NCBI RefSeq assembly: GCF_000316685.1
Contig: NC_019680.1
Location: forward strand, 3,295,407-3,359,406
From: Synechococcus sp. PCC 6312
GTDB lineage: Bacteria > Cyanobacteriota > Cyanobacteriia > Thermosynechococcales > Thermosynechococcaceae
Length of the DNA: 64,000 nt
Direction of reading: 5' to 3'
Positions 1-64,000 of this stretch are shown piece by piece. Under the pieces are notes generated by a model that was given only the letters and a program-made list of their open reading frames with translations, was not told where the DNA came from and ran no database searches. Position numbers and translations under genes: made by a program. The stretch's first letter is position 1. Every line of letters begins with the position of its first letter.

Positions 1-789
1 GAGTTCACCCCCACTCAGCCCTCCGAACTTAGTCATTTTCAAGCTTATGCTGCTCCCCAAGGGATGACGAGCATTGCCAAACATTTAGCCCAAGGGTTAA
101 GGATTGAGCGGCAACAGCGGGTCACGATGATTCAGGTGAATCCAGACCCCCAACTTTGGCAAGTGACCACGGTCAACCCCAAGGAAGTAGCCCAGGCCTG
201 GTGGTGTAAGACCTTAGTTCTTGCGATTCCCGCCCCCCAGATCCACGAACTTTGCCGGCCCTTGAGCGATCATGGCCTGGCCCTGGAGTTTCTCCGCCAT
301 CTGGCCCAGGTGACTTACGATCCCAGTCTGACAGTGATGGTTGGCTTTGCCCCAGAGTTGAGGTCAGCTTTACCAGCCCTACCGGCCTTGGATCCGGATG
401 ATTCGCAAATTTGCTGGTGGGCCTGGGATAGCCAAAAACGACCGCAGCCAGCCCCTCCTGTGATTGTTCTCCACAGTACCCCGGACTATGCCCAGGCCAA
501 TTTTGAGGCTGTTCCCCTTGCAGATGCCGGTTATTACCTCTGGGCCTCGGTGCAGAAAAAATATGACTTACCAGATCTATTGACAGCCCCCAACTGGCTA
601 CAAGTCCATCGCTGGCGATATGCTCAAATTACTCAAGGCTATCCCAGGCCCTACCTCATTGCCCCGCTGTCACCGACTTTGATCTGTTGTGGTGATTGGT
701 GTGGCCAGACGAACCCGGCCTGGGGGTTGGGGCGGGCCTGGGCATCTGGCATGGAAACCGCAAAGTTACTCACACACCCTCTCGCCTAG
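1..789 (+). CDS. FAD-dependent amine oxidase/renalase-like oxidoreductase, C-terminal part
   Basis: The reading frame is open from base 1, so the gene starts outside the window and only about 262 C-terminal residues are visible; the ATG at 64 is internal. The tail carries a GDWCG segment followed by a Gly-rich stretch and a SGMETAKLL helix. This is the usual C-terminal FAD-binding signature of the monoamine oxidase/renalase-like flavoproteins. The N-terminal dinucleotide-binding motif would lie upstream and cannot be checked. Cyanobacteria commonly carry such a renalase-like protein of unknown substrate. The family call is fairly secure, the substrate is unknown. Confidence 0.75.
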   Translation, partial: EFTPTQPSELSHFQAYAAPQGMTSIAKHLAQGLRIERQQRVTMIQVNPDPQLWQVTTVNPKEVAQAWWCKTLVLAIPAPQIHELCRPLSDHGLALEFLRHLAQVTYDPSLTVMVGFAPELRSALPALPALDPDDSQICWWAWDSQKRPQPAPPVIVLHSTPDYAQANFEAVPLADAGYYLWASVQKKYDLPDLLTAPNWLQVHRWRYAQITQGYPRPYLIAPLSPTLICCGDWCGQTNPAWGLGRAWASGMETAKLLTHPLA

Positions 790-806
790 TTTTAGTTCCC
801 TAAGGA

Positions 807-983
807 CTAGTCGCTGGCTCCCTCTAGGGCCTCAGGTGTAGCATTTTCAGATTCTTTGGCCTCATTACGGTTGTCATTGAAGAAGCGGCGGCCAAAGCGA
901 CCCGGAGACCGTTTACGAAACTTGCGGGCATAGGCCTGGTTACGGAGGGCTTTTTCTTTTTTAGGATTGCGGCGTTTAGCCAT
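807..983 (-). CDS. Small basic conserved cyanobacterial protein (58 aa)
   Basis: A 58-codon frame runs on the minus strand from ATG at 983 to TAG at 807. It begins MAKRRNPKKEKALRNQAYAR, continues KFRKRSPGRFGRR, and ends in an acidic tail rich in Glu, Asn and Ala. The very basic, Lys/Arg-dense N-terminal half suggests RNA or ribosome binding. I recall similar short proteins as conserved hypotheticals in cyanobacteria, but no function is known to me. It stands alone, convergent with the flavoprotein gene upstream and divergent from ligA. Codon use resembles its neighbours and the composition is not that of random DNA, so I consider it real. Confidence 0.6.
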   Translation of the reverse strand: MAKRRNPKKEKALRNQAYARKFRKRSPGRFGRRFFNDNRNEAKESENATPEALEGASD

Positions 984-1151
984 GCTGACCTCTAGGTAAT
1001 TGGGCAGTGAACGGTGGAGGAAGAAAATAAACTCAAATAACTATGAAGCTGAGTGGGGAAAACCAGAGCCTCATAATTTGCGCGAATAACCATTGTACCC
1101 GATTTAATTTGATTCTCGGATAGTTTTTGGGGTGAGTGTCAGATACTCTGG

Positions 1152-1180
1152 TTGACATTGAGCCTATCTGACCCTATAAC
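1152..1180 (+). promoter_or_regulatory. Near-consensus sigma-70 promoter upstream of ligA
   Basis: TTGACA at 1152-1157 and TATAAC at 1175-1180 are separated by exactly 17 bases, a near-perfect housekeeping promoter. It lies 73 bases before the ligA start and faces it, so it probably drives ligA. Transcription start was not observed. Confidence 0.6.
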
Positions 1181-1217
1181 TACAAAGTCTTTTGACGCTT
1201 CAACGCCTAACTATTGA

Positions 1218-3332
<2,115 letters not shown>

Positions 3333-3527
3333 GCAAATATCCGTAAAATCACGGTACATCTTCTTAAGCTTCCCAAATAGGCTAGGGAATAGGGATATTG
3401 TCTCGGCTATGCAAACTGCTGACTTTTGTGATGGTGACTCATCATGATTGTCATAAGCATTTGTGCCACGGATGAGCCAGCCAATAAACCACTAAATCAT
3501 ACACATAGGGGGACATGTTGCGAACTC

Positions 3528-4253
3528 ATGGTTGTATCTCAAAATACGGTTGCTCATCTTACCAGTCGTAATATGCTCCAGCCTCTTGCTACCCAAACTC
3601 TTCGCGAACGCCATCCTCAACGCCGAAATCACTTTAGTGTGGAGGATCATTTTCACTTTAATCGGGAGCAGGGCACAATCCATGACTGGCATCAAGCTCG
3701 GAACATCCTTGTTACCGAAGATTTTATCGTGGGTATGATCACTGGCCTGGAGCAGGAAGTTGGCCCCGCCTCAACCTTGGTGATGTACAAAATTGGGGAA
3801 GAGTGGGGCTTAAAAGATGCCGACTTTTTTCAACGAAACTTCCGACAAGAATATAACCGCGAATTGCGCCAAACCAATTTGAGCTTTTTGTTCGAGGCCT
3901 GGTGGTGGCCCTTTGTCACCCAAGGGTGGGGCAATTGGGATATTGATTTATCGGAGCAGAAAAATGGCTTTATGTTTATCAATATCTTTGATTCTGTTGT
4001 TGCTCGAACCTTAGGGGATGTGGGAAAACCGGTTTGCTATCTTTATGCCGGCATGTTTGCTGGATTTTTCACGGGCCTGATTAAAAAATCCCTCGGTTGT
4101 ATCGAAATTCAATGCTATGCGATGGGGGAAACCTACTGTAAATTTCTGGTGGGTAAGCAGGAACGGATTGATGCCGCTTCATTCTGGCAAAACGAAGGTG
4201 CCTCCGCAAGCGATATCGAAAAACGGATGAAAAATGGGCAACTTTCCCCCTAG
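3528..4253 (+). CDS. V4R-domain protein, likely photosystem II assembly factor (Slr0144/Slr0147-like)
   Basis: The C-terminal two thirds form a V4R (4-vinyl reductase-type) domain, ending in the typical pattern LGCIEIQCYAMGETYCKF. That segment contains three cysteines, a usual small-molecule or metal-binding signature. V4R proteins occur in the Synechocystis slr0144-slr0152 cluster, reported to affect photosystem II assembly together with a phycobilisome-like protein. Here the next two genes are also phycobilisome-like, which supports the same role. The frame is open back to 3444; I prefer ATG 3528 because residues before it look non-conserved, but no good ribosome-binding site decides this, and ATG 3570 is possible. 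Ligand and exact role are inferred. Confidence 0.75.
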   Translation: MVVSQNTVAHLTSRNMLQPLATQTLRERHPQRRNHFSVEDHFHFNREQGTIHDWHQARNILVTEDFIVGMITGLEQEVGPASTLVMYKIGEEWGLKDADFFQRNFRQEYNRELRQTNLSFLFEAWWWPFVTQGWGNWDIDLSEQKNGFMFINIFDSVVARTLGDVGKPVCYLYAGMFAGFFTGLIKKSLGCIEIQCYAMGETYCKFLVGKQERIDAASFWQNEGASASDIEKRMKNGQLSP

Positions 4254-4361
4254 TCGCAAAAGTTTTTCTGGGTGATGGAGTGTATTTTTGAACATGAGAT
4301 TTGAGATTGATTTTTAACTTTATCAGCCTTAACCCTGCTGTTATTAATCTGGAGGATGACT

Positions 4362-4835
4362 ATGTTAACTCAACTAGATCGCTTGACCACAGAAGCCGAT
4401 GGCCGGTTTGCAACTGCGGCAGAGTTAAAATTTCTGCGAGACTATTTAGATACTGTGGATGAGCGGGTCGAAACCTATAAGAAAATTGGTGCAGCAGCAG
4501 ACAGTATGGTCTCGGAAATCCAACAGCGGCAGTTGTCAGCTAAATCCAGTTGCTACACATTTAGCGGCAAGGATCAAGCCAGTATTTGTCGCCGGGACTT
4601 AACCAATGCGATTCGTCTTAGTGCCACCGCGATGTTGTTTGCAGATTTGGATTTACTCCGGGACGGCTTTCTGCTTTGGTATCGCACCATTGTCAAGTCC
4701 TTTAACTATAGCCACATGGCTGAAAACACCTATGGCAAACAACTGCCAGACATGATGAAAAAACTGTTATCCCCCTTGGAATACACCTATATGCAACCCA
4801 TCTTGTCCTTGAATCATTCGATTTTGTCCCAGTAA
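4362..4835 (+). CDS. Phycobilisome-like (allophycocyanin-fold) protein, copy 1
   Basis: This 157-aa protein has the length and helical pattern of an allophycocyanin subunit but diverges from the true light-harvesting subunits. It begins with a LTRLTTEADGRF-type globin-fold entry, close to the ADAEARYL region of ApcA. Cys76 is followed by RRD, matching the C-x-R-D motif that attaches and orients the bilin in phycobiliproteins. Chromophore binding is therefore plausible. GGAGG at 4351-4355 lies directly against ATG 4356 but is well spaced from ATG 4362, so I chose the latter. It follows the V4R gene and precedes a paralogue. The likely role, by analogy with the Synechocystis slr0144 cluster, is photosystem II assembly or pigment handling. 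Confidence 0.8.
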   Translation: MLTQLDRLTTEADGRFATAAELKFLRDYLDTVDERVETYKKIGAAADSMVSEIQQRQLSAKSSCYTFSGKDQASICRRDLTNAIRLSATAMLFADLDLLRDGFLLWYRTIVKSFNYSHMAENTYGKQLPDMMKKLLSPLEYTYMQPILSLNHSILSQ

Positions 4836-4844
4836 ACTTTGGTC

Positions 4845-4919
4845 GGGAGACGGTTTAATGGCGGTTAATTAACTCATGCCTGGCATTGATCTTAAACAGC
4901 TTTTTAGTTGCCGTCTCCC
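4845..4919. repeat. Inverted repeat between the two phycobilisome-like genes
   Basis: GGGAGACGG at 4845-4853 is perfectly complementary to CCGTCTCCC at 4911-4919. The 57-base loop contains a second palindrome, ATGCCTGGCAT at 4876-4886. In RNA this could form a branched hairpin just after the first gene's stop, perhaps setting the ratio of the two products or acting as a weak terminator. No strong U-tract follows the right arm. Confidence 0.55.
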
Positions 4920-4979
4920 CCAGTAGCTTCTTAAATGCGCGCTGGCCAAAACAAACGATTATTTCACAGGAAAATATTA

Positions 4980-5450
4980 ATGTTTAAGCAGTTAACCCGT
5001 TTAGCCAATGAAGCCGATGGTCGATTTGCTAGCCCCTCCGAATTAAAATTTCTCAAAGACTACCTAGAAACCGTAGAGACGCGCATGAGTGCCTACAGCA
5101 AAGTTCGGGATGCTGAGACGACCATTACGGAGAAATTAGGCGCTACCCTGCAGTCCCAAAGTCCTTACATTTTCCAGAAAGGCAAGCAGGACTATAGTGC
5201 CGTCTGTCAACGAGATCGCCAGCACGTTTTACGGATATCGGCCACCTCCATGCTTTTTGATGACTTAGATTCTTTACGGGAAGGCTTCCTCCTCTGGTAT
5301 CGAACAATCATCAAAGCCTTTCGGGATGAAAAAGCCTCCCAGGCCACCTACAAAGTTCTACCCAAGATCGTGAATGAACACTTGACTCCAGAAGAGGCCA
5401 AACTGATGCAGCCCGCCTTAGAGCTAGATAAATCCATCTTGGGTGAATAA
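4980..5450 (+). CDS. Phycobilisome-like (allophycocyanin-fold) protein, copy 2
   Basis: This 156-aa protein is a paralogue of the preceding gene. The shared segments include EADGRF, ELKFLKDYLE, RISATSMLF and the REGFLLWYRTI region. Cys76 followed by QRD again matches the bilin-attachment motif, at the identical position to copy 1. The frame extends back to 4935, but AGGA at 4969-4972 suits ATG 4980, where similarity to copy 1 also begins. The two copies differ by more than half of their residues, so the duplication is old and they may form a heterodimer like alpha and beta subunits. True light-harvesting function is unlikely because no linker or apc operon is nearby. Confidence 0.8.
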   Translation: MFKQLTRLANEADGRFASPSELKFLKDYLETVETRMSAYSKVRDAETTITEKLGATLQSQSPYIFQKGKQDYSAVCQRDRQHVLRISATSMLFDDLDSLREGFLLWYRTIIKAFRDEKASQATYKVLPKIVNEHLTPEEAKLMQPALELDKSILGE

Positions 5451-5534
5451 CATCCAGTCACAACTCCCCAGGCCCCGCGAACAATGGCAAAATCAGTAGG
5501 CGATGGAATTATGGGACTGTTTTAAGGAATTGGC

Positions 5535-7061
5535 ATGGCTGAGGCAACGGATCACAGTGGCTCTGGGTTAGAAGAGATTAAAGCAACTCGTCGCGAAAAG
5601 GTGGCCAAACTACGGGATTTGGGAATTAACCCCTATGCCTACCAGTTTGATCGCACTCATTCCGCCGCCCAACTCCAGGCCCAGTACGTTGATCTCAAGG
5701 ATGGGGAAACGGTAGATGTGCAAGTGGCGGTGGCCGGGCGCATCCTGAATCGGCGGGTGTTTGGCAAATTAGCTTTTTTTACTCTTCAAGATGAAAGCGA
5801 TACAATTCAGCTTTATTTAGATAAACAAACAATCCAGGCCAACATGGGCGAAACCGACCCCCAGGCCTTTGATCACCTCAAGCAACTCACCGATGCCGGG
5901 GATATTTTGGGAGCAGTTGGCACCATTAAGCGCACCGAAAAAGGCGAACTCTCGGTTTATGTCCACACCTACACAATTCTGACCAAATCCCTCCTGCCTC
6001 TTCCCGACAAATGGCATGGCCTGACCGATGTCGAAAAACGCTATCGCCAACGCTATGTGGATTTAATCGTTAACCCCCAAGTCCGGCAAACCTTTCGTCA
6101 ACGGGCCTTGATCACCGCCGCTATCCGCCGTTACTTAGATGAACAGGGCTTTATTGAAATTGAAACACCTGTTTTGCAAGCTGAAGCGGGGGGAGCCGAA
6201 GCTAGGCCCTTTATTACCTATCACAACACCCTAGAAATGCAACTCTATTTACGCGTTGCCCCGGAATTACACTTAAAACGCTTGATAGTGGGTGGCTTTG
6301 AGAAAATCTTTGAAATGGGTCGTCTTTTCCGCAATGAAGGCATCTCAACTCGCCACAACCCGGAATTTACCAGCATTGAAATTTACCAGGCCTATGCTGA
6401 CTACACCGAGATGATGACCTTGACGGAAACTCTGATTACCTATGCCGCCGAAACTGTTTTAGGCACGCTTCAGATCAACTACCAAGGCCAAAAAATTGAT
6501 TTAACTCCTCCTTGGCGGCGCGTCACGATGTTTGATGTGGTGCAGGAAGCTACGGGGATGGATTTTCGCAAGTTTAGGAATCTCACTGAAGCCAAAGCTG
6601 CTGCCCAAAATGCTGGAATTAAAGATGTAGAAAAATGCGACACCATTGGCCGAGTTTTGAATGAAGCCTTTGAGCAAGCGGTCGAACCCAATTTAATTCA
6701 GCCCACCTTTGTCCTTGATTACCCGGTGGAAATTTCTCCCCTCGCCAAACCCCATCGATCCCAACCTGGCCTGGTGGAACGGTTTGAATTGTTTATTGTT
6801 GGGCGCGAGACAGCTAATAGTTTTTCAGAGTTAACCGATGCCGTGGATCAGCGTCAACGTCTAGAAGCACAAGCTGCCCGTAAAGAAGCCGGAGACTTAG
6901 AAGCCCACAGCATTGATGAAGATTTCCTCGCTGCCTTAGAACAGGGGATGCCACCCACCGGGGGCCTGGGGATTGGGATTGATCGGCTGGTGATGTTGTT
7001 GACCGATTCCCCCAGTATTCGCGATGTGATTGCTTTTCCCCTGCTGCGCCCAGAAACTTAG
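5535..7061 (+). CDS. lysS: Lysyl-tRNA synthetase, class II
   Basis: This enzyme charges tRNA-Lys with lysine for translation. The 508-aa protein has an N-terminal OB anticodon-binding domain (about residues 60-170) and a class II catalytic core. Visible core motifs are the RYVDLI segment and the FRQRALI region, motif 2 with FRNEGIS.RHNPEF, and motif 3 ending [13 protein letters not shown] near the C-terminus. AAGGA lies about nine bases before ATG 5535. Length is normal. Codons resemble the neighbouring genes. There is no sign of the PoxA/GenX short form. It stands alone after the phycobilisome-like pair. Confidence 0.97.
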
Positions 7062-7085
7062 GCCCTTTTTAAACCCAAAACCCAA

Positions 7086-7520
7086 CTAAATAAACCGCAC
7101 CGTGCCACTGGGGCCAATACTGACACTACCGTGAACATTGGGGTTATTGGCTTTTGTTGCGGCGATATTGATCGTTAGGGTATTTGTACTGGCATTGAAA
7201 TTGGAAGTGCTGAACATTAGGGGAGTTCCACCACTGTTATAAATCAGGATATTCACATCATTGACATAGTTCTTAATGGAAGGAAATGAAAAAGACCTTG
7301 ACTTTCCAGGAGCTAGAGTATCGTTTTTAGCATTACCTTCACCGGCCACAACTGGTACACCAGAGTTGTTCACAACAATTACGGTTAACGCTCGACTGGG
7401 AGTAATTTTAGTTTGGGCCAGCACCTGAGCATCAAAGAATTGTGGGACAAAGATCGCCGGAGTACCAAATCCCAGGCCAGCCAAAGCAACAGATAAAACA
7501 ATGGGCTTCCACGTAACCAT
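7086..7520 (-). CDS. Secreted hypothetical protein (about 144 aa)
   Basis: I do not recognise this gene. The product has a basic start and a hydrophobic segment (PIVLSVALAGLGFG) followed by a possible cleavage region near VLAQ, so it is probably exported. The mature part is rich in Asn, Ser, Thr and Val, with repeated short beta-like stretches. These are features of a small all-beta extracellular or periplasmic domain. It is convergent with lysS, 24 bases apart. The frame also opens at a GTG at 7544; I prefer ATG 7520 because the signal peptide starts there. No function can be given. Confidence 0.6.
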   Translation of the reverse strand: MVTWKPIVLSVALAGLGFGTPAIFVPQFFDAQVLAQTKITPSRALTVIVVNNSGVPVVAGEGNAKNDTLAPGKSRSFSFPSIKNYVNDVNILIYNSGGTPLMFSTSNFNASTNTLTINIAATKANNPNVHGSVSIGPSGTVRFI

Positions 7521-7639
7521 AACTAACGATCCAAACACGATCACATTCAGATTACCCCCCGGCCCAGTCGATAACCTGAATCTCCATAAATCTTTTATCT
7601 TGTCAGGCTTGACGTTGCTTGACCAACAATTCCAGGCCT

Positions 7640-7735
7640 GGAGCTATCAAGCCTCAAACCAGTGTTGGAGATCCTTAGACTGTAAGTCTGCCACTGAGCT
7701 AAGATCACGGAGTTGCATCCTCCAAACCTATTCCT
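7640..7735 (-). other. tRNA-like degenerate sequence or regulatory stem-loop
   Basis: On the minus strand this gap reads TTAGCTCAGTGGCAGAC, a close match to a tRNA D-arm consensus, followed by an anticodon-like hairpin (AGACT, AGTCT arms). A T-arm-like GGTTTGAGGC follows about 25 bases later. No 7-bp acceptor stem closes the structure and the T-stem does not pair, so it is not a functional tRNA as read. It may be a tRNA relic, or a hairpin in the leader of tldD. Low confidence in any specific meaning. Confidence 0.25.
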
Positions 7736-7743
7736 CATTGCCC

Positions 7744-9219
7744 ATGACTCCTCTGGCTGCCCCTGTCTTAGCACCACCTCTCGAAGCTCCTGATCTGGCC
7801 CAGGCTTTAACCCAAATTAATACCCAAGCCGAATGGATTAGCTTACGTTACGTCCAAGAACAAACCACCACGCGCTCGGTTCGTGATGGCAACCCCCAAG
7901 TGAATCACCATGATCTCTCGGCCGGGGTGATGATTGAGGTTTTGGTGAATGGGCAACTGGGCTATGGGGCCGGTAATCGCTTGGATCGAGAGAGTTTGCA
8001 GCAAGCCGCAGATCGTGCCTATCAACAAGCCTTAAGAGCCTCGCAGTGGAGTTTGTCCCCTGTATCAGTGGCGATTCGGCCGGCTGTAGTCGGGGAATAT
8101 CGAGGTTATGGACAGGATGCCTTGGGTGCCTTGGGGCCGGGGGAAATTAACGAACTCTTGCAAAAAATTTGTCAAACCCTGAAAGTCTCAGAAAAAATTG
8201 TCCAAACCACGGCCCTGATGCAAACCGTAGCCACCACATCCCATTGGGTCAGCAGCAATGGTGGGAATATTCGCCAAGACGTTCTCCAGGCCATCACCCA
8301 CTATGCCGCCACGGCCCAAGATGGAGCCAATATTCAACAACGAACTGACAATGGGATGTTTGCCCGTTGCTATCAAGCTGGCCTGGAGGTTTTGGCAGCG
8401 GAATTGGTCTTAGAACGGGCCGCAAAGATTGGCAGTCAAGCTCTGGAATTGTTAACCGCCGCTGAATGTCCGACTACGACCACAAATTTGGTACTGGCTC
8501 CGGATCAAATGATGCTACAAATCCATGAAAGTATTGGCCATCCCTTGGAGTTGGATCGGATTTTGGGCGATGAGCGCAATTATGCCGGCAGTAGTTTTGT
8601 CAAGTTAGAGGATTTTGGGCAGTTGGTCTATGGCTCACCCTTACTCAATGTCACCTTTGATCCGACTGTCCCGACCGAGTTAGCCAGTTATGGGTTTGAT
8701 GATGGCGGTGTACCGGCCCAACGAGAATACCTGATTAAAGAAGGAATTTTGCTGCGGGGCCTGGGGAGTGCGGAAAGTCAGTTGCGCTCTGGGGTTCCGG
8801 GGGTTGCTAACTTACGAGCCTGTTCCTGGAATCGGCCGCCCATTGATCGGATGGCCAATTTGAATCTTGAACCGGGAAGTAGGAGTTGGCAAGAGATCAT
8901 TGGCAATATTGAACAGGGCATTTACATGGAATCCAACCGCTCTTGGTCTATTGATGACTATCGGCTCAAGTTTCAGTTTGGCTGTGAATATGCGCGGGAA
9001 ATTAACAACGGGCAATTGGGGCAAGTCCTCCGTAATCCCAACTATCGAGGCGCAACACCCAACTTCTGGGGGAATCTGATTGCGGTGGGGGATCAATCAA
9101 CTCTAGGGATTTTTGGCACACCTTATTGCGGGAAAGGGGAACCTAATCAAGCAATTCGGGTCGGTCATGCCTCGCCCGTCTGTGCCTTTGCCAATATTGA
9201 AGTTTTTGGCGGACATTAA
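7744..9219 (+). CDS. tldD: TldD-family metalloprotease
   Basis: TldD/PmbA proteins are zinc-dependent proteases that process modified peptides and help degrade unfolded peptides. This 491-aa protein has the TldD HExxxH zinc motif (His261, Glu262, His266). It is followed by an ELDRILGDE segment and the C-terminal beta-rich core typical of the family. The frame continues upstream to 7501, but those codons overlap the divergent gene and the tRNA-like sequence and show no similarity to the family. ATG 7744 gives a normal length. Eight bases separate its stop from hpnA, suggesting co-transcription. No pmbA partner is visible in the window. Confidence 0.9.
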   Translation: MTPLAAPVLAPPLEAPDLAQALTQINTQAEWISLRYVQEQTTTRSVRDGNPQVNHHDLSAGVMIEVLVNGQLGYGAGNRLDRESLQQAADRAYQQALRASQWSLSPVSVAIRPAVVGEYRGYGQDALGALGPGEINELLQKICQTLKVSEKIVQTTALMQTVATTSHWVSSNGGNIRQDVLQAITHYAATAQDGANIQQRTDNGMFARCYQAGLEVLAAELVLERAAKIGSQALELLTAAECPTTTTNLVLAPDQMMLQIHESIGHPLELDRILGDERNYAGSSFVKLEDFGQLVYGSPLLNVTFDPTVPTELASYGFDDGGVPAQREYLIKEGILLRGLGSAESQLRSGVPGVANLRACSWNRPPIDRMANLNLEPGSRSWQEIIGNIEQGIYMESNRSWSIDDYRLKFQFGCEYAREINNGQLGQVLRNPNYRGATPNFWGNLIAVGDQSTLGIFGTPYCGKGEPNQAIRVGHASPVCAFANIEVFGGH

Positions 9220-9227
9220 GCTAAACC

Positions 9228-10217
9228 ATGGGCCAGATTGCATTTGTGACCGGGGGCAGTGGCTTTGTGGGGGCCAATTTAATTCGCTTACTGCAAGAAC
9301 AAGGCTGGCTGGTCAAAGCACTTGTCCGTAACCCTCAGCAAGCCATCACCCTTGAGGGCCTGGACATTGAACTGATTTCTGGGGATTTGAATCAGCCGAA
9401 CTTAAGTCAGGTCATGACCGGCTGCCAGGCCCTGTTTCATGTCGCGGCCCACTACAGCTTATGGAGAAAGGATGAGAAACAACTCTATGAGAGCAATGTT
9501 TTAGGAACCAGAAATATTCTCAAAGCTGCCCACATTGCCGGAGTTGAACGCGTTGTCTATACCAGTTCTGTCGCTGCGATTGGGGTTGATCCAAGTGGAA
9601 AACCGGGAACAGAAGCCTATCAAAGTCCTCCAGAAAAGTTAATTAGTGCCTATAAAAAATCTAAATATTGGGCGGAACAGGAAGCGCACCAGGCCATTAA
9701 AAACGGTCAAGATATTGTTATTGTCAACCCCACCACACCCATCGGTCCTTGGGATGTCAAACCCACACCAACCGGAGATTTAATTGTCCGGTTTTTACGC
9801 AATCAAATGCCAGCTTATGTGGACACGGGGTTAAATTTAATCCATGTCCGGGATGTGGCCTGGGGGCATCTACTCGCCTATGCAAAGGGAAAAACTGGAG
9901 AGCGTTATATTCTTGGCCATCAAAACCTGAGCCTGAAAGAGATTTTAGAGAAATTGGCTGCTATGACTGGAAAAGCGGCTCCAAAAGTGACCATTCCCGT
10001 AATTGTGCCGTTAATTGTGGCCTGGATTGATGAAATGGTGTTGGGGCAGTTGGGAAAAACGCCAAGTGTGCCGGTGGATGGAGTCTTAATGTCAAAACAA
10101 AAGATGTATTACGACGCTTCCAAGGCCATCAATGAGCTAGATTTACCCCAAACTTCGGTAGATCAAGCTCTCAAAGAAGCCATTAAATGGTTTTTAGCGC
10201 ATGGGTATGCTAAGTAA
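9228..10217 (+). CDS. hpnA: HpnA-type NAD-dependent sugar epimerase/dehydratase (hopanoid-associated)
   Basis: This is a 329-aa short-chain dehydrogenase of the extended type. The Rossmann motif TGGSGFVG is at residues 8-15. A YTSSVAA catalytic serine region and a Y-x-x-x-K motif (YKKSK) follow. The FHVAAHYSLW segment is characteristic of HpnA, the hopanoid-associated sugar epimerase. HpnA is linked to hopanoid biosynthesis clusters in bacteria, though its exact reaction is not settled. No squalene-hopene cyclase or other hpn gene is nearby, so the hopanoid link rests on family similarity only. It probably shares a transcript with tldD. Confidence 0.85.
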   Translation: MGQIAFVTGGSGFVGANLIRLLQEQGWLVKALVRNPQQAITLEGLDIELISGDLNQPNLSQVMTGCQALFHVAAHYSLWRKDEKQLYESNVLGTRNILKAAHIAGVERVVYTSSVAAIGVDPSGKPGTEAYQSPPEKLISAYKKSKYWAEQEAHQAIKNGQDIVIVNPTTPIGPWDVKPTPTGDLIVRFLRNQMPAYVDTGLNLIHVRDVAWGHLLAYAKGKTGERYILGHQNLSLKEILEKLAAMTGKAAPKVTIPVIVPLIVAWIDEMVLGQLGKTPSVPVDGVLMSKQKMYYDASKAINELDLPQTSVDQALKEAIKWFLAHGYAK

Positions 10218-10242
10218 GTTGAAGAAGGACGAGGATTCATGA

Positions 10243-10467
10243 ATGGCTACAATATGTATTGTTGAGTGGTCGGATGAAGATCAACTGTGACTAGCCACAA
10301 TTTCAGAGTTTACAAATCTTGTTATCATGCCCTGTACCTATGGAAAAACTCGTGAAGAAGCCATTCAAAAGGGCGAAGAAGTGATTGAAATGTACTTAGA
10401 CGCTTGGCGAGCAGAAGGGCAAGTCGTTCCTGAACCTAAAACACTTCATATGATGCCAACTAATTAG
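10243..10467 (+). pseudogene. HicB-type antitoxin gene interrupted by an in-frame TGA
   Basis: Reading from ATG 10243 gives a HicB-like start (IVEWSDEDQL), then TGA at 10288-10290. The same frame continues to TAG at 10465 with classic HicB features: a YGKTREEAIQKGEE helix region and a PEPKTLH end. The gene is a cyanobacterial HicB-family antitoxin of about 74 codons, where one codon (probably TGG in an LWLA context) became a stop. No hicA toxin is adjacent. A downstream ATG at 10327 could in principle give a shortened product. Most likely an inactivated orphan antitoxin. Confidence 0.75.
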
Positions 10468-10588
10468 AACCGAAACCTGAATGTAATGCTGATTAAGGAA
10501 AGACTATCTATCTGCAAGTGTGTGAGTTTAATTATTGCACTACTATAGTGAATGCAACGGGACTGGTGACATTAAACTGCACGTACTC

Positions 10589-11533
10589 ATGAGTAATTCT
10601 TCTACCCTGCCTCCCCTCAAGCCGCAACTGATCATTCCGACTGCTGAGTTGAAAGAACTAAATCAACGGTCAGATTGGAGAGGTAGTTTACAGCTATTAA
10701 CCCATTTAATTGTGATGGTGGCCAGCGGCATTGTTTGGGGGGCACATTTGGCCTGGGCGCAGTGGTGGATTGCCTTGCCCGCTGGAGTGATCTATGGGTT
10801 TAGCCTCGCCTCGATGTTCGCCACGCTTCATGAAACCAGTCACCGAACCGCCTTTGCGAGTAATGCTGTGAATGATGCCGTGGCCTGGTTTGCTGGAATT
10901 TTATGCTTCTATAACAGCACCTTTTATCGCCGCTATCACAAATGGCATCACCGCTACACCCAACTCCCAGGCCAGGATCCGGAACTGGAAGACCCCAAAC
11001 CAACCAATTGGCGGGAATATCTTTGGGAAGTGAGCGGCATTCCCTGGTGGCTGGGCAAAATTAAAGGGCATACGCAAATTGCGTTAGGAAAATTGGAAAA
11101 CTGCCCGTATATCCCGGCAGAAGCCAGGCCGGAGGTGATTCGTTCAATTCGGTTCCAGCTATTGGTTTATGTCCTGTTTATTGGCATTTCTCTTGCCTTG
11201 CACCAACCTTGGTTTTTGACCTATTGGCTCATTCCCTTGGCGTTGGGACAACCAATTTTACGGGCAATTTTGTTGGCAGAACATACGGGCTGCACCTATG
11301 ATGCAAACCCGCTCACTAATACCCGCACGACCTATACAATTTGGCCGATTCGCTTGCTAATGTGGAATATGCCCTACCATGCTGAACATCACCTGTATGC
11401 CTCAATTCCTTTCCATGCCTTAGCTAAAGCTCATGAGAAAATTAAAGCAAACTTAACCGAAATCGAGCCAGGGTATATCGCAGCAAATCGCAAAATTATT
11501 GATAGTTTCCAAGCGGCCCAGGCCCCCTCATGA
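10589..11533 (+). CDS. Fatty acid desaturase-type membrane di-iron enzyme
   Basis: The 314-aa protein has the three histidine boxes of the membrane desaturase/hydroxylase superfamily: HETSHRT, HKWHHRYT and HAEHHLY. It also has hydrophobic segments for about four membrane spans. Such enzymes use a di-iron centre and oxygen to desaturate or hydroxylate lipids or carotenoids. The boxes do not match what I recall for CrtR or CrtW well enough to name the substrate, so it stays a general desaturase. The frame opens at 10535, but ATG 10589 removes an unconvincing hydrophilic leader. The next gene starts nine bases after its stop and is probably co-transcribed. Confidence 0.8.
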   Translation: MSNSSTLPPLKPQLIIPTAELKELNQRSDWRGSLQLLTHLIVMVASGIVWGAHLAWAQWWIALPAGVIYGFSLASMFATLHETSHRTAFASNAVNDAVAWFAGILCFYNSTFYRRYHKWHHRYTQLPGQDPELEDPKPTNWREYLWEVSGIPWWLGKIKGHTQIALGKLENCPYIPAEARPEVIRSIRFQLLVYVLFIGISLALHQPWFLTYWLIPLALGQPILRAILLAEHTGCTYDANPLTNTRTTYTIWPIRLLMWNMPYHAEHHLYASIPFHALAKAHEKIKANLTEIEPGYIAANRKIIDSFQAAQAPS

Positions 11534-11541
11534 CTTAATCC

Positions 11542-12552
11542 ATGGCTGAAACTTACACAATTCCTAACTTTGAGCTTCAATGTGGAGCGGTTTTATCTGA
11601 AGCCAACATTGTCTATCAAACCTACGGAGAATTAAACGCGGATCGTAGCAATGTGATTCTTTATCCCACCTCCTATGGCGCGCATCATTCGGATATTGAC
11701 TGGTTGATTGGTCCTGATCGGATTCTTGATCCCAGCCGTTGGTTTATTGTGATTCCAAATATGTTTGGCAATGGCCTGTCGAGTTCGCCGAGTAATTGCC
11801 CAGAATGTCAACTAGCCGAATCTAACTTTTGGTTTACCCATGTTGATAATGTCCAGGCCCAGGAACAGTTATTAAGAATAGTCTTTGGAATTGAAAAATT
11901 AGCCCTAATTTATGGTTGGTCAATGGGCGCGCAACAGGCCTATCACTGGGGGGTATTGTTTCCGGATCGGGTTGAACGAATTGCAGCGTTATGTGGGACT
12001 GCTAAAACCACCGATCACAATCGCATTTTTTTAAAAAGTTTGCGCGCGGCTTTAACCGCTGACCCGGCCTGGGATGGCAGGCGATTTCAGAGGATTCCGG
12101 ATCGGGGTTATCGTGCCTATGCTCAGATTTACGCGAGTTGGGCGGCCTCCCAGGCCTTTTATCGTCAAGGTTTGTATTACCAGTTAGGGTATGAGTCTTT
12201 AGAGGATTATTTAGAACGGGCCTGGGAAGCCAGTTACCGGAAACGAGACCCCCATAATCTGATTACCATGCTTGATACCTGGTTACGGTGTGATGTCAGT
12301 GATAATCCGATCTTTAAGGGGGATTATGAACAAGCCCTCAAATCCATTTCAGCAACAACTTTGGTGATGCCAGCCACAACGGATTTATATTTCACGCCTG
12401 AAGATTGTGCTGCTGAAGCCAATTTAATTCCCAATGCTGAATATTTACCGATTCCGTCAATCTGGGGGCATCGGGCCGGAAACCCTTACCAAAACCCAGA
12501 AGATGCCATCTTTATTCGTCAAGCCATCATCGAACTATTAGAGGATGATTGA
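11542..12552 (+). CDS. Alpha/beta hydrolase, homoserine O-acetyltransferase (MetX)-like
   Basis: This 336-aa protein has the MetX-type alpha/beta-hydrolase fold. It shows an N-terminal VYQTYGELN segment, a PTSYGAHHSD oxyanion region, and the nucleophile elbow GWSMGA (Ser near 137). The probable acid is the Asp in VMPATTDLYF and the probable base is the His in SIWGHRAG. MetX acylates homoserine in methionine synthesis, but relatives act on other amino or hydroxy substrates. The classical MetX consensus (TGGPSLGGMQ-like around the nucleophile) is not fully kept here, so true MetX activity is uncertain. It follows the desaturase closely, which hints at a different pathway. Confidence 0.8.
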   Translation: MAETYTIPNFELQCGAVLSEANIVYQTYGELNADRSNVILYPTSYGAHHSDIDWLIGPDRILDPSRWFIVIPNMFGNGLSSSPSNCPECQLAESNFWFTHVDNVQAQEQLLRIVFGIEKLALIYGWSMGAQQAYHWGVLFPDRVERIAALCGTAKTTDHNRIFLKSLRAALTADPAWDGRRFQRIPDRGYRAYAQIYASWAASQAFYRQGLYYQLGYESLEDYLERAWEASYRKRDPHNLITMLDTWLRCDVSDNPIFKGDYEQALKSISATTLVMPATTDLYFTPEDCAAEANLIPNAEYLPIPSIWGHRAGNPYQNPEDAIFIRQAIIELLEDD

Positions 12553-12573
12553 TGAGTTGAGTTTGGATATTCA

Positions 12574-12795
12574 GTGATCAAAATTGTTATAAACCAAAAT
12601 GTATCTGATGCTGAACTAGCTGAGATCCTAAAAATAGATATTACTCAAGTTGTTGCCTTAATGTCCGGTAAATTAAGTGAGTTTTCTGCACCAGAATTAT
12701 TTCAGTTTCTCAATGCCCTCGATCAAGATGTGAAAATTGTTGTTGGGCCGAAGTCTCAGCCTCAAGCGCGAACTTGTGTAATTGCGTCCTCATGA
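12574..12795 (+). CDS. Truncated XRE/HigA-like antitoxin fragment (73 aa)
   Basis: The frame starts at GTG 12574 and encodes a helix-turn-helix (VSDAELAEILKI, then TQVVALMSGKL) and a tail resembling the HTH_37 type of antitoxin (FQFLNALDQDVKIVVGPK). Full members carry about 25 more N-terminal residues, absent here because the MetX-like gene ends 21 bases upstream. So this looks 5'-truncated. It may still fold as a short DNA-binding protein. Its stop abuts, tail to tail with no spacer, another broken antitoxin gene on the opposite strand. No toxin is visible. Confidence 0.55.
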   Translation: MIKIVINQNVSDAELAEILKIDITQVVALMSGKLSEFSAPELFQFLNALDQDVKIVVGPKSQPQARTCVIASS

Positions 12796-13048
12796 TTACG
12801 TCCTTTGACTGGAGTTTGACCATTCCGATTGCCGAATTTTCCGAACCCAGGCCGTACCGTCCTTGCTGTCTTCCCGATCTCGCCATATCCCCAAAAAAGA
12901 TTCATTCTCTAATGGCGTGGGTTGAAAACCTCCATCACTATGGGAGCTTTCATATTTGAGTTTTTAAAGCCTGGATTAAACCTAAAACTTGGGACTGAGC
13001 TTCCTGGGGAAGAGCGTTAAACTCCTTGATTAAATATTTCTCTGACAT
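12796..13048 (-). pseudogene. Frameshifted VapB/DUF2281-like antitoxin gene
   Basis: From ATG 13048 the frame encodes a DUF2281-like start (FNALPQEAQSQVLGLIQALK) and stops at TGA just after it. Reading one base shifted, it continues with a matching antitoxin tail (LENESFLGIWRDRED, then WVRKIRQSEW) to TAA at 12796. Removing one A from the A5 run at 12962-12966 restores a single frame of 83 codons. The simplest reading is a one-base insertion in a homopolymer, making an orphan antitoxin pseudogene. A sequencing error or slippage is the alternative. No PIN-domain toxin lies downstream. Confidence 0.75.
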
Positions 13049-13203
13049 GGTGAACCCTTTCATTAAAAAGTTGAGACTGCTTGATTCCTAGAGTCATAAA
13101 ATTCTGGAAATTTGCTATTGTGTCCTGTAACCAATGGCATCATGTCAAGACAACGAAGAAACTAAAGCTAACCTAAATCCGCAAATTTACCAACAAGCCT
13201 ATT

Positions 13204-14511
13204 ATGTCCCAACTCTACGAAACCGCCCGTAATCGAGGCATCCGTTATTTTCTAATTAGCTTTACGGACTTGTTTGGGGTACAACGCTCGAAATTAGTTC
13301 CCACTGCTGCTATCGATACGATGGCCACGAATGGGGCGGGATTTGCGGGATTTGCGGCCTGGTTAGATTTGACTCCGGCGGATCCAGATGTGTTAGCCAT
13401 TCCCGATCTAGATACGCTGATTCAATTGCCTTGGAAACCTGAGGTGGCCTGGTTAGCCGCAGATTTAGTGACTCCCGCCTGTGAAGAAATTGCGCAAACT
13501 CCCCGTCTGGTGCTGAAGCGGGCCTTAAGGCAAGCCGCAGATTTAGGCTATCGGATTAAAACCGGGGTCGAGTGTGAGTTTTTCCTACTGTCTGCTGAGG
13601 AGTTAGCTTTATCAGATCCCAAGGATATCCAACCCAAACCCTGCTACGACCAACAGGCCCTGATGCGGCGGTTTGATGTTATTGCTGAAATTTGCGATGC
13701 CATGCTTGGCCTGGGGTGGGGCGCATACCAAAACGATCATGAAGATGCCAATGGTCAATTTGAGATGAACTGGCAATATGCAGATGCATTGGTTACGGCC
13801 GACCGTCATGCGTTCTTTAAGTTCATGGTCAAATCCATTGCCGAAAAACACGGGTTCCGGGCAACATTTATGCCAAAACCGTTTGCCCATCTGACGGGGA
13901 ATGGCTGCCATACTCATCTCTCGGTTTGGGATGGAACTGGAGAACAGAATCTCTTTTTAGATGAAGCCGGCGAACTGGGCCTCTCGTCCTTGGCGTATCA
14001 CTTTATCGCAGGGGTTCTCAAAAATACCCAGGCCCTCTGTGCGATCAGCAATCCGACTATCAACTCCTACAAACGGATCAATGCCCCTGTCACCACCTCT
14101 GGAGCTACTTGGTCGCCTAATTCTATTAGTTACAGCGGTAATAATCGCACCCACACCATTCGGATTCCGGATGCGGGCCGGTTTGAATTTCGTTTAGCCG
14201 ATGGAGCCGCTAACCCCTATTTACTCCCTGCGGTTTTAATTGCCAGTGGATTAGAAGGAATTGAGCAAAAGCTAAACCCCGGCCCCCGCCATGACAACAA
14301 CAACTACACCGATCCCCTCCCCTTAGACACTGCCCCTAAATTACCGGGTAATCTTTTGGATGCCTTGCGCAACTTAGAAACCAACCAAACCCTGAACCAG
14401 GCCTTGGGCCAACCCTTTGTCACGGCTTATCTGAAACTGAAGCATCAAGAGTGGCAGTCTTTTGGCCAGCAAGTTACCCCCTGGGAATTGGAACATAGTC
14501 TGGATGCTTGA
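13204..14511 (+). CDS. glnT: Glutamine synthetase family protein, GlnT type
   Basis: This 435-aa protein belongs to the glutamine synthetase superfamily. It has a beta-grasp N-terminal domain with RYFLISFTDLFG and the catalytic domain with VECEFFL, NDHEDANGQFE, NGCHTHLS and the NRTHTIRIP segment. These are the ATP, glutamate and metal-binding signatures. It is shorter than GlnA (about 470 aa) and lacks the usual adenylylation loop, which fits the GlnT class found in cyanobacteria and rhizobia. The reaction may be glutamine synthesis or ligation of another amine to glutamate. The next gene starts within its stop codon, so the two are translationally coupled. Confidence 0.85.
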   Translation: MSQLYETARNRGIRYFLISFTDLFGVQRSKLVPTAAIDTMATNGAGFAGFAAWLDLTPADPDVLAIPDLDTLIQLPWKPEVAWLAADLVTPACEEIAQTPRLVLKRALRQAADLGYRIKTGVECEFFLLSAEELALSDPKDIQPKPCYDQQALMRRFDVIAEICDAMLGLGWGAYQNDHEDANGQFEMNWQYADALVTADRHAFFKFMVKSIAEKHGFRATFMPKPFAHLTGNGCHTHLSVWDGTGEQNLFLDEAGELGLSSLAYHFIAGVLKNTQALCAISNPTINSYKRINAPVTTSGATWSPNSISYSGNNRTHTIRIPDAGRFEFRLADGAANPYLLPAVLIASGLEGIEQKLNPGPRHDNNNYTDPLPLDTAPKLPGNLLDALRNLETNQTLNQALGQPFVTAYLKLKHQEWQSFGQQVTPWELEHSLDA

Positions 14512-15050
14512 TGAACATTCGCTTTCAACTGGGAACGGTCAATCTTGAGGAAGAACCCGGCCGGGTGCTTAAGACTCGGATTATCGCCGCCCACGACCAG
14601 GCCCTTCAGCGGATCCAACCTTATCTCACACTCCGTCAAGCCCGTTTACTAGACCAAGCCGTCATTGTCAGTTTTAGTGAGCGGATGCGTAGTTGTGCCG
14701 GGCGGGCCATTGGCGGCCAGGAAATCAAACTCAACTATAGATTGTTGCGCCAAAATCCGACTGAATTAATTCCCACCTATCTGCATGAACTCGCCCATAT
14801 TCTCGCTTACCGCCTGTACCAGGCCCGAGGCCATGATCCCCATTGGCAAGAACTCATGGCCTGGATTGGCCAATCTCCCCAGCGCACTCACCAAATGGAT
14901 GTATCCCACCTTAAATATCAACAACGGCGATATCGCTATCTCTGTCATTGTTCTGAGCATTTCATTTCTGCCCATCGCCATACCAAAGTTTGCCGGGGAG
15001 TTACCTATAAATGTCGTCACTGTTATGGAGTTTTAAGGGCAGTCAGTTAG
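14511..15050 (+). CDS. SprT-like zinc metalloprotease-domain protein
   Basis: This 179-aa protein has the SprT signature. HELAH (residues near 96-100) gives two zinc ligands and the catalytic Glu, with a later His in RGHDPHW as probable third ligand. A C-terminal zinc ribbon follows, with cysteines in LCHC, CRGV and KCRHC. SprT-type proteins cut DNA-protein cross-links in eukaryotes (Spartan), while the bacterial role is unclear. ATG 14511 overlaps the glnT stop in a TGATG arrangement, which decides the start over the TTG at 14508. Coupling to glnT is seen but unexplained. Confidence 0.85.
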   Translation: MNIRFQLGTVNLEEEPGRVLKTRIIAAHDQALQRIQPYLTLRQARLLDQAVIVSFSERMRSCAGRAIGGQEIKLNYRLLRQNPTELIPTYLHELAHILAYRLYQARGHDPHWQELMAWIGQSPQRTHQMDVSHLKYQQRRYRYLCHCSEHFISAHRHTKVCRGVTYKCRHCYGVLRAVS

Positions 15051-15241
15051 CAGTTTTGTGAGTTACAGCCCCTTGTATGCAACTTGAACTCGACCAGATT
15101 TGTAAGCCAGCCGGTTCTCAACTATGATCTCAATATCAATCGGTAAAGCTCAAATCAACGGAACTGCCATCCCCCCCCTGATTAGCCCCCTTCACTATCA
15201 TAGAGGCCTAACATCTCCTCTCCTAGCCTGGTATATCCCCC

Positions 15242-16501
15242 ATGACAATGACCCAAACTCGCCCCCTTGCCGATTTAGTCCGCGCCGATTTTCCGATTCT
15301 TCAGCAACAAGTTCACGGCAAACCCCTCGTCTATTTAGATAATGCTGCCACCTCCCAAAAACCCCAGGCCGTGATTCAAACCCTTGTGGACTATTATCAG
15401 GGCTACAACGCCAACGTCCATCGCGGTGTCCATACCCTCAGTGACAAAGCCACAACAGCTTATGAAGGTGCTCGGGATAAAGTTGCTAAATTTATTAATG
15501 CCCGTTCTCGTCAGGAAATTGTCTATACCCGTAATGCCAGTGAAGCGATAAATTTAGTGGCCTATAGTTGGGGGTTAAGTCATCTCGGGCCTGGGGATGA
15601 AATTATCCTCACGGTTTTTGAACATCACAGTAATTTAATCCCTTGGCAACTGGTCGCTCAAAAAACGGGAGCTATCCTCAAGTTTGTAGAGTTGGATGCA
15701 CAACAATCCTTCAACTTCCCCCAATTTCAAAGCCTATTATCGGATAAAACTAAACTGGTTGCAGTTGTTCATGTTTCTAACACCTTAGGCTGCATCACGC
15801 CTGTGGCCCAAATTGCCGAGTTAGCCCATGCTGTTGGCGCAAAGGTTTTAATTGATGCTTGCCAAAGTGCGCCCCACATGAAGCTGGATGTCCAGGCCCT
15901 TGATTGTGATTGGCTGGTGGCCTCAGGACATAAGATGTGTGCCCCGACGGGAATCGGCTTTCTCTATGGAAAACTGGATTTGCTCCGTTCCATGCCACCA
16001 TTTTTGGGAGGCGGAGAAATGATTGCGGATGTCTTTTTTGACCATGCTACCTATGCCGACCTACCCCATAAATTTGAAGCCGGGACACCCGCCATTGGTG
16101 AGGCCATTGCCTTGGGTGCAGCCATAGATTATCTGAATGCCATTGGCCTGACAGCCATTCACAATTACGAAGCTGAATTAACCGCCTATTTATGGCAAAA
16201 ACTGAGTGACATTCCCGAATTAACGCTTTACGGCCCAGCTCCTGATCCAGAGGGTTTCGGTCGCGCCGCCTTAGTCAGTTTTACCGCCGGTGACGTGCAT
16301 CCCCATGATTTATCCACAATTCTCGATGAGTCAGGCATTGCGATCCGGGCCGGTCATCATTGCACCCAGCCATTACATCGCTATCTCAACGTTCAATCTA
16401 CAGCCCGGGCCAGTTTATATTTCTACAACACCAAAGCTGAAATTGATGCCCTCGTGATTGCCCTCAAAGAAGCCATCAGTTTTTTTGCTGGGATATTTTG
16501 A
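15242..16501 (+). CDS. sufS: Cysteine desulfurase SufS
   Basis: This PLP enzyme takes sulfur from cysteine to build Fe-S clusters in the SUF system. The 419-aa product shows the SufS pattern. An [10 protein letters not shown] start is followed by the PLP-lysine in [11 protein letters not shown] and the active-site Cys in [10 protein letters not shown] near residue 370. The R-x-G-H-H-C form is that of group II desulfurases. In many cyanobacteria sufS lies with sufBCD, which are not seen here, so the gene is detached or its operon lies elsewhere. ATG 15242 is followed by a second ATG at 15248 and either could be used. Confidence 0.93.
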
Positions 16502-16511
16502 GAGCAGAACC

Positions 16512-18071
16512 CTAATTTAAGCGCACTAGGCGAATTTCTGTCCGCTGGTTCCGAATATCTGCTGGGGAAATCCCACTGAGGGGCTGGCTAAATCCTTTGC
16601 CTTCGGCAACCACAGTTGGTTTTATCCCTTGAGTCTTAAGGAAATTGGCCACCACCTGGGCCCGTTGTTGACTTAAACTCTGGTTGAAACTCGCTGAACC
16701 CGTCCGGGAGGTATGGCCAATCACCCGCACGGCAACGGTAGCTGGATTAAATTCACTGATGTCACGGGCTAATTCTTGGAGAGTTTGTGTACTTGCGGGA
16801 GTGAGTTGGGCTGAGCCAGTAGCAAATTTTACCTCTCCACGGATTTGCAAATTCCCAATATTAGTGGCTGTGGCAACCTGTTGAGCCGTGACGGGTTTGG
16901 CAGTGGTTTGGCGGTTTTGCCCCCCTGCTAATTTATCGGCCAGTTCTGGATTATCGGCGCGGACTAGATCAATCAAGGTCTGGGTATTGGTGGCAGCCCG
17001 CGTCAAAAATTCGGGCGTATAGAGGTCTTGGGTATCCTTCGGGAGTTGGCTCAGTCGTCCAGCTAAGACCAAAATGGCAGCCGTGGCCTGGATTCGTTGC
17101 TGGAGAATTTTTTTCTGCATCCATTGCAGGGCTTCGGGGGCTGTGAAAAACTCAATGCCTCGCAAGACTGTCGCCGCATCAGTGGGGGTTAAGTTACCAT
17201 CTTGGGCAATTTGTTCTTGGAGTTGAGCCGAAACACGAATGTTGGCATCAATGCGGCGGTAGTAGTTTTCTAAAAATGTTGTGATTGCAACTGGCTGAGA
17301 CTGAATTAAGCGATCACTGGCAACAATCACATCCACAATGGCGGTGGGGGCATCTTGACTGGAAAGGACGACCGTATTTTTAGCTTGCCGGGCCTGGGTG
17401 ACATAGGGTTCCCACAACACTGCTAAAGCAATATTTTGCTGGGGATCTTGCATCAGTTTCCAGGCCTCGGAGGCATCAGCAACCTGAATCACATTAAAAT
17501 CTGACAGATTAAAAGCATCAAACTTGGTGTCTAAGACCAGAGCCAAAAATTCGCTGGGGGTATCGGCAGCAAAGGCAATACTGACAGGTTGACCGGCCTG
17601 TTGGCGTTGGTTAACAAGGGTTTGTAAATCTAAGAGCGATTTCAGTTGGGGATATTGACGGGTATTCAGGACAACGGCATCGGCCCCAACCGTGCGATCA
17701 ATCAGTCCAACAATCTTACCTTGGGGCCGTTGGGTAAGAAATTGATCCAGAGTAGTAACGACTAAATCCGCTTGGTTCTCTCCTAGGGTTTTAGCCCGAA
17801 CCGCCTGATCAAATTCATCTCTATATATCAAGTCAATCCCGGATTCTTTGAGGGCCTGGAGAAATTGAGGATTCCGAAAGGTACTGTAGCCGCTGAACGT
17901 ATCTCCCAAGAGGGTCAGGCGTGTCATCTGGGCCTGGAATGTAGTGGAACTGGGGGCAGAAGAGTTCACCAGGCCTGGGGCATAACGGTTCAACGCCCAA
18001 AACCCTGCCCCTAACAGGCCAGCCGTAACGGCTAAAGAGGCAAAAAGGGTGAAAACAGTTCCCTGGCGCAC
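16512..18071 (-). CDS. Periplasmic solute-binding (NMT1-like) domain fused to OmpA peptidoglycan-binding domain
   Basis: This 519-aa protein starts with a signal or anchor helix (residues 5-30). A periplasmic binding-protein fold of the NMT1/SsuA type follows to about residue 330 (TLLGDTFSGY start, LWEPYV near 220). Then come a helical linker and an OmpA C-terminal domain from about residue 410 (KFATGSAQLTPAS, LSQQRAQVV). OmpA domains tether proteins to peptidoglycan, so this looks like a wall-anchored solute sensor or capture protein. The Asp usual in the GHTD motif is Ser here (GHTSRTG), which may weaken diaminopimelate binding. No ABC permease is adjacent. The ligand is unknown. Confidence 0.8.
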   Translation of the reverse strand: MRQGTVFTLFASLAVTAGLLGAGFWALNRYAPGLVNSSAPSSTTFQAQMTRLTLLGDTFSGYSTFRNPQFLQALKESGIDLIYRDEFDQAVRAKTLGENQADLVVTTLDQFLTQRPQGKIVGLIDRTVGADAVVLNTRQYPQLKSLLDLQTLVNQRQQAGQPVSIAFAADTPSEFLALVLDTKFDAFNLSDFNVIQVADASEAWKLMQDPQQNIALAVLWEPYVTQARQAKNTVVLSSQDAPTAIVDVIVASDRLIQSQPVAITTFLENYYRRIDANIRVSAQLQEQIAQDGNLTPTDAATVLRGIEFFTAPEALQWMQKKILQQRIQATAAILVLAGRLSQLPKDTQDLYTPEFLTRAATNTQTLIDLVRADNPELADKLAGGQNRQTTAKPVTAQQVATATNIGNLQIRGEVKFATGSAQLTPASTQTLQELARDISEFNPATVAVRVIGHTSRTGSASFNQSLSQQRAQVVANFLKTQGIKPTVVAEGKGFSQPLSGISPADIRNQRTEIRLVRLN

Positions 18072-18223
18072 TATTTTATATCCCCATAAAAGTCAGTTCG
18101 CGATCAGAGTCCACCTGGCCCGAAGAACGGCAATCTTTTCCCAGGCCAAGCCCGAGAGTTGCATAGAATCTTAACTTGCCAGATACATTTAGCATTGTTG
18201 GTAATGGACTAGTTAAGACTCCC

Positions 18224-18877
18224 ATGATACGACCTTATTTAACATCCCTTGGAATTAGCGCACTAATCTCAAGTAGTATCATCGGTGTTGCCATTTTTGC
18301 CCCAGTCAGAACCGTAACAGCCCAGCCACAACCCAGCCCCCAGACCTATAATCTCTTGGGTATTACCTTTCAAACCCCCGGCCCATTTTCACCACCCCGA
18401 GCTATTGCGGATGGAGTCGCTGTTGTTTATCCCCCCGTGGCGACACCCGGCGAGCATGAATTATTAGTCGGTATTCAAGAAATTCCTGCAGCCGATAGTA
18501 TTCTGGGGAGTTTGTCTACAGTGGAGCTGATGAATTATTTGCGCTATAGCTTAGGAACTGGGCCCTTAGTGAATCCTGTCACTCCGGTTAATCGGGTTAT
18601 GTTTGGGCGGCGGCTTCAGGGTGAGGCATTAGTTAAAAACCCTACGGATCCAATTTACCAAGAGTTTTACATTGTCCGCTTAAGTACGGGAAGCCGCTTA
18701 GGAATTAAGTTAGAGGCGGCCCAGCAAGTTCCCCTGGCTGAAGTGGACGCGGTGTTTAGTGCGGTTGCCGCTAGTTTTCAGGAATTAGAACCCAAAAGCC
18801 GGGCCTGGAAACAGAGTATGGAATGGTGGAAATATCCCAGTTCCCCAATCACATCTGGAACTAGCTTTTCTCGTTAA
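18224..18877 (+). CDS. Secreted hypothetical protein (217 aa)
   Basis: I do not recognise a family. ATG 18224 begins a basic start, a hydrophobic segment (SALISSSIIGVAIFA) and a probable cleavage site near VTAQ, so the protein is likely exported. The rest is a soluble alpha/beta domain with GITFQTPGPF and LLVGIQEIPA segments and a long FYIVRLSTGSRLGIKLE strand region. This resembles small periplasmic domains with repeated beta hairpins. The frame is also open to TTG 18176, but the signal peptide favours the ATG. It is divergent from the OmpA fusion gene and precedes the IS200 relic. Confidence 0.65.
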   Translation: MIRPYLTSLGISALISSSIIGVAIFAPVRTVTAQPQPSPQTYNLLGITFQTPGPFSPPRAIADGVAVVYPPVATPGEHELLVGIQEIPAADSILGSLSTVELMNYLRYSLGTGPLVNPVTPVNRVMFGRRLQGEALVKNPTDPIYQEFYIVRLSTGSRLGIKLEAAQQVPLAEVDAVFSAVAASFQELEPKSRAWKQSMEWWKYPSSPITSGTSFSR

Positions 18878-18886
18878 ATAAAGCCT

Positions 18887-19419
18887 CCCCACCGCAAGCG
18901 GACGGGGTATCAGTATGAAAAAATACTGAGTTGCCCATCTCGGTGTAACTGCAGATACTCTTGCCCTTGATTCTTCACATCGCTTGCAATTATTCTCTCG
19001 TCACCATGTTTTCCAACTGTACTCGCAAAATAGCCATCACTCCAAAATTCTCCTCCCCATCACTGACGCTTTACTTCGGGGCACCGCTTAAAAATTTCAC
19101 GGGCAGTCAAGCTTTTTAGCATGGTCACTAACTTTGTCACACTATATGTCGGAAATATGTCGGAACAGATTGGACTAAAAAATGAACAGGAGTCTTACCG
19201 ACCCCAATCTCTACAAATTTAATTTCATCGCGTTTCTCTATGTCTAAACAGACCTCCCTCAGTACTTCATCCACTCGCTCATCAATAACTACTCGGCGAT
19301 ATTTAGCCGGAAAAACTAGACGATATAACAAAACCGTGACGTTATGACTCTTATGAATGTACTCGCTCATTGCTTAAGATTACGCCCCTTTCTTGAATGC
19401 CCGAAGGACTATAGGGGCG
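18887..19419. mobile_element. Decayed IS200/IS605-type insertion sequence with end hairpins
   Basis: The transposase relic is flanked by short hairpins typical of the subterminal structures of IS200-type elements. One has arms CCCC at 18887-18890 and GGGG at 18904-18907 around CCGC/GCGG. The other has CGCCCC at 19383-19388 and GGGGCG at 19414-19419. There are no inverted termini, as expected for this HUH family. The exact ends cannot be fixed from one copy. Confidence 0.65.
18910..19370 (-). pseudogene. IS200-type transposase TnpA, inactivated
   Basis: The minus-strand frame from ATG 19370 encodes an IS200 TnpA start (HKSHNVTVLLYRLVFPAKYR). It then breaks at an 11-bp tandem duplication (copies at 19144-19154 and 19155-19165). 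Skipping one copy restores TnpA sequence down to the stop at 18910-18912, except for an in-frame TGA at 19060-19062. The first His of the HUH metal motif is Pro (TPVHF), and the catalytic Tyr position near IIASDVKNQ is Asp. At least four lesions therefore accumulate. The full length is about 150 residues, normal for the family. Confidence 0.85.
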
Positions 19420-19633
19420 GGGAATTTACCCGAAGCGATTAAAATTAGTTCAGACTCTTTGGCTAGAAACTGCTGTCAAATAGAGCCAGTCATTTCCGCA
19501 TCCAGATGAGGCTTTATCACGGATAAAATTGCTCCAAAAAGCTTAATCCACCAGGCCCCCAGCAGTATGTTAAGGTAGCGATACTAACTCTCAACTGACT
19601 CCAAATCCTTGACTGCGGCTGAGTTGAACCGAT

Positions 19634-21127
19634 ATGACTGCTACTTTGACGAACACCACCATTGCCACTGAGTATGAAGCCGTTATTGGCCTGGAGGTTC
19701 ATTGTCAATTGAGTACAAATACCAAAATTTTCTCCAACAGTTCCACCCAATTTGGCCAGCCCCCCAATACCAATGTGGATCCAATTTGCTTAGGACTGCC
19801 CGGAACTCTCCCCGTTCTAAATCAGAAAGTTTTGGAATATGCGGTTAAAGCAGGGTTAGCCCTCAATTGTCAGATTGCCCCCTACAGTAAATTTGACCGG
19901 AAGCAGTATTTTTATCCGGACTTGCCGAAAAACTACCAAATTTCCCAGTATGATTTACCGATTGCTGAGCATGGTTGGCTAGAAATTGAACTTTTAGATG
20001 AAAACGAACAACCGATTCGCAAACGGATTGGGATTACACGGCTGCACATGGAAGAAGATGCCGGGAAGTTAGTCCATGCAGGCAGTGATCGCCTCTCAGG
20101 ATCGAGCTATTCCTTGGTAGATTTCAATCGGGCTGGGGTGCCGTTAGCCGAAATTGTCTCTGAACCTGATTTACGCTCTGGTCAAGAAGCGGCGGAATAT
20201 GCCCAAGAACTGCGGCGAATCTTACGGTATCTGGGGGTCTGTGACGGGAATATGCAGGAAGGCTCCCTCCGGTGTGATGTGAACATTTCCGTGCGGCCGG
20301 TGGGAACAGAGAAATTTGGCACCAAAGTTGAGATTAAAAACATGAACTCCTTTAGTGCGATCCAAAAAGCGATTGACTTTGAAATTGCTCGTCAAGTCCA
20401 GGCCCTGCGAGAGGGTGAAAAACTAGTCCAAGAAACCCGCCTCTGGGATGAAGCCAGCCAACAAACCTTTACAATGCGGGTCAAGGAAGGCTCCAGTGAT
20501 TACCGTTATTTCCCGGAACCAGATTTAGGCCCGATTGAAGTTAGTGAAGCCCAACACCAGGCCTGGTTAGCTGAACTCCCCGAACTCCCGGCCCAAAAAC
20601 GGCATCGCTACGAATCGGAATTGGGACTATCGGCCTACGATACCCGTGTTCTAACCGATGAGCGCACCACCGCCGAATATTTTGAAGCCGTTGTTGCCGC
20701 CGGAGCCAATCCCAAACAAGCGGCCAATTGGATTATGGGGGATATTACGGCCTACATCAAAACCGAAAAACGCACCTTAGTGGATATTCCCTTAACCCCG
20801 GCTGGCCTGGCTGAGTTGATTGGCTTGATTGAAAAAGGAACGATCAGTAGCAAAATTGCCAAAGATATTCTCCCGGAATTACTGCTGAACGGTGGCTCTC
20901 CCCAGGCCTTGGTTGAGAAAAAAGGGCTGGTGCAGATGTCCGATACAGGCGAACTGGAAAAACTGATTGATGAAGTCCTCGCGGCCCACCCCGAAGAACT
21001 AGCCCAATATCGGGCGGGGAAAACGAAACTCCAGGGCTTCTTTGTCGGACAGATGATGAAAAAAACCGGTGGGCGGGCTGATCCCAAACTCACCAACCAA
21101 CTGCTGCAGAAAAAACTCAATGCCTAA
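19634..21127 (+). CDS. gatB: Aspartyl/glutamyl-tRNA amidotransferase subunit B
   Basis: GatB phosphorylates and amidates mischarged Glu-tRNA-Gln (and Asp-tRNA-Asn) within the GatCAB complex. The 497-aa product begins with the hallmark [12 protein letters not shown], then has the catalytic cradle ([37 protein letters not shown]). The C-terminal tail domain follows, with a [15 protein letters not shown] ending that contacts tRNA. Length and motifs are normal. gatA and gatC are not in the window. It stands alone between the IS200 relic and a glycosyltransferase gene. Confidence 0.97.
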
Positions 21128-21220
21128 TTTGGGCCAACTCAAGACTTCGGGCCGTAAGCTGTTCCTGTCACTCTCCCCCTGCTCAAGCCAAGTTCATTTC
21201 TGGAGTGTTGCGACTTCCTT

Positions 21221-22072
21221 ATGCCCATTCATCTGATTTTTGCCCTAGATAAAAGCTACTTGTTTGGCTTAATCACGGCAGTTAATTCAATTCTGCAAAA
21301 TACAGCCTCACCGGGTCGTCTCTTTCTCCACATTATTACTCCGCCCACTGAGGCCACGTTCTTTGAGTCCGAAATTAACGCCTATTTTCCTCACCCACCG
21401 TTTCAGTTCCGTGTCCGTGAGTATCATCCCAACCCGATCATTCAAGACTATGTTCAACGCAAATATCAACCCAAATCCCGCAAGAGTGAGAACGCCATCT
21501 TCCTGCTCTATTCCCGACTATTTCTGAAGGATATTTTTCCCGACCTGGGCAAGGTGATTTTTCTCGATACGGATTTGATCGTTCTCCAAGATATTGCGGC
21601 CTTGTTTGATTCGATTTCGTTTACTTCTGAGCATTATTTTGCGGCGACCCCCAATTTTTTTCCGGCAATTTTTCATTTTTCCCGACCTTGGGTGGCGATC
21701 TCAGAACTGCGGAAATTTAAGCAAACCTTTAATGCCGGAGTTTTATTTATAGATTTGAGCTTTTGGGGGGATCAAAACTATCAACAACTCTACCGTTATT
21801 TGGAGTGGGAAGCCCAGTACAATTATCGGCTGTTCCAACTCAATGATGAAACCCTGCTGAACCTGATGTTCAAAGACTATATTCACCTCGATCGGAAATG
21901 GAATTGCTGTGGGTTTGGTAATTATCGCTGGATTAGTTGGGCCTTGCGCAAACCCCGCTCAGAAATTGGAATTCTTCATTGGAGTGGTGGCCACCATAAA
22001 CCTTGGTCATCCAAAAATATTCCCTATGCAGAACTTTGGCATGCTTATGCCTTAGGAAAATCACCCCCCTAA
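21221..22072 (+). CDS. Glycosyltransferase family 8
   Basis: The 283-aa protein has the GT8 (galactosyl/glycogenin-type) fold. It starts IHLIFALDKSYLFG, has a D-x-D metal motif in FLDTDLIV near residue 110, an FNAGVLFIDL strand, and a late HWSGGHHKPW motif that supplies the second manganese ligand. Such retaining enzymes transfer galactose or glucose from nucleotide sugars, often onto lipopolysaccharide or glycans. Acceptor and sugar are unknown. No other surface-glycan gene is adjacent. It is separated from the next gene by a MITE-like repeat. Length is normal for bacterial members. Confidence 0.88.
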   Translation: MPIHLIFALDKSYLFGLITAVNSILQNTASPGRLFLHIITPPTEATFFESEINAYFPHPPFQFRVREYHPNPIIQDYVQRKYQPKSRKSENAIFLLYSRLFLKDIFPDLGKVIFLDTDLIVLQDIAALFDSISFTSEHYFAATPNFFPAIFHFSRPWVAISELRKFKQTFNAGVLFIDLSFWGDQNYQQLYRYLEWEAQYNYRLFQLNDETLLNLMFKDYIHLDRKWNCCGFGNYRWISWALRKPRSEIGILHWSGGHHKPWSSKNIPYAELWHAYALGKSPP

Positions 22073-22102
22073 ATTATGAGGCGATAGTGAAAATTACTAT
22101 TT

Positions 22103-22206
22103 ATAGCGTTACACAGACTGTTCTGAGAGAGTAGAGATCTTAAAAAGATTCCCCATCAAGTATTTCTTGACTTCTCCCAATAACAGCCCTACGTGAGTAA
22201 CGCTAT
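22103..22206. repeat. 104-bp MITE-like repeat, copy 1
   Basis: Perfect 10-bp terminal inverted repeats, ATAGCGTTAC at 22103-22112 and GTAACGCTAT at 22197-22206, enclose non-coding sequence. TA dinucleotides lie in the outer repeats, as in IS630/mariner target sites. A diverged copy of the same 104-bp length lies at 23974-24077. It has no coding capacity, so it must have been moved by a transposase in trans, if mobile. Confidence 0.7.
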
Positions 22207-22274
22207 GTGTGAAAATATTTATCGCGCCTGATTCCTGCCCATAATAAAGTCAACTCTGACAATGGTTAATCAAG

Positions 22275-22625
22275 ATGGTCTATGGCAGAGGCTTAGAAGC
22301 CGTGACAGTTCAAGATTTAGAGCAGCAACTCGCCAGTGGTAATCCGGTGGTGCAATTGGTGGATGTGCGCGAACCAGCGGAACTGGAGATTGTCGCCATT
22401 CCCGGCTTTATCAATTTACCCCTCAGCCAATTTGAGCAGTGGCAGGGCAAGATTTCCGCAATTCTTGACCCAACCAAAGAAACTTGGGCATTGTGCCATC
22501 ATGGAATCCGCTCGGCCCAGTTTTGTCACTGGTTGAAACAGCAGGGCTATTCCCAGGTCAAAAATATTACGGGTGGGATTGATGCCTATGTTGATGAAAT
22601 TCAGCCAACCTGGCCCCATTATTAA
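22275..22625 (+). CDS. Rhodanese-like sulfurtransferase domain protein
   Basis: This is a single-domain 116-aa rhodanese with a QLVDVREPAEL start strand and the active-site loop CHHGIRSAQ. The catalytic Cys accepts the sulfane sulfur. The protein ends in the usual GGIDAY loop. Such proteins carry persulfide sulfur between partners or act as redox sensors. Neighbours (GT8 gene, hrcA) give no clue to the partner. A MITE-like repeat ends 69 bases before it. The start at ATG 22275 is preferred over an out-of-frame ATG at 22262, though the ribosome-binding site is weak. Confidence 0.88.
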   Translation: MVYGRGLEAVTVQDLEQQLASGNPVVQLVDVREPAELEIVAIPGFINLPLSQFEQWQGKISAILDPTKETWALCHHGIRSAQFCHWLKQQGYSQVKNITGGIDAYVDEIQPTWPHY

Positions 22626-22781
22626 GCCCGATCTGCTATTGTTCAGCAAAAATCCTTAAACTCTCTTAAACTATCGCTATAACTCTCTCCTGGTTGGTCG
22701 GAATTCAGTCCCTTAGGTTGGTATCCATCGCCCAGAGACATTCTCTAAAATTTATTTGAATTTATTTTTAGCAATCTCGTT

Positions 22782-23924
22782 GTGAATTTACCTATGCCCC
22801 TCGAACTGAGTCAACGTCAACAGCAGGTTCTCTCCGCCACTATTAACCACTACATTGCCACAGCCGAACCCGTAGGTTCTAAGGTTTTAGTTGATGAATA
22901 TAATCTACAGGTGAGTTCGGCAACCATTCGCAATATCATGGGGGTTTTGGAAAAGTCTGGATTACTCTATCAACCCCATACTTCAGCGGGGCGAGTTCCC
23001 TCTGATTTTGGTTATCGGATTTATGTGGATCAGTTAATTTCACCGATCCCAGATTTTGCCCGGCGGGTTGAAAAACTATTAGCTCAACGTTTAGACCCTG
23101 AGAAGCCAGACCAATGGGAAAAGCCCGGCCTGGAAGCAATTTTACGCAGTGCGGCCCAATTACTTTCAACCTTAAGTGGCTGTGTCACCTTAATTACCAT
23201 GCCGCCAACCCTCGGAAATACGATTTATGTGGTCAAGTTAGTGGCGATTGCCCCTGATCAGGTGATGGTCATTGTCATTTTAGATAGTTATGAAACCCAG
23301 TCAGTGGTTTTGCAACTTCCCCCAGGCCAGAGCAGTGAAACCAATGAACAAGTGTTACAGGTTTTAACGAACTTCCTAAATCATCATCTCCAAGGCAAAA
23401 CCTTAGCCCAACTCTCGGTCTTAGATTGGCAAAAGCTGGATGCTGAGTTTCAATCCATTGCCCAAGAAGTCCAACAATTACTCACAAGCCTTATCCCCCA
23501 AACTCGACTTCGGAAGTCAGGTACGTTTATTGTCACAGGCCTGGCAGAAGTGATTCAACAACCGGAATTTTCCCAACGAGAACAGGTGCAATTATTACTG
23601 CAATTATTAGAAGCTGAAACCGAACAACTCTGGTCACTCATTGGAGCCTGGGATGAAGAACACACCAACATAAACCCAGGCCAGCGGTTTGGCCCCCTAG
23701 CCACGCGTGTCCGTGTCACCATTGGAACCGAACATCCTCTTCTCCCGTTGCAATCCTGTGCTTTAGTCTCCAGTGTCTATCGGCGGGGCAATTGCCCAAT
23801 GGGAACGATTGGGGTCTTAGGCCCAACTCGAATGCCCTATGCCCGTACCATGACCCTAGTGGAAACTGCGGCCGATTATCTATCAACAACATTGATTTCT
23901 GAGGGGACTTTAGGAATTTCCTAA
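22782..23924 (+). CDS. hrcA: Heat-inducible transcription repressor HrcA
   Basis: HrcA represses groESL and other chaperone genes by binding CIRCE operators and needs GroEL to fold. This 380-aa protein shows an N-terminal winged helix (LSQRQQQVLSATINHYI, then SSATIRNIMGVLEKSGLL). The HrcA core follows, with PHTSAGRVPSDFGYRIYVDQL, and a GAF-like ending (RVTIGTEHP, IGVLGPTRMPYART). The start may be GTG 22782 or ATG 22794. I saw no CIRCE sequence beside it, so it is probably not autoregulated in this arrangement. The chaperone targets lie outside the window. Confidence 0.95.
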   Translation: MNLPMPLELSQRQQQVLSATINHYIATAEPVGSKVLVDEYNLQVSSATIRNIMGVLEKSGLLYQPHTSAGRVPSDFGYRIYVDQLISPIPDFARRVEKLLAQRLDPEKPDQWEKPGLEAILRSAAQLLSTLSGCVTLITMPPTLGNTIYVVKLVAIAPDQVMVIVILDSYETQSVVLQLPPGQSSETNEQVLQVLTNFLNHHLQGKTLAQLSVLDWQKLDAEFQSIAQEVQQLLTSLIPQTRLRKSGTFIVTGLAEVIQQPEFSQREQVQLLLQLLEAETEQLWSLIGAWDEEHTNINPGQRFGPLATRVRVTIGTEHPLLPLQSCALVSSVYRRGNCPMGTIGVLGPTRMPYARTMTLVETAADYLSTTLISEGTLGIS

Positions 23925-23973
23925 TCGCAAGATGAGATTATATTGGGATGGAACTCTATCACATTTCTCATCT

Positions 23974-24077
23974 ACAGCGTTACGCAGACTGTTCCGAGAG
24001 AGTAGGAATCTTAAAAGGACTGCCTATAGAGCATGTCTTGACTTGTCCCAATAAGGGCCCTAAATGAGTCACGTTAT
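23974..24077. repeat. 104-bp MITE-like repeat, copy 2
   Basis: This is a diverged copy of the repeat at 22103-22206, with the same length and roughly four fifths identity by eye. Shared blocks are CAGCGTTAC, CAGACTGTTC, GAGAGAGTAG, ATCTTAAAA, TCTTGACTT and TCCCAATAA. Its right end reads GTCACGTTAT, two changes from copy 1. It sits between the convergent hrcA and uvrB genes. Confidence 0.7.
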
Positions 24078-24196
24078 AGTTGGGTCGGGGGCCGGATCAG
24101 CGAAAATTAACGGACTCACCCTAGCAAGATTAACAAGAAGTTTATGAATCAGATTTGAATTGAGCCAAGCCATTCCGGTACAAGCGGTTGATTCGT

Positions 24197-26194
24197 TCAG
24201 TGCCCTAGAAGCTTATCCCGTAGCTGTTGAATTTGATCCCGGAATTTGGCTGCTGCCTCGAATTCTAACTTTTTGGCTGCATCTTTCATTTGGCCCTCTA
24301 GTTGTTGAATTAACTCTGGAACTTGATCCAAGGATAAATCATCAACCTGTAAAACAGCCGTTTCTAATTCTTGGGCATTGAGGCGGCGGGACACATCTAA
24401 AAAAGCCAAAATTGCATTACTAGATTTTTTAACAATGGGTTGGGGGATAATGCCATATGTTTCATTATGGGCCTGTTGAATTTGGCGACGGCGATTCGTT
24501 TCGGAGATCGCTTTTTCCATACTGTCAGTAATTCGGTCAGCATACAAAATGGCTTGTCCCCGAATATGACGGGCGGCCCGGCCAATGGTTTGAATCAGAG
24601 AACGCGCGGCCCGCAAAAACCCTTCTTTATCAGCATCTAAAATCGCTACGAGGGATACTTCCGGTAAATCTAGCCCCTCCCGTAATAGGTTTACGCCAAT
24701 CAAGACATCAAAAGTACCTTTGCGCAGATCATCGAGGATTTCAATCCGTTCAATCGCATTAATTTCGGAATGTAAATAGCGAACTCGGACATGGCGGTCT
24801 TGAAAATATTCCGATAAGTCCTCCGCCATCCGTTTGGTTAAGGTGGTAATTAAGACCCGTTCTTTGAGTTGAGTCCGTTGCTGGACTTCTGCCATGAGAT
24901 CATCAATTTGCCCTGTCGTGGGCCGGACAAAAATCTCTGGATCAATCACCCCCGTGGGTCGAATAATTTGCTCGACAACGTGATCTTCTGAGACTTCAAT
25001 TTCCCAATCCCCCGGCGTGGCCGAAACAAAAATACATTGCTGCACCTTATCCCAAAATTCTGGGGCTTTCAGGGGACGATTATCCGCCGCACTGGGCAAC
25101 CGAAATCCATGATCAATGAGAACTTTTTTGCGGGCCTGGTCACCGTTATACATGCCTCGAATTTGTGGCACGGTGACATGGGATTCATCAATCACGAGCA
25201 GCCAATCATTGGGAAAATAGTCAATTAAACATTCCGGGGGGTCTCCGGCTTGGCGACCGGCTAAATGACGGGAATAGTTTTCAACGCCATTGCAGTAGCC
25301 CACTTCTTGGAGCATTTCTAAGTCATAGCGGGTGCGTTGATCAATCCGTTGGGCTTCTAAGAGTTTCCCTTCCGACTCTAGCTTCAGCACTTGTTCTTTT
25401 AATTCAGTGGCAATCTCCTCACAGGCCTGGGCCAATCGTTCAGCGGGGGTGACAAAGTGGCGGGCGGGGTAAATATTTAACCCTTGTAAACTTTGAATCG
25501 TTGCGCCTGTGATTGGATCTATATAGCGAATGGCTTCCACTTCATCCCCGAAAAACTCAACCCGAATTAAGCGATCCTCATAGGCCGGGCCAATCTCTAA
25601 AACATCGCCTTTAACCCGAAATCGACCCCGGCCTAAATCCACATCATTACGACTGTATTGAATATTGGTTAAATCCCGTAACAGTTGCCGTTGCTCGACT
25701 TCTGCCCCGACTCGTAAGGGAATTGAAGCCTTCAAATATTCCGCTGGCATCCCTAAGCCATAAATGCAACTAATCGAAGCGACCACAATCACATCTCGCC
25801 GTTCAAATAAAGATCGGGTGGCACTGTGGCGGAGCATATCAATTTCTTCGTTAATCGAGGCACTTTTTTCAATATAAGTATCGGTGACAGGAATATAGGC
25901 TTCCGGTTGGTAATAGTCGTAATAGGAGATAAAATACTCAACCGCGTTATCTGGAAAAAACTCCCGCAGTTCATTACACAGTTGCGCCGCTAGGGTTTTG
26001 TTATGGGCCAGGACTAAGGTAGGTCGGCCAACTTCGGCAATGGTTTGGGCAATGGTAAAGGTTTTTCCGGTTCCGGTCGCGCCTAAAAGCGTTTGAAAGC
26101 GATGCCCGGCCTGGATACTATTGACCAGTTTGGTGATGGCCTGGGGTTGATCGCCAGTGGGTTGAAAGGGGGCCTGGATTTGAAACTCTGACAT
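24197..26194 (-). CDS. uvrB: UvrABC excision nuclease subunit B
   Basis: UvrB is the damage-verifying helicase-like subunit of nucleotide excision repair. It works with UvrA and UvrC. The 665-aa product has the Walker A motif [10 protein letters not shown] near residue 37, the beta-hairpin segment [10 protein letters not shown] that probes DNA, and DESHVTVPQ as motif II. Helicase motifs V and VI with [10 protein letters not shown] and QTIGRAARH follow. The C-terminal UVR domain runs from about residue 625 to the end ([13 protein letters not shown]). Complete and normal in length. It lies seven bases after the Uma2 gene and is probably in the same transcript. Confidence 0.97.
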
Positions 26195-26201
26195 AAATGC
26201 T

Positions 26202-26885
26202 TCACTCTAAATTGGGTTCGACACCTAAGGCTCGCAGTTGCGCAGCTAGTTTTTCAGCTTGCTGTTGAGCGTTTTGGGCTTCTCGTTTCGCTGTCATCGC
26301 CGCTAATTCGGCCTGCTGGGCCTGGGCATTAAATTCCAACGTGGTTAAAAACTTACGGCCATCTGGATAATAAATCTCTAGCGTATCGGACTGCATCTGA
26401 AACCGAATTCGTAAGCGAGGACTCACCCAACCATTGAGGTCATGAACAACAAATAACTGGCCGTTGAGACGCTGATAGCTAGTCAAGCCATTTTCATCTG
26501 GATCATAGATGTAGTATTCTTCAACTCCGTAGCGATCATAAAAGGCAAGTTTTTTGTTCATTTCCGCCGCTGTATTAACTGGAGATAAAATCTCAAAGAT
26601 AACTTGGGGCGTAATATTTTCTTCCTGCCATTGTTGATAAGAACCGCGGTCTCCTTTGGGCCGTCCAAAAACCACCATGGCATCGGGGGCAACCCGAATA
26701 TCTGGCCGGCCTTCTACGGGATACCAGAGTAAATCACCCGCAACAAAGACATTGAGATCATCGGCAAAGAGACATTCTAGATTTTCCTTAAACAAGACAA
26801 TCCAGCGAAATTGCTTGGTATTCTCGGCCATTGGTTGTCCGTCACTGTCGGGGTAGATGATCGGCGGGGTGATGAGGGGGGTCAT
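26202..26885 (-). CDS. Uma2 family (DUF820) restriction-endonuclease-fold protein
   Basis: Uma2 proteins have a PD-(D/E)XK nuclease fold and are very numerous in cyanobacteria, with no settled role. This 227-aa protein has the family pattern: [10 protein letters not shown], the [12 protein letters not shown] strand, the VIFEILSP strand, then [21 protein letters not shown]-terminal Gln/Ala-rich coiled coil ([16 protein letters not shown]) completes it, as in many members. It probably shares a promoter with uvrB, seven bases downstream. Whether it cuts DNA or has another role is unknown. Confidence 0.88.
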
Positions 26886-27084
26886 GGTAGTGCTGGCCTG
26901 GAATTGTCGAACATGAATATCCGCTGGGGCAATGGCAATGGGCCTGATTTTAGGTTAGCAAGCGGGGCTGGGGATGTCTGAAGTGATGATTCCAATGGTA
27001 AGTTAAACTACAAAATGGTTGTACCGAAATTTGAGTTGTTCAATTCCAACTCTATAAGTTCTCAGATCGATAGGGGTTAAGGCT

Positions 27085-27513
27085 GTGACAGCATCTACGG
27101 CAACGGTGGAAGAAATTTTCGATGCAGGCATTGCTCAATATAAGGCTGGGGCGGATGCGGCGGAGTTGATTCCCACCTTTGAAACCATTTGCCAAAAAGC
27201 TCCGAAAAGCGCGCCGGCCTGGACCTGCTTGGCCTGGTTATATCTTCTGGTCGGGAAAACCCAATCTGCCTATAAGGCTGCCCAAAAAGCGGTGAAACTC
27301 AATCCCCAAGATCCCCAGGCCCGGATTAACTTGGTTTTAGCGATGCTGGAGAAGGGACAAAAAGGAGTTCGTGACCATATTGAACTGATCCAACACATTA
27401 TTATGGTTGTGCCTGAACTGCGCCAAGAAGTTACGGATAATATTCAAGAGGGATTGACCCGGAAACCAGATTGGGAAGCTTTGTTAAGAGTCCAGGCCTG
27501 GATTGTCGGTTAA
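27085..27513 (+). CDS. Small TPR-repeat protein
   Basis: The 142-aa product is almost entirely helical, with two to three tetratricopeptide-like repeats. One is APAWTCLAWLYLLVGKTQSAYKAA, given here in part as TCLAWLYLLVGKTQSAYKAA, and the next is the AVKLNPQDPQARINLVLAM region. TPRs mediate protein-protein contact. The start is GTG 27085. The next gene begins 21 bases after the stop and menD overlaps that one, so these three probably form one transcript. A similar short TPR protein is often found near photosynthesis genes in cyanobacteria, but I cannot name an orthologue. Confidence 0.75.
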   Translation: MTASTATVEEIFDAGIAQYKAGADAAELIPTFETICQKAPKSAPAWTCLAWLYLLVGKTQSAYKAAQKAVKLNPQDPQARINLVLAMLEKGQKGVRDHIELIQHIIMVVPELRQEVTDNIQEGLTRKPDWEALLRVQAWIVG

Positions 27514-27534
27514 TTGGAGCCATAGGGTTGTCCC

Positions 27535-27795
27535 ATGCTAGAAGTTATTGGTCGCTGGGTGAACTGGGTCTTGGTTGCCAACAGTTTTCTGATCTTTTTC
27601 GGCTTTGCTTGGTTTGTGGTGGGACTCCTTGGTCGCAGTCTCGATATTCCCTTGGGGTTTGACCTCTGGCTGAGGCTATGGGAGCCATTTTTCACTCCTG
27701 CTCTGGGCCTGTTCATGGGTGGTGCAATTCTCAGCGGCATCTTAGGACAGGTTAAGAAGCGTTGGCCGGGTTCCTCGCAACCTCCGAAAGTATAG
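27535..27795 (+). CDS. Small membrane protein with two transmembrane segments
   Basis: The 86-aa product has two hydrophobic segments, about residues 10-32 (VLVANSFLIFFGFAWFVVGL) and 48-70 (FFTPALGLFMGGAILSGI). A basic soluble tail KKRWPGSSQPP follows. I recall similar short membrane proteins as conserved cyanobacterial hypotheticals. It overlaps or abuts the menD start, so it is likely translated together with menD. No function can be assigned. Orientation of the tail is probably cytoplasmic by the positive-inside rule. Confidence 0.7.
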   Translation: MLEVIGRWVNWVLVANSFLIFFGFAWFVVGLLGRSLDIPLGFDLWLRLWEPFFTPALGLFMGGAILSGILGQVKKRWPGSSQPPKV

Positions 27796-27806
27796 GTCAA
27801 GCTGGT

Positions 27807-29558
27807 TTGCAATCACGCGCTTGTAATATCAATAGCCTCTGGGCCTGGGTGTTGACAGAAACCTTGGTGCGCTTGGGCTTGAAAACGGCGGTGATTGCCC
27901 CTGGATCTCGATCTGGCCCGTTAACGGTGGCGTTGGCAGAACATCCAAAAATTGCCGCAATTCCGATCCTTGATGAACGCTCGGCCAGCTTTTTTGCCTT
28001 GGGGGTAGCGCGTCAATCCCATCAACCTGTGCTGATTGTCTGCACCTCTGGGACTGCGGCGGCAAATTTTTATCCGGCCATTATTGAAGCCAGTCTTAGT
28101 CATGTGTCTTTGCTAGTGTTGACTGCCGACCGTCCGCCCGAATTGCGCGATTGTCATGCCGGCCAGGCCATGGATCAAACTAAACTCTATGGGCATTTTC
28201 CGCGCTGGCAAACGGAATTAGGCTTACCGTCTTTAGACCTGACTCATTTGGCTTATTTACGACAAACGATCAACCAGGCCTGGTCAATGGCGCTAATGCC
28301 AACCCCTGGGCCAGTTCACCTTAATATTCCCTTGCGCGAACCGTTAGCCCCAATCCCTGACTCTGAGACAGCGGTATTTTCCGGGACGGTGGATTGGCCA
28401 ATTTTCTTCCAGGCCCTCCAGCCACCCCAATTAAGTTATCTCCTGCCCCAAGCTATTCCCTGGCCAACCTGGAGCCAAACCGAACGGGGGGTGATTATTG
28501 CCGGCCCTTGTCAACCTGCTGTTCCTAACGCCTATGCCCAGGCCGTGCTTTCTTTAAGTCAATGCTTAGATTGGCCAATCTTAGCGGATGCCCTCTCGCC
28601 TGTGCGCCATTTTGCTAACGAGTCTGCGGTCGTGATTAGTCTCTATGACCTACTCTTAAGAAATCAAGCCACCGCTGAGTCCCTCAAACCCGATCTGGTG
28701 ATTCAACTTGGCGAACTGCCGACTAGCAAACCCTTAAGAACCTGGCTAGAGAGAACAACTCCCGCCCGTTGGATTATTAGTCCCCAGCCCGATAATTTTG
28801 ATCCCCTCCACGGGGCCAGCCAAACTCTCCGTTGGGACATCGAAACCTTAGCCGGGAGGTTGCCTGACTTTTCTGGAACTGCAAAAACCTCTCCCTATCA
28901 CCAGGCCTGGATAGCAGCAGAAACGATTGGACAGCGGAAACTATCAGAACTGTTCGGGGACGTAGATTGGCTCTGTGAACCGAAGCTGGCTTGGCTTTTG
29001 TCCCAAACTCTGCCCCCCCAAACACCGATTTTTGTTGCTAGTAGTATGCCTGTACGGGATATGGAGACTGTTTTTCTGGCTAATTCTCAGGCGTTTCGGT
29101 TCTTCTTTAATCGGGGTGTGAATGGCATTGATGGGACTTTATCAACCGCTTTGGGAGTGGCCTGGGAGAATCAACCCACAGTCCTAATCACAGGCGACTT
29201 AGCCCTGCTCCACGATACCAATGGCTTTTTACTGAATAAAGTATTTAAGGGGAGCCTAACAATTATCTCAATCAACAATCATGGGGGGGGAATTTTTGCC
29301 CATCTACCCATCCACCAGGCCGAGCACGTTTTTGATCCCTACTTTGCCACGCCTCAAGAGGTTAATTTTCAGAGGTTAGCCCAAGCCTATGGTGTTCAGC
29401 ATCACTTAATCGGGGCGTGGCCAGAGTTAGTATCGCGCCTAAATCCCTTACCCAAATCGGGGATTCATCTGATCGAAGTTCCCTGTTTGCGAGAGCGAGA
29501 TGCAAAATGGCGACAAAAGTTCCTCTATCCCTTACTGACCAACAACATAGCGGTTTAG
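27807..29558 (+). CDS. menD: MenD: SEPHCHC synthase of phylloquinone biosynthesis
   Basis: MenD uses thiamine diphosphate to add 2-oxoglutarate-derived succinic semialdehyde to isochorismate, the committed step toward menaquinone or phylloquinone, the photosystem I quinone. The protein is about 583 aa. Visible motifs are the N-terminal PGSRSGPLTVA, LDERSASFFALG, CTSGTAAANF, and the ThDP-binding C-terminal region (ITGDLALLHDTNG, then NNHGGGIF). The open frame reaches TTG 27762, but alignment with remembered MenD starts places the initiator at TTG 27807, where the preceding gene has ended. Other men genes are not in the window. Confidence 0.93.
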   Translation: MQSRACNINSLWAWVLTETLVRLGLKTAVIAPGSRSGPLTVALAEHPKIAAIPILDERSASFFALGVARQSHQPVLIVCTSGTAAANFYPAIIEASLSHVSLLVLTADRPPELRDCHAGQAMDQTKLYGHFPRWQTELGLPSLDLTHLAYLRQTINQAWSMALMPTPGPVHLNIPLREPLAPIPDSETAVFSGTVDWPIFFQALQPPQLSYLLPQAIPWPTWSQTERGVIIAGPCQPAVPNAYAQAVLSLSQCLDWPILADALSPVRHFANESAVVISLYDLLLRNQATAESLKPDLVIQLGELPTSKPLRTWLERTTPARWIISPQPDNFDPLHGASQTLRWDIETLAGRLPDFSGTAKTSPYHQAWIAAETIGQRKLSELFGDVDWLCEPKLAWLLSQTLPPQTPIFVASSMPVRDMETVFLANSQAFRFFFNRGVNGIDGTLSTALGVAWENQPTVLITGDLALLHDTNGFLLNKVFKGSLTIISINNHGGGIFAHLPIHQAEHVFDPYFATPQEVNFQRLAQAYGVQHHLIGAWPELVSRLNPLPKSGIHLIEVPCLRERDAKWRQKFLYPLLTNNIAV

Positions 29559-29605
29559 AAAGGCGCGTAGTAAAGTTTTGATGATCCTACCCAAAGTAAT
29601 TTCCC

Positions 29606-30490
29606 ATGCGCGACCCCCAACGCATCCTCTTGCAAACGACTCTTTTAGCTGGAACTACCGATGATTGGACAATAGATACCTTTTCCTTGCTACAGGATTA
29701 TCTCCGCACTGGTCTGAGGGAACCTGCTCTTGTTACCGCCCGCGACCGCCAACCTAACGAGGAAGGAAATGATCCGGTCTTGAGCCAACTTGATCGGCGA
29801 GATTTTGATCAGTTGTGGCTATTTGCCTTGGATGTGGGGGAGGGGCTTAGTCCTGCCGATGCTGCCGGAATCAATCGGTTTCATCAACAAGGGGGAGGAA
29901 TTATGGCCACCCGCGACCATCAGGACATGGGGAAGTCGTTAACTGGCCTGGACTATATTGCCCCCTTTCACTATTTCCACACCACTCAACCCGACCCTGA
30001 TCCAGAGCGGTGCTGTAATGATGACTGCCACACCCCGACCATTGCCTGGCCCAACTACCACTCAGGAGCCAATGGGGACTACCAAGACATTACCCCCACC
30101 CTGCCAATTCACGATTTACTCAAAAATCCAGAATCAGAGACAGGGGTAATTCGCTACTTTCCAGCCCATCCCCATGAAGGAGGTGTTGGTTGCCCGGATG
30201 AAACATTCCACGCCCAGGTGATTGCCACAGGAGTGAGTTTAGTTACAGGTCGGCCGTTTAATTTAGCCGTAGCGGTTGAAGGGACTCCAGATCATGGCCG
30301 GATAGTTGCACAATCCACGTTTCACCATTTTGTTGATTACAACTGGGAGCCAAATTATGGATGTCCAAGTTTTGTGGCTGAACTACCTGGAAATGGAATG
30401 ATTATTAATCCTGATGCCTTGGTGGACATTCATGCCTACGTCAGGAACCTGGTTCGATGGTTAGCGCCCCAACACGACCCTCAAGCCTGA
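29606..30490 (+). CDS. Conserved hypothetical protein, possibly ThuA/glutamine-amidotransferase-like fold
   Basis: I do not recognise this 294-aa protein with confidence. It alternates short beta strands and helices at the start (RILLQTTLLAG, then LWLFALDVGEG). A GGGIMATRDHQDMG turn follows, reminiscent of the nucleophile or Gly-rich turn in class I glutamine-amidotransferase-like (ThuA-type) folds. Later parts are rich in His, Asp and Cys (PERCCNDDCHTP, PHEGGVGCPDE), compatible with metal binding. No signal peptide is evident. It lies 47 bases after menD and before a 430-base non-coding gap. Function unknown. Confidence 0.6.
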   Translation: MRDPQRILLQTTLLAGTTDDWTIDTFSLLQDYLRTGLREPALVTARDRQPNEEGNDPVLSQLDRRDFDQLWLFALDVGEGLSPADAAGINRFHQQGGGIMATRDHQDMGKSLTGLDYIAPFHYFHTTQPDPDPERCCNDDCHTPTIAWPNYHSGANGDYQDITPTLPIHDLLKNPESETGVIRYFPAHPHEGGVGCPDETFHAQVIATGVSLVTGRPFNLAVAVEGTPDHGRIVAQSTFHHFVDYNWEPNYGCPSFVAELPGNGMIINPDALVDIHAYVRNLVRWLAPQHDPQA

Positions 30491-30919
30491 GCCTGACGTG
30501 AATTAAAATAATGACCTTATGCAGGCTGCCCTGACTGGTGTTCACCTAAGTCGATCCCCTAGCCTAGACAAAATTGTCTTTCATAGAAATCTAAACTTCT
30601 AAACCTTAAAGGTTTTTTGTGAGTCTAACAGAGAGATATAGTCAATTTTGCCCAAAGTGAGAGATTCAAGAGTGCCACTGGTGATGGTTTCAAGCATTTC
30701 TGTGTTTCATGCCTGAGCGAAATGACTATAAGTTGTGTTTTTTAGTACTTTTTAGGATGAAATTCATTGAGAGCATTTCACCTTGATAGCCAGATATATC
30801 GCCGCTATAACTCAAGGAGGCCTCAGGCCTGGCATTTTTGCCCATGCAACTTAAGATTTAATCAGTCAGGCCTTGCTTTAGCTCTATCGTCCCCTTGTTC
30901 CTCGGTCTAGGACATCTGT
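30491..30919. other. Non-coding gap between the hypothetical gene and the RND pump gene
   Basis: I see no gene here. It holds a palindrome AGACAAAATTGTCT at 30566-30579, a terminator-like hairpin just after it, and ordinary AT-rich sequence before the next ribosome-binding site (AGGAC, 30908-30912). Confidence 0.4.
30601..30618 (+). terminator. Possible intrinsic terminator
   Basis: AAACC at 30601-30605 pairs with GGTTT at 30611-30615 around TTAAA, followed by three more T residues. The stem is short, so termination is plausible rather than certain. It would end the menD-downstream transcript. Confidence 0.4.
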
Positions 30920-33900
30920 ATGAGTCAACTCCCACCCCTACCGCCCATGCCGCCTCGGTTTAGTTTCAGTGGTCTGGCCATCCGCCGCCATATCGGCACC
31001 TTGATGCTGACCTTAACCGTGATTGTTTTGGGGGTGTTCTTTCTCTTGCGCCTTCAAGTTGATCTGTTGCCATCCATTACCTATCCCCGAATTGGCTTAC
31101 GGTTGGATGCCCCTGGAATTACCCCAAACGTGGCTGTGGAAGAAATTACCAAACCCCTAGAGGAAGCCTTAGCCCGCACCGATGGCATTGTCCAAATTTA
31201 CTCCCAAACTCGGGAAGGACAAGTCAGTGTAGATTTATTTTTCCAACCGGGGGGGAGCATTGACCAGGCCCTGAATGATGCCACTGCCACCTTCAACCGG
31301 TCTCGCAATCAGTTACCAGATAGTATTGAAGAACCCCGGATATTTAAGTTTGATCCCTCCCAGTTACCTGTTTATGAAGTCGCTTTGACCTCAGATAGTC
31401 TATCGGGTCGAGAGTTACGGGTTTTTGCCGATGAAGATTTGAACCGCGAATTAAGTATTGTCCCAGGGGTGGCTGGGGTTGATGTCGCAGGTGGGGCAAC
31501 GGAAGAAGTGCGCGTCTTGGTGGATTTGGATCGATTACAAGCAGTGGGCCTGGGCTTAAACCAACTTTTGGCAGATTTATCCTCACGCAATCAAGATGTC
31601 TCGGGGGGACGAATTCGGGGCCCGCAAGCGGAAGCCTTGACCCGCACTGTTGGAAAATTTACGAGTGCTACAGCCGTTGAAGATTTTCCTCTCTCCCTGA
31701 CCAACAATCGCCAAGTCTATCTCCATGATGTGGCCACCGTCATTGATGGCAGTGCTGAGCAGCGAGTTTTTGTCAGTTTGAATGGGCAGCCTGCCGTTAA
31801 GCTGAGTGTGCTCAAACAGCCAGAAGCCAATACGATTACCGTCGTTGAAGGGGTCAAAAAACGGTTTGCGGAACTCCAGGCCAATGGCTTAATTCCCGCA
31901 GATATTACGATTGTGCCCGTCCTGGATGAGTCTATTTTTATTCGCAATTCCCTAAATAATGTGATCACTGCAGGGATAACCGGAACAGCTTTGGCGGCCT
32001 TTGCCGTCTTACTCTTTCTCGGCTCAATTCGGGAAACCTTAATTATTGTCCTGGCAATTCCCCTCTCTACCCTAGTGGCGATGTTGTTGATGGGGGTATT
32101 TAACTTTTCCCTGAACGTCTTTAGCTTGGGAGGCCTGGCTCTTGGGGTGGGGATTGTGGTGGATAATGCCATCGTCATGCTGGAAACCCTTTCCCATACT
32201 CCAGCCAGCAAAAACCTCAGCCAAGAGCAGTTTATTGAAGAAGCCAAACGCCGCAGCCAAGACATTGAATCAGCCCTTGTGGCTTCCACCTTGACGAATT
32301 TGGTGGCAATTCTACCCTTTTTGCTGTTGGGGGGACTGATTGCACTTCTCTTCAATGAACTGATTTTAACGATTACCTTTGCGGTGGGGGCATCCTTGTT
32401 GATGGCCTTAACGGTGGTTCCAGCTTTGGCCTCGCGCTTATTAGCGATTCCTTACCGCAGTGGCCTGGGGCAAACTTGGGTGTTTCGGACTTTTAACCAG
32501 AAATTCTTAGGTGTCACTCAGCAATATCAACGGCTGTTGCAGTTTGTCCTGGCCTGGCGATTTGTTGTGGTTGTGGTCGCTGTAGTGGTACTGGGGGGGA
32601 GCAGTTGGGTCTTAGCGGGGCAAATTCCCCAAGAACTTTTACCCCGGATTAGTACCGGACAAGTCAACTTAATTGCCATCTTTCCTCCAGGAACGCCCGT
32701 CACCTTTAATCGGCAAGTCATGGCAGAGGTAGATCAGGTCTTGTTAGCCCAACCGGGGACTCAAGCCGTGTTTACCACATCCGGGGGGTCTCTGTTCGCG
32801 AGCAGTACCACCGCCAATTCCCAACGCAGTTCTGCCACCATTGTGCTCCAACCCGGAGTCAACCTTCCCGCTTACATAACCCAGGCCAATGCCGCGATTA
32901 GTCAACTCAACTTAGCTGGGATTCGCGTCCGTCTCAGTCCAGGCCAGGTACGGGGGATTATCTTAACCAATTCGCCCTTGCGCTCCGATTTGGATGTGGT
33001 TTTACGCAGTAACAATGAAAAAGCCTTAGCCCAGGCCGGTCGGCAGGTTTTAGCAGCCCTAGATGAGAACGCCAAGCTGGCCCAATTTCGTCCCGATGGC
33101 GACCCCCGTCAACCCGAAGTGCAAATCCTCCCCGACTGGCAACGGGCCACAGAACTTGGCTTATCGGCCCAGGCCATTGGAGCCACGATTCAAACTGCGG
33201 TAGAAGGCTTTGTGCCAACAGAGATGCAGCGGGGAGATCGCCTCGTGGATATTCGGGTGCAATTAGATCAAGATTCTGTCAATCAACCGGATCAGTTGGC
33301 CCAAATTCCCCTCTTTGTCCCCAATCATCGCCCCATTCGTCTTGGAGATATTGCCGAAATAAAAACGGGCCAAGCCCCGGCCGAAATTCGCCGAATTAAT
33401 CAACAGCAGGTTTTTATGATTGCCGGGACACTCAATGAAAAGGCGAGTTTGAGTGCAGCCATTCAGGAGGTGCGGGGAATTATTCAAGGACTAGAGCTAC
33501 CTACAGGAGTCAGTGTTCTCCCCAGTGCAGCGGCCCAGACCAATCAAGAGCTCCAATCGGCATTAGTGATCTTAGGGAGCTTAGCGGCTTTTCTTGTTTT
33601 CGTGGTCATGGCGGTGCAGTATAACTCTCTGTTGGATCCCCTCGTGATCATGCTGACCATCCCCTTAGCCCTATCTGGGAGTATTTGGGGCCTGGCGATG
33701 ACGGGTACAGCCATTGGGGCCACCGTCATTGTCGGCGGGGTGCTGCTGGTGGGGATTGTCGTTAACAACGCGATTATTCTGGTGGAGCGCGCCAATCAAA
33801 TTTATGCTGAGGAAAATTGTTCGCGCCGTTTCGCCATCCTCAAAGCTGCCCCAGAACGGCTACGCCCAATTTTAATGACTACCATAACTACGGTGATTGG

Positions 33901-34108
33901 AATGTTTCCCTTGGCTGTGGGGATGGGAGAAGGGTCAGAATTTTTGCAGCCGTTGGGGATTGTGGTTTTTGCTGGCCTGGCTGTAGCAACCCTATTAACG
34001 CTGTTTATCATTCCCTGCTTCTATGTAATCTTGCACGGGCTTGGCCAGGCAAAACCTGAGATCGCCGCTGTACCAGGGCCGGATGAGATCATGCCCCGTT
34101 CTCACTAA
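30920..34108 (+). CDS. RND-family efflux transporter, HAE1-like
   Basis: This 1062-aa inner-membrane protein has the AcrB-type layout. An N-terminal transmembrane helix (TLMLTLTVIVLGVFFLL) is followed by a large periplasmic porter/docking region, then TM2-6. A second periplasmic half and TM7-12 complete it. TM4 reads GIVVDNAIVML, so only one of the two acidic residues of AcrB (Asp407-Asp408) is kept and the second is Asn. TM10 carries the matching GIVVNNAIILVE. RND pumps of this sort use proton flow to export hydrophobic or toxic compounds. No membrane-fusion protein or TolC gene is beside it, so partners lie elsewhere. AGGAC precedes ATG 30920. Substrate unknown. Confidence 0.92.
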   Translation: MSQLPPLPPMPPRFSFSGLAIRRHIGTLMLTLTVIVLGVFFLLRLQVDLLPSITYPRIGLRLDAPGITPNVAVEEITKPLEEALARTDGIVQIYSQTREGQVSVDLFFQPGGSIDQALNDATATFNRSRNQLPDSIEEPRIFKFDPSQLPVYEVALTSDSLSGRELRVFADEDLNRELSIVPGVAGVDVAGGATEEVRVLVDLDRLQAVGLGLNQLLADLSSRNQDVSGGRIRGPQAEALTRTVGKFTSATAVEDFPLSLTNNRQVYLHDVATVIDGSAEQRVFVSLNGQPAVKLSVLKQPEANTITVVEGVKKRFAELQANGLIPADITIVPVLDESIFIRNSLNNVITAGITGTALAAFAVLLFLGSIRETLIIVLAIPLSTLVAMLLMGVFNFSLNVFSLGGLALGVGIVVDNAIVMLETLSHTPASKNLSQEQFIEEAKRRSQDIESALVASTLTNLVAILPFLLLGGLIALLFNELILTITFAVGASLLMALTVVPALASRLLAIPYRSGLGQTWVFRTFNQKFLGVTQQYQRLLQFVLAWRFVVVVVAVVVLGGSSWVLAGQIPQELLPRISTGQVNLIAIFPPGTPVTFNRQVMAEVDQVLLAQPGTQAVFTTSGGSLFASSTTANSQRSSATIVLQPGVNLPAYITQANAAISQLNLAGIRVRLSPGQVRGIILTNSPLRSDLDVVLRSNNEKALAQAGRQVLAALDENAKLAQFRPDGDPRQPEVQILPDWQRATELGLSAQAIGATIQTAVEGFVPTEMQRGDRLVDIRVQLDQDSVNQPDQLAQIPLFVPNHRPIRLGDIAEIKTGQAPAEIRRINQQQVFMIAGTLNEKASLSAAIQEVRGIIQGLELPTGVSVLPSAAAQTNQELQSALVILGSLAAFLVFVVMAVQYNSLLDPLVIMLTIPLALSGSIWGLAMTGTAIGATVIVGGVLLVGIVVNNAIILVERANQIYAEENCSRRFAILKAAPERLRPILMTTITTVIGMFPLAVGMGEGSEFLQPLGIVVFAGLAVATLLTLFIIPCFYVILHGLGQAKPEIAAVPGPDEIMPRSH

Positions 34109-34228
34109 TACCTAGAAATATTGCAGGCCCTCCAGAAATTATTTACGGTAGAGAGCAGTTCCCAGCTAGGATAGCAACGTTAAGACAAAGTAAGCTTAAC
34201 GGAATCCCATCTTAACTGAGGAGGAGAT

Positions 34229-35524
34229 GTGAAAATCCTGATCTATGGGCTGAATTACGCGCCTGAAATCACCGGTGTTGGGAAATATACCAGTGAAATG
34301 GCAGAGTGGTTTGCCCAGGCCGGCCATCACGTAAAGGTCGTTACGGCTCCCCCCTACTACCCAAAATGGCGCATCCTTCCCCCTTATAAAAATTGTTGGA
34401 CTCAAGAAATTGTTGCTGGTATCCGTGTTTACCGGAGTCCTCTCTGGGTTCCTGCCCAACCATCAGCCCTGAAACGTTTAATCCACCTGATGTCTTTTGC
34501 CGTGAGTAGCTTTCCGGTCATGGCCTGGCAGACATTTAGGTTTCGCCCCAATATTGTTTGTTTGCTCGCACCGACTATTTTTTGTTTACCTGGGGCCTGG
34601 GTAGCGACTCGTTTGACGCGTGGTAAGCTCTGGCTTCATATTCAAGATTTTGAACTAGATGCGGCTCAGGGGTTGGGATTATTGGCCTCAGGTGGCATCT
34701 TAACGAAACTTACTGCTGGAATTGAACGCAAGCTGCTGCAAGGAGCCGATGTCATCACCACCATCTCTGAGCAGATGTACCAACGCTTAGTTTCTAAAAA
34801 AGTGGCTGGCCCCTATACTTGGCTCTTTCCGAATTGGGTAGATACCGCTCTGATTTATCCTTTAGATGCTCCAAGTCCACTCCGCCAGGCCTGGGGGATT
34901 CCGGAAGATGCTTTCGTCGCCCTTTATTCGGGGAGTTTGGGGGAAAAGCAAGGCCTGGACATCATTTTAGAAGCAGCTAAACTTCTAATTGAGCAACCAA
35001 AAATTCAATTTATCATCTGTGGTGAAGGCTTTCCAAAGCAACGGCTGATGCAGTTAGCTCAAGAACAAGGCTTAAGCAATATTTTGTTTCAAGATTTACA
35101 ACCCCTGGAAGCTCTTAATGACCTGCTGAATATTGCTAATGTTCATTTGCTCCCCCAGCGGGCCGATGTGGCAGATACAGTCTTACCCTCTAAACTCAAA
35201 GGAATGTTTGCCTCAGGTCAGCCAGTCATTGCCACAGCCCATTCTGGAACCCAATTAGAACGTTATGTCAGCCATGGGGGCTTGGTGATTGCACCGGAAA
35301 ATCCAACCTTGTTAGCCCAGGCCCTACAGCAGCTATTTCATCATCCTGAATATTGTCAACAACTGGGTCAAAAAGCCCGTCAATTCGCCCTCCAGGCCTG
35401 GCATCAAGAAAATGTTCTCAAGGCAATGGAAACAAAGTTAATCGAGATAACATTAGACCACCCTAATCAAAAAATAATTAAACTAGCCTCAACTAACTCA
35501 AATGTTCCAAGGAATCATCGGTAG
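34229..35524 (+). CDS. WcaI-type GT4 glycosyltransferase (exopolysaccharide synthesis)
   Basis: The 431-aa product is a GT4, GT-B-fold enzyme of the WcaI (colanic acid) type. It starts KILIYGLNYAPEITGVGKY and continues with HHVKVVTAPPYYP. The C-terminal nucleotide-sugar site has LYSGSLGEKQGLD, then VLPSKLKGMFASGQPV and a Glu in the AHSGTQLE region. Start is GTG 34229, preceded by a GAGGAG stretch. The adjacent sugar-transferase gene nine bases downstream indicates a polysaccharide operon in which this enzyme adds a later sugar onto the lipid-linked precursor. Confidence 0.88.
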   Translation: MKILIYGLNYAPEITGVGKYTSEMAEWFAQAGHHVKVVTAPPYYPKWRILPPYKNCWTQEIVAGIRVYRSPLWVPAQPSALKRLIHLMSFAVSSFPVMAWQTFRFRPNIVCLLAPTIFCLPGAWVATRLTRGKLWLHIQDFELDAAQGLGLLASGGILTKLTAGIERKLLQGADVITTISEQMYQRLVSKKVAGPYTWLFPNWVDTALIYPLDAPSPLRQAWGIPEDAFVALYSGSLGEKQGLDIILEAAKLLIEQPKIQFIICGEGFPKQRLMQLAQEQGLSNILFQDLQPLEALNDLLNIANVHLLPQRADVADTVLPSKLKGMFASGQPVIATAHSGTQLERYVSHGGLVIAPENPTLLAQALQQLFHHPEYCQQLGQKARQFALQAWHQENVLKAMETKLIEITLDHPNQKIIKLASTNSNVPRNHR

Positions 35525-35533
35525 GAAGATACT

Positions 35534-36940
35534 ATGATTTACAATCGTCATGGATTCTTACAAAATAATGCCTCGCTGATTAGTCTATTCCAACAAGCTC
35601 TAGATCCAATTGTCGCTGTCCTCTTGATTAAGGGAATTGACTTTATTCTAGACGAACCTCAGCGGGTTTCTTTGCCTGATTGGTTTTTGTCAATTATTAG
35701 TTTTTTATTGATTCTGGTCATTTTTAACTTTGGTGGTGTGTACTATCGTTACCGGGCAACCCCAATTTTTAGTCGAATTATTAAAATATTCTTTTCTTGG
35801 TTTTTTGTAATTGCGCTTCTATCATTTATTGGTTTTATTACCAAGTCTTCGGATCTATTTTCCCGCACAGTGATCATTACTTGGGCAGTTTTAACCCCAT
35901 TTGTCATCTCTTTACTGCACATTTTAGTTGGATATGTTCTGCGGCAGATTCGGGCTATTGGCTTTAATCGGCGCACCGCAATTGTGATTGGGATGAATTC
36001 AGCCAGTGCAGAGTTAGTCGATCGCTTAGGTCAAACCCCTCATATTGGCATTAATATCAAAGGCTTCTTTGTTCATTCTCGCTTTCCAGAGTTACATGAT
36101 CACCCCAGTGTGCTTGGTGATTTTAACGATGTCAGAGATTACGTCAAGACTCAATCCCCGGATATTGTCTATATCACTCATCCCCTTGAAGACTCAGAAA
36201 CAATTGCTAACTTAATTGAGCAGTTACAGGATACAACTGCGTGCGTTTACTGCATCCCTAATTCTTTAATTCTTAACCTCCTTAACTCGCGCTTGTATGA
36301 GTTAAATGGAATGCCTCTGATTGCACTCTGGGAAGTCCCATTTACCCAAGTTCAATATGCATTGAAACGCCTTTTTGATATTGGGTTTTCCTCAATGGCT
36401 CTGTTGTTCTGTTTACCCATTTTTGCGATTATTATTTTAACAATTAAATTTACATCTCCAGGCCCTGTATTTTTTCAACAGGATCGTTATGGACTGAATG
36501 GAAGGAAGATTAAAGTCTTAAAGTTTCGGACGATGAAGGTGATGGAAAATGATCAAATTGTGATCCAGGCTAAGCGGAATGATCCCCGTGTTACCGCCAT
36601 TGGCAAATTTCTGAGAAAAACGTCCCTAGATGAGCTACCCCAATTTATCAATGTCTTGCGGGGAGATATGAGTGTGGTTGGCCCACGCCCCCATGCCGTT
36701 GCCCATAACGAACTGTACCGGAAAAAAATTCAAGGTTATATGTTACGTCACAAGATTAAACCCGGGATTACGGGCTGGGCCCAAGTCAATGGCTCCCGTG
36801 GTGAAACAGATACCCTAGATAAAATGCAAAAGCGCATTGACTATGATCTAGAATATCTAGACAACTGGTCTCTCTGGCTTGACGTCAAGATTATTATTAA
36901 AACAGTTTTTGCTGTCTTTGCCCGTCAAAATGCCTACTAA
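35534..36940 (+). CDS. Undecaprenyl-phosphate sugar phosphotransferase (WcaJ/WbaP type)
   Basis: This 468-aa membrane protein starts polysaccharide synthesis by placing a sugar phosphate on undecaprenyl phosphate. It has several N-terminal helices, a soluble nucleotide-binding-like domain (TAIVIGMNSASAELVDRLG), and a C-terminal transferase domain. That domain shows KRLFDIGFSSMALL, then PGPVFFQQDRYGLNG, KFRTMKV, TSLDELPQFINVLRGDMSVVGPRP and KPGITGWAQVNGSRG. The conserved LDE/GPRP and GITGW motifs are present. Together with the WcaI-like gene it forms a two-gene operon. Export and polymerase genes are not in this window. The sugar is probably glucose or galactose. Confidence 0.93.
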   Translation: MIYNRHGFLQNNASLISLFQQALDPIVAVLLIKGIDFILDEPQRVSLPDWFLSIISFLLILVIFNFGGVYYRYRATPIFSRIIKIFFSWFFVIALLSFIGFITKSSDLFSRTVIITWAVLTPFVISLLHILVGYVLRQIRAIGFNRRTAIVIGMNSASAELVDRLGQTPHIGINIKGFFVHSRFPELHDHPSVLGDFNDVRDYVKTQSPDIVYITHPLEDSETIANLIEQLQDTTACVYCIPNSLILNLLNSRLYELNGMPLIALWEVPFTQVQYALKRLFDIGFSSMALLFCLPIFAIIILTIKFTSPGPVFFQQDRYGLNGRKIKVLKFRTMKVMENDQIVIQAKRNDPRVTAIGKFLRKTSLDELPQFINVLRGDMSVVGPRPHAVAHNELYRKKIQGYMLRHKIKPGITGWAQVNGSRGETDTLDKMQKRIDYDLEYLDNWSLWLDVKIIIKTVFAVFARQNAY

Positions 36941-37054
36941 CCTTGCTATCATTAATTTGCTGAACATAGAAGTCAGGATGTTTTTACCGAATTAGAATTA
37001 GCTCAGGGCTAGTTTAAACGTATCTTGCTGGGATAATTCTAAGGTTTTATGATT

Positions 37055-37077
37055 CAGAACAGCCTGCGTAACCCTAT
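37055..37077 (-). repeat. MITE-type repeat end, relic
   Basis: CAGAACAGCCTGCGTAACCCTAT here is the reverse complement of the MITE left end, with about two mismatches. The sequence leftward shows only weak similarity to the interior of the 104-bp copies, so it is a decayed copy. Confidence 0.5.
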
Positions 37078-37211
37078 AGTCCTAGACCGCGTCCTGTTCA
37101 AGGATTGTCCGATGGACAGCAGTAACTCCAGAGTCAGTGTTTGAGCATTTTTTACTTGGCAATATCAAGCTCCCCGAATCACGCGTCTGTAATTTTTACC
37201 CTACCGAGATC

Positions 37212-38276
37212 ATGAATTCTATTCCCCATGGGGGCTATCACTGGGATGGTCTTCATCAACCGTTTTTTGAAGGTTGGTACTACCGAATTACCTTACCTGA
37301 CCCGGCCAGTTTTGCCTTTATGTACTCTATTCAACAGCCGGGGGGTGGTTCTGCTCAGGTCTATGGGCCAGGGGAGTCCTATTTTTGTCGTTCTTTTCCG
37401 GATGTCAATACTTTTTGGGCCTGGTCTGATGCTTGCGGCCTGGGACATACCGATACAGTTAACTTCCGAACACTGCTCAACCCAAGCCAATTTTTCAGAG
37501 AAGTTAACCAAGGGTACCAGGCCACGGGCAGCTTCAACCAGGGACAACTCAAGCACCCCAATGGCGACGTGGTAGCCCGCTGGCAATACGACATTAAGCC
37601 GATCCAAACTTGGGGGCATCAGCAAGCTACAGCCGGCTGGTTATCCTACTTACCCCTTTATGATCCCGGATGGCAGGTGCTCTTAGCTCACGGGCTGGCT
37701 TCTGGCTGGATTCAATGGCAGGGAAAAACCTACGAATTTGACCAGGCTCCAGCCTATGCGGAAAAAAATTGGGGCCAGAGCTTTCCAAGTCAATGGTTTT
37801 GGCTCCAAGCGAATGCTTTTGCTAACCATCCAGATTTGTCCCTAACAGCGGCAGGAGGAGTACGGCAAATCTTGGCCTGGCAAGAACCCGCTGGACTCAT
37901 TGGGATTCACTATCAGAATCAGTTTTATGAGTTTGCCCCCTGGACGGAAGCTCGGCTGGCCTGGGAGGTGCTACCTTGGGGGGCCTGGTCAATGACTGGG
38001 ATCGTCAAAAACTATCGAGCCGAAATTAAGGCCCATTGCCCTCATCCCCCCGCCAAGATTTTAGTACCGACTGTCCAAGGGATGATCCCGACCTGTTGGG
38101 ATACCCTACAGGGGGTTTTAATGCTACGGCTTTATGACCAGGACACCTTAATCTTGAGTGCCACCACAAAGCAGGCCGGCCTGGAGGTGGGGGGGGTACC
38201 TTGGTCTATGGCTTGGTCGCATTCTGACTCTCTGGGTATTCCTGAGGATCAGATTTGTATAACTGAAACCCTCTGA
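37212..38276 (+). CDS. Tocopherol cyclase (VTE1/Slr1737-like)
   Basis: This enzyme closes the chromanol ring of tocopherol, the membrane antioxidant. The 354-aa product matches the tocopherol cyclase family in length and motifs. It has HPHGGYHWDG-like start residues (IPHGGYHWDG), a QPFFEGWYYR segment, AFMYSIQQPGG, a long WGHQQATAGWLSYLPLYDPGW stretch shortened here to its ends, and AEKNWGQSFPSQWFWLQAN. ATG 37212 (after CCGAGATC) is preferred over 37137 because similarity begins there. It stands alone after the polysaccharide operon. The family call is firm; the reaction follows from Synechocystis Slr1737. Confidence 0.9.
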   Translation: MNSIPHGGYHWDGLHQPFFEGWYYRITLPDPASFAFMYSIQQPGGGSAQVYGPGESYFCRSFPDVNTFWAWSDACGLGHTDTVNFRTLLNPSQFFREVNQGYQATGSFNQGQLKHPNGDVVARWQYDIKPIQTWGHQQATAGWLSYLPLYDPGWQVLLAHGLASGWIQWQGKTYEFDQAPAYAEKNWGQSFPSQWFWLQANAFANHPDLSLTAAGGVRQILAWQEPAGLIGIHYQNQFYEFAPWTEARLAWEVLPWGAWSMTGIVKNYRAEIKAHCPHPPAKILVPTVQGMIPTCWDTLQGVLMLRLYDQDTLILSATTKQAGLEVGGVPWSMAWSHSDSLGIPEDQICITETL

Positions 38277-38346
38277 GGATATGGGAGCGTTGCTCTACAG
38301 TTTAGGAACTTCTTAAGGCCTACCCCATGCCCCTTGGTCAGCTTGG

Positions 38347-38697
38347 CTAATCCTTTTGCAAACAAGGTTGGCAGCGAACAGATTCAACCAGTTGTTGAAC
38401 AGCCGCCCGGAGATCACCCTGAACGGATTGGGGATCAAACCGCTCTCGAAGTTCACCCCCTTCAAAAAATAGCAAAGTAGGGAGGCTTTGGAGGCGATAC
38501 TGACGGGCCAGGTGAAAATTCTCATCCGCATTAATCCGCACGACTTTAAGAGGAATCGTCCCATTGGCCTGAATCTGTTGGAGGATAGGTTCAATTAACC
38601 GGCACAGCCCACACCAAGGGGCCCAAAAACTAACAACAACTGGAAGATGAGATTGAATAACTTCTTGATTAAAATTTATTTCACTAACAGATTTCAC
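38347..38697 (-). CDS. Thioredoxin-like protein with CGLC active site
   Basis: This 116-aa protein has a thioredoxin fold with VVSFWAPWCGLCR, so the redox pair is Cys-Gly-Leu-Cys rather than the usual Cys-Gly-Pro-Cys. It also has VVRINADENF and the cis-Pro loop SLPTLLFF. Leu in place of Pro usually shifts the redox potential toward a less reducing, more isomerase-like enzyme. The C-terminal VRCQPCLQKD adds a second Cys-x-x-Cys, unusual for a plain thioredoxin. It sits before the NnrU gene on the same strand in the opposite order of transcription (NnrU gene upstream), 32 bases apart, so they may form one transcript. Confidence 0.85.
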   Translation of the reverse strand: MKSVSEINFNQEVIQSHLPVVVSFWAPWCGLCRLIEPILQQIQANGTIPLKVVRINADENFHLARQYRLQSLPTLLFFEGGELRERFDPQSVQGDLRAAVQQLVESVRCQPCLQKD

Positions 38698-38729
38698 GAC
38701 TGCGGCCCTAGCCTTAACCTGGGATCATG

Positions 38730-39449
38730 CTACCAGTGTATGGCGGATCCTGCACGGTAAAGCCAAGGATGGGCCCACCAAAATAGGCCGATAAAAATCG
38801 CAACGCCAATATAGGCAAGTTTGAAAAATTCCTGGATGACCAATGTTTGCCGACCCTGAAAAATTGCCAGAAACGGAATAACAGAAGTACGCGCCTTAAT
38901 CGCTAAAAAGGCCGGCCCATAGCGGAGTTCAAGACGGCGATCCCCATGCCACACCCCAAAACAATGGTGGGCAATCAGGCCAAGGGAGGTAATCAAGGTA
39001 AACGAAGTTCCCAACCAAAGGGTATGGGCCAGACACCAAATAATTTGCCCCCAGAGTTGCGGATGGCGGGTAATGCGGATAATTCCAGTTTCATAGAGAT
39101 GGACTTGGGGTTTTTGGATGGCGGCAATTTCGAGGAGATTGAAGGTAGCTGGATAGAGAAATAGAAATGAGATGGCGGAAAGTAACCATACCAGGCCAGG
39201 TATCCCCGGTACATTTTGGAGTTGCCACAGTTGCACCCCGTCATAGCGATGGGCTAAGAAATAACCAATCATGGCCACGGCTAGGGTGAGACTGACTAAG
39301 GCAAAGCCGATCCGATAAAGTCTTGCGCCTACTTGCTTTTCAAGGGTCAGTCTTAATGCCGCCAGGCCACTGTGGGCAATGGCAAACATGAGTAGCCAAC
39401 CAACCATGATCCCCTGAGATGGGGCTAACCATGTATGCGTATAATCCAC
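38730..39449 (-). CDS. NnrU/Z-ISO family membrane protein
   Basis: The 239-aa product is an integral membrane protein with about six hydrophobic segments, of the NnrU family. Segments such as IIRITRHPQLWGQIIW and VWHGDRRLE match the family and carry the His residues used as heme ligands in plant Z-ISO, the 15-cis-zeta-carotene isomerase. In bacteria NnrU was tied to nitric oxide reduction, and cyanobacterial members may act on carotenoids or other lipids. Function here is not certain. Its stop is 32 bases from the thioredoxin-like start, so they are probably one transcript. Confidence 0.8.
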   Translation of the reverse strand: MDYTHTWLAPSQGIMVGWLLMFAIAHSGLAALRLTLEKQVGARLYRIGFALVSLTLAVAMIGYFLAHRYDGVQLWQLQNVPGIPGLVWLLSAISFLFLYPATFNLLEIAAIQKPQVHLYETGIIRITRHPQLWGQIIWCLAHTLWLGTSFTLITSLGLIAHHCFGVWHGDRRLELRYGPAFLAIKARTSVIPFLAIFQGRQTLVIQEFFKLAYIGVAIFIGLFWWAHPWLYRAGSAIHW

Positions 39450-39609
39450 AATTGAGTCCAGACCTGTCTATCAATAGGTGTTCTATGGCATCTTGGCAAA
39501 TTTTAGCGAGATTGTGATCCCAATTGCCCAATACAGAGATCACTGAACGGTGAGATTTGCGGCAAAAAGTTTGCTACCATTAAAATCCTGTGCCCTAAGC
39601 TTTTGATTT

Positions 39610-39694
39610 GGAGAGATGGCCGAGTGGTCGAAGGCGCAGCACTGGAAATGCTGTGTGGGGCAACTCACCGAGGGTTCGAATCCCTCTCTCTCCG
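39610..39694 (+). tRNA. tRNA-Ser (anticodon GGA)
   Basis: GGAGAGA at 39610-39616 pairs with TCTCTCC at 39687-39693, with discriminator G at 39694. The D-arm reads GGCCGAGTGG, the anticodon loop CTGGAAA gives anticodon GGA, a long variable arm (class II) follows, and the T-arm is GGGTTCGAATCCC. CCA is not encoded. It reads Ser UCC/UCU codons. An IS630 relic lies about 200 bases downstream. Confidence 0.95.
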
Positions 39695-39910
39695 TATTTT
39701 TTTATAGTTGTGTCTGCTGGAAGCCAGGATACCAGGCCTGATAGGACTCCCAGAAATTCTCCGTAGTAATATGGTTTCTCACAAGCGGATCGATTATCGA
39801 AGGCTCTCGCAAACAGATTTGAGGGTCAATCAGCACTCCTACAGATCGCTATCTAACATGACTCATTTAACCGATGATACTTTTTCAACCCAAACCAATT
39901 TAGCTTCTCT

Positions 39911-40267
39911 TTAGGTTTTTTTCTTATTGCGTCTGGCCTGGGTTCTACGGGTAATGTTGAGACGCTTGAGGGCACGACTCACATCCTGTTGGTTAAGATT
40001 ATCGCCCCACAACTTTGCCAGTTGCTCTTGAGTCTTATCACTATTTTTGAGAACAAAGTCCTTAAACTTACCAATATCTTTGATTTTGGGTTCTCGGCGT
40101 TGATGATGATAGGAACGCGGTGCAAAAGAACCCGTTTCCAGATATTGGTTAATCCATAGATCAAGAGTATTTCGGCTAATATTAAGAGTCTTACAGAGTT
40201 GAGCCTTGACTGCTCCATGAGCAACTGCTTCTATTGCTTTTTTTCGTAAATCAGCACTGTAAGCCAT
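39911..40267 (-). pseudogene. IS630-type transposase, N-terminal (helix-turn-helix) part only
   Basis: The frame from ATG 40267 gives about 118 residues of an IS630 OrfA-like HTH pair (YSADLRKKAIEAV, LCKTLNISRNTLDLWINQYL, then DVSRALKRLNI). It ends in a Lys-rich tail. In complete elements an OrfB with the DDE catalytic domain follows, usually by frameshift. Here nothing DDE-like follows down to the tRNA-Ser gene, so the element is 3'-truncated. The N-terminal part might still bind DNA. It is next to a tRNA, a common insertion hotspot. Confidence 0.8.
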
Positions 40268-40350
40268 CTCTACTCTGCTCATCTTGTTCTGTATTTTAGT
40301 AAATCATATTATGGTTCATTTATAAGTATGTAATGTCATCGTTCTAGGAC

Positions 40351-40375
40351 GTAGCCTAACGCAGACTGTTCTGAG
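40351..40375 (+). repeat. MITE-type repeat end, relic
   Basis: GTAGCCTAACGCAGACTGTT plus CTGAG matches the left end of the 104-bp repeat with about three changes. Its orientation points rightward, away from the IS630 relic, so it is not that element's own right end. Confidence 0.5.
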
Positions 40376-40495
40376 TGATCAAAACTTGAGCAACTCCAGC
40401 AGCAAAATACGTTTAAACTTGCACCCATCCAGTCCTAAATAGGTAACACCAACTCACTCCACAGGTGCAAGCCCATGCTTGGGTCTATGGATCGC

Positions 40496-41785
40496 TCAAA
40501 ATGGAGCAAAGACAACCAGGCCCTGGGGAATTGTTTTCATGGTCAATGGTGTTGTCCCCAGAATTTCACCATCAACGACAACTTTTTGCGGCGGATCGGT
40601 TTTAATTTCTAAGGTTTTACCCCGCAAGCCAATGATGTCATCTCGGTTAGGGGCAACTTTGCGAATGGCACTGCCAAACAATTCCAAGAGAGAGTTAAAT
40701 GCCTGGAGGCGATCGGCTGGAGCCACAATCGTAATGTCGAGCAGCCCATCATCCATAATGACATCTCCTGTACCATAGGCCAGCACTGACGTTACCGGAG
40801 CTGCATTCGCCACCGTAATTGCTGCTGCCGTAAATTCTGTCTTTTGTCCATCTACCACTAGCTCGGCTGTAAACGGGAACTGAGATTGAAATTGCTGCAC
40901 TCCCGCCCAGATATAAGCCAAACTGCCAAAGCGATCCTTCACTTCCCGATTTGCCCGCTCCACCGTTTCCGCCTCAAAGCCAATTCCTGTCAGTAAAATC
41001 ATGGTTTGTTTACAGGCAGAATCATCCACCCCCCTCACTTCACAGGCCGCAATATCAACGTGTCTGGTATGGCCCGCGATGATCACCTCACAGGCCGCAG
41101 GAATGGTTCCTGGTAAACCCAAAGCCGATCCAAAGGCATTAGCTGTACCGGTGGGAATCACCCCCAAAGGAATATCCGTCCCAACCAGCGCATGGGCAAC
41201 GGCGGAAATAGTTCCATCCCCCCCTGCGGCTAGAATTGTATCCATTTCTGACCCTAGCGCTTGCTTCACAAGACTTTCAGTACTAGTAGTAGGAGTTGTG
41301 GTTAAAACTGTGAGATGAAAGTAGGGTTTCAGCAGGCTCCGGATCTGAGAGAGAGTTTGGCGGGCATCCCCTTGGCCAGCCACCGGATTAAAAATCAAAC
41401 AAGCATGGGGGTAACGGGCCGCCTTGGTTAGGATGGCCCAGGCGGTGGCGGAATTGAGGGCAAGGGGGACATCATAGCGGGCACAATAGCGAATCACTAA
41501 GTCCATTTCCCCGGACTGTCCAGGCCAATAGTCACCCCACCAGAAAACAGCCGTTATTTCCTTGGCGAGAATCTTAGCAGTAATGAGGACTTCTGCCCCC
41601 TGTCCCATCTCTGGGATAAACTCAATTTCAGGGCGGGCGTGGAGGATATCCGGCAGCAAAACCTCTAAATCTTGGGGAATGAGGAGGCGAAATCGTTTTA
41701 AGAAAGCGGCATGGGCCTGAAAAAATTGGGCCAGTTCATGACGGCCACTGAGATCACAACCAAAAGCAAGGGTTGGCTGTGGCAT
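40496..41785 (-). CDS. Methylglyoxal-synthase-like domain fused to diacylglycerol-kinase-type lipid kinase
   Basis: The 429-aa product has two parts. Residues 1-125 form a methylglyoxal-synthase-like fold. Residues 127-429 are a YegS/DagK-type lipid kinase with NPVAGQG at 133-139, GGDGT at 188-192 (nucleotide loop), then IPTGTANAFGSAL and VVVDGEIL. The MGS part lacks the catalytic Asp of the GGDQQ motif (it reads EMGQGAE) and the catalytic His of the VPHDPD motif (WPGQSGEMD), so it is probably a non-catalytic ligand-sensing module. The kinase may phosphorylate diacylglycerol or another lipid. It starts one base after the stop of the preceding small gene, so both form one unit. Confidence 0.88.
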   Translation of the reverse strand: MPQPTLAFGCDLSGRHELAQFFQAHAAFLKRFRLLIPQDLEVLLPDILHARPEIEFIPEMGQGAEVLITAKILAKEITAVFWWGDYWPGQSGEMDLVIRYCARYDVPLALNSATAWAILTKAARYPHACLIFNPVAGQGDARQTLSQIRSLLKPYFHLTVLTTTPTTSTESLVKQALGSEMDTILAAGGDGTISAVAHALVGTDIPLGVIPTGTANAFGSALGLPGTIPAACEVIIAGHTRHVDIAACEVRGVDDSACKQTMILLTGIGFEAETVERANREVKDRFGSLAYIWAGVQQFQSQFPFTAELVVDGQKTEFTAAAITVANAAPVTSVLAYGTGDVIMDDGLLDITIVAPADRLQAFNSLLELFGSAIRKVAPNRDDIIGLRGKTLEIKTDPPQKVVVDGEILGTTPLTMKTIPQGLVVFAPF

Positions 41786-41786
41786 A

Positions 41787-42089
41787 TCACCAGCGGGGTG
41801 GGTTTAATTCATCAGGGTAAAGATCGTCATCTTCATCAGCAAAATCCTCTTCTTCCTCTTCCAGAACAGGCTGCATCAGAAAGGCCCGCTCGGCTTCTTG
41901 ATAGGTGAGCCATTTACCGGGTTCCCACAAAAAGGTCGGGGGATTTAAAAATCGTCCAAAGTACCAGGGGGGGGAAGTTGGTTGCGTAATCTCAGCCTGA
42001 ACTCGGATCGGGGCAATGGGTCCATAGGGGTCGTCTCGTTCAATTTCAAGCCAGACTTTTTGGCCAATTAGGTCTTGGGGAGAGAACAT
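41787..42089 (-). CDS. Conserved cyanobacterial hypothetical protein (100 aa)
   Basis: I do not recognise a family. The product starts FSPQDLIGQKVWLEIERDD, a small beta-rich domain, has an aromatic segment WYFGRFLNPPTFLWEPGKW, and ends in a highly acidic tail (EEEEEDFADEDDDLY). It is soluble, with no membrane segment. The stop is one base before the start of the lipid-kinase fusion gene, so they are co-transcribed and may act together. The acidic tail suggests binding to a basic partner. No function can be given. Confidence 0.7.
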   Translation of the reverse strand: MFSPQDLIGQKVWLEIERDDPYGPIAPIRVQAEITQPTSPPWYFGRFLNPPTFLWEPGKWLTYQEAERAFLMQPVLEEEEEDFADEDDDLYPDELNPPRW

Positions 42090-42249
42090 GGTGTCGCTTT
42101 CACCTCTGGAATCACACAGGAGGAATAAACCCTCTCATACTCTTAATTTACGTCTTGCCTCTTACCTCAATGAAGGAAGATTTCTATTTGTTAACGTCAA
42201 GCTTAACTTAAATTCATAACAAATGGGCATGACCCTGTTATCAGGCCTG

Positions 42250-43164
42250 CTATTGAACGATAGAAGGGATGCTCAATGTCGGGGGAACAAGGGAATGATG
42301 GGATTTAGGGGAGGTATGAAGCCGAATTAAGCGGGCTAAGGTTCCTTTCAGTTGGGTTCGGGGAATAATGGCATCCACAAACCCGGCCTGGAGCAAATAT
42401 TCTGCGGTTTGAAAGTCATCGGGTAGTTTTTCCCGCAACGTTTGTTCAATGACCCGTCGCCCTGCAAAGCCAATAGTGGCCTTGGGTTCAGCCAGAATAA
42501 TATCGCCGAGCATGGCGAAGCTAGCTGTGACTCCGCCGGTTGTGGGGTGGGTTAAGACGGGTATATAGAGTAACCGAGATTCTCGATGCCGTTCTAGGGC
42601 TGCGGAGGTTTTAGCCATTTGCACCAGGCTCAACATCCCCTCTTGCATCCGCGCCCCACCAGACGCGCAAACAATGATCACAGGCCGGTTGTCGCCGGTA
42701 GCACGTTCAATCAAGCGGGTAATTTTCTCCCCGACTACGGATCCCATGCTGCCGCCCATGAAGCGGAAATCCATCACCCCTAGGGCAACAAGTTCACCTT
42801 CAATTTTCCCTAACCCCGTTTGCACCGCATCTTTTAAACCCGTCTTGGCCTGGTATTCCTTGAGGCGATCTTGGTAGGGTTTGCGGTCTTTGAATTGGAG
42901 CGGGTCACAACTGACTAACTGTTCATCCAGGGTTGTCCAAGTGCCGGGATCAATTAACTGACGAATTCGCTCATCACTAGTAACGCGGTTATGGTGGTGA
43001 CATTCAGGGCAGACCATTTGATTAGCCCGTAAATCCTTGGTGTAAGTCATCACCCCACAGGCCGGGCATTTACTCCAGAGACCATCGGCGATTTCCCGTT
43101 CTTGTTGGGTGGCGGGTAAGGGGGCATCTTTCTTGCGGTTGGCAAACCAATCAAAAAGTGACAT
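42250..43164 (-). CDS. accD: Acetyl-CoA carboxylase carboxyltransferase subunit beta
   Basis: AccD forms the carboxyltransferase with AccA, moving the carboxyl group from biotin to acetyl-CoA to make malonyl-CoA for fatty-acid synthesis. The 304-aa product has an N-terminal Cys4 zinc ribbon (CPAC near residue 34, CPECH about 19 residues later) and the crotonase fold. Oxyanion-stabilising segments [12 protein letters not shown] and [11 protein letters not shown] are present. Length is normal. The biotin carrier accB is at 50728. It is 160 bases upstream of the two-gene lipid-kinase unit on the same strand. Confidence 0.96.
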
Positions 43165-43957
43165 ATCTGAAGGGGAGTTCTCCGTAAAAGCAGAAAAGTT
43201 TCTTTCTTAATCTTGACCCGGCCAGTTATCTACATAGGGTTAATTATTCCTATTGATAGACATAACTTACATCTGGATTCCTTAACTAAGCATTAAGCAA
43301 AAGATAGTTTTTTAAGTTTTACTTATCATCTCACTTTGTTGCGAAATTGCAATATTTTATCCACAAAAGCGAGTCAACCTGAGAAAACTCTTAAGAAACA
43401 TAACCAGGCCAGGACGCTCCCAATCCCCTGATTTATGATGAAGTAACGACTCTGTTTGCCAGATTTAGACCTCACGCCCTCCTGACGACCATGACCCATT
43501 CTGCCTTCCGCCCCTTGCGACTGCGCTTTCCCCTCTGGCGTTATCTCAACCAACCCCTTGGGCTACCAGGCACATTTCTAAACCCCCATCGCTTTTGGCA
43601 GTTTTATCAATATTCCCACTTGGAGCGATGTTGGCGGCAGGATTGTCCTTCCTTTGGGGATACCTCGGAACATCATTGAGATTCCTGGTCTTGACCGAGT
43701 TCTCCCGCAGCCATTCATGCATTTCCGGAGCATCTCTGAGCCGTTGGGGGCCTTGACGAACTCCCAGGTTGAGGAAGTCGGCAGGATGAGAATGGATCCA
43801 TCCATAACCATAAATCTTGTATAATTGGAAATTATTGAACGCTATTCCGACCGAGATTAAGGAATTTTGACAATCCTTGATTTGGGGAATAACCGGACAG
43901 GGCAATCCTGGCAATGCCCCTCCGTCTGCCCACACTATCGCAATTTCTTATTGTTCT
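43165..43957. other. Non-coding region between accD and sir
   Basis: Apart from the uncertain small frame at 43491-43679 I see no gene in these 793 bases. The part before 43440 is AT-rich and should hold the accD promoter on the minus strand and possibly the sir promoter. No clear CysR- or NtcA-type operator stood out. Confidence 0.35.
43491..43679 (+). CDS. Possible small protein (62 aa)
   Basis: A 62-codon frame runs from ATG 43491. Its composition (many Arg, Phe, Trp, Leu: PLRLRFPLWRYLNQPLG, then FWQFYQYSHLERCWRQ) is unlike random translation, and I have a vague memory of similar short cyanobacterial proteins. The overlapping minus-strand frame (43546-43935) looks like its shadow. It has no clear ribosome-binding site. 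I give it about even odds of being a real gene. Confidence 0.4.
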   Translation: MTHSAFRPLRLRFPLWRYLNQPLGLPGTFLNPHRFWQFYQYSHLERCWRQDCPSFGDTSEHH

Positions 43958-45871
43958 ATGGCTCCATCCCCTCTGACTGACCTTAAGCCCTACAAACCCT
44001 CTAAAGTTGAAACCCTCAAGGAACGGAGTAATCACCTCCGCGAGCCTGTGGCCAGCGAACTCCTCCAGGATACGACCCACTTTAGTGAAGATGCGATCCA
44101 AATCCTTAAGTTTCATGGCTCCTATCAGCAGGACAATCGCGACAACCGGGTGAAGGGTCAGGAAAAAGACTATTCGTTTATGCTGCGAACACGGAGTCCA
44201 GCGGGCTATATTCCCCCCCAGTTATATTTAACCTTGGATCGGCTGGCGGATGAATACGGCAACAGCACCATTCGGGCCACCACCCGCCAAGGCTTTCAAC
44301 TCCACGGCATTCTCAAACGTAACTTAAAAGCCACCATTGCCGCCATTGTCAAAAGCATGGGTTCAACCTTAGGGGCCTGCGGTGATTTGAATCGGAATGT
44401 GATGGCCCCGCCCGCCCCTTTTACGAATCGTCCCGAGTACCAACTCGCTTACGACTATGCCCATCGAATTGCTGATTTACTCACCCCGCAAACGGGAGCC
44501 TATTACGAAATTTGGTTGGATGGGGAAAAGGTAATCTCCGCTGAAGAAGCCCCAGAAGTGAAAGCAGCCCGGCAGAGAAATGGCAACGGCACTCTGATGC
44601 ATGATGATGAAGAGCCGATCTATGGCACTCAGTATATGCCCCGGAAGTTTAAGGTGGCTGTGACCGTGCCGGGGGATAACTCGATTGATCTGTTTTCCCA
44701 AGACTTGACGCTGGTGGTGATCACCGATGCTCGGGGGAAGCTCAAGGGCTTTAATATTTACGCCGGTGGGGGGCTGGGGCGCACCCATAACAAGGAAGAA
44801 ACCTTTGCTCGCGCCGCTGATCCCATTGGCTATGTGGACGGAGCCGATGTGTATGATGTGGTCAAAGCAATTGTGGCCACCCAACGGGACTATGGGGATC
44901 GGCAAACTCGGCGACATGCACGGCTGAAATATTTGATCCACGACTGGGGTGTGGCTAAGTTCAAAGCCAAGGTGGAGGAGTATTTTGCTAAACCGCTACA
45001 ACCACTTTATGAGCTACCGCCGTTTCAGTATGAGGACTTTTTAGGCTGGCAGGAGCAGGGAGATGGGCGGTATTTCTATGGGCTGTCCATTGCTAATGGC
45101 CGGATTTGGGATCGTCAAGGGTTTCGCTTAAAAACGGCGTTGCAGAAAATCGTGACACACTACGACTTACCGATGCGGGTGACTCCTCACCAAAATGTGA
45201 TTCTCTCTGACATTGAGCCGCAAGATCGAGTAGCGATCCAGGCCCTTCTAGATGATCATGGGATTTCCCGCTTAGAAACCATTGATCCTCTCGAACGCTA
45301 TGCCATGGCCTGTCCGGCTCTACCCACCTGTGGCTTGGCCATTACAGAATCGGAACGGGCTATTCCCACTGTTTTGGAGCGGATTCGGGTCGTCATGGAT
45401 CGAGTGGGTCTAAAGCAAGAACATTTTGTGATTCGGATGACGGGTTGCCCCAATGGCTGTGCCCGACCCTACTTAGCGGAATTGGGATTTGTGGGCATTA
45501 CCCCAGAAACCTATCAACTCTGGTTGGCAGGCTGCCCCAATCAAACCCGTTTAGCCCAAACCTTCATTGAGAAATTACCCATTGCGGAACTGGAAGTCAC
45601 CATAGAACCATTGTTGGTCTTCTATAAAAAATCCCGGTTAACTAAGCCCGGCCTGGAGAGTTTTGGAGATTTTTGCCATCGAGTGGGATTTGAGGCATTA
45701 CGGGAGTTTATGGCGACCTATCAACCCCTCTCCCACAAAGGGCGGCGGTATCGGGTGGATGTGCGAGATGACCAGTATCAACAATTGAAGGATTTAGCCA
45801 GTCAAGACAATAAATCTATTGCTGCCGTTACCCGGGAGGCCATTGCTGCCTACTTGAGTCATCATGCCTAG
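43958..45871 (+). CDS. sir: Ferredoxin-dependent sulfite reductase with a RHH-like C-terminal tail
   Basis: This siroheme and [4Fe-4S] enzyme reduces sulfite to sulfide with ferredoxin electrons. The 637-aa product has both sulfite/nitrite reductase half-domains. The siroheme/cluster cysteines sit in [10 protein letters not shown] and [10 protein letters not shown]. The start is ATG 43958; upstream codons lack family similarity. The last 45 residues ([20 protein letters not shown] onward to [12 protein letters not shown]) read like a ribbon-helix-helix DNA-binding motif and are not part of the catalytic fold. Plant plastid sulfite reductase compacts nucleoid DNA, so a DNA-binding tail would be in keeping, but that is inference. 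Confidence 0.93.
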
Positions 45872-45891
45872 ATTCAGGTGACGGGGTAAAA

Positions 45892-46545
45892 ATGGCAAGA
45901 CCAACCTATATTTATTTACACGGCTTTGCCTCTGGGCCGAGGTCTGTCAAGGCGGTGTTTTTCCGGGAAAAGCTTGAGACTCTGGGGGTTCCTCTGCTCA
46001 TTCCTGACTTAAACCAGCCGGATTTTAGCCAACTGACTTTAACTCGCAATATTATCGCAGTCTCAAGGCTCTTACCTCCCTTCCCTCAACCCGCAGTGTT
46101 AATCGGCTCAAGTTTTGGCGGACTCACAGCGGCCTGGGTAGCACAGCACAATTCACAGATAGAACAGTTGGTTTTACTCGCACCGGCCTTTGAATTCAGC
46201 CAGGCCTGGCTCCCCCGTTTAGGCGAGCAATTATCCCAATGGCAAACCCAAGGCTATCTGGAGGTGGAGCATTACGCTGATGGCCAACGCCGGCCCCTGA
46301 ACTATCACTTTGTTGAGGATCTCCAGGCCTATGATGAATCTCAGTTAACCCGCCCTGTCCCAACCCTCATTTTTCACGGAGAGGGGGATGAGGTGATTCC
46401 AGTTTCAGCAAGTCAACGCTATGGACAAAGTCGGGCCTGGGTTGAGTTACAGGTACTTAGGGGAGACCATAGCTTAACCGAGAACTGTGAGGATATTTGG
46501 CAAACCTTACTGACTAAAAATATTGTGACGGCAACACAGCCCTAA
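45892..46545 (+). CDS. YqiA/YcfP-type alpha/beta hydrolase (esterase)
   Basis: The 217-aa product belongs to the YqiA esterase group. It starts PTYIYLHGFASGPRSVKAVF, has the nucleophile elbow GSSFGG (Ser near 73), an FHGEGDEVIP acid region, and the late GDHSLTENC histidine. Members hydrolyse short acyl esters in vitro, with natural substrates unknown. It follows sir by 20 bases and is probably co-transcribed with it. No lid domain or signal peptide is present, so it is cytosolic. Confidence 0.85.
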   Translation: MARPTYIYLHGFASGPRSVKAVFFREKLETLGVPLLIPDLNQPDFSQLTLTRNIIAVSRLLPPFPQPAVLIGSSFGGLTAAWVAQHNSQIEQLVLLAPAFEFSQAWLPRLGEQLSQWQTQGYLEVEHYADGQRRPLNYHFVEDLQAYDESQLTRPVPTLIFHGEGDEVIPVSASQRYGQSRAWVELQVLRGDHSLTENCEDIWQTLLTKNIVTATQP

Positions 46546-46584
46546 ATTACAATTACTTATAGGAAAATGACTAAAAATCTGCCC

Positions 46585-47163
46585 CTAGGCTTTGAGCGGA
46601 CGCACGGCCTGGCGAGAAAATCCATGTTCTTTGAGTTCCTGCTGGAGCTTAATGGCATTTTCAACCCGATCCACAAACATCACCCCGGTTAAGTGATCAA
46701 TTTCATGGAGAATTGCCCGTGCCAAGAGCTCGGTCGCATAAAGCACTTGGGGCCGACCCAGTTCATCTTTGTAAGCGACTTCGATCATAACTGGGCGTTT
46801 AACATCTAAATAAACTCCCGGAATACTCAAGCACCCTTCCTCGGCTACTTCTACCTCTTCGCTAACCCCTTTAATGACGGGATTAATCAAAATTAAGGGT
46901 GGATTGGCGGCTTCATCGGGATTAATGTCCACAACAATCAACTGTTTATTAATCCCAACCTGGGGGGCTGCCAGGCCAATGCCAGAGGAGCTATACATGG
47001 TTTGGAGCATTTTCCGGGCCAATTGGCGCGTGTCTTCATTAACCTGGGTAATCCGCTTTGAGCCTTGCCTTAGTACCTTGTCTCCTAAGAAGTGGAGTTC
47101 AAAGGGAGGATTTTTAAGTTTGGTCTTTTCAACTTGGACGGGGGAAGTGGTTAGGCTGGCCAT
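46585..47163 (-). CDS. def: Peptide deformylase
   Basis: This metalloenzyme removes the formyl group from the N-terminal methionine of new proteins. The 192-aa product has all three motifs: GIGLAAPQVG (motif 1), EEGCLSIPG (motif 2, Cys metal ligand) and HEIDHLTG (motif 3, two His ligands and catalytic Glu). Length is normal for type 1B. It is transcribed away from the GT4 gene at 47282 and toward the YqiA-like gene. It is probably essential. Confidence 0.97.
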   Translation of the reverse strand: MASLTTSPVQVEKTKLKNPPFELHFLGDKVLRQGSKRITQVNEDTRQLARKMLQTMYSSSGIGLAAPQVGINKQLIVVDINPDEAANPPLILINPVIKGVSEEVEVAEEGCLSIPGVYLDVKRPVMIEVAYKDELGRPQVLYATELLARAILHEIDHLTGVMFVDRVENAIKLQQELKEHGFSRQAVRPLKA

Positions 47164-47281
47164 GAAAAATTATGAAGACTATTTGAGAACGTTTAATATA
47201 ATTCTATTCTACGGTTTCTAGCAATGTGCCGGGCCTGGATGTTCCGGTTGCTCCTATTCCTTAACTAGGCATTTTTTCCAT

Positions 47282-48625
47282 GTGGCAGATTGGCAACCTA
47301 TGGTGAGTCTTGACTCGGTTTCTCCGCCCCTGATGCCCGGCTCCCGGCCCCTCTCTGCTGGTGTTTTTGTCTGCTTGGAGTGGCAACCCCAGGCCGGTGG
47401 GCATGTCAAATGTTGGGAACGCTATGCCCAGGCCGCGGCTAATTTTCCTGACCTAGTGGATGTGACGGTCTATTTCCTGGGCCAAACAGAAGAAGTCGTC
47501 ACAATTGCCCCAAATGTCCGCTATCACCTCTTGCCCCCCCAATTCAGCACCGGCCAACTCAAATTTCTGCAACAGGGAGCCGGGGACACGGATCTATGGC
47601 CCAGCCACACCCGCCTAAGGGAATTTTTACCGCAGCATGATGTTTTTCAAACTACGGATACCTTTAGCTTTGCCCAGGCCGTCCGCCGCTATTGCCAAAA
47701 AACAGATCGCCCCCTACTCACCTGTTTGAATACCGATTTACCCCTGTTTACCCAAGTCTATTCCCGAGATATTATTGATCGTCTCTTGGGGGCTGCGGGG
47801 TTACGGGGGTATCTGGGCAGGTTACTGTTGGAGCAGTGGCAGTTGGATCAACGCTTGGGAGAAGATGCCCGTAAAAAGTTAAAACGCTTTTGCCAGGCCT
47901 GTGACCGAATCTTGGTTTCGCGCCAAGCGGATTATGATTGGTTGACTAGTTTCTTACCCCCAGAGCGGGTGAGTTGGTTTCGCCTGGGCCTGGATCGAGA
48001 ACTGTTTCATCCCAGTCGGCGCAATTCAGCCCAATTTCGGCAGCGGTTTCAGATTCCCCCGGATGTCCCAGTGTTGCTCTTTGTCGGCCGGGTAGATGCC
48101 AGTAAAAAGGTCATGGTGATGGCTGAGGCGGCGCGGCTACTGCTAGATCAGGGTTGTGATTTGCATGTTTTTGTGGCTGGGGCTGGGGGGCAAATGGCTG
48201 AGGTGAAGGCATTACTGCGAGACAACGTAACCTTGCCGGGAGTCTTACCCCAAGAAACCCTGGCCCTGGTCTATGCCAGCAGTGATATTTTTGTCTTTCC
48301 CTCGGAGTCGGAAACGGGGCCGAATGTGGTTGTGGAGGCGCGGGCGGCGGGATTGCCAGTGGTGATTTCGGGATTTGACAATGGGGCCCGGTTTATTCAA
48401 CAGCCCGGTGAAGATGGCCTGATCGTGGATAGTCGGGATCCCCAGGCCTGGGCCGCAGCTATTTTACCCCTCTTGACTCATCCAGAACGCCGACAGCACA
48501 TTGGGGACAAAGCCCATCAAATTACAGCCGCCACCTATTTAACTTGGGCTGAGACCTTTGAACAGGATGTCCTCGGGGCCTGGTCTCAGGTTTACAGTCC
48601 AAAAGGGAGGAGGATCCAGATTTAA
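47282..48625 (+). CDS. GT4 glycosyltransferase, possibly a galactolipid or glycolipid synthase
   Basis: The 447-aa product is a GT-B-fold GT4 enzyme. The N-terminal domain starts with a beta strand VFVCLEWQPQAGGHVKCWER. The C-terminal domain carries LLFVGRVDASKKV, VLPQETLALVYASSDIFVFPSESETGPNVV (given here in parts: QETLALVYASSDIFVFPSES), and EARAAGLPVV, which hold the E-x7-E donor site. Lipid glycosyltransferases such as SqdX or DgdA share this pattern, but I cannot identify the exact sugar. Start is GTG 47282 or ATG 47300. It stands alone, divergent from def. Confidence 0.8.
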   Translation: MADWQPMVSLDSVSPPLMPGSRPLSAGVFVCLEWQPQAGGHVKCWERYAQAAANFPDLVDVTVYFLGQTEEVVTIAPNVRYHLLPPQFSTGQLKFLQQGAGDTDLWPSHTRLREFLPQHDVFQTTDTFSFAQAVRRYCQKTDRPLLTCLNTDLPLFTQVYSRDIIDRLLGAAGLRGYLGRLLLEQWQLDQRLGEDARKKLKRFCQACDRILVSRQADYDWLTSFLPPERVSWFRLGLDRELFHPSRRNSAQFRQRFQIPPDVPVLLFVGRVDASKKVMVMAEAARLLLDQGCDLHVFVAGAGGQMAEVKALLRDNVTLPGVLPQETLALVYASSDIFVFPSESETGPNVVVEARAAGLPVVISGFDNGARFIQQPGEDGLIVDSRDPQAWAAAILPLLTHPERRQHIGDKAHQITAATYLTWAETFEQDVLGAWSQVYSPKGRRIQI

Positions 48626-48692
48626 TCGATAGTCCAGTCATTGCTGCGGTCATGATCCACCATCAATATCCCCAGGCCGGGTCGAGATGCAG

Positions 48693-49532
48693 ATGAAAAC
48701 GGATAAATTATTCTACGCTATCTTTCTATTTCGGACACGGCTGCTAAGTGAACTGATTCCTGGCCTGGATCCGACCTGTGAGTATGAATATACCGCCCCA
48801 GTTGTAAAAGCAACCGAATATCGCCTTGATGGAGTCTTTACGCCGCTTGAGCCAACCTTGGAGCAGCCAGTGGTATTTGTTGAAGCTCAGATGCAGTCAG
48901 ACCCAGGCTTTTATGGACGTTTCTTTGCTGAGATTTATCGTTATTTGCATCAGTACCAAGTTGAACGAACGTGGCGAGGCTTATTAATATTACAGTCAAG
49001 ACAACAACGCTTAGGGAATGCTCGGCCCTACCTGGAGCCATTAGACCAGCAAGTTAAATCCATTTACCTAGAGGATTTAGCGGCCGCTGACTCATTAAGT
49101 CCTACCTTGCGCTTGCTCCAGTTGTTGGTTTTAGATGCCTCGGTGACAGTCCCCGCCGCCCAAAGCCTGTTGGAATCGGTCGCCAGTGAATCAGACTTTA
49201 ACCAATGGCTGGATGTAGTGGAGGCTATAGTGATAAGTAAATTTCCAGACGCTGGCCTGGAAGGGGTGCGTGCCATGTTAAGTATCCAAACCGAAAATTT
49301 AAGTCATACCCAGTTCTACAAGGATGTTCTCAAAATTGGGGAAGAGCAAGGAGAACAGCGGGGGGAGGCCAAAATTGTTTTGCGGCTTTTACAGTATCGT
49401 TTTGGACAGATTGATGCTTCCCTTGAGACTCAGGTCAGGACATTAACAACTGAAAAATTAGAAGCATTGAGTGAGGCTCTCCTCGGGTTTCAAGATGTGT
49501 CGGAGTTCCAGGCCTGGTTAGGATACAATTAG
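48693..49532 (+). CDS. DUF2887/Rpn-type nuclease-fold protein
   Basis: The 279-aa product matches the DUF2887 family that is abundant in cyanobacteria and related to Rpn recombination-promoting nucleases. It starts MKTDKLFYAIFL, has an ATEYRLDGVF Asp and a VVFVEAQMQ Glu-x-Gln pair of the PD-(D/E)XK fold, then FYGRFFAEIYRYLHQY. A DUF4351-like C-terminal part follows (VLRLLQYRFGQID). Such proteins are often mobile or accessory, and the DUF29 pseudogene next to it is of the same ecological type. Biological role not established. The ATG at 48687 is possible too. Confidence 0.8.
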   Translation: MKTDKLFYAIFLFRTRLLSELIPGLDPTCEYEYTAPVVKATEYRLDGVFTPLEPTLEQPVVFVEAQMQSDPGFYGRFFAEIYRYLHQYQVERTWRGLLILQSRQQRLGNARPYLEPLDQQVKSIYLEDLAAADSLSPTLRLLQLLVLDASVTVPAAQSLLESVASESDFNQWLDVVEAIVISKFPDAGLEGVRAMLSIQTENLSHTQFYKDVLKIGEEQGEQRGEAKIVLRLLQYRFGQIDASLETQVRTLTTEKLEALSEALLGFQDVSEFQAWLGYN

Positions 49533-49594
49533 TCAAAATTTACGATTAATAGCCAGCCATCCCATCATGGTTCTCCTGGGTTAGCGATAACATC

Positions 49595-50080
49595 ATGACT
49601 CAAGTCAATCTCACCAATCTCTATGAACAAGACTTTCAACAATGGCTGGAGGAAACCACTGACTCCCTCAGGAATCGAAACTTTGAGCGTCTTGATCTTG
49701 AGAATTTGATTGAAGACTAAATGACTTGGGCAACTCAAACCGACTCGCACTCGAAAGTAATGTAACGATCTTACTGGCCCATTTCCTCAAGCTGACGATT
49801 CAAGCTGATGCTCCCGATACAATGAAAAATAGTTGGGATAACTCTATTGATGAATACCGTCAACGAGTCCAGAAACAACTCAAAAAGTACTCTTCCTTAA
49901 AATCATATTGAAAAACCGCTCTGTTTAGAAGCCTATCCAGGTGCCAGAACCTCAGCCATCCGGGAGGGACAACGGGCAAAGTCTGGAATCACAATTCATG
50001 CTGAGGCCGACTATCCAGAGGCTTGCCCATTTTCACAGGCCCAAATTCTAGATGATGATGATCCGGCAAACCCAATAGTT
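49595..50080 (+). pseudogene. DUF29-family gene with two frameshifts
   Basis: The frame from ATG 49595 starts like DUF29 (LYEQDFQQWLEE, then FERLDLENLIED) and stops at TAA 49718. Adding one C at 49717 restores LNDLGNSNRLALESNVTILL and more to about 49911. There a second shift leads into EKPLCLEAYPGARTSAI and a final acidic segment (ILDDDDP). DUF29 proteins are about 145 aa, so the gene was full length before decay. Its function is unknown. It overlaps the leader of efp. Confidence 0.8.
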
Positions 50081-50159
50081 CCCTTTCTCCCTAGAGAATC
50101 CCTCGCCCAGGCCACCCGCACGGGGTACAATACAATTTCGGTGAACTTGCGGCCTATTC

Positions 50160-50717
50160 ATGATTTCCAGTAACGATTTTCGCCCCGGTGTCAGCATTGA
50201 ATTAGATGGTTCGGTATGGCGTGTGGTTGAGTTTTTACACGTTAAACCGGGTAAGGGTTCTGCCTTTGTCCGCACCAAGCTCAAAAATGTCCAATCTGGG
50301 AATGTAGTTGAGCGAACGTTCCGGGCTGGTGAAACGGTTCCCCAGGCCAACATTGAAAAAAGCACCATGCAACACACCTATAAAGATGGGGATGACTTTG
50401 TCTTTATGGATATGGAAAGCTATGAAGAAGCCAGCCTCAGTGCCGCTCAGATTGGGGATCGGGTCAAGTACTTGAAAGAGGGCATGGAGGTGAATGTAGT
50501 CCGGTGGGGGGCTCAAGTTCTAGAAGTAGAATTACCCAATTCTGTCGTCTTAGAAGTGGTGCAAACGGATCCAGGCGTAAAGGGAGACACCGCCACCGGG
50601 GGGACAAAACCGGCCATTGTTGAAACCGGAGCCCAAGTGATGGTGCCGTTATTCATCTCCATTGGCGAGCGGATTAAGATTGATACCCGCAGTGATGCCT
50701 ACTTAGGCCGGGAGTAA
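50160..50717 (+). CDS. efp: Elongation factor P
   Basis: EF-P rescues ribosomes stalled at polyproline. The 185-aa product has the three OB-like domains and the loop [10 protein letters not shown] with the lysine that is modified in many bacteria. The signature [20 protein letters not shown] is at the end. ATG 50160 is followed by a normal N-terminus ([16 protein letters not shown]). It is followed by accB after ten bases; efp-accB is a widely conserved pair. A DUF29 relic overlaps its leader. Confidence 0.97.
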
Positions 50718-50727
50718 AAGAAACACC

Positions 50728-51204
50728 GTGGAGCTAGACCTAAACCAACTCCGGGAATTAGTCACCATTCTCAACCAAACGGACATTACCGAGTTGAGCC
50801 TGAAAAGTGGTGATTTAGAACTGACTCTTAAGAAAGGCACGATGGTTGTGGCTCAGCCAATCCTGACCAGTGCATCAGCTCCTGTAACGTCTCAAACCTC
50901 TGTCCCCGCTCCCGAGGTGGTATCGGCTTCTGAACCCACTCCTCCACCCCAGACCCCGAAAAAAGGAGCCGAGATTAATTCCCCCATGGTTGGAACCTTT
51001 TATCGGGCCCCGTCCCCGGATGATCCGCCTTTTATTGATGTGGGAGATAGCGTCAAAAAAGGACAAGTCGTCTGCATTATTGAGGCGATGAAACTCATGA
51101 ACGAAATTGAAGCCGAGAGTAACGGGATTGTCACCGAAATTTTGGTGCAAAATGGCGAACCTGTGGAATTTGGCCAGGCCTTGATCCGCATTAATCCAAG
51201 TTAA
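50728..51204 (+). CDS. accB: Biotin carboxyl carrier protein of acetyl-CoA carboxylase
   Basis: AccB carries the biotin that shuttles a carboxyl group between AccC and the AccA/AccD transferase. The 158-aa product has an N-terminal helix ([15 protein letters not shown]), a Pro/Ala/Ser-rich linker ([18 protein letters not shown]), and a biotinyl domain with [12 protein letters not shown], where the Lys is biotinylated. Start is GTG 50728. It lies ten bases after efp. accD is in the same window at 42250 on the other strand. Confidence 0.96.
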
Positions 51205-51274
51205 TCCAATTCCTCAATACGGCTCATCTGAATAAGACTAGGTTAGCCACTTAACCCGGCCAGGAGTCTAATCT

Positions 51275-51994
51275 CTAAAACCACTTTTGCTGACCTGATT
51301 GACAACTTCCCTTCAGCCGATATCCCAGCCCATAGACTGTCTCAATTAAATGGTCATAGCCAAAGGCTGTTAGTTTTTTGCGCAGTAGGCGAACCTGAGC
51401 CGCCACAACATTACTGGTGGACTCCGAGGCCATGGCCCAAAGTTGGTTTTTAATTTGTTCGCTACTGAGGATTTGTTGTGGATGTTTCATAAAATATTCT
51501 AACAATTGAAACTCTTTAGCCGTTAAGGGAATGGTCATGTTGATCTCGGAATTCGGATTATGAATTAAGCTAGCCGTAGCATAGTCAAGGGTCAGTTCGC
51601 CCACGGTCAAGGCCTGGGATTGAAATTGGGGTACGCGCCGTTGTAAAGCTCGCAGACGCGCCAAGAATTCCGACATTGCGAAGGGTTTGACTAAGTAATC
51701 ATCCGCCCCAGCGTCCAGTCCCATAACCCGGTCACTAATTTTATCTTTCGCCGTCAGGATCAGGATGGGTAATGGATTGTTTTGCTGCCGTAGGCGCTGA
51801 CAGAGTTCGATGCCACTGAGTCCTGGTAATAACCAATCAAAAATCGCCAAGGTATATTCTGTCCAAGGATGATTAAGAAGATTCCAGGCCTGGTTCGCAT
51901 CTTGCACCCAATCAACAATGTAGTTATTTTGCCTCAGGATTGTTTGAATTGCCGCCCCCAAATCTGGCTCATCTTCAACCAACAACACACGCAT
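51275..51994 (-). CDS. OmpR/RppA-type response regulator
   Basis: The 239-aa product has a receiver domain (MRVLLVEDEPDLG, phospho-acceptor Asp53 in FDWLLPG, Lys in YLVKPFAMSEF) and an OmpR-type winged-helix effector (LTAKEFQLLEYFMKHP, ending YGLGYRLKG). It resembles RppA of Synechocystis, linked to redox or nickel sensing, but that is a loose match. No histidine kinase gene is beside it in the window, so it is an orphan here. It is convergent with accB, about 70 bases apart. Target genes are unknown. Confidence 0.9.
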   Translation of the reverse strand: MRVLLVEDEPDLGAAIQTILRQNNYIVDWVQDANQAWNLLNHPWTEYTLAIFDWLLPGLSGIELCQRLRQQNNPLPILILTAKDKISDRVMGLDAGADDYLVKPFAMSEFLARLRALQRRVPQFQSQALTVGELTLDYATASLIHNPNSEINMTIPLTAKEFQLLEYFMKHPQQILSSEQIKNQLWAMASESTSNVVAAQVRLLRKKLTAFGYDHLIETVYGLGYRLKGSCQSGQQKWF

Positions 51995-52168
51995 TAGACC
52001 CAGCTCCTCCTCAAATAGGAAGTTGTGAGGATTAAGAATAACCCTAAATTACAGTCTGAGCATCAGGTAAAAGTTGGGAGTCAGAGGAGGATAGTGAATC
52101 GAGATATCAGATGATGATGCTTGCCGATTGATTCTTAATTCTGATGGAGATACCTAATCGGCCAAACT

Positions 52169-52690
52169 CTAAGAACCCACCCGCACATCCACCACTGTCC
52201 CACGGGCATTGTAGTTGGGGTTGTCTAGCTCTACAGGAGTCCCCACCTTGACATTACTATTCCCTAAAACCGGGCCATTGGCCGTAACTTGCCCTTTCCC
52301 GATCAGGGTTAACAACACATTGCTACTAAAGGCCATTTCTGGGCGGGGATCTGGTAAGGCCTTGACGGAGCCATCGGGTTGAGAAACGGTAACAGTGCGG
52401 GGTAAATAATCAACGGCTTTGATATCCACTTGCCCATAGGGTTGGTTGCGGATAATAAAGTTTGCTTTTTCCCCAGGCCGGACAATGACTTTTGCATCCC
52501 GAGTCCCCAGGCCAATCACCAACACATCCACTTCAATGGGTTTACTCGCGGCAACTTGGGCAATGGAAGTCCCGGATTTACCTGGCACAATCAGCAAGCC
52601 AATCACTACCAACAGCAAGACCAGGCCAGCCCCAACATCCAAGACACTCAACTTGCCAAATAATCGCCCTTGGGAATCAATCAATGCCAT
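52169..52690 (-). CDS. DUF4330 membrane-anchored protein
   Basis: The product (173 aa from ATG 52690) begins ALIDSQGRLFGKLSVLDVGA, then has a transmembrane helix (GLVLLLVVIGLLIVPG) and a beta-rich periplasmic domain (VDVLVIGLGTRDAKVIVRPG, NVKVGTPVELD). This is the DUF4330 family, found almost only in cyanobacteria, of unknown role. The frame also opens at 52759, but family similarity begins at the chosen ATG. It is divergent from the M48 protease gene. Confidence 0.85.
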   Translation of the reverse strand: MALIDSQGRLFGKLSVLDVGAGLVLLLVVIGLLIVPGKSGTSIAQVAASKPIEVDVLVIGLGTRDAKVIVRPGEKANFIIRNQPYGQVDIKAVDYLPRTVTVSQPDGSVKALPDPRPEMAFSSNVLLTLIGKGQVTANGPVLGNSNVKVGTPVELDNPNYNARGTVVDVRVGS

Positions 52691-52866
52691 CCATCTGCTC
52701 TCAACTCGCCCGTATGGAGATCTGTCGAACCCATTAAAGTTGGCCACATTTCCACACACCAGTCAGCCTATCACGATGTCACCCACCCAGAATGAGCAGA
52801 AAGCAAGTGGAACATTCCCAGAGGGGCCTTAGTCTGGAAGTAAAGAACTTTCTGTGATTAAATCCT

Positions 52867-53724
52867 GTGCCTATCACGCCTCGCCAAAATCGCTGGTTCA
52901 AGCGCGTTGCTGCGGTTAGTTTAGCCCTGAGTGTATTGCTCCATCCGCTAACGGCCCAGGCCCAGAGTGTATTGGATCGGATTTTATTTCAAGGCATTCA
53001 ATTGCTCCAGGTGTCTAATATTTCGCCACAGCAGGAAGTGGCCATTGGTCGTCAAATCAATCAACAAATGCTCAGTCAAGGGATGCGAGTTAATAATAAT
53101 CCCCAACTCCAGAGCTACATCAATCAAATTGGGCAACGCTTGGTGGCAGTATCTGCACGCAAAAATATTCCCTATACTTTCCAGGTGGTTAATGATCGGG
53201 CCGTGAATGCCTTTGCCACAATGGGTGGTTTTGTCTATGTTACGACTGGGTTAATTGCCACGGCGGACAATGAAGCAGAACTGGCGGGAGTGATTGGGCA
53301 TGAAATGGGGCATATTGAGCAACGTCATGTCATTCGCCAAATGCAGCAAACCCTCTTGGCGCGGGGTCTGTTAACGGCTGCCGGACTAGATCGGGATCAA
53401 GGGGTTCAGATGGCCGCAGAGTTAGCGTTTCGGCGGCCCCGCAGTCGGCAAGATGAACTGGAGGCGGATCGGGTTGGCCTGATTCTCTTGGCCCGCAGTA
53501 ACTATGCCACGATTGGTTTACCCTCATTTTTAACGAAACTAGCCCGCAATCCGGCCCCGCCTGCGATTCTCAGTACCCACCCCGCTGCCCGTGATCGAGC
53601 CATCATTGCTGAACAACTGATTCAATCTGGCATTAACAACAACTGCCCGAATACGCCCCAAGAACTGGCCTGTGGGTTAGACAGTTCCATCTATCAGCAA
53701 GATATTCGCAGTCGTTTTAATTAA
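52867..53724 (+). CDS. M48-family periplasmic metalloprotease
   Basis: The 285-aa product starts with a signal peptide (RVAAVSLALSVLLHPLTAQA, likely cut after AQA) and has the gluzincin site HEMGH in VIGHEMGHIEQRH with the third ligand Glu in DELEADRVG. A variable tail follows. BepA/LoiP-like M48 proteases care for outer-membrane proteins, and this may do likewise. Start is GTG 52867. It ends four bases inside the convergent ycf66 stop region (TTAATTAA). No partner gene is evident. Confidence 0.9.
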   Translation: MPITPRQNRWFKRVAAVSLALSVLLHPLTAQAQSVLDRILFQGIQLLQVSNISPQQEVAIGRQINQQMLSQGMRVNNNPQLQSYINQIGQRLVAVSARKNIPYTFQVVNDRAVNAFATMGGFVYVTTGLIATADNEAELAGVIGHEMGHIEQRHVIRQMQQTLLARGLLTAAGLDRDQGVQMAAELAFRRPRSRQDELEADRVGLILLARSNYATIGLPSFLTKLARNPAPPAILSTHPAARDRAIIAEQLIQSGINNNCPNTPQELACGLDSSIYQQDIRSRFN

Positions 53725-54713
53725 CTGATTGGATCAGGGGGCGGCCAATTTGGGTCATGAGGCTCATGGTTTTCTGGTGCTTCCGGCTCTGACTCCCGCA
53801 CAATTGACTCTGGTTCGGCTGAGACTGGTAAATCTTGGGAGGCATGGGTTTCAGCTTGAATCTCTGGACTTTCTGTGGCTGAGTCAGTCTCTACAGGCGT
53901 TGGTTCCTGATTTTCTAGGGCAGATGGGAAAGATTCCAGGCCCTCAGTGTTAACAGGCTGCTCTGATACCGAGGGTTCTGGTGGGGTATTTTCGGTGTTG
54001 ATTGATGGTTGCAGTTCAAAGGATGGGGGAGTGCTGTCAACTTCAGAGCTAGACTCCTCTGCGGCGGCTACATTAATTTCTGTGGACTCTGCCGCAACAG
54101 GTTCGGTAACAGCTTGATCTTCAAGATCAGGGCTAACTGTTTCAACTTCAACCGCTGTAGTTTGTACCTCGGCAACTGTTTCAATTTCGTCTGCAAACTC
54201 ATCCAGAGCCGTCTCGCTACCTGGGATTTCCGATGTCACAGAGGGGTCAATTGCTTTGGGGCTGGGTAACGGGGCTTTTTGGAATACGCCTTGGAATTGT
54301 CCTTTGAGCTTATCGAGATCAACTTTGCTGACCCATTCGGAAATTTGCCCGGCGATTTTGCTGGTCGGAACCCCATCAGTCTCTGACTTTTGGCCGGGGA
54401 GAACGGATTTAATCGCTTGGAAGAGTTCCTGGGCCTGGGAGGCATCGGTTTTGAGCTTGGGGTCTGTTAACTGTTGCCGATATTTGAAGCTCTGCCAGGC
54501 AAACCAGAAAATCAACACCACCGCCGCCGTTTCCCCCAACAGCAGTCCTCCCCGCAAGCGATCCGCATAGATCCAGAGCGTCAAGGCAAAGAACAAGCCA
54601 ACCCCGCTCAAGATCAGATCATTTTTGCGGTGTAATTCTGGAAAAAAGAAGGCAGTTAAATAAAGGCCAAAGCTTCCAAAGGCAACGGCCCAGGCCAGCA
54701 AATAGGTCAACAT
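53721..54713 (-). CDS. ycf66: Ycf66 family protein with a long acidic tail
   Basis: Ycf66 is a conserved membrane protein of cyanobacteria and some plastids of unknown function. The product is 330 aa from ATG 54713 (the frame reaches 54749). The first 100 residues hold three hydrophobic segments (LTYLLAWAVAFGSFGLYLTA, LILSGVGLFFALTLWI, AAVVLIFWFAWQSF) and are the conserved part. The rest is a low-complexity, Glu/Pro/Ser-rich tail, not conserved in plastid forms. It overlaps the M48 stop tail to tail by four bases. Confidence 0.85.
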   Translation of the reverse strand: MLTYLLAWAVAFGSFGLYLTAFFFPELHRKNDLILSGVGLFFALTLWIYADRLRGGLLLGETAAVVLIFWFAWQSFKYRQQLTDPKLKTDASQAQELFQAIKSVLPGQKSETDGVPTSKIAGQISEWVSKVDLDKLKGQFQGVFQKAPLPSPKAIDPSVTSEIPGSETALDEFADEIETVAEVQTTAVEVETVSPDLEDQAVTEPVAAESTEINVAAAEESSSEVDSTPPSFELQPSINTENTPPEPSVSEQPVNTEGLESFPSALENQEPTPVETDSATESPEIQAETHASQDLPVSAEPESIVRESEPEAPENHEPHDPNWPPPDPIS

Positions 54714-54832
54714 TGCCTCATCGTCCTCTGTGACAACGGTGTGTACCAAATAAGCTCAACCCCTACCTTATCACCCCACGCGGGGCCTGGATGAAACCAC
54801 GCGCAGGAGTCCATTAGGGCGATTTGCAATTC

Positions 54833-56485
54833 TTAATGACTGGCTTGGGCTGGAGTCAGGAGAGGAGCGGCCTGGAGCAGAGTTTGGGTATAGGGATGTT
54901 GGGGCTGTTGAAATATTGTTTCCGTGAGACCAATCTCGACAATTTGCCCGGCCTGCATGACTGCAATTCGATCACAGAAAAACCGGGCCACCGCTAAGTC
55001 GTGGGTAATAAACAAATAGGTCAAATTAAACTCGGCTTTGAGGTGCTGCATTAACTCCAAAACTTGGGTTTGAATATGGGCATCCAGCATACTCACTGGC
55101 TCATCACAAATCACCAGTTGGGGATGGGTAATTAAGGCCCGCGCAATGGCCACCCGTTGGCGTTGACCACCGGAGAGTTCCTTGGGATACCGCGCAAAGT
55201 AGGTTTCGGGGGGGACTAATTCAACCCATGCCAAAATATCCAGCACCCGCTCTTGGGCCGTTTTGGGCGTAGCCAGGCTATGAATCAATAACGGCTCTAA
55301 TAGGTTTTGTCCCACGGTCATAAGAGGATTCAAACAGGCATGGGGATCTTGAAAGATCATCTGGAGTTCGCGGCGGCGGGGGCGCATTTGCCTGGAGGTG
55401 AGTTGGGTTAAGTCTTCCCCGTGAAATTGCACTCTCCCCCCAGTCGGCATGACGAGTTGGAGAATTGTCCGTGAGAGGGTACTTTTGCCACAGCCCGATT
55501 CCCCGACCAGGCCCAGAGTTTCCCCCGCATAAATGTCGAGAGTGATCCCATCCACAGCTTTGATGAAATGGGGAGCTTGGCCAAGGAGTTGGGCAATGGG
55601 GTTTGGAGCCAGGGTGTAGTGGCGTTCCAGGTGATCCAAACTCAGCAGGACTGGGGTATCCGCATCGGGTGGGGCCGTGGGAGTTTCGGGGGCCTGGTGC
55701 ATCCGGCGGGCTGCATTAAGGAGGGCCTGGGTATAGGGCTGTTGGGGGTTGCTGAGAATTTCCCTGGCGTTGCCTGCTTCAACCAGTTGCCCCTGATGCA
55801 TCACGGCCAGCCGCTGGCAATATTTACCCACCAGAGCTAAATCATGGGAAATCAATAATAGGCCCATTTCTCGCGCTTGGCACAGTCGAGTCAGTTCTGT
55901 CAAAATTTGGGCGGCCACCGTGACATCAAGGCTGGTGGTGGGTTCATCGGCAATGATTAAGACCGGCTCCAACAGCAAGGCCAGGGCAATGGCGACTCGT
56001 TGACGCATCCCCCCGCTAAATTCATGGGGATATTGATCCATGCGGGCGGCGGGAATTTTGACGGTTTCTAAGGTGGTCTTAATTTTGCTGAGTTTTTGGG
56101 CTCTAGAGAGATGGGGTGCATGGGCCTGGAGGACTTCCCAACAATGATCCTTTACCGTCATTAAGGGATTGAGGCGCGTCATTGGGTCTTGAAAGATTAA
56201 GCCCACTTGTTCCCCCCGCCACCGTTGTAAGGCTCGTCCCTTTAAGGTCAGGATATTGCTACCATCCACCCAAATGCTGCCTCTAATTTGGGAACCTGGG
56301 GGTAACAACTGCAAAATAGCTCGCCCAATGGTTGATTTGCCACAGCCCGACTCCCCCACCAGGCCGAGGCATTCTCCCCCTTGCACCTGCAAAGAAACCC
56401 CAACCACTGCTGCCCGTAATTCAGGATTAATCGCCCTGGGATAAGCAATGGATAGGGTTTGGAGTTCTAATCGGGTGTTACTCAT
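54833..56485 (-). CDS. Fused double ABC ATPase of a peptide-type importer (YejF/GsiA-like)
   Basis: The 550-aa product contains two complete ABC domains in one chain, DppD-like and DppF-like. Walker [10 protein letters not shown] is at about 44-52 and again at about 328-336. Signatures FSGGMRQR and LSGGQRQR and Walker B LIIADEP and LVICDEP follow in each half. The C-terminal extensions ([16 protein letters not shown]) mark the oligopeptide/nickel group. It powers uptake of peptides or similar solutes through permeases and a binding protein that are not nearby. The frame is intact and the order is typical for YejF-type fusions. Confidence 0.92.
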
Positions 56486-56552
56486 CCACTAACAGTACCG
56501 GACAAACGGATACAGGGAAAGGGCGGCAGCGTTAGTTTCAAGTTTAGGCAGT

Positions 56553-57377
56553 TTAGGCGGTCGGCTCAATCCGAGCGTAAAAGACCCCTTGGATTTTCAT
56601 TTCTTTAGCTTCGTGGGCCCCAAGGTCATCATCGGATAGTTGCTCACTCAAGAACGTCCCGGCAATTTCCCCTGTGCGCCCATCCACTTTAGACACTTCC
56701 AGGGAGATATTCCCTTTGCTCAACCCAAACCGCTTGACATTGGCCTTGAGCAACTCTTCACTGTCCGCTTTGTTGGGAATTGCGACGGCGTTGTCATAGC
56801 CAGTGGTTAAGCCCCGCCCTTTCGGATCGAGAAAGTTAGAGGTGCGGTAAGACGGAACGCTATATTCCCCTTTGAAATCCGTAGAAGTGGTAATGCTGGT
56901 GATGTTGGGTTCAGTACTGGCAACGAGATTTTTCACAGAAAATAGGAACGGAACCCGCTCGCCACCGGGCATTTGCACCGTAATGGCCTGGAAGTCAAAC
57001 CCATCTTCTTCAATGAAGGTTAAGCTACCATCGCTGTTAATTTTCAAGGGTCCTTGCACCTGATCCAGACTTGAGGTTTTGCGAGTCACGAGTTTTGTGG
57101 GCACAAATTCTGCGGCTTGCCGTTTATTTTTCGGTTCTTCTTTGACTAAAAAGTTTGTGGGTTGCAGACAGAGATCGGTGATAGCGTAGGATTTGGTCGG
57201 ATCAATTCCATAGGCCCCCCGAGCCGAATCATCCAAGGTGGGGCAATTGTTGGCCAGGCCAGTCCCGACAATATCGTCATAGGTTACACCCTGTTTCGCA
57301 GCCAAGGCTGAACCACTCCAGGTTACAAACCCGAGGCACAGCAGGCAAAAAGCAAGTATTAAAGCACGGTATCTCAT
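56553..57377 (-). CDS. psbO: Photosystem II manganese-stabilising protein PsbO
   Basis: PsbO is the extrinsic 33-kDa protein that stabilises the oxygen-evolving Mn cluster on the lumen side of photosystem II. The 274-aa precursor has a signal peptide (LILAFCLLCLGFVTWSG to ALA) and the mature start AKQGVTYDDIVGTGLANNCP. The two conserved Cys of the lumenal disulfide (NNCPTLD and DLCLQP) are present, as is SYRTSNFLDPKGRG and an ending FYARIEPTA. It resembles Thermosynechococcus PsbO in my recollection. Length is normal. It is transcribed away from the GNAT gene at 57611. Confidence 0.98.
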   Translation of the reverse strand: MRYRALILAFCLLCLGFVTWSGSALAAKQGVTYDDIVGTGLANNCPTLDDSARGAYGIDPTKSYAITDLCLQPTNFLVKEEPKNKRQAAEFVPTKLVTRKTSSLDQVQGPLKINSDGSLTFIEEDGFDFQAITVQMPGGERVPFLFSVKNLVASTEPNITSITTSTDFKGEYSVPSYRTSNFLDPKGRGLTTGYDNAVAIPNKADSEELLKANVKRFGLSKGNISLEVSKVDGRTGEIAGTFLSEQLSDDDLGAHEAKEMKIQGVFYARIEPTA

Positions 57378-57610
57378 GATTAACCTCAGAAGTCAAAGCA
57401 CAGCAGATCATCAAGCACGTCAAAAGTCATAAATAAGTATGGGTTAAATTTTGACCGCCCAGGCCAGGGCCCTTCGGATAAAAATAAGTCCCAAGATGAA
57501 AAATAAGGTGCAAGTCGCCTCATTCAACCCTTGATTATACGAAGCATTGAGATCCCCAGGCCCCTTTTGTTGCGAAAACCTGTGGAGATTAGCTGCCCTA
57601 GGATACCTGT

Positions 57611-58120
57611 ATGCCTGAAATTCCTTATCAAGTCCGCCGTTTTATCCCTGCCGATGCGCCCCAGATTGCCCAACTTTTCCATGACACCATCCATCGGATT
57701 AACGCCCAAGACTATTGTCCCGCCCAAATCCAGGCCTGGGCCCCCGATGATCTACATTTTTGTGATTGGGCAAGCCGCTGTGGGGCCAGAATAACTTTTG
57801 TTGCAATTGATCCAGTCCCAGGCCTGGCCATGGCATCGGACAAGATTATTGGCTTTGGCGAACTGGAATCATCGGGTCACATCGGCTGTTTTTATGGCCA
57901 TTGGCAATATCAACGGCGAGGGGTGGGGCGATTGCTCTATCAAGCCTTAGAAAATGAAGCCATAACACGGGGCCTGGAGAGTTTACGAGTTGAAGCCAGT
58001 ATTACCGCCCGCCCTTTTTTTGAACGGATGGGGTTTAGCCTCATTGAGCCGCAACAGGTTTTTTGTCGGGGCCAGTGGCTCTTGACCAATCGGATGTTGA
58101 AGTGCCTGACTCGCGCTTAA
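57611..58120 (+). CDS. GNAT family N-acetyltransferase
   Basis: The 169-aa product has the GNAT fold: first strand VRRFIPADAPQIAQLFHDT, IGFGELESSGHIGCFYGHW, the acetyl-CoA loop QRRGVGRLLYQAL (Q-x-x-G-x-G/A), then VEASITARPFFERMGF. It transfers an acetyl group to an amine of an unknown acceptor. Such single-domain genes are common in cyanobacteria. It is divergent from psbO, with the putative psbO promoter in the gap between them. Confidence 0.85.
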   Translation: MPEIPYQVRRFIPADAPQIAQLFHDTIHRINAQDYCPAQIQAWAPDDLHFCDWASRCGARITFVAIDPVPGLAMASDKIIGFGELESSGHIGCFYGHWQYQRRGVGRLLYQALENEAITRGLESLRVEASITARPFFERMGFSLIEPQQVFCRGQWLLTNRMLKCLTRA

Positions 58121-58183
58121 GAGTAATGCTATAGTTTGGGGTTATTGTTACCCGTTTATGTGGTGAGTTGGAGTAAAGCAGCT

Positions 58184-59485
58184 ATGGCTCAGTCAGGGTT
58201 TTGGGGATGTAAGTTCGGGCTTGGCCTGGGGGCATTGTTGGTACTTGCAACCCTAGGGGCCTGTGATAAGGCAACTCAAACGGGTAGCGATGGTGGAGCA
58301 ACAAATAGTGGTTTACGGATTGGCTCCCTACTTCCCTCTACGGGCGACCTTGCTTCTGTGGGACAACCCATCGTGGATACTGTGCCCCTAGTGGTCGAAA
58401 CCGTGAATGCCTGTGGGGGTGTGAATGGTCAACCTGTTACCCTGATTGCGGAAGATGACCAATCCAGTCCGGCGGCGGGGGCCGAGGCCATGACCAAACT
58501 GGTGGAGGTGGATAAGGTGGCGGGGGTAGTGGGTTCCTTTGCCAGTGGTGTCTCCAATGCGGCGGTGGATATTGCGGCCCGGGGTAAGGTGGTCTTAATT
58601 TCTCCCGGTAGTACTAGCACTCTCCTCACAGAACGGGCGGCCAAAGGAGACTTTAATGGCTACTGGGCTAGAACGGCTCCTCCCGATAATTACCAGGCCG
58701 TGGCCTTGGCCCAGTTAGCTTATGAGCGGGGGTTACGAAAGGTTTCTACTGTGGTGATCAATAATGACTATGGCCGCAGTTTTGAAAAGGAATTTGTCAC
58801 AGCCTTCAAGAAATTGGGCGGCACAGTTGTTAACGAAGCCAATCCAACTCGGTATGATGAACGGGCCTCTACGTTCAATACGGAAGCCGCCCAGGCCTTT
58901 GCCAATAAACCCGATGGGGTGGTGGCGATTCTTTATCCTGAAACCGGAAGTCTTTTACTCAAATCTGCCTTTGAGCAGGGCCTTACACCAGGGGTACAAA
59001 TTTTACTCACCGATGGCGTGAAATCTGATACCTTTCCGGCCCAAGTGGGCAAAACTAGCGATGGCAAATTTATCCTCGCTGGGGCTGTGGGCACTGTTCC
59101 AGGTGCAGATGGTCAAGCACTAGCCCAAGTGACGAAAGTTTGGGAAGCCAAGTATAAATCTGCCCCGCCTGCATTTGTCCCCCAGGCCTGGGATGCGGCG
59201 GCCCTGTTGATGTTAGCGGCCCAAGCTGCCGGAGTGAATACTGGCGAAGGCATCAAGGCCCACTTATTAGAGGTTTCTGGGGGGTCTGGGACACCCGTAG
59301 ATGATGTTTGCCAGGGGCTAAAGTTGTTGCGCAAAGGCGAGAAAATCAACTACCAAGGAGCCAGCGGTAACGTGGATATTGATGCCAATGGGGATGTCGT
59401 GGGAGTCTATGATATTTGGCAAGTTGGGGATGACGGCATCTTAAAAGTGATTGGGAAGGTTACACCCAAACCCAACAATCCCTAG
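58184..59485 (+). CDS. ABC amino-acid binding lipoprotein (LivJ-type)
   Basis: The product, 433 aa from ATG 58184, begins with a lipoprotein signal (LGALLVLATLGAC, Cys near residue 26), so it is membrane-anchored. It has the type I periplasmic fold of branched-chain amino acid or urea receptors (IGSLLPSTGDLASVGQPIVD, LIAEDDQSSPAAGAE, VINNDYGRSFEKEF, PQAWDAAALLML). It captures an unknown substrate for an ABC importer whose permease and ATPase genes are not nearby. The frame opens at 58136 but the signal peptide decides the start. Ligand unknown. Confidence 0.88.
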   Translation: MAQSGFWGCKFGLGLGALLVLATLGACDKATQTGSDGGATNSGLRIGSLLPSTGDLASVGQPIVDTVPLVVETVNACGGVNGQPVTLIAEDDQSSPAAGAEAMTKLVEVDKVAGVVGSFASGVSNAAVDIAARGKVVLISPGSTSTLLTERAAKGDFNGYWARTAPPDNYQAVALAQLAYERGLRKVSTVVINNDYGRSFEKEFVTAFKKLGGTVVNEANPTRYDERASTFNTEAAQAFANKPDGVVAILYPETGSLLLKSAFEQGLTPGVQILLTDGVKSDTFPAQVGKTSDGKFILAGAVGTVPGADGQALAQVTKVWEAKYKSAPPAFVPQAWDAAALLMLAAQAAGVNTGEGIKAHLLEVSGGSGTPVDDVCQGLKLLRKGEKINYQGASGNVDIDANGDVVGVYDIWQVGDDGILKVIGKVTPKPNNP

Positions 59486-59626
59486 GCAATCTCAGCCATC
59501 TTTGTTGGTTTCATTATTCAGAGTAAAGAATGCCGGTTCTTCAGGTTCGGTATTTTCGCCTCAGGATCTCATGTCACACCGTAAACAAAGATGGCAGAAT
59601 AAGAGTCACGTTAAGCGGAATTGGGT

Positions 59627-59980
59627 ATGGTCTTTAACTCTGAAAATAGTGAATTCTTCTCCGACGCTACCGAAGAGCACACCAACAATCTGCTGCTGAA
59701 ATACCTCCAAAATCAGTCCCCAGAAGTTTTGTCACGGGTGGCCCGCTCTGCTAGCCCAGAAATCCGCCAAATTATTAGTCATAATGTCCAAGGACTGGTG
59801 GGGGGATTACCCTCTGAGGCTTTTAATATTCAAATCACAACAGATCGAGATAACTTAGCGGGCCTGTTAGCCTCGGCAATGATGACCGGGTATTTCTTAC
59901 GCCAAATGGAACAACGGATGGAACTAGAAGCTGGTTTTGCCAGTTCCTTGTCTGTAACCCCCGTTGAGAGTCAAGATTAA
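59627..59980 (+). CDS. DUF760 family protein
   Basis: This 117-aa product from ATG 59627 matches DUF760, which is found in cyanobacteria and plastids and has no known role. Helical segments NLLLKYLQNQSPEVLSRVA and MMTGYFLRQMEQRMELE are typical, with a central VQGLVGGLPSEAFNIQITT. It is soluble and has no signal peptide. A TTG at 59621 opens the frame slightly upstream. It stands alone between the binding lipoprotein and the flavoprotein. Confidence 0.85.
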   Translation: MVFNSENSEFFSDATEEHTNNLLLKYLQNQSPEVLSRVARSASPEIRQIISHNVQGLVGGLPSEAFNIQITTDRDNLAGLLASAMMTGYFLRQMEQRMELEAGFASSLSVTPVESQD

Positions 59981-60009
59981 GTTGAATTTTAAGGATTCAG
60001 TCAATTCGA

Positions 60010-61548
60010 TCACCGTGCCAGCCAACGCACTATTTTCAACAGAGCTTGAGATCCAGGCCTTAGTAGGGTGGCTTGGTAGTAATGGTCGGCAGCTTTTTTA
60101 AGAATCTCGGCTTGGGTAGGGTAGGGAAAGATGGTTTGACTCAAGCGAGAAAGTCCCTGATTTGTCCCCATGGCCTGGGTAATGTAACTGATCAGTTCCC
60201 CGGCTCCATGACCGACAATCGCCGCCCCCAGAATCCGATCGGAATTGTGACTCAAGACTAATTCTAAAAACCCCTGGGTTTCCCCCTCCGTCACGGCCCG
60301 ATCTACCTCCTGAAAGGGAATTTTCAAGATTTGCACCTTCAGATGTTTGACCTTGGCCTGGGCGGCACTGATTCCCACACTGGCAACCTCTGGATCCGTA
60401 TAGGTGACACGGGGAACAAGTAACTGACTGACGTTGCTGCGACCCAGGCCCCCAGGGGAAAAGAGGGCATTCTTAATCACAATCCTGGCTCCAGCATCGG
60501 CGGCATGGGTAAATTTCCAGGCCTGGCACACATCCCCAGCGGCAAAAATATGGGGTTGACGGGTTTGCAAATAATCATTCACGACAATACCCCGGCCTGG
60601 TTGAGCTTCCACCCCCGCCGCCGCCAAATTCAAGGTTTCAATATTGGGAGTTCGCCCCGCCGCCACTAAAATTCCATCTACGGTCAAGGACTGAATCTCT
60701 TGGGGATGTTCGACTCGGTAGTAATCCATTTGGGCTTGGCTGCCAGTGGCGATAACAGTTTGAATCTGGGTAGATGTTTTAATCTCAATGCCTTCTTGAC
60801 GGAGACAAGTTTCTAGGAGTTGGGCTGTGTCGAGATCTTGGTGGGGCAAAATTTGAGCGGCCCGCTGGAAAATCGTCACCTGACTGCCCAAGCGTTGTAG
60901 GGCCTGCCCCAGTTCACAGCCAATCGGCCCGCCGCCAATAATAGCCAGTTTTTGCGGTAGTTCTGTCAGGTTAAAGATGGTTTCGTTGGTGAAATAGGGA
61001 ACAGTGTCCAGGCCTGGGATGTTCGGGATTGTGGCCCTCGCTCCGGTGGCAATCACAGCCCGTTTAAAGGTCAAAATCTGCTGCTCAACGTAGAGATGGT
61101 GGCTATCCCGAAATTGGGCTGTCCCGAAAAAGACATCTATTCCGGCCTGGTGGCAGCGTTCTACGGAATCATGATGGCTGATCTCGGCCCGGACTGCTCT
61201 GACCCGTTCCATCACCTGAGCAAAATTGATAGTCGGGTGGGGACAATGGATGCCATAGGGGGCGGCATTACGGATCTGGTGGGTTCTTCTGGCGGCGGCA
61301 ATCAAGGTTTTTGACGGAACACAGCCCCAATTTAAGCAATCCCCCCCCAAGAGGCTTTTTTCAATCAAGGCAATTTTGAGGCCGAGGTTCAACTCTGCAG
61401 CCCCAATCGCAGTCACTAATCCGGCCGTGCCACCCCCGATCACCACTAAGTCATAGCAGGAAGCTGGTGTGGGATTTTCCCAATTGGGCGGATGGACTCG
61501 GGCCAGCAAGGCCTGGTTAAACTCATCTAAGGGCAGGGGTAAGGACAT
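60010..61548 (-). CDS. Mercuric-reductase-like / dihydrolipoamide-dehydrogenase family flavoprotein
   Basis: The 512-aa product has two dinucleotide folds: FAD-binding DLVVIGGGTAGLV, redox-active Cys pair GGDCLNWGCVPSK (Cys71, Cys76), NAD(P) fold KLAIIGGGPIGCELG, and a C-terminal dimer interface with an SQTIFPYPTQAE segment. It lacks the N-terminal metal-binding domain and the C-terminal vicinal Cys pair of true MerA, so mercury reduction is unlikely. Cyanobacterial relatives (Slr1849 type) are annotated as MerA-like and may act in disulfide or metal redox. Substrate unknown. It overlaps no gene. Confidence 0.87.
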   Translation of the reverse strand: MSLPLPLDEFNQALLARVHPPNWENPTPASCYDLVVIGGGTAGLVTAIGAAELNLGLKIALIEKSLLGGDCLNWGCVPSKTLIAAARRTHQIRNAAPYGIHCPHPTINFAQVMERVRAVRAEISHHDSVERCHQAGIDVFFGTAQFRDSHHLYVEQQILTFKRAVIATGARATIPNIPGLDTVPYFTNETIFNLTELPQKLAIIGGGPIGCELGQALQRLGSQVTIFQRAAQILPHQDLDTAQLLETCLRQEGIEIKTSTQIQTVIATGSQAQMDYYRVEHPQEIQSLTVDGILVAAGRTPNIETLNLAAAGVEAQPGRGIVVNDYLQTRQPHIFAAGDVCQAWKFTHAADAGARIVIKNALFSPGGLGRSNVSQLLVPRVTYTDPEVASVGISAAQAKVKHLKVQILKIPFQEVDRAVTEGETQGFLELVLSHNSDRILGAAIVGHGAGELISYITQAMGTNQGLSRLSQTIFPYPTQAEILKKAADHYYQATLLRPGSQALLKIVRWLAR

Positions 61549-61597
61549 CTAGATCACTCAGACACTATAGGCAAGTTGATCAGTCCAAAATAGTGGT

Positions 61598-62182
61598 TTA
61601 AACCAGGCCTGGGACAGTCACCATGCCCTCTTCGGCGGGGAGTTCGTGGGGGTGTTGCTCCTCCAGCCAGGCCCCATAATCGGCCAAAAGTTGGTGCATG
61701 AGGCGCTGTTTGATGGTGAGGAGGACACTTTTTAATAGGCCATTGCCAGTCGCTTCCAAAATTGGCAGGGGGGTTAAAGATAAGGGGGGCGGCATATCAA
61801 CTCCCACTTTTAAGTCGGCCTGGCCAATCAGTTTGGTTTGGTTTGGGGTGACTTCCGGCCGTAAATAGCCAATCAGATCCAAGCGAAACCGCTGATTGAT
61901 ATAGTCCACCCCGCGAATTTCACAGGCCTTGGAACGTAGGCGAATACTTCCATCTGCTGCAGCCTTAACTTCCATATCCACCACGGGCTGCAAGGTGATC
62001 ATCAAAAAGTTCACGGGGCGCATTTTTAAGCGAAAGCAATGTTCCCCCAAAAGCTCGACTCGGGTTGGGTCAGTCAGGGCATGGACAAGGCGTTGGGGCT
62101 GGCGTAAATAGTGTTGGATGGGGGTAGGATGACTGGGCACATCCAGGGTTACAGTTTGGTTAGCCGTAAAGTGGAGATACAT
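61598..62182 (-). CDS. DUF1997 family protein
   Basis: The product (194 aa from ATG 62182) is a DUF1997 protein, common in cyanobacteria and plants and annotated of unknown function. It has a helix-grip-like pattern with LHFTANQTVTLDVPSHP at the start, VDMEVKAAADGSIRLRSK, and VGVDMPPPLSLTPLPIL. These resemble a START/PYR-type ligand pocket, which is my inference. The frame extends to 62254, but family similarity starts at the chosen ATG. It precedes the flavoprotein gene on the same strand, about 50 bases apart. Confidence 0.8.
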   Translation of the reverse strand: MYLHFTANQTVTLDVPSHPTPIQHYLRQPQRLVHALTDPTRVELLGEHCFRLKMRPVNFLMITLQPVVDMEVKAAADGSIRLRSKACEIRGVDYINQRFRLDLIGYLRPEVTPNQTKLIGQADLKVGVDMPPPLSLTPLPILEATGNGLLKSVLLTIKQRLMHQLLADYGAWLEEQHPHELPAEEGMVTVPGLV

Positions 62183-62299
62183 ATAACCTGAGAACCCCTT
62201 TAACTTTCTTAACCTAAGTTTACAATATTTCCACAGTGGGCGGTTTATCCCCAACCTAAACTCTAAACAAGCCTTTCATCTGTTTTGGAACCTTGCCCC

Positions 62300-63172
62300 A
62301 TGCCCATCACCCTTGCTCACCTTGGTCCCGCCGGAACCTATGCGGAGATGGCGGCCTTGGCATTTGGAAACACACTCAGTCTGAAACACCCCGAGACTTT
62401 TGATTTACACCCCTATCCGAGTATTGCTCAATCCCTCCAGGCCTTGGATCGGGGTGAGGTTCACTATGCCATTGTCCCCGTGGAGAATTCCCTCGAGGGC
62501 AGCGTCAATATGACCCTTGATACCCTCTGGCAGTTGAAACACATTCAAATTACCCAGGCCCTTGTCTTGCCAATCTCCCATGCTTTTGTAACCCAGGCCA
62601 CCGATTTAACAAAAGTTCAAAACGTTTACTCACATCCCCAGGCCCTTGGTCAATGCCAACCTTGGTTACAGGAATTTTTACCCCAGGCCAGTCAAATCCC
62701 CACCAACTCCACCAGTGCCGCCTTAAGCTATCTCACCACTGATCCCACTACTGCGGCCATTACCTCCATCCGGGCCGCCCAACTCCATCATTTGCCAATT
62801 TTTGCCCGTGATATCCAAGCCTACCCCCTTGAGGCTGATACCCCGATGAACTGTACGCGCTTTTGGGTCATGAAACCCCGCGAGACTGACGGCTGGCCCC
62901 AGGCCGGTGATAGCTATACCTCCTTAGCCTTTAGTTTGCCTAACAATTGTCCGGGGGCATTAGTCAACGCCTTAATGATCTTTGCCCAACGAAATATTAA
63001 CCTCAGTCGGATTGAATCCCGCCCCAGTAAACGCAGCTTGGGGGATTATTTATTTTTCCTAGACTTGGAAGTTGGGGAGAAGAGGGAGATTGTCCATACT
63101 GCCCTTGAGGAACTTCAGGCCCACACAGAAGTCTTGCACGTTTGGGGCAGCTATTCGATTGCAATGGTCTAA
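62300..63172 (+). CDS. pheA: Prephenate dehydratase
   Basis: This enzyme converts prephenate to phenylpyruvate in phenylalanine synthesis. The 290-aa product has the PDT catalytic domain (AHLGPAGTYAEMAALAFG, VPVENSLEGSVN, with the essential TRF in NCTRFWVM) and a C-terminal ACT domain for phenylalanine feedback (SLAFSLPNN, RIESRPSKRSLGDYLFFLDLE). There is no chorismate mutase domain, so it is monofunctional. ATG 62300 is chosen over the TTG at 62285. The next start overlaps its stop (TAATG). Confidence 0.95.
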   Translation: MPITLAHLGPAGTYAEMAALAFGNTLSLKHPETFDLHPYPSIAQSLQALDRGEVHYAIVPVENSLEGSVNMTLDTLWQLKHIQITQALVLPISHAFVTQATDLTKVQNVYSHPQALGQCQPWLQEFLPQASQIPTNSTSAALSYLTTDPTTAAITSIRAAQLHHLPIFARDIQAYPLEADTPMNCTRFWVMKPRETDGWPQAGDSYTSLAFSLPNNCPGALVNALMIFAQRNINLSRIESRPSKRSLGDYLFFLDLEVGEKREIVHTALEELQAHTEVLHVWGSYSIAMV

Positions 63173-63744
63173 TGTTCAAGGGGGATACTTTACCTATGGC
63201 TCAGTGGTTAGCAGTCAAAACCCGTGTTAATTCTGCCTTTCAGTTATTAATGTCTTTCCATTGGGCCATGTACGGTTGCTTTCTCATTTTGTTTACCACC
63301 GGAACAATCATGGCTCGCCTAACCCGTGGTACCCCCGGCCGCAGTGAGATGTACGACTTCCATAAGGGCCTGGGGGTGATTGTTCTACTCCTACTGGTGG
63401 CCCGGTTGCTGGTGCTACTGCGGGTTTGGTGGCGCAAATATACTAAACAGTTGCCCAAATTTTCCCCGGCCTGGTGGCAGAAATGTCTTCTTCATGGCCT
63501 CCTATATCTGTTTATGGTGGTTGTGCCCTTAAGTGGGTTGTTGTTTTCCAATTCTCGCCGCAGTGGTTCTGTGCAAGTGTTTGGGATGACCCTACCAGAT
63601 CTATTTCCGGTCAATCCAAAGGTTGTAGAGTTGGGCCAGGACTTGCATTTTTGGTTGGCCTACACCTTTTTGCTTACCATTGTGGTTCACATCATTGCCC
63701 AGAGAAAATTTGTCCAGGCCCAGTGGCGGCGATATTTTACTTAA
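63172..63744 (+). CDS. Cytochrome b561-type membrane protein
   Basis: The product (about 190 aa) has four hydrophobic segments and histidines placed as heme ligands (SFHWAMYGC, YDFHKGLG, LLHGLLYLFM, DLHFWLAYTF and TIVVHIIAQ). This is a b561/Ni-Fe-hydrogenase-type cytochrome b, which passes electrons across the membrane to an unknown partner. ATG 63172 overlaps the pheA stop, suggesting coupling. ATG 63196 with AAGGGGG about twelve bases before it is an alternative. It is followed by a 120-base gap and a regulatory gene. Confidence 0.8.
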   Translation: MFKGDTLPMAQWLAVKTRVNSAFQLLMSFHWAMYGCFLILFTTGTIMARLTRGTPGRSEMYDFHKGLGVIVLLLLVARLLVLLRVWWRKYTKQLPKFSPAWWQKCLLHGLLYLFMVVVPLSGLLFSNSRRSGSVQVFGMTLPDLFPVNPKVVELGQDLHFWLAYTFLLTIVVHIIAQRKFVQAQWRRYFT

Positions 63745-63862
63745 GAGGGTGTGGACAGGCCTAAAATTACTGATCCAGTTAAATATTTTTTAGGGATATG
63801 ATTGACCACACCCCCTACAATCGAAGAAACCACTGAGTAATTATACGGACTAACCCAGGCCA

Positions 63863-64000
63863 ATGCAGACCACTGACACCCAAGACTACCCCCTTCTTTC
63901 CGAACGTGAATTACAGGTGATTGAATTAGTGGCGGCGGGATTGACCAATCAAGAAATTGCCGTGGAACTGGACATCAGCAAACGTACCGTTGACAACCAC
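63863..64000 (+). CDS. Small LuxR-type regulator, N-terminal part (cut by window end)
   Basis: 46 codons are visible from ATG 63863 to the window edge, which falls on a codon boundary. After a ten-residue lead comes the LuxR/FixJ HTH start (LLSERELQVIELVAAG, then LTNQEIAVELDISKRTVDNH). There is no room for a receiver domain, so this is a stand-alone HTH protein, as in cyanobacterial PedR, which links photosynthetic electron transport to gene expression. Identity with PedR is inferred only from size and start. The C-terminal half is outside the window. Confidence 0.75.
   Translation, partial: MQTTDTQDYPLLSERELQVIELVAAGLTNQEIAVELDISKRTVDNH

Follow-up and report, generated by a model that had tools for sequence, protein, structure and literature searches.

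An altered methylglyoxal synthase-like domain fused to a putative lipid kinase in Synechococcus sp. PCC 6312 and other cyanobacteria

Described counterparts and layout of the locus

Proteins joining a methylglyoxal synthase (MGS) part to a kinase part are already known from cyanobacteria, the closest described counterpart of the gene considered here being sll0036 of Synechocystis. According to PMC11897720, its product combines an MGS motif with an NADK motif, an arrangement present only in certain cyanobacteria, and its kinase activity was judged unlikely; the knock-out mutant contained less methylglyoxal and grew faster on glucose. PMC7407080, cited for sll0036 by PMC11897720, reports low methylglyoxal in an mgs deletion strain on glucose; when neither glucose nor methylglyoxal was added, both strains had none. 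Together, the two papers support a working synthase in an intact fusion. Hence, the view of the initial annotation that such fusions have no described role is superseded, since the intact Sll0036 has already been knocked out. Searches of the open-licence literature found no lipid-kinase reading, no decayed series and no account of selection for MGS–kinase fusions.

Other known systems share parts of this architecture. Methylglyoxal synthase MgsA (PDB 1b93, 1wo8, 6f2c) has its fold in common with the N-terminal domain (N-domain) of the protein analysed here (Z 18.3–19.2), in which, unlike in MgsA, the catalytic base, H98, H19 and the phosphate-binding residues are altered and a kinase is attached. 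The MGS-fold domain of carbamoyl-phosphate synthetase (1bxr, 2yvq) is likewise an MGS fold on another enzyme (Z 10.9–11.7), but it is C-terminal in its enzyme and structurally far more remote from the N-domain than true MGS. The YegS/BmrU/DgkB lipid kinases (PF00781 plus PF19279; PDB 2bon, 3t5p, 2qv7) share family, fold and motifs with the kinase half; their PDB chains of ~300–340 residues match only from about residue 123 and thus have no MGS-fold domain.

The gene lies in the window, i.e., the whole stretch of 64,000 nucleotides of Synechococcus sp. PCC 6312 DNA that was analysed (NC_019680.1, positions 3,295,407 to 3,359,406), and its product has the same two-domain order as Sll0036 (PMC11897720). 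The features are as follows (positions in the window):

40496–41785, minus strand: ORF of the MGS-fold and lipid kinase fusion, 429 aa
41411–41785, minus strand: N-terminal MGS-fold domain, residues 1–125, most catalytic and phosphate-binding residues changed (TIGR00160, leave-one-out profile, AF2 model, PDB matches)
40496–41410, minus strand: YegS/DgkB-type lipid kinase domain, residues 126–429 plus stop codon (DAGK_cat, YegS_C, NF002033, structure)
41210–41224, minus strand: GGDGT motif of the kinase, residues 188–192, invariant in the 24-row alignment
41663–41677, minus strand: former phosphate loop, TGTTG changed to PQDLE, residues 37–41 (alignment; loop role from PMC7843640)
41591–41611, minus strand: former catalytic loop, SGPxGGD changed to EMGQGAE, residues 59–65, with S65 and D71 both replaced by E (alignment)
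41501–41533, minus strand: former DPLxAQPHEPD segment, now DYWPGQSGEMD, residues 85–95, with H98 replaced by G92 and D91 and D101 kept (alignment)
41787–42089, minus strand: conserved acidic protein of 100 aa, 1 base upstream of the fusion and outside the system (encoded in 28 of 29 family genomes, apart from the kinase gene)

Positions 40496–42089, the range given in the initial annotation, thus comprise the fusion gene and the acidic-protein gene together. In the ORF translation, the last in-frame Met ahead of the kinase half is residue 94; since no in-frame Met lies between it and the kinase, an ATG start behind the N-domain is not possible, and the N-domain is very likely translated together with the kinase half.

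The acidic-protein gene does lie one base upstream of the fusion, as first noted, but its proposed role as a dedicated partner of the kinase is refuted. Of the 29 genomes in the family, 28 encode the protein; among them is every one of the 11 genus g2 genomes, in which no kinase match was obtained at E <= 1e-10. In the 28 acidic-protein loci scanned (L336–L363, the window's own included), a kinase motif adjoins only in the window; none was found in the 27 others within ~1.5 kb on each side, some flanks being cut by contig ends. A protein so widespread without the kinase cannot count as its dedicated partner. Searches of Pfam and NCBIfam assigned it to no family at E <= 1.

The N-domain and the kinase half

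An MGS-like module fused to a DagK-type kinase with intact GGDGT, as the initial annotation had it, was confirmed by profile matches to both halves. Residues 16–142 match the methylglyoxal synthase model TIGR00160 weakly (4.6e-6, 26.7 bits, below the cut-off of 146.9). On a profile of sister fusions from which the window copy was excluded, the N-domain scores 69.3 bits vs. 3.6 for the best of 200 shuffles and only 8.8 for the MGS-like locus of the same genome (a frame of 1099 aa). The AF2 model of residues 1–125, for which an alignment of 20 sister domains was supplied, has a pLDDT of 90.3. With this model, the first 26 Foldseek matches were all methylglyoxal synthases (best E 1.8e-8), with query TM-scores of 0.78–0.84 for the listed MGS entries; comparison with MGS structures gave Z values up to 19.2 over 120 aligned residues at 2.0 Å, the predicted models being monomers.

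The active site is numbered below as in E. coli MGS, and the window residues were assigned by sequence alignment. According to PMC7843640, D71 is the base and K23, T45–G49 and S65 are phosphate ligands of MGS, while H98 is not critical to the mechanism. In the window protein, the catalytic positions read D11 for H19, E65 for D71 and G92 for H98, with L12 for D20; among the phosphate-site residues, K23 became R15, T45–G49 (TGTTG) became P37–E41 (PQDLE) and S65 became E59. Further loop changes turned G66 into M60 and P67 into G61. The claim that the catalytic Asp and His were lost stands for D71 (now Glu), H19 and H98; two other conserved Asp, D91 (as D85) and D101 (as D95), persist. Thus, D101 is the only one of H19, D71, H98 and D101 retained. 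Judged from the alignment, synthase activity is likely lost, and weak anion binding through the Arg replacing K23 and the kept D91 and D101 is possible.

No second methylglyoxal synthase was found in the genome, TIGR00160 giving a single match. PF02142 matched twice, within a 1099-aa and a 521-aa frame; judged by their lengths, these presumably encode carbamoyl-phosphate synthetase and PurH.

In the kinase half, residues 127–247 match DAGK_cat (PF00781; 3.5e-32, 111.1 bits, cut-off 23.6), residues 268–426 match YegS_C (PF19279; 5.7e-21, 75.4 bits, cut-off 27) and residues 118–428 match the NCBIfam lipid-kinase subfamily NF002033 (403.3 bits, cut-off 293). GGDGT is the nucleotide-binding motif of such kinases. 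The predicted structure is nearest to 3t5p (Z 28.8), followed by sphingosine kinase 1 (28.1) and DgkB 2qv7 (27.3), vs. 17.3 at best for NAD kinases. No NAD kinase equivalog cut-off was reached (best NF002306, 18.3 bits vs. 316), although the general NAD kinase model PF01513 was passed (33.4 bits, cut-off 25.5). Compared with its YegS-type relatives, the window kinase has 9 extra residues near position 250 and T at position 212, where the alignment shows a near-invariant R. These profile and structure matches suggest that the protein probably phosphorylates membrane lipids, presumably diacylglycerol or a related lipid. The fusion gene is the single PF00781 match in its genome; a PF01219 (DAGK_prokar) gene is also present, so the fusion may not be required for diacylglycerol kinase activity.

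The same kinase reading bears on Sll0036. Translated by hand, its primers encode the protein ends MAAHIALISH... and ...NIFAPVENS, and the fusion L003 from our collection reads MAAQIALIAH... and ...NIFAPVENS (two N-terminal differences); on the strength of these ends, we regard L003 as closely related to Sll0036. L003 is catalytically complete, unlike the window copy: it keeps the four catalytic residues and reaches 218 bits on TIGR00160. Its kinase half has GGDGT and scores 89.9 bits on DAGK_cat, 57.8 on YegS_C and 25.1 on NAD_kinase (cut-off 25.5), i.e., as a lipid kinase. Therefore, the sll0036 knock-out, which PMC11897720 reads as a loss of methylglyoxal synthesis, may have removed two enzymes, and the mutant may lack two activities.

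Intact and decayed fusions among cyanobacteria

A TIGR00160 search of 388 genomes of the class gave a match at E <= 0.01 in 178, and in 76 the score exceeded the curated cut-off. For the 30 best matches, the frame is 420–500 aa long and runs on into the same kinase. A second search with a 24-row fusion alignment covered the 37 weakest-matching genomes and 210 without a TIGR00160 match. Among the former, 36 matched at 1e-20 (32 at full length, 4 over the kinase only); among the latter, 25+25+10 matched at 1e-80, G091 with a full-length fusion and the rest over the kinase part.

From the listed matches, 151 fusion ORFs were gathered, the window protein included, which form a collection and not a census: the fusions of G028 and G137 and the TIGR00160 places of G154, G197, G214, G225 and G286 are absent. 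Excluded were truncated or broken frames (<250 aa), rows failing the kinase motif (e.g., L247), duplicates, cNMP–MGS proteins, FHA and other long frames without a kinase, members of another DagK family (L049–L053, L055), the fragments L045, L138 and L141, and L113, in which the additional segment is not MGS. The window protein belongs to the family, its MGS-fold domain immediately preceding an NF002033-type kinase.

Copies were labelled intact or decayed by H19, D71, H98 and D101, D20 and D91 being outside the label. All four residues are retained in 57 of the 151 fusions, three in 18 and at most two in 76. Counted residue by residue, H19 persists in 126 fusions, D71 in 127, H98 in 67 and D101 in 82. 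Since the base D71 is present in many decayed copies, the label “decayed” alone does not mean inactive, and many of these copies elsewhere may, by their residues, retain some synthase activity. The window protein, in which D71 is gone too, is among the more altered copies. The catalytically complete MGS half is presumed to be the ancestral form.

A FastTree phylogeny of the kinase domain with 215 rows (the 151 fusions and 64 kinases without the MGS domain) requires 18 changes between intact and not intact, 8 of them forced by starred (well-supported) branches. A FastTree phylogeny of the 151 fusions requires 20 such changes (9 forced), or 21 (14 forced) when copies with two or fewer residues kept are set against the rest. 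By themselves, these counts are undirected; of loss and regain, loss is far likelier.

On the trees, the kinase nearest to that of the window is the one encoded by genome G069, from the same family (pair support 99, starred, in three trees). It has no MGS-fold domain, and no remnant of one was found in the DNA fetched upstream of it; hence, the N-domain is dispensable there. Where this pair belongs with respect to the large kinase-only clade depends on the tree: FastTree grouped it with 63 kinase-only rows (98, starred), whereas a mixture model placed it among the fusions, together with L184, L195 and L211, when outgroups were included (82, not starred) and on the kinase-only side when they were left out (87, not starred). 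The view that the window protein is a basal relic of the kinase-only clade was dropped.

Two genomes, G189 (L013, L223) and G059 (L196, L074), each carry an intact and a decayed fusion and thus offer a natural within-cell comparison. In G005, a 674-aa fusion (L071:1747-3768, plus strand) has ~240 further residues after the kinase.

Possible roles of the altered domain

The reading that we favor, and hold to be somewhat better than even, is that of a soluble YegS/DgkB-type lipid kinase whose MGS-derived N-domain is a retained non-catalytic module with a structural or regulatory function. The N-domain would have descended from methylglyoxal synthase, the fusion with a complete synthase half being still carried by many cyanobacteria; the catalytic residues and the phosphate site were lost in the window protein, as in many separate lineages, with the predicted fold kept. 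The same loss repeated many times with the domain nevertheless retained makes a supporting job probable. MGS enzymes are hexamers. The likeliest job would be a structural one or intramolecular control of the kinase, by holding an assembly together or by docking on or restraining the kinase, with small-molecule sensing through the old triose-phosphate pocket less likely. For the window protein, we infer both the scaffold role and the absence of synthase activity.

A bolder version, for which we have distinctly less confidence, is that a bifunctional synthase–lipid kinase was turned repeatedly (in at least 8, perhaps ~20 lineages) into a lipid kinase under the control of the dead synthase domain attached to it; the ancestor would have linked triose-phosphate overflow to phosphatidate supply, with only the control kept. 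Since intact, partly decayed and fully decayed copies as well as unfused kinases coexist in one family, the role of a dead domain can be tested by domain swaps. Decayed fusions could also be annotated as methylglyoxal synthase though they may not make methylglyoxal.

MGS-fold domains of carbamoyl-phosphate synthetase are allosteric domains. By analogy, the N-domain could be an effector-binding module through which a metabolite (triose phosphate, phosphate or another) tunes the kinase, although we regard this as unlikely. These synthetase domains were the next-best structural matches after true MGS (Z 11.7; E 5.9e-5), the titles of the matched entries name allosteric ligands, and the window protein keeps an Arg for K23 as well as D85 and D95; TGTTG, S65 and P67, on the other hand, are lost. 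The conservation of the former pocket is informative here. In the 57 intact fusions, the pocket columns are conserved at 0.96 vs. 0.72 for the rest; in the 76 decayed domains, the values are 0.48 and 0.49 (permutation p 0.78), and no shared new motif appeared in the listed pocket columns. Four mainly decayed sets taken singly, of which f24 and f2 hold one or two partly decayed rows, showed no significant excess of pocket conservation (p 0.23–0.96). Taken one by one, decayed clades show similar conservation in the pocket and elsewhere in the domain (0.82 vs. 0.83 in f13 g87; 0.91 vs. 0.86 in f24 g34), so a changed ligand is possible there. The columns kept most in decayed copies (L010 numbering) are A9, the GG turn G60–G61 before D71, V77, C100, P106, A108, N110 and A114. 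A pocket that is no longer specially conserved argues against a sensor of triose phosphate or phosphate at the old site. Thus, the initial suggestion of a regulatory module on a lipid kinase can be kept in part: the catalytic residues are lost, decayed modules are retained by selection elsewhere and a regulatory role is plausible, but the sensing of a glycolytic metabolite through the MGS site is not borne out, its phosphate residues being lost save for the K-to-R change.

Still less probable, in our estimate, is that the N-domain is an unselected relic heading for deletion, with only the kinase being important in this strain. The missing domain and missing upstream remnant at G069 favor it, and so does divergence: N-domain identity is 27.2% between the window and intact copies (49 pairs) vs. 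64.8% among intact copies (1282 pairs) at a kinase identity of 50–62%. The plain identity of the window N-domain to decayed copies (25.7%) does not exceed its identity to intact copies.

The relic reading is opposed by the confident predicted fold, obtained with the assistance of sister sequences, and by the outcome of a drift test, in which four intact domains were evolved neutrally except against stops, without insertions, to 31% identity in 200 runs. On a profile of the other decayed domains, the window domain scored 72.6 bits and the drifted domains 9.0 ± 7.6 (maximum 28.6 of 200); on an all-sister profile, the values were 69.3 vs. 14.6 ± 8.8 (maximum 33.5), the profile rows being mutually related in both cases. 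On the intact-domain profile, the window scored 38.3 bits, within the drift range (18 of the 200 simulations were as high). These scores fit a window domain held to the fold rules of the decayed copies, not to the MGS rules.

Purifying selection on decayed domains elsewhere also speaks against a relic. Over pairs with dS<2.5, which are not independent and number only 1–3 in several clades, the median dN/dS of the N-domain was 0.10–0.40 in all eight clades studied (seven decayed and one partly decayed; the set f25 holds one or two partly decayed rows), with single pairs up to 0.83. The median dN ratio of N-domain to kinase was 1.77–4.13 in these eight clades vs. 0.50–1.38 in all 11 intact ones, with no overlap of the medians; at dS<1.5, one intact clade, represented by a single pair, gave 2.70, a value that falls among those of the decayed clades, and there is overlap at the level of individual pairs. 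Overall, decayed N-domains have lost part of their constraint and are still under purifying selection. For f13 g87, similar named loci come from Phormidium and Leptolyngbya (L263, L291, L292), and Nostoc-named loci match the kinase half only. No close relative of the window gene was confirmed in the genome contigs, and the selection was shown in other clades.

That the N-domain still makes methylglyoxal or runs a changed lyase reaction is very improbable: the carboxylate kept by D71 to E, the remaining D91 and D101 and the non-critical H98 would allow it, but neither H19 nor the phosphate loop nor S65 survives, and Saadat and Harrison are said to have found in 1998 that mutation of D71 abolishes most of the activity of E. 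coli MGS.

Other domain combinations were met in the searches. In G120, L044:808-2460 (plus strand) joins the same lipid kinase type to a PRC-barrel (PF05239) instead of MGS, and L045 and L113 resemble it by eye. The frame L072:2108-4999 (minus strand; 964 aa) carries an FHA domain and a TIGR00160 match of 71 bits near its end; it is possibly an FHA–MGS protein, with MGS not among its Pfam matches. In the window itself, an ORF downstream of the fusion gene (39911–40282, minus strand) resembles, on visual inspection, the helix-turn-helix half of an IS630-type transposase, and a mobile element may therefore have inserted next to the fusion gene. In the small-genome family f2, a cyclic-nucleotide-binding domain precedes MGS (PF00027, PF02142; L067:1785-2735, minus strand, and L068:590-1582, plus strand), an arrangement that would suggest second-messenger control of methylglyoxal synthesis.
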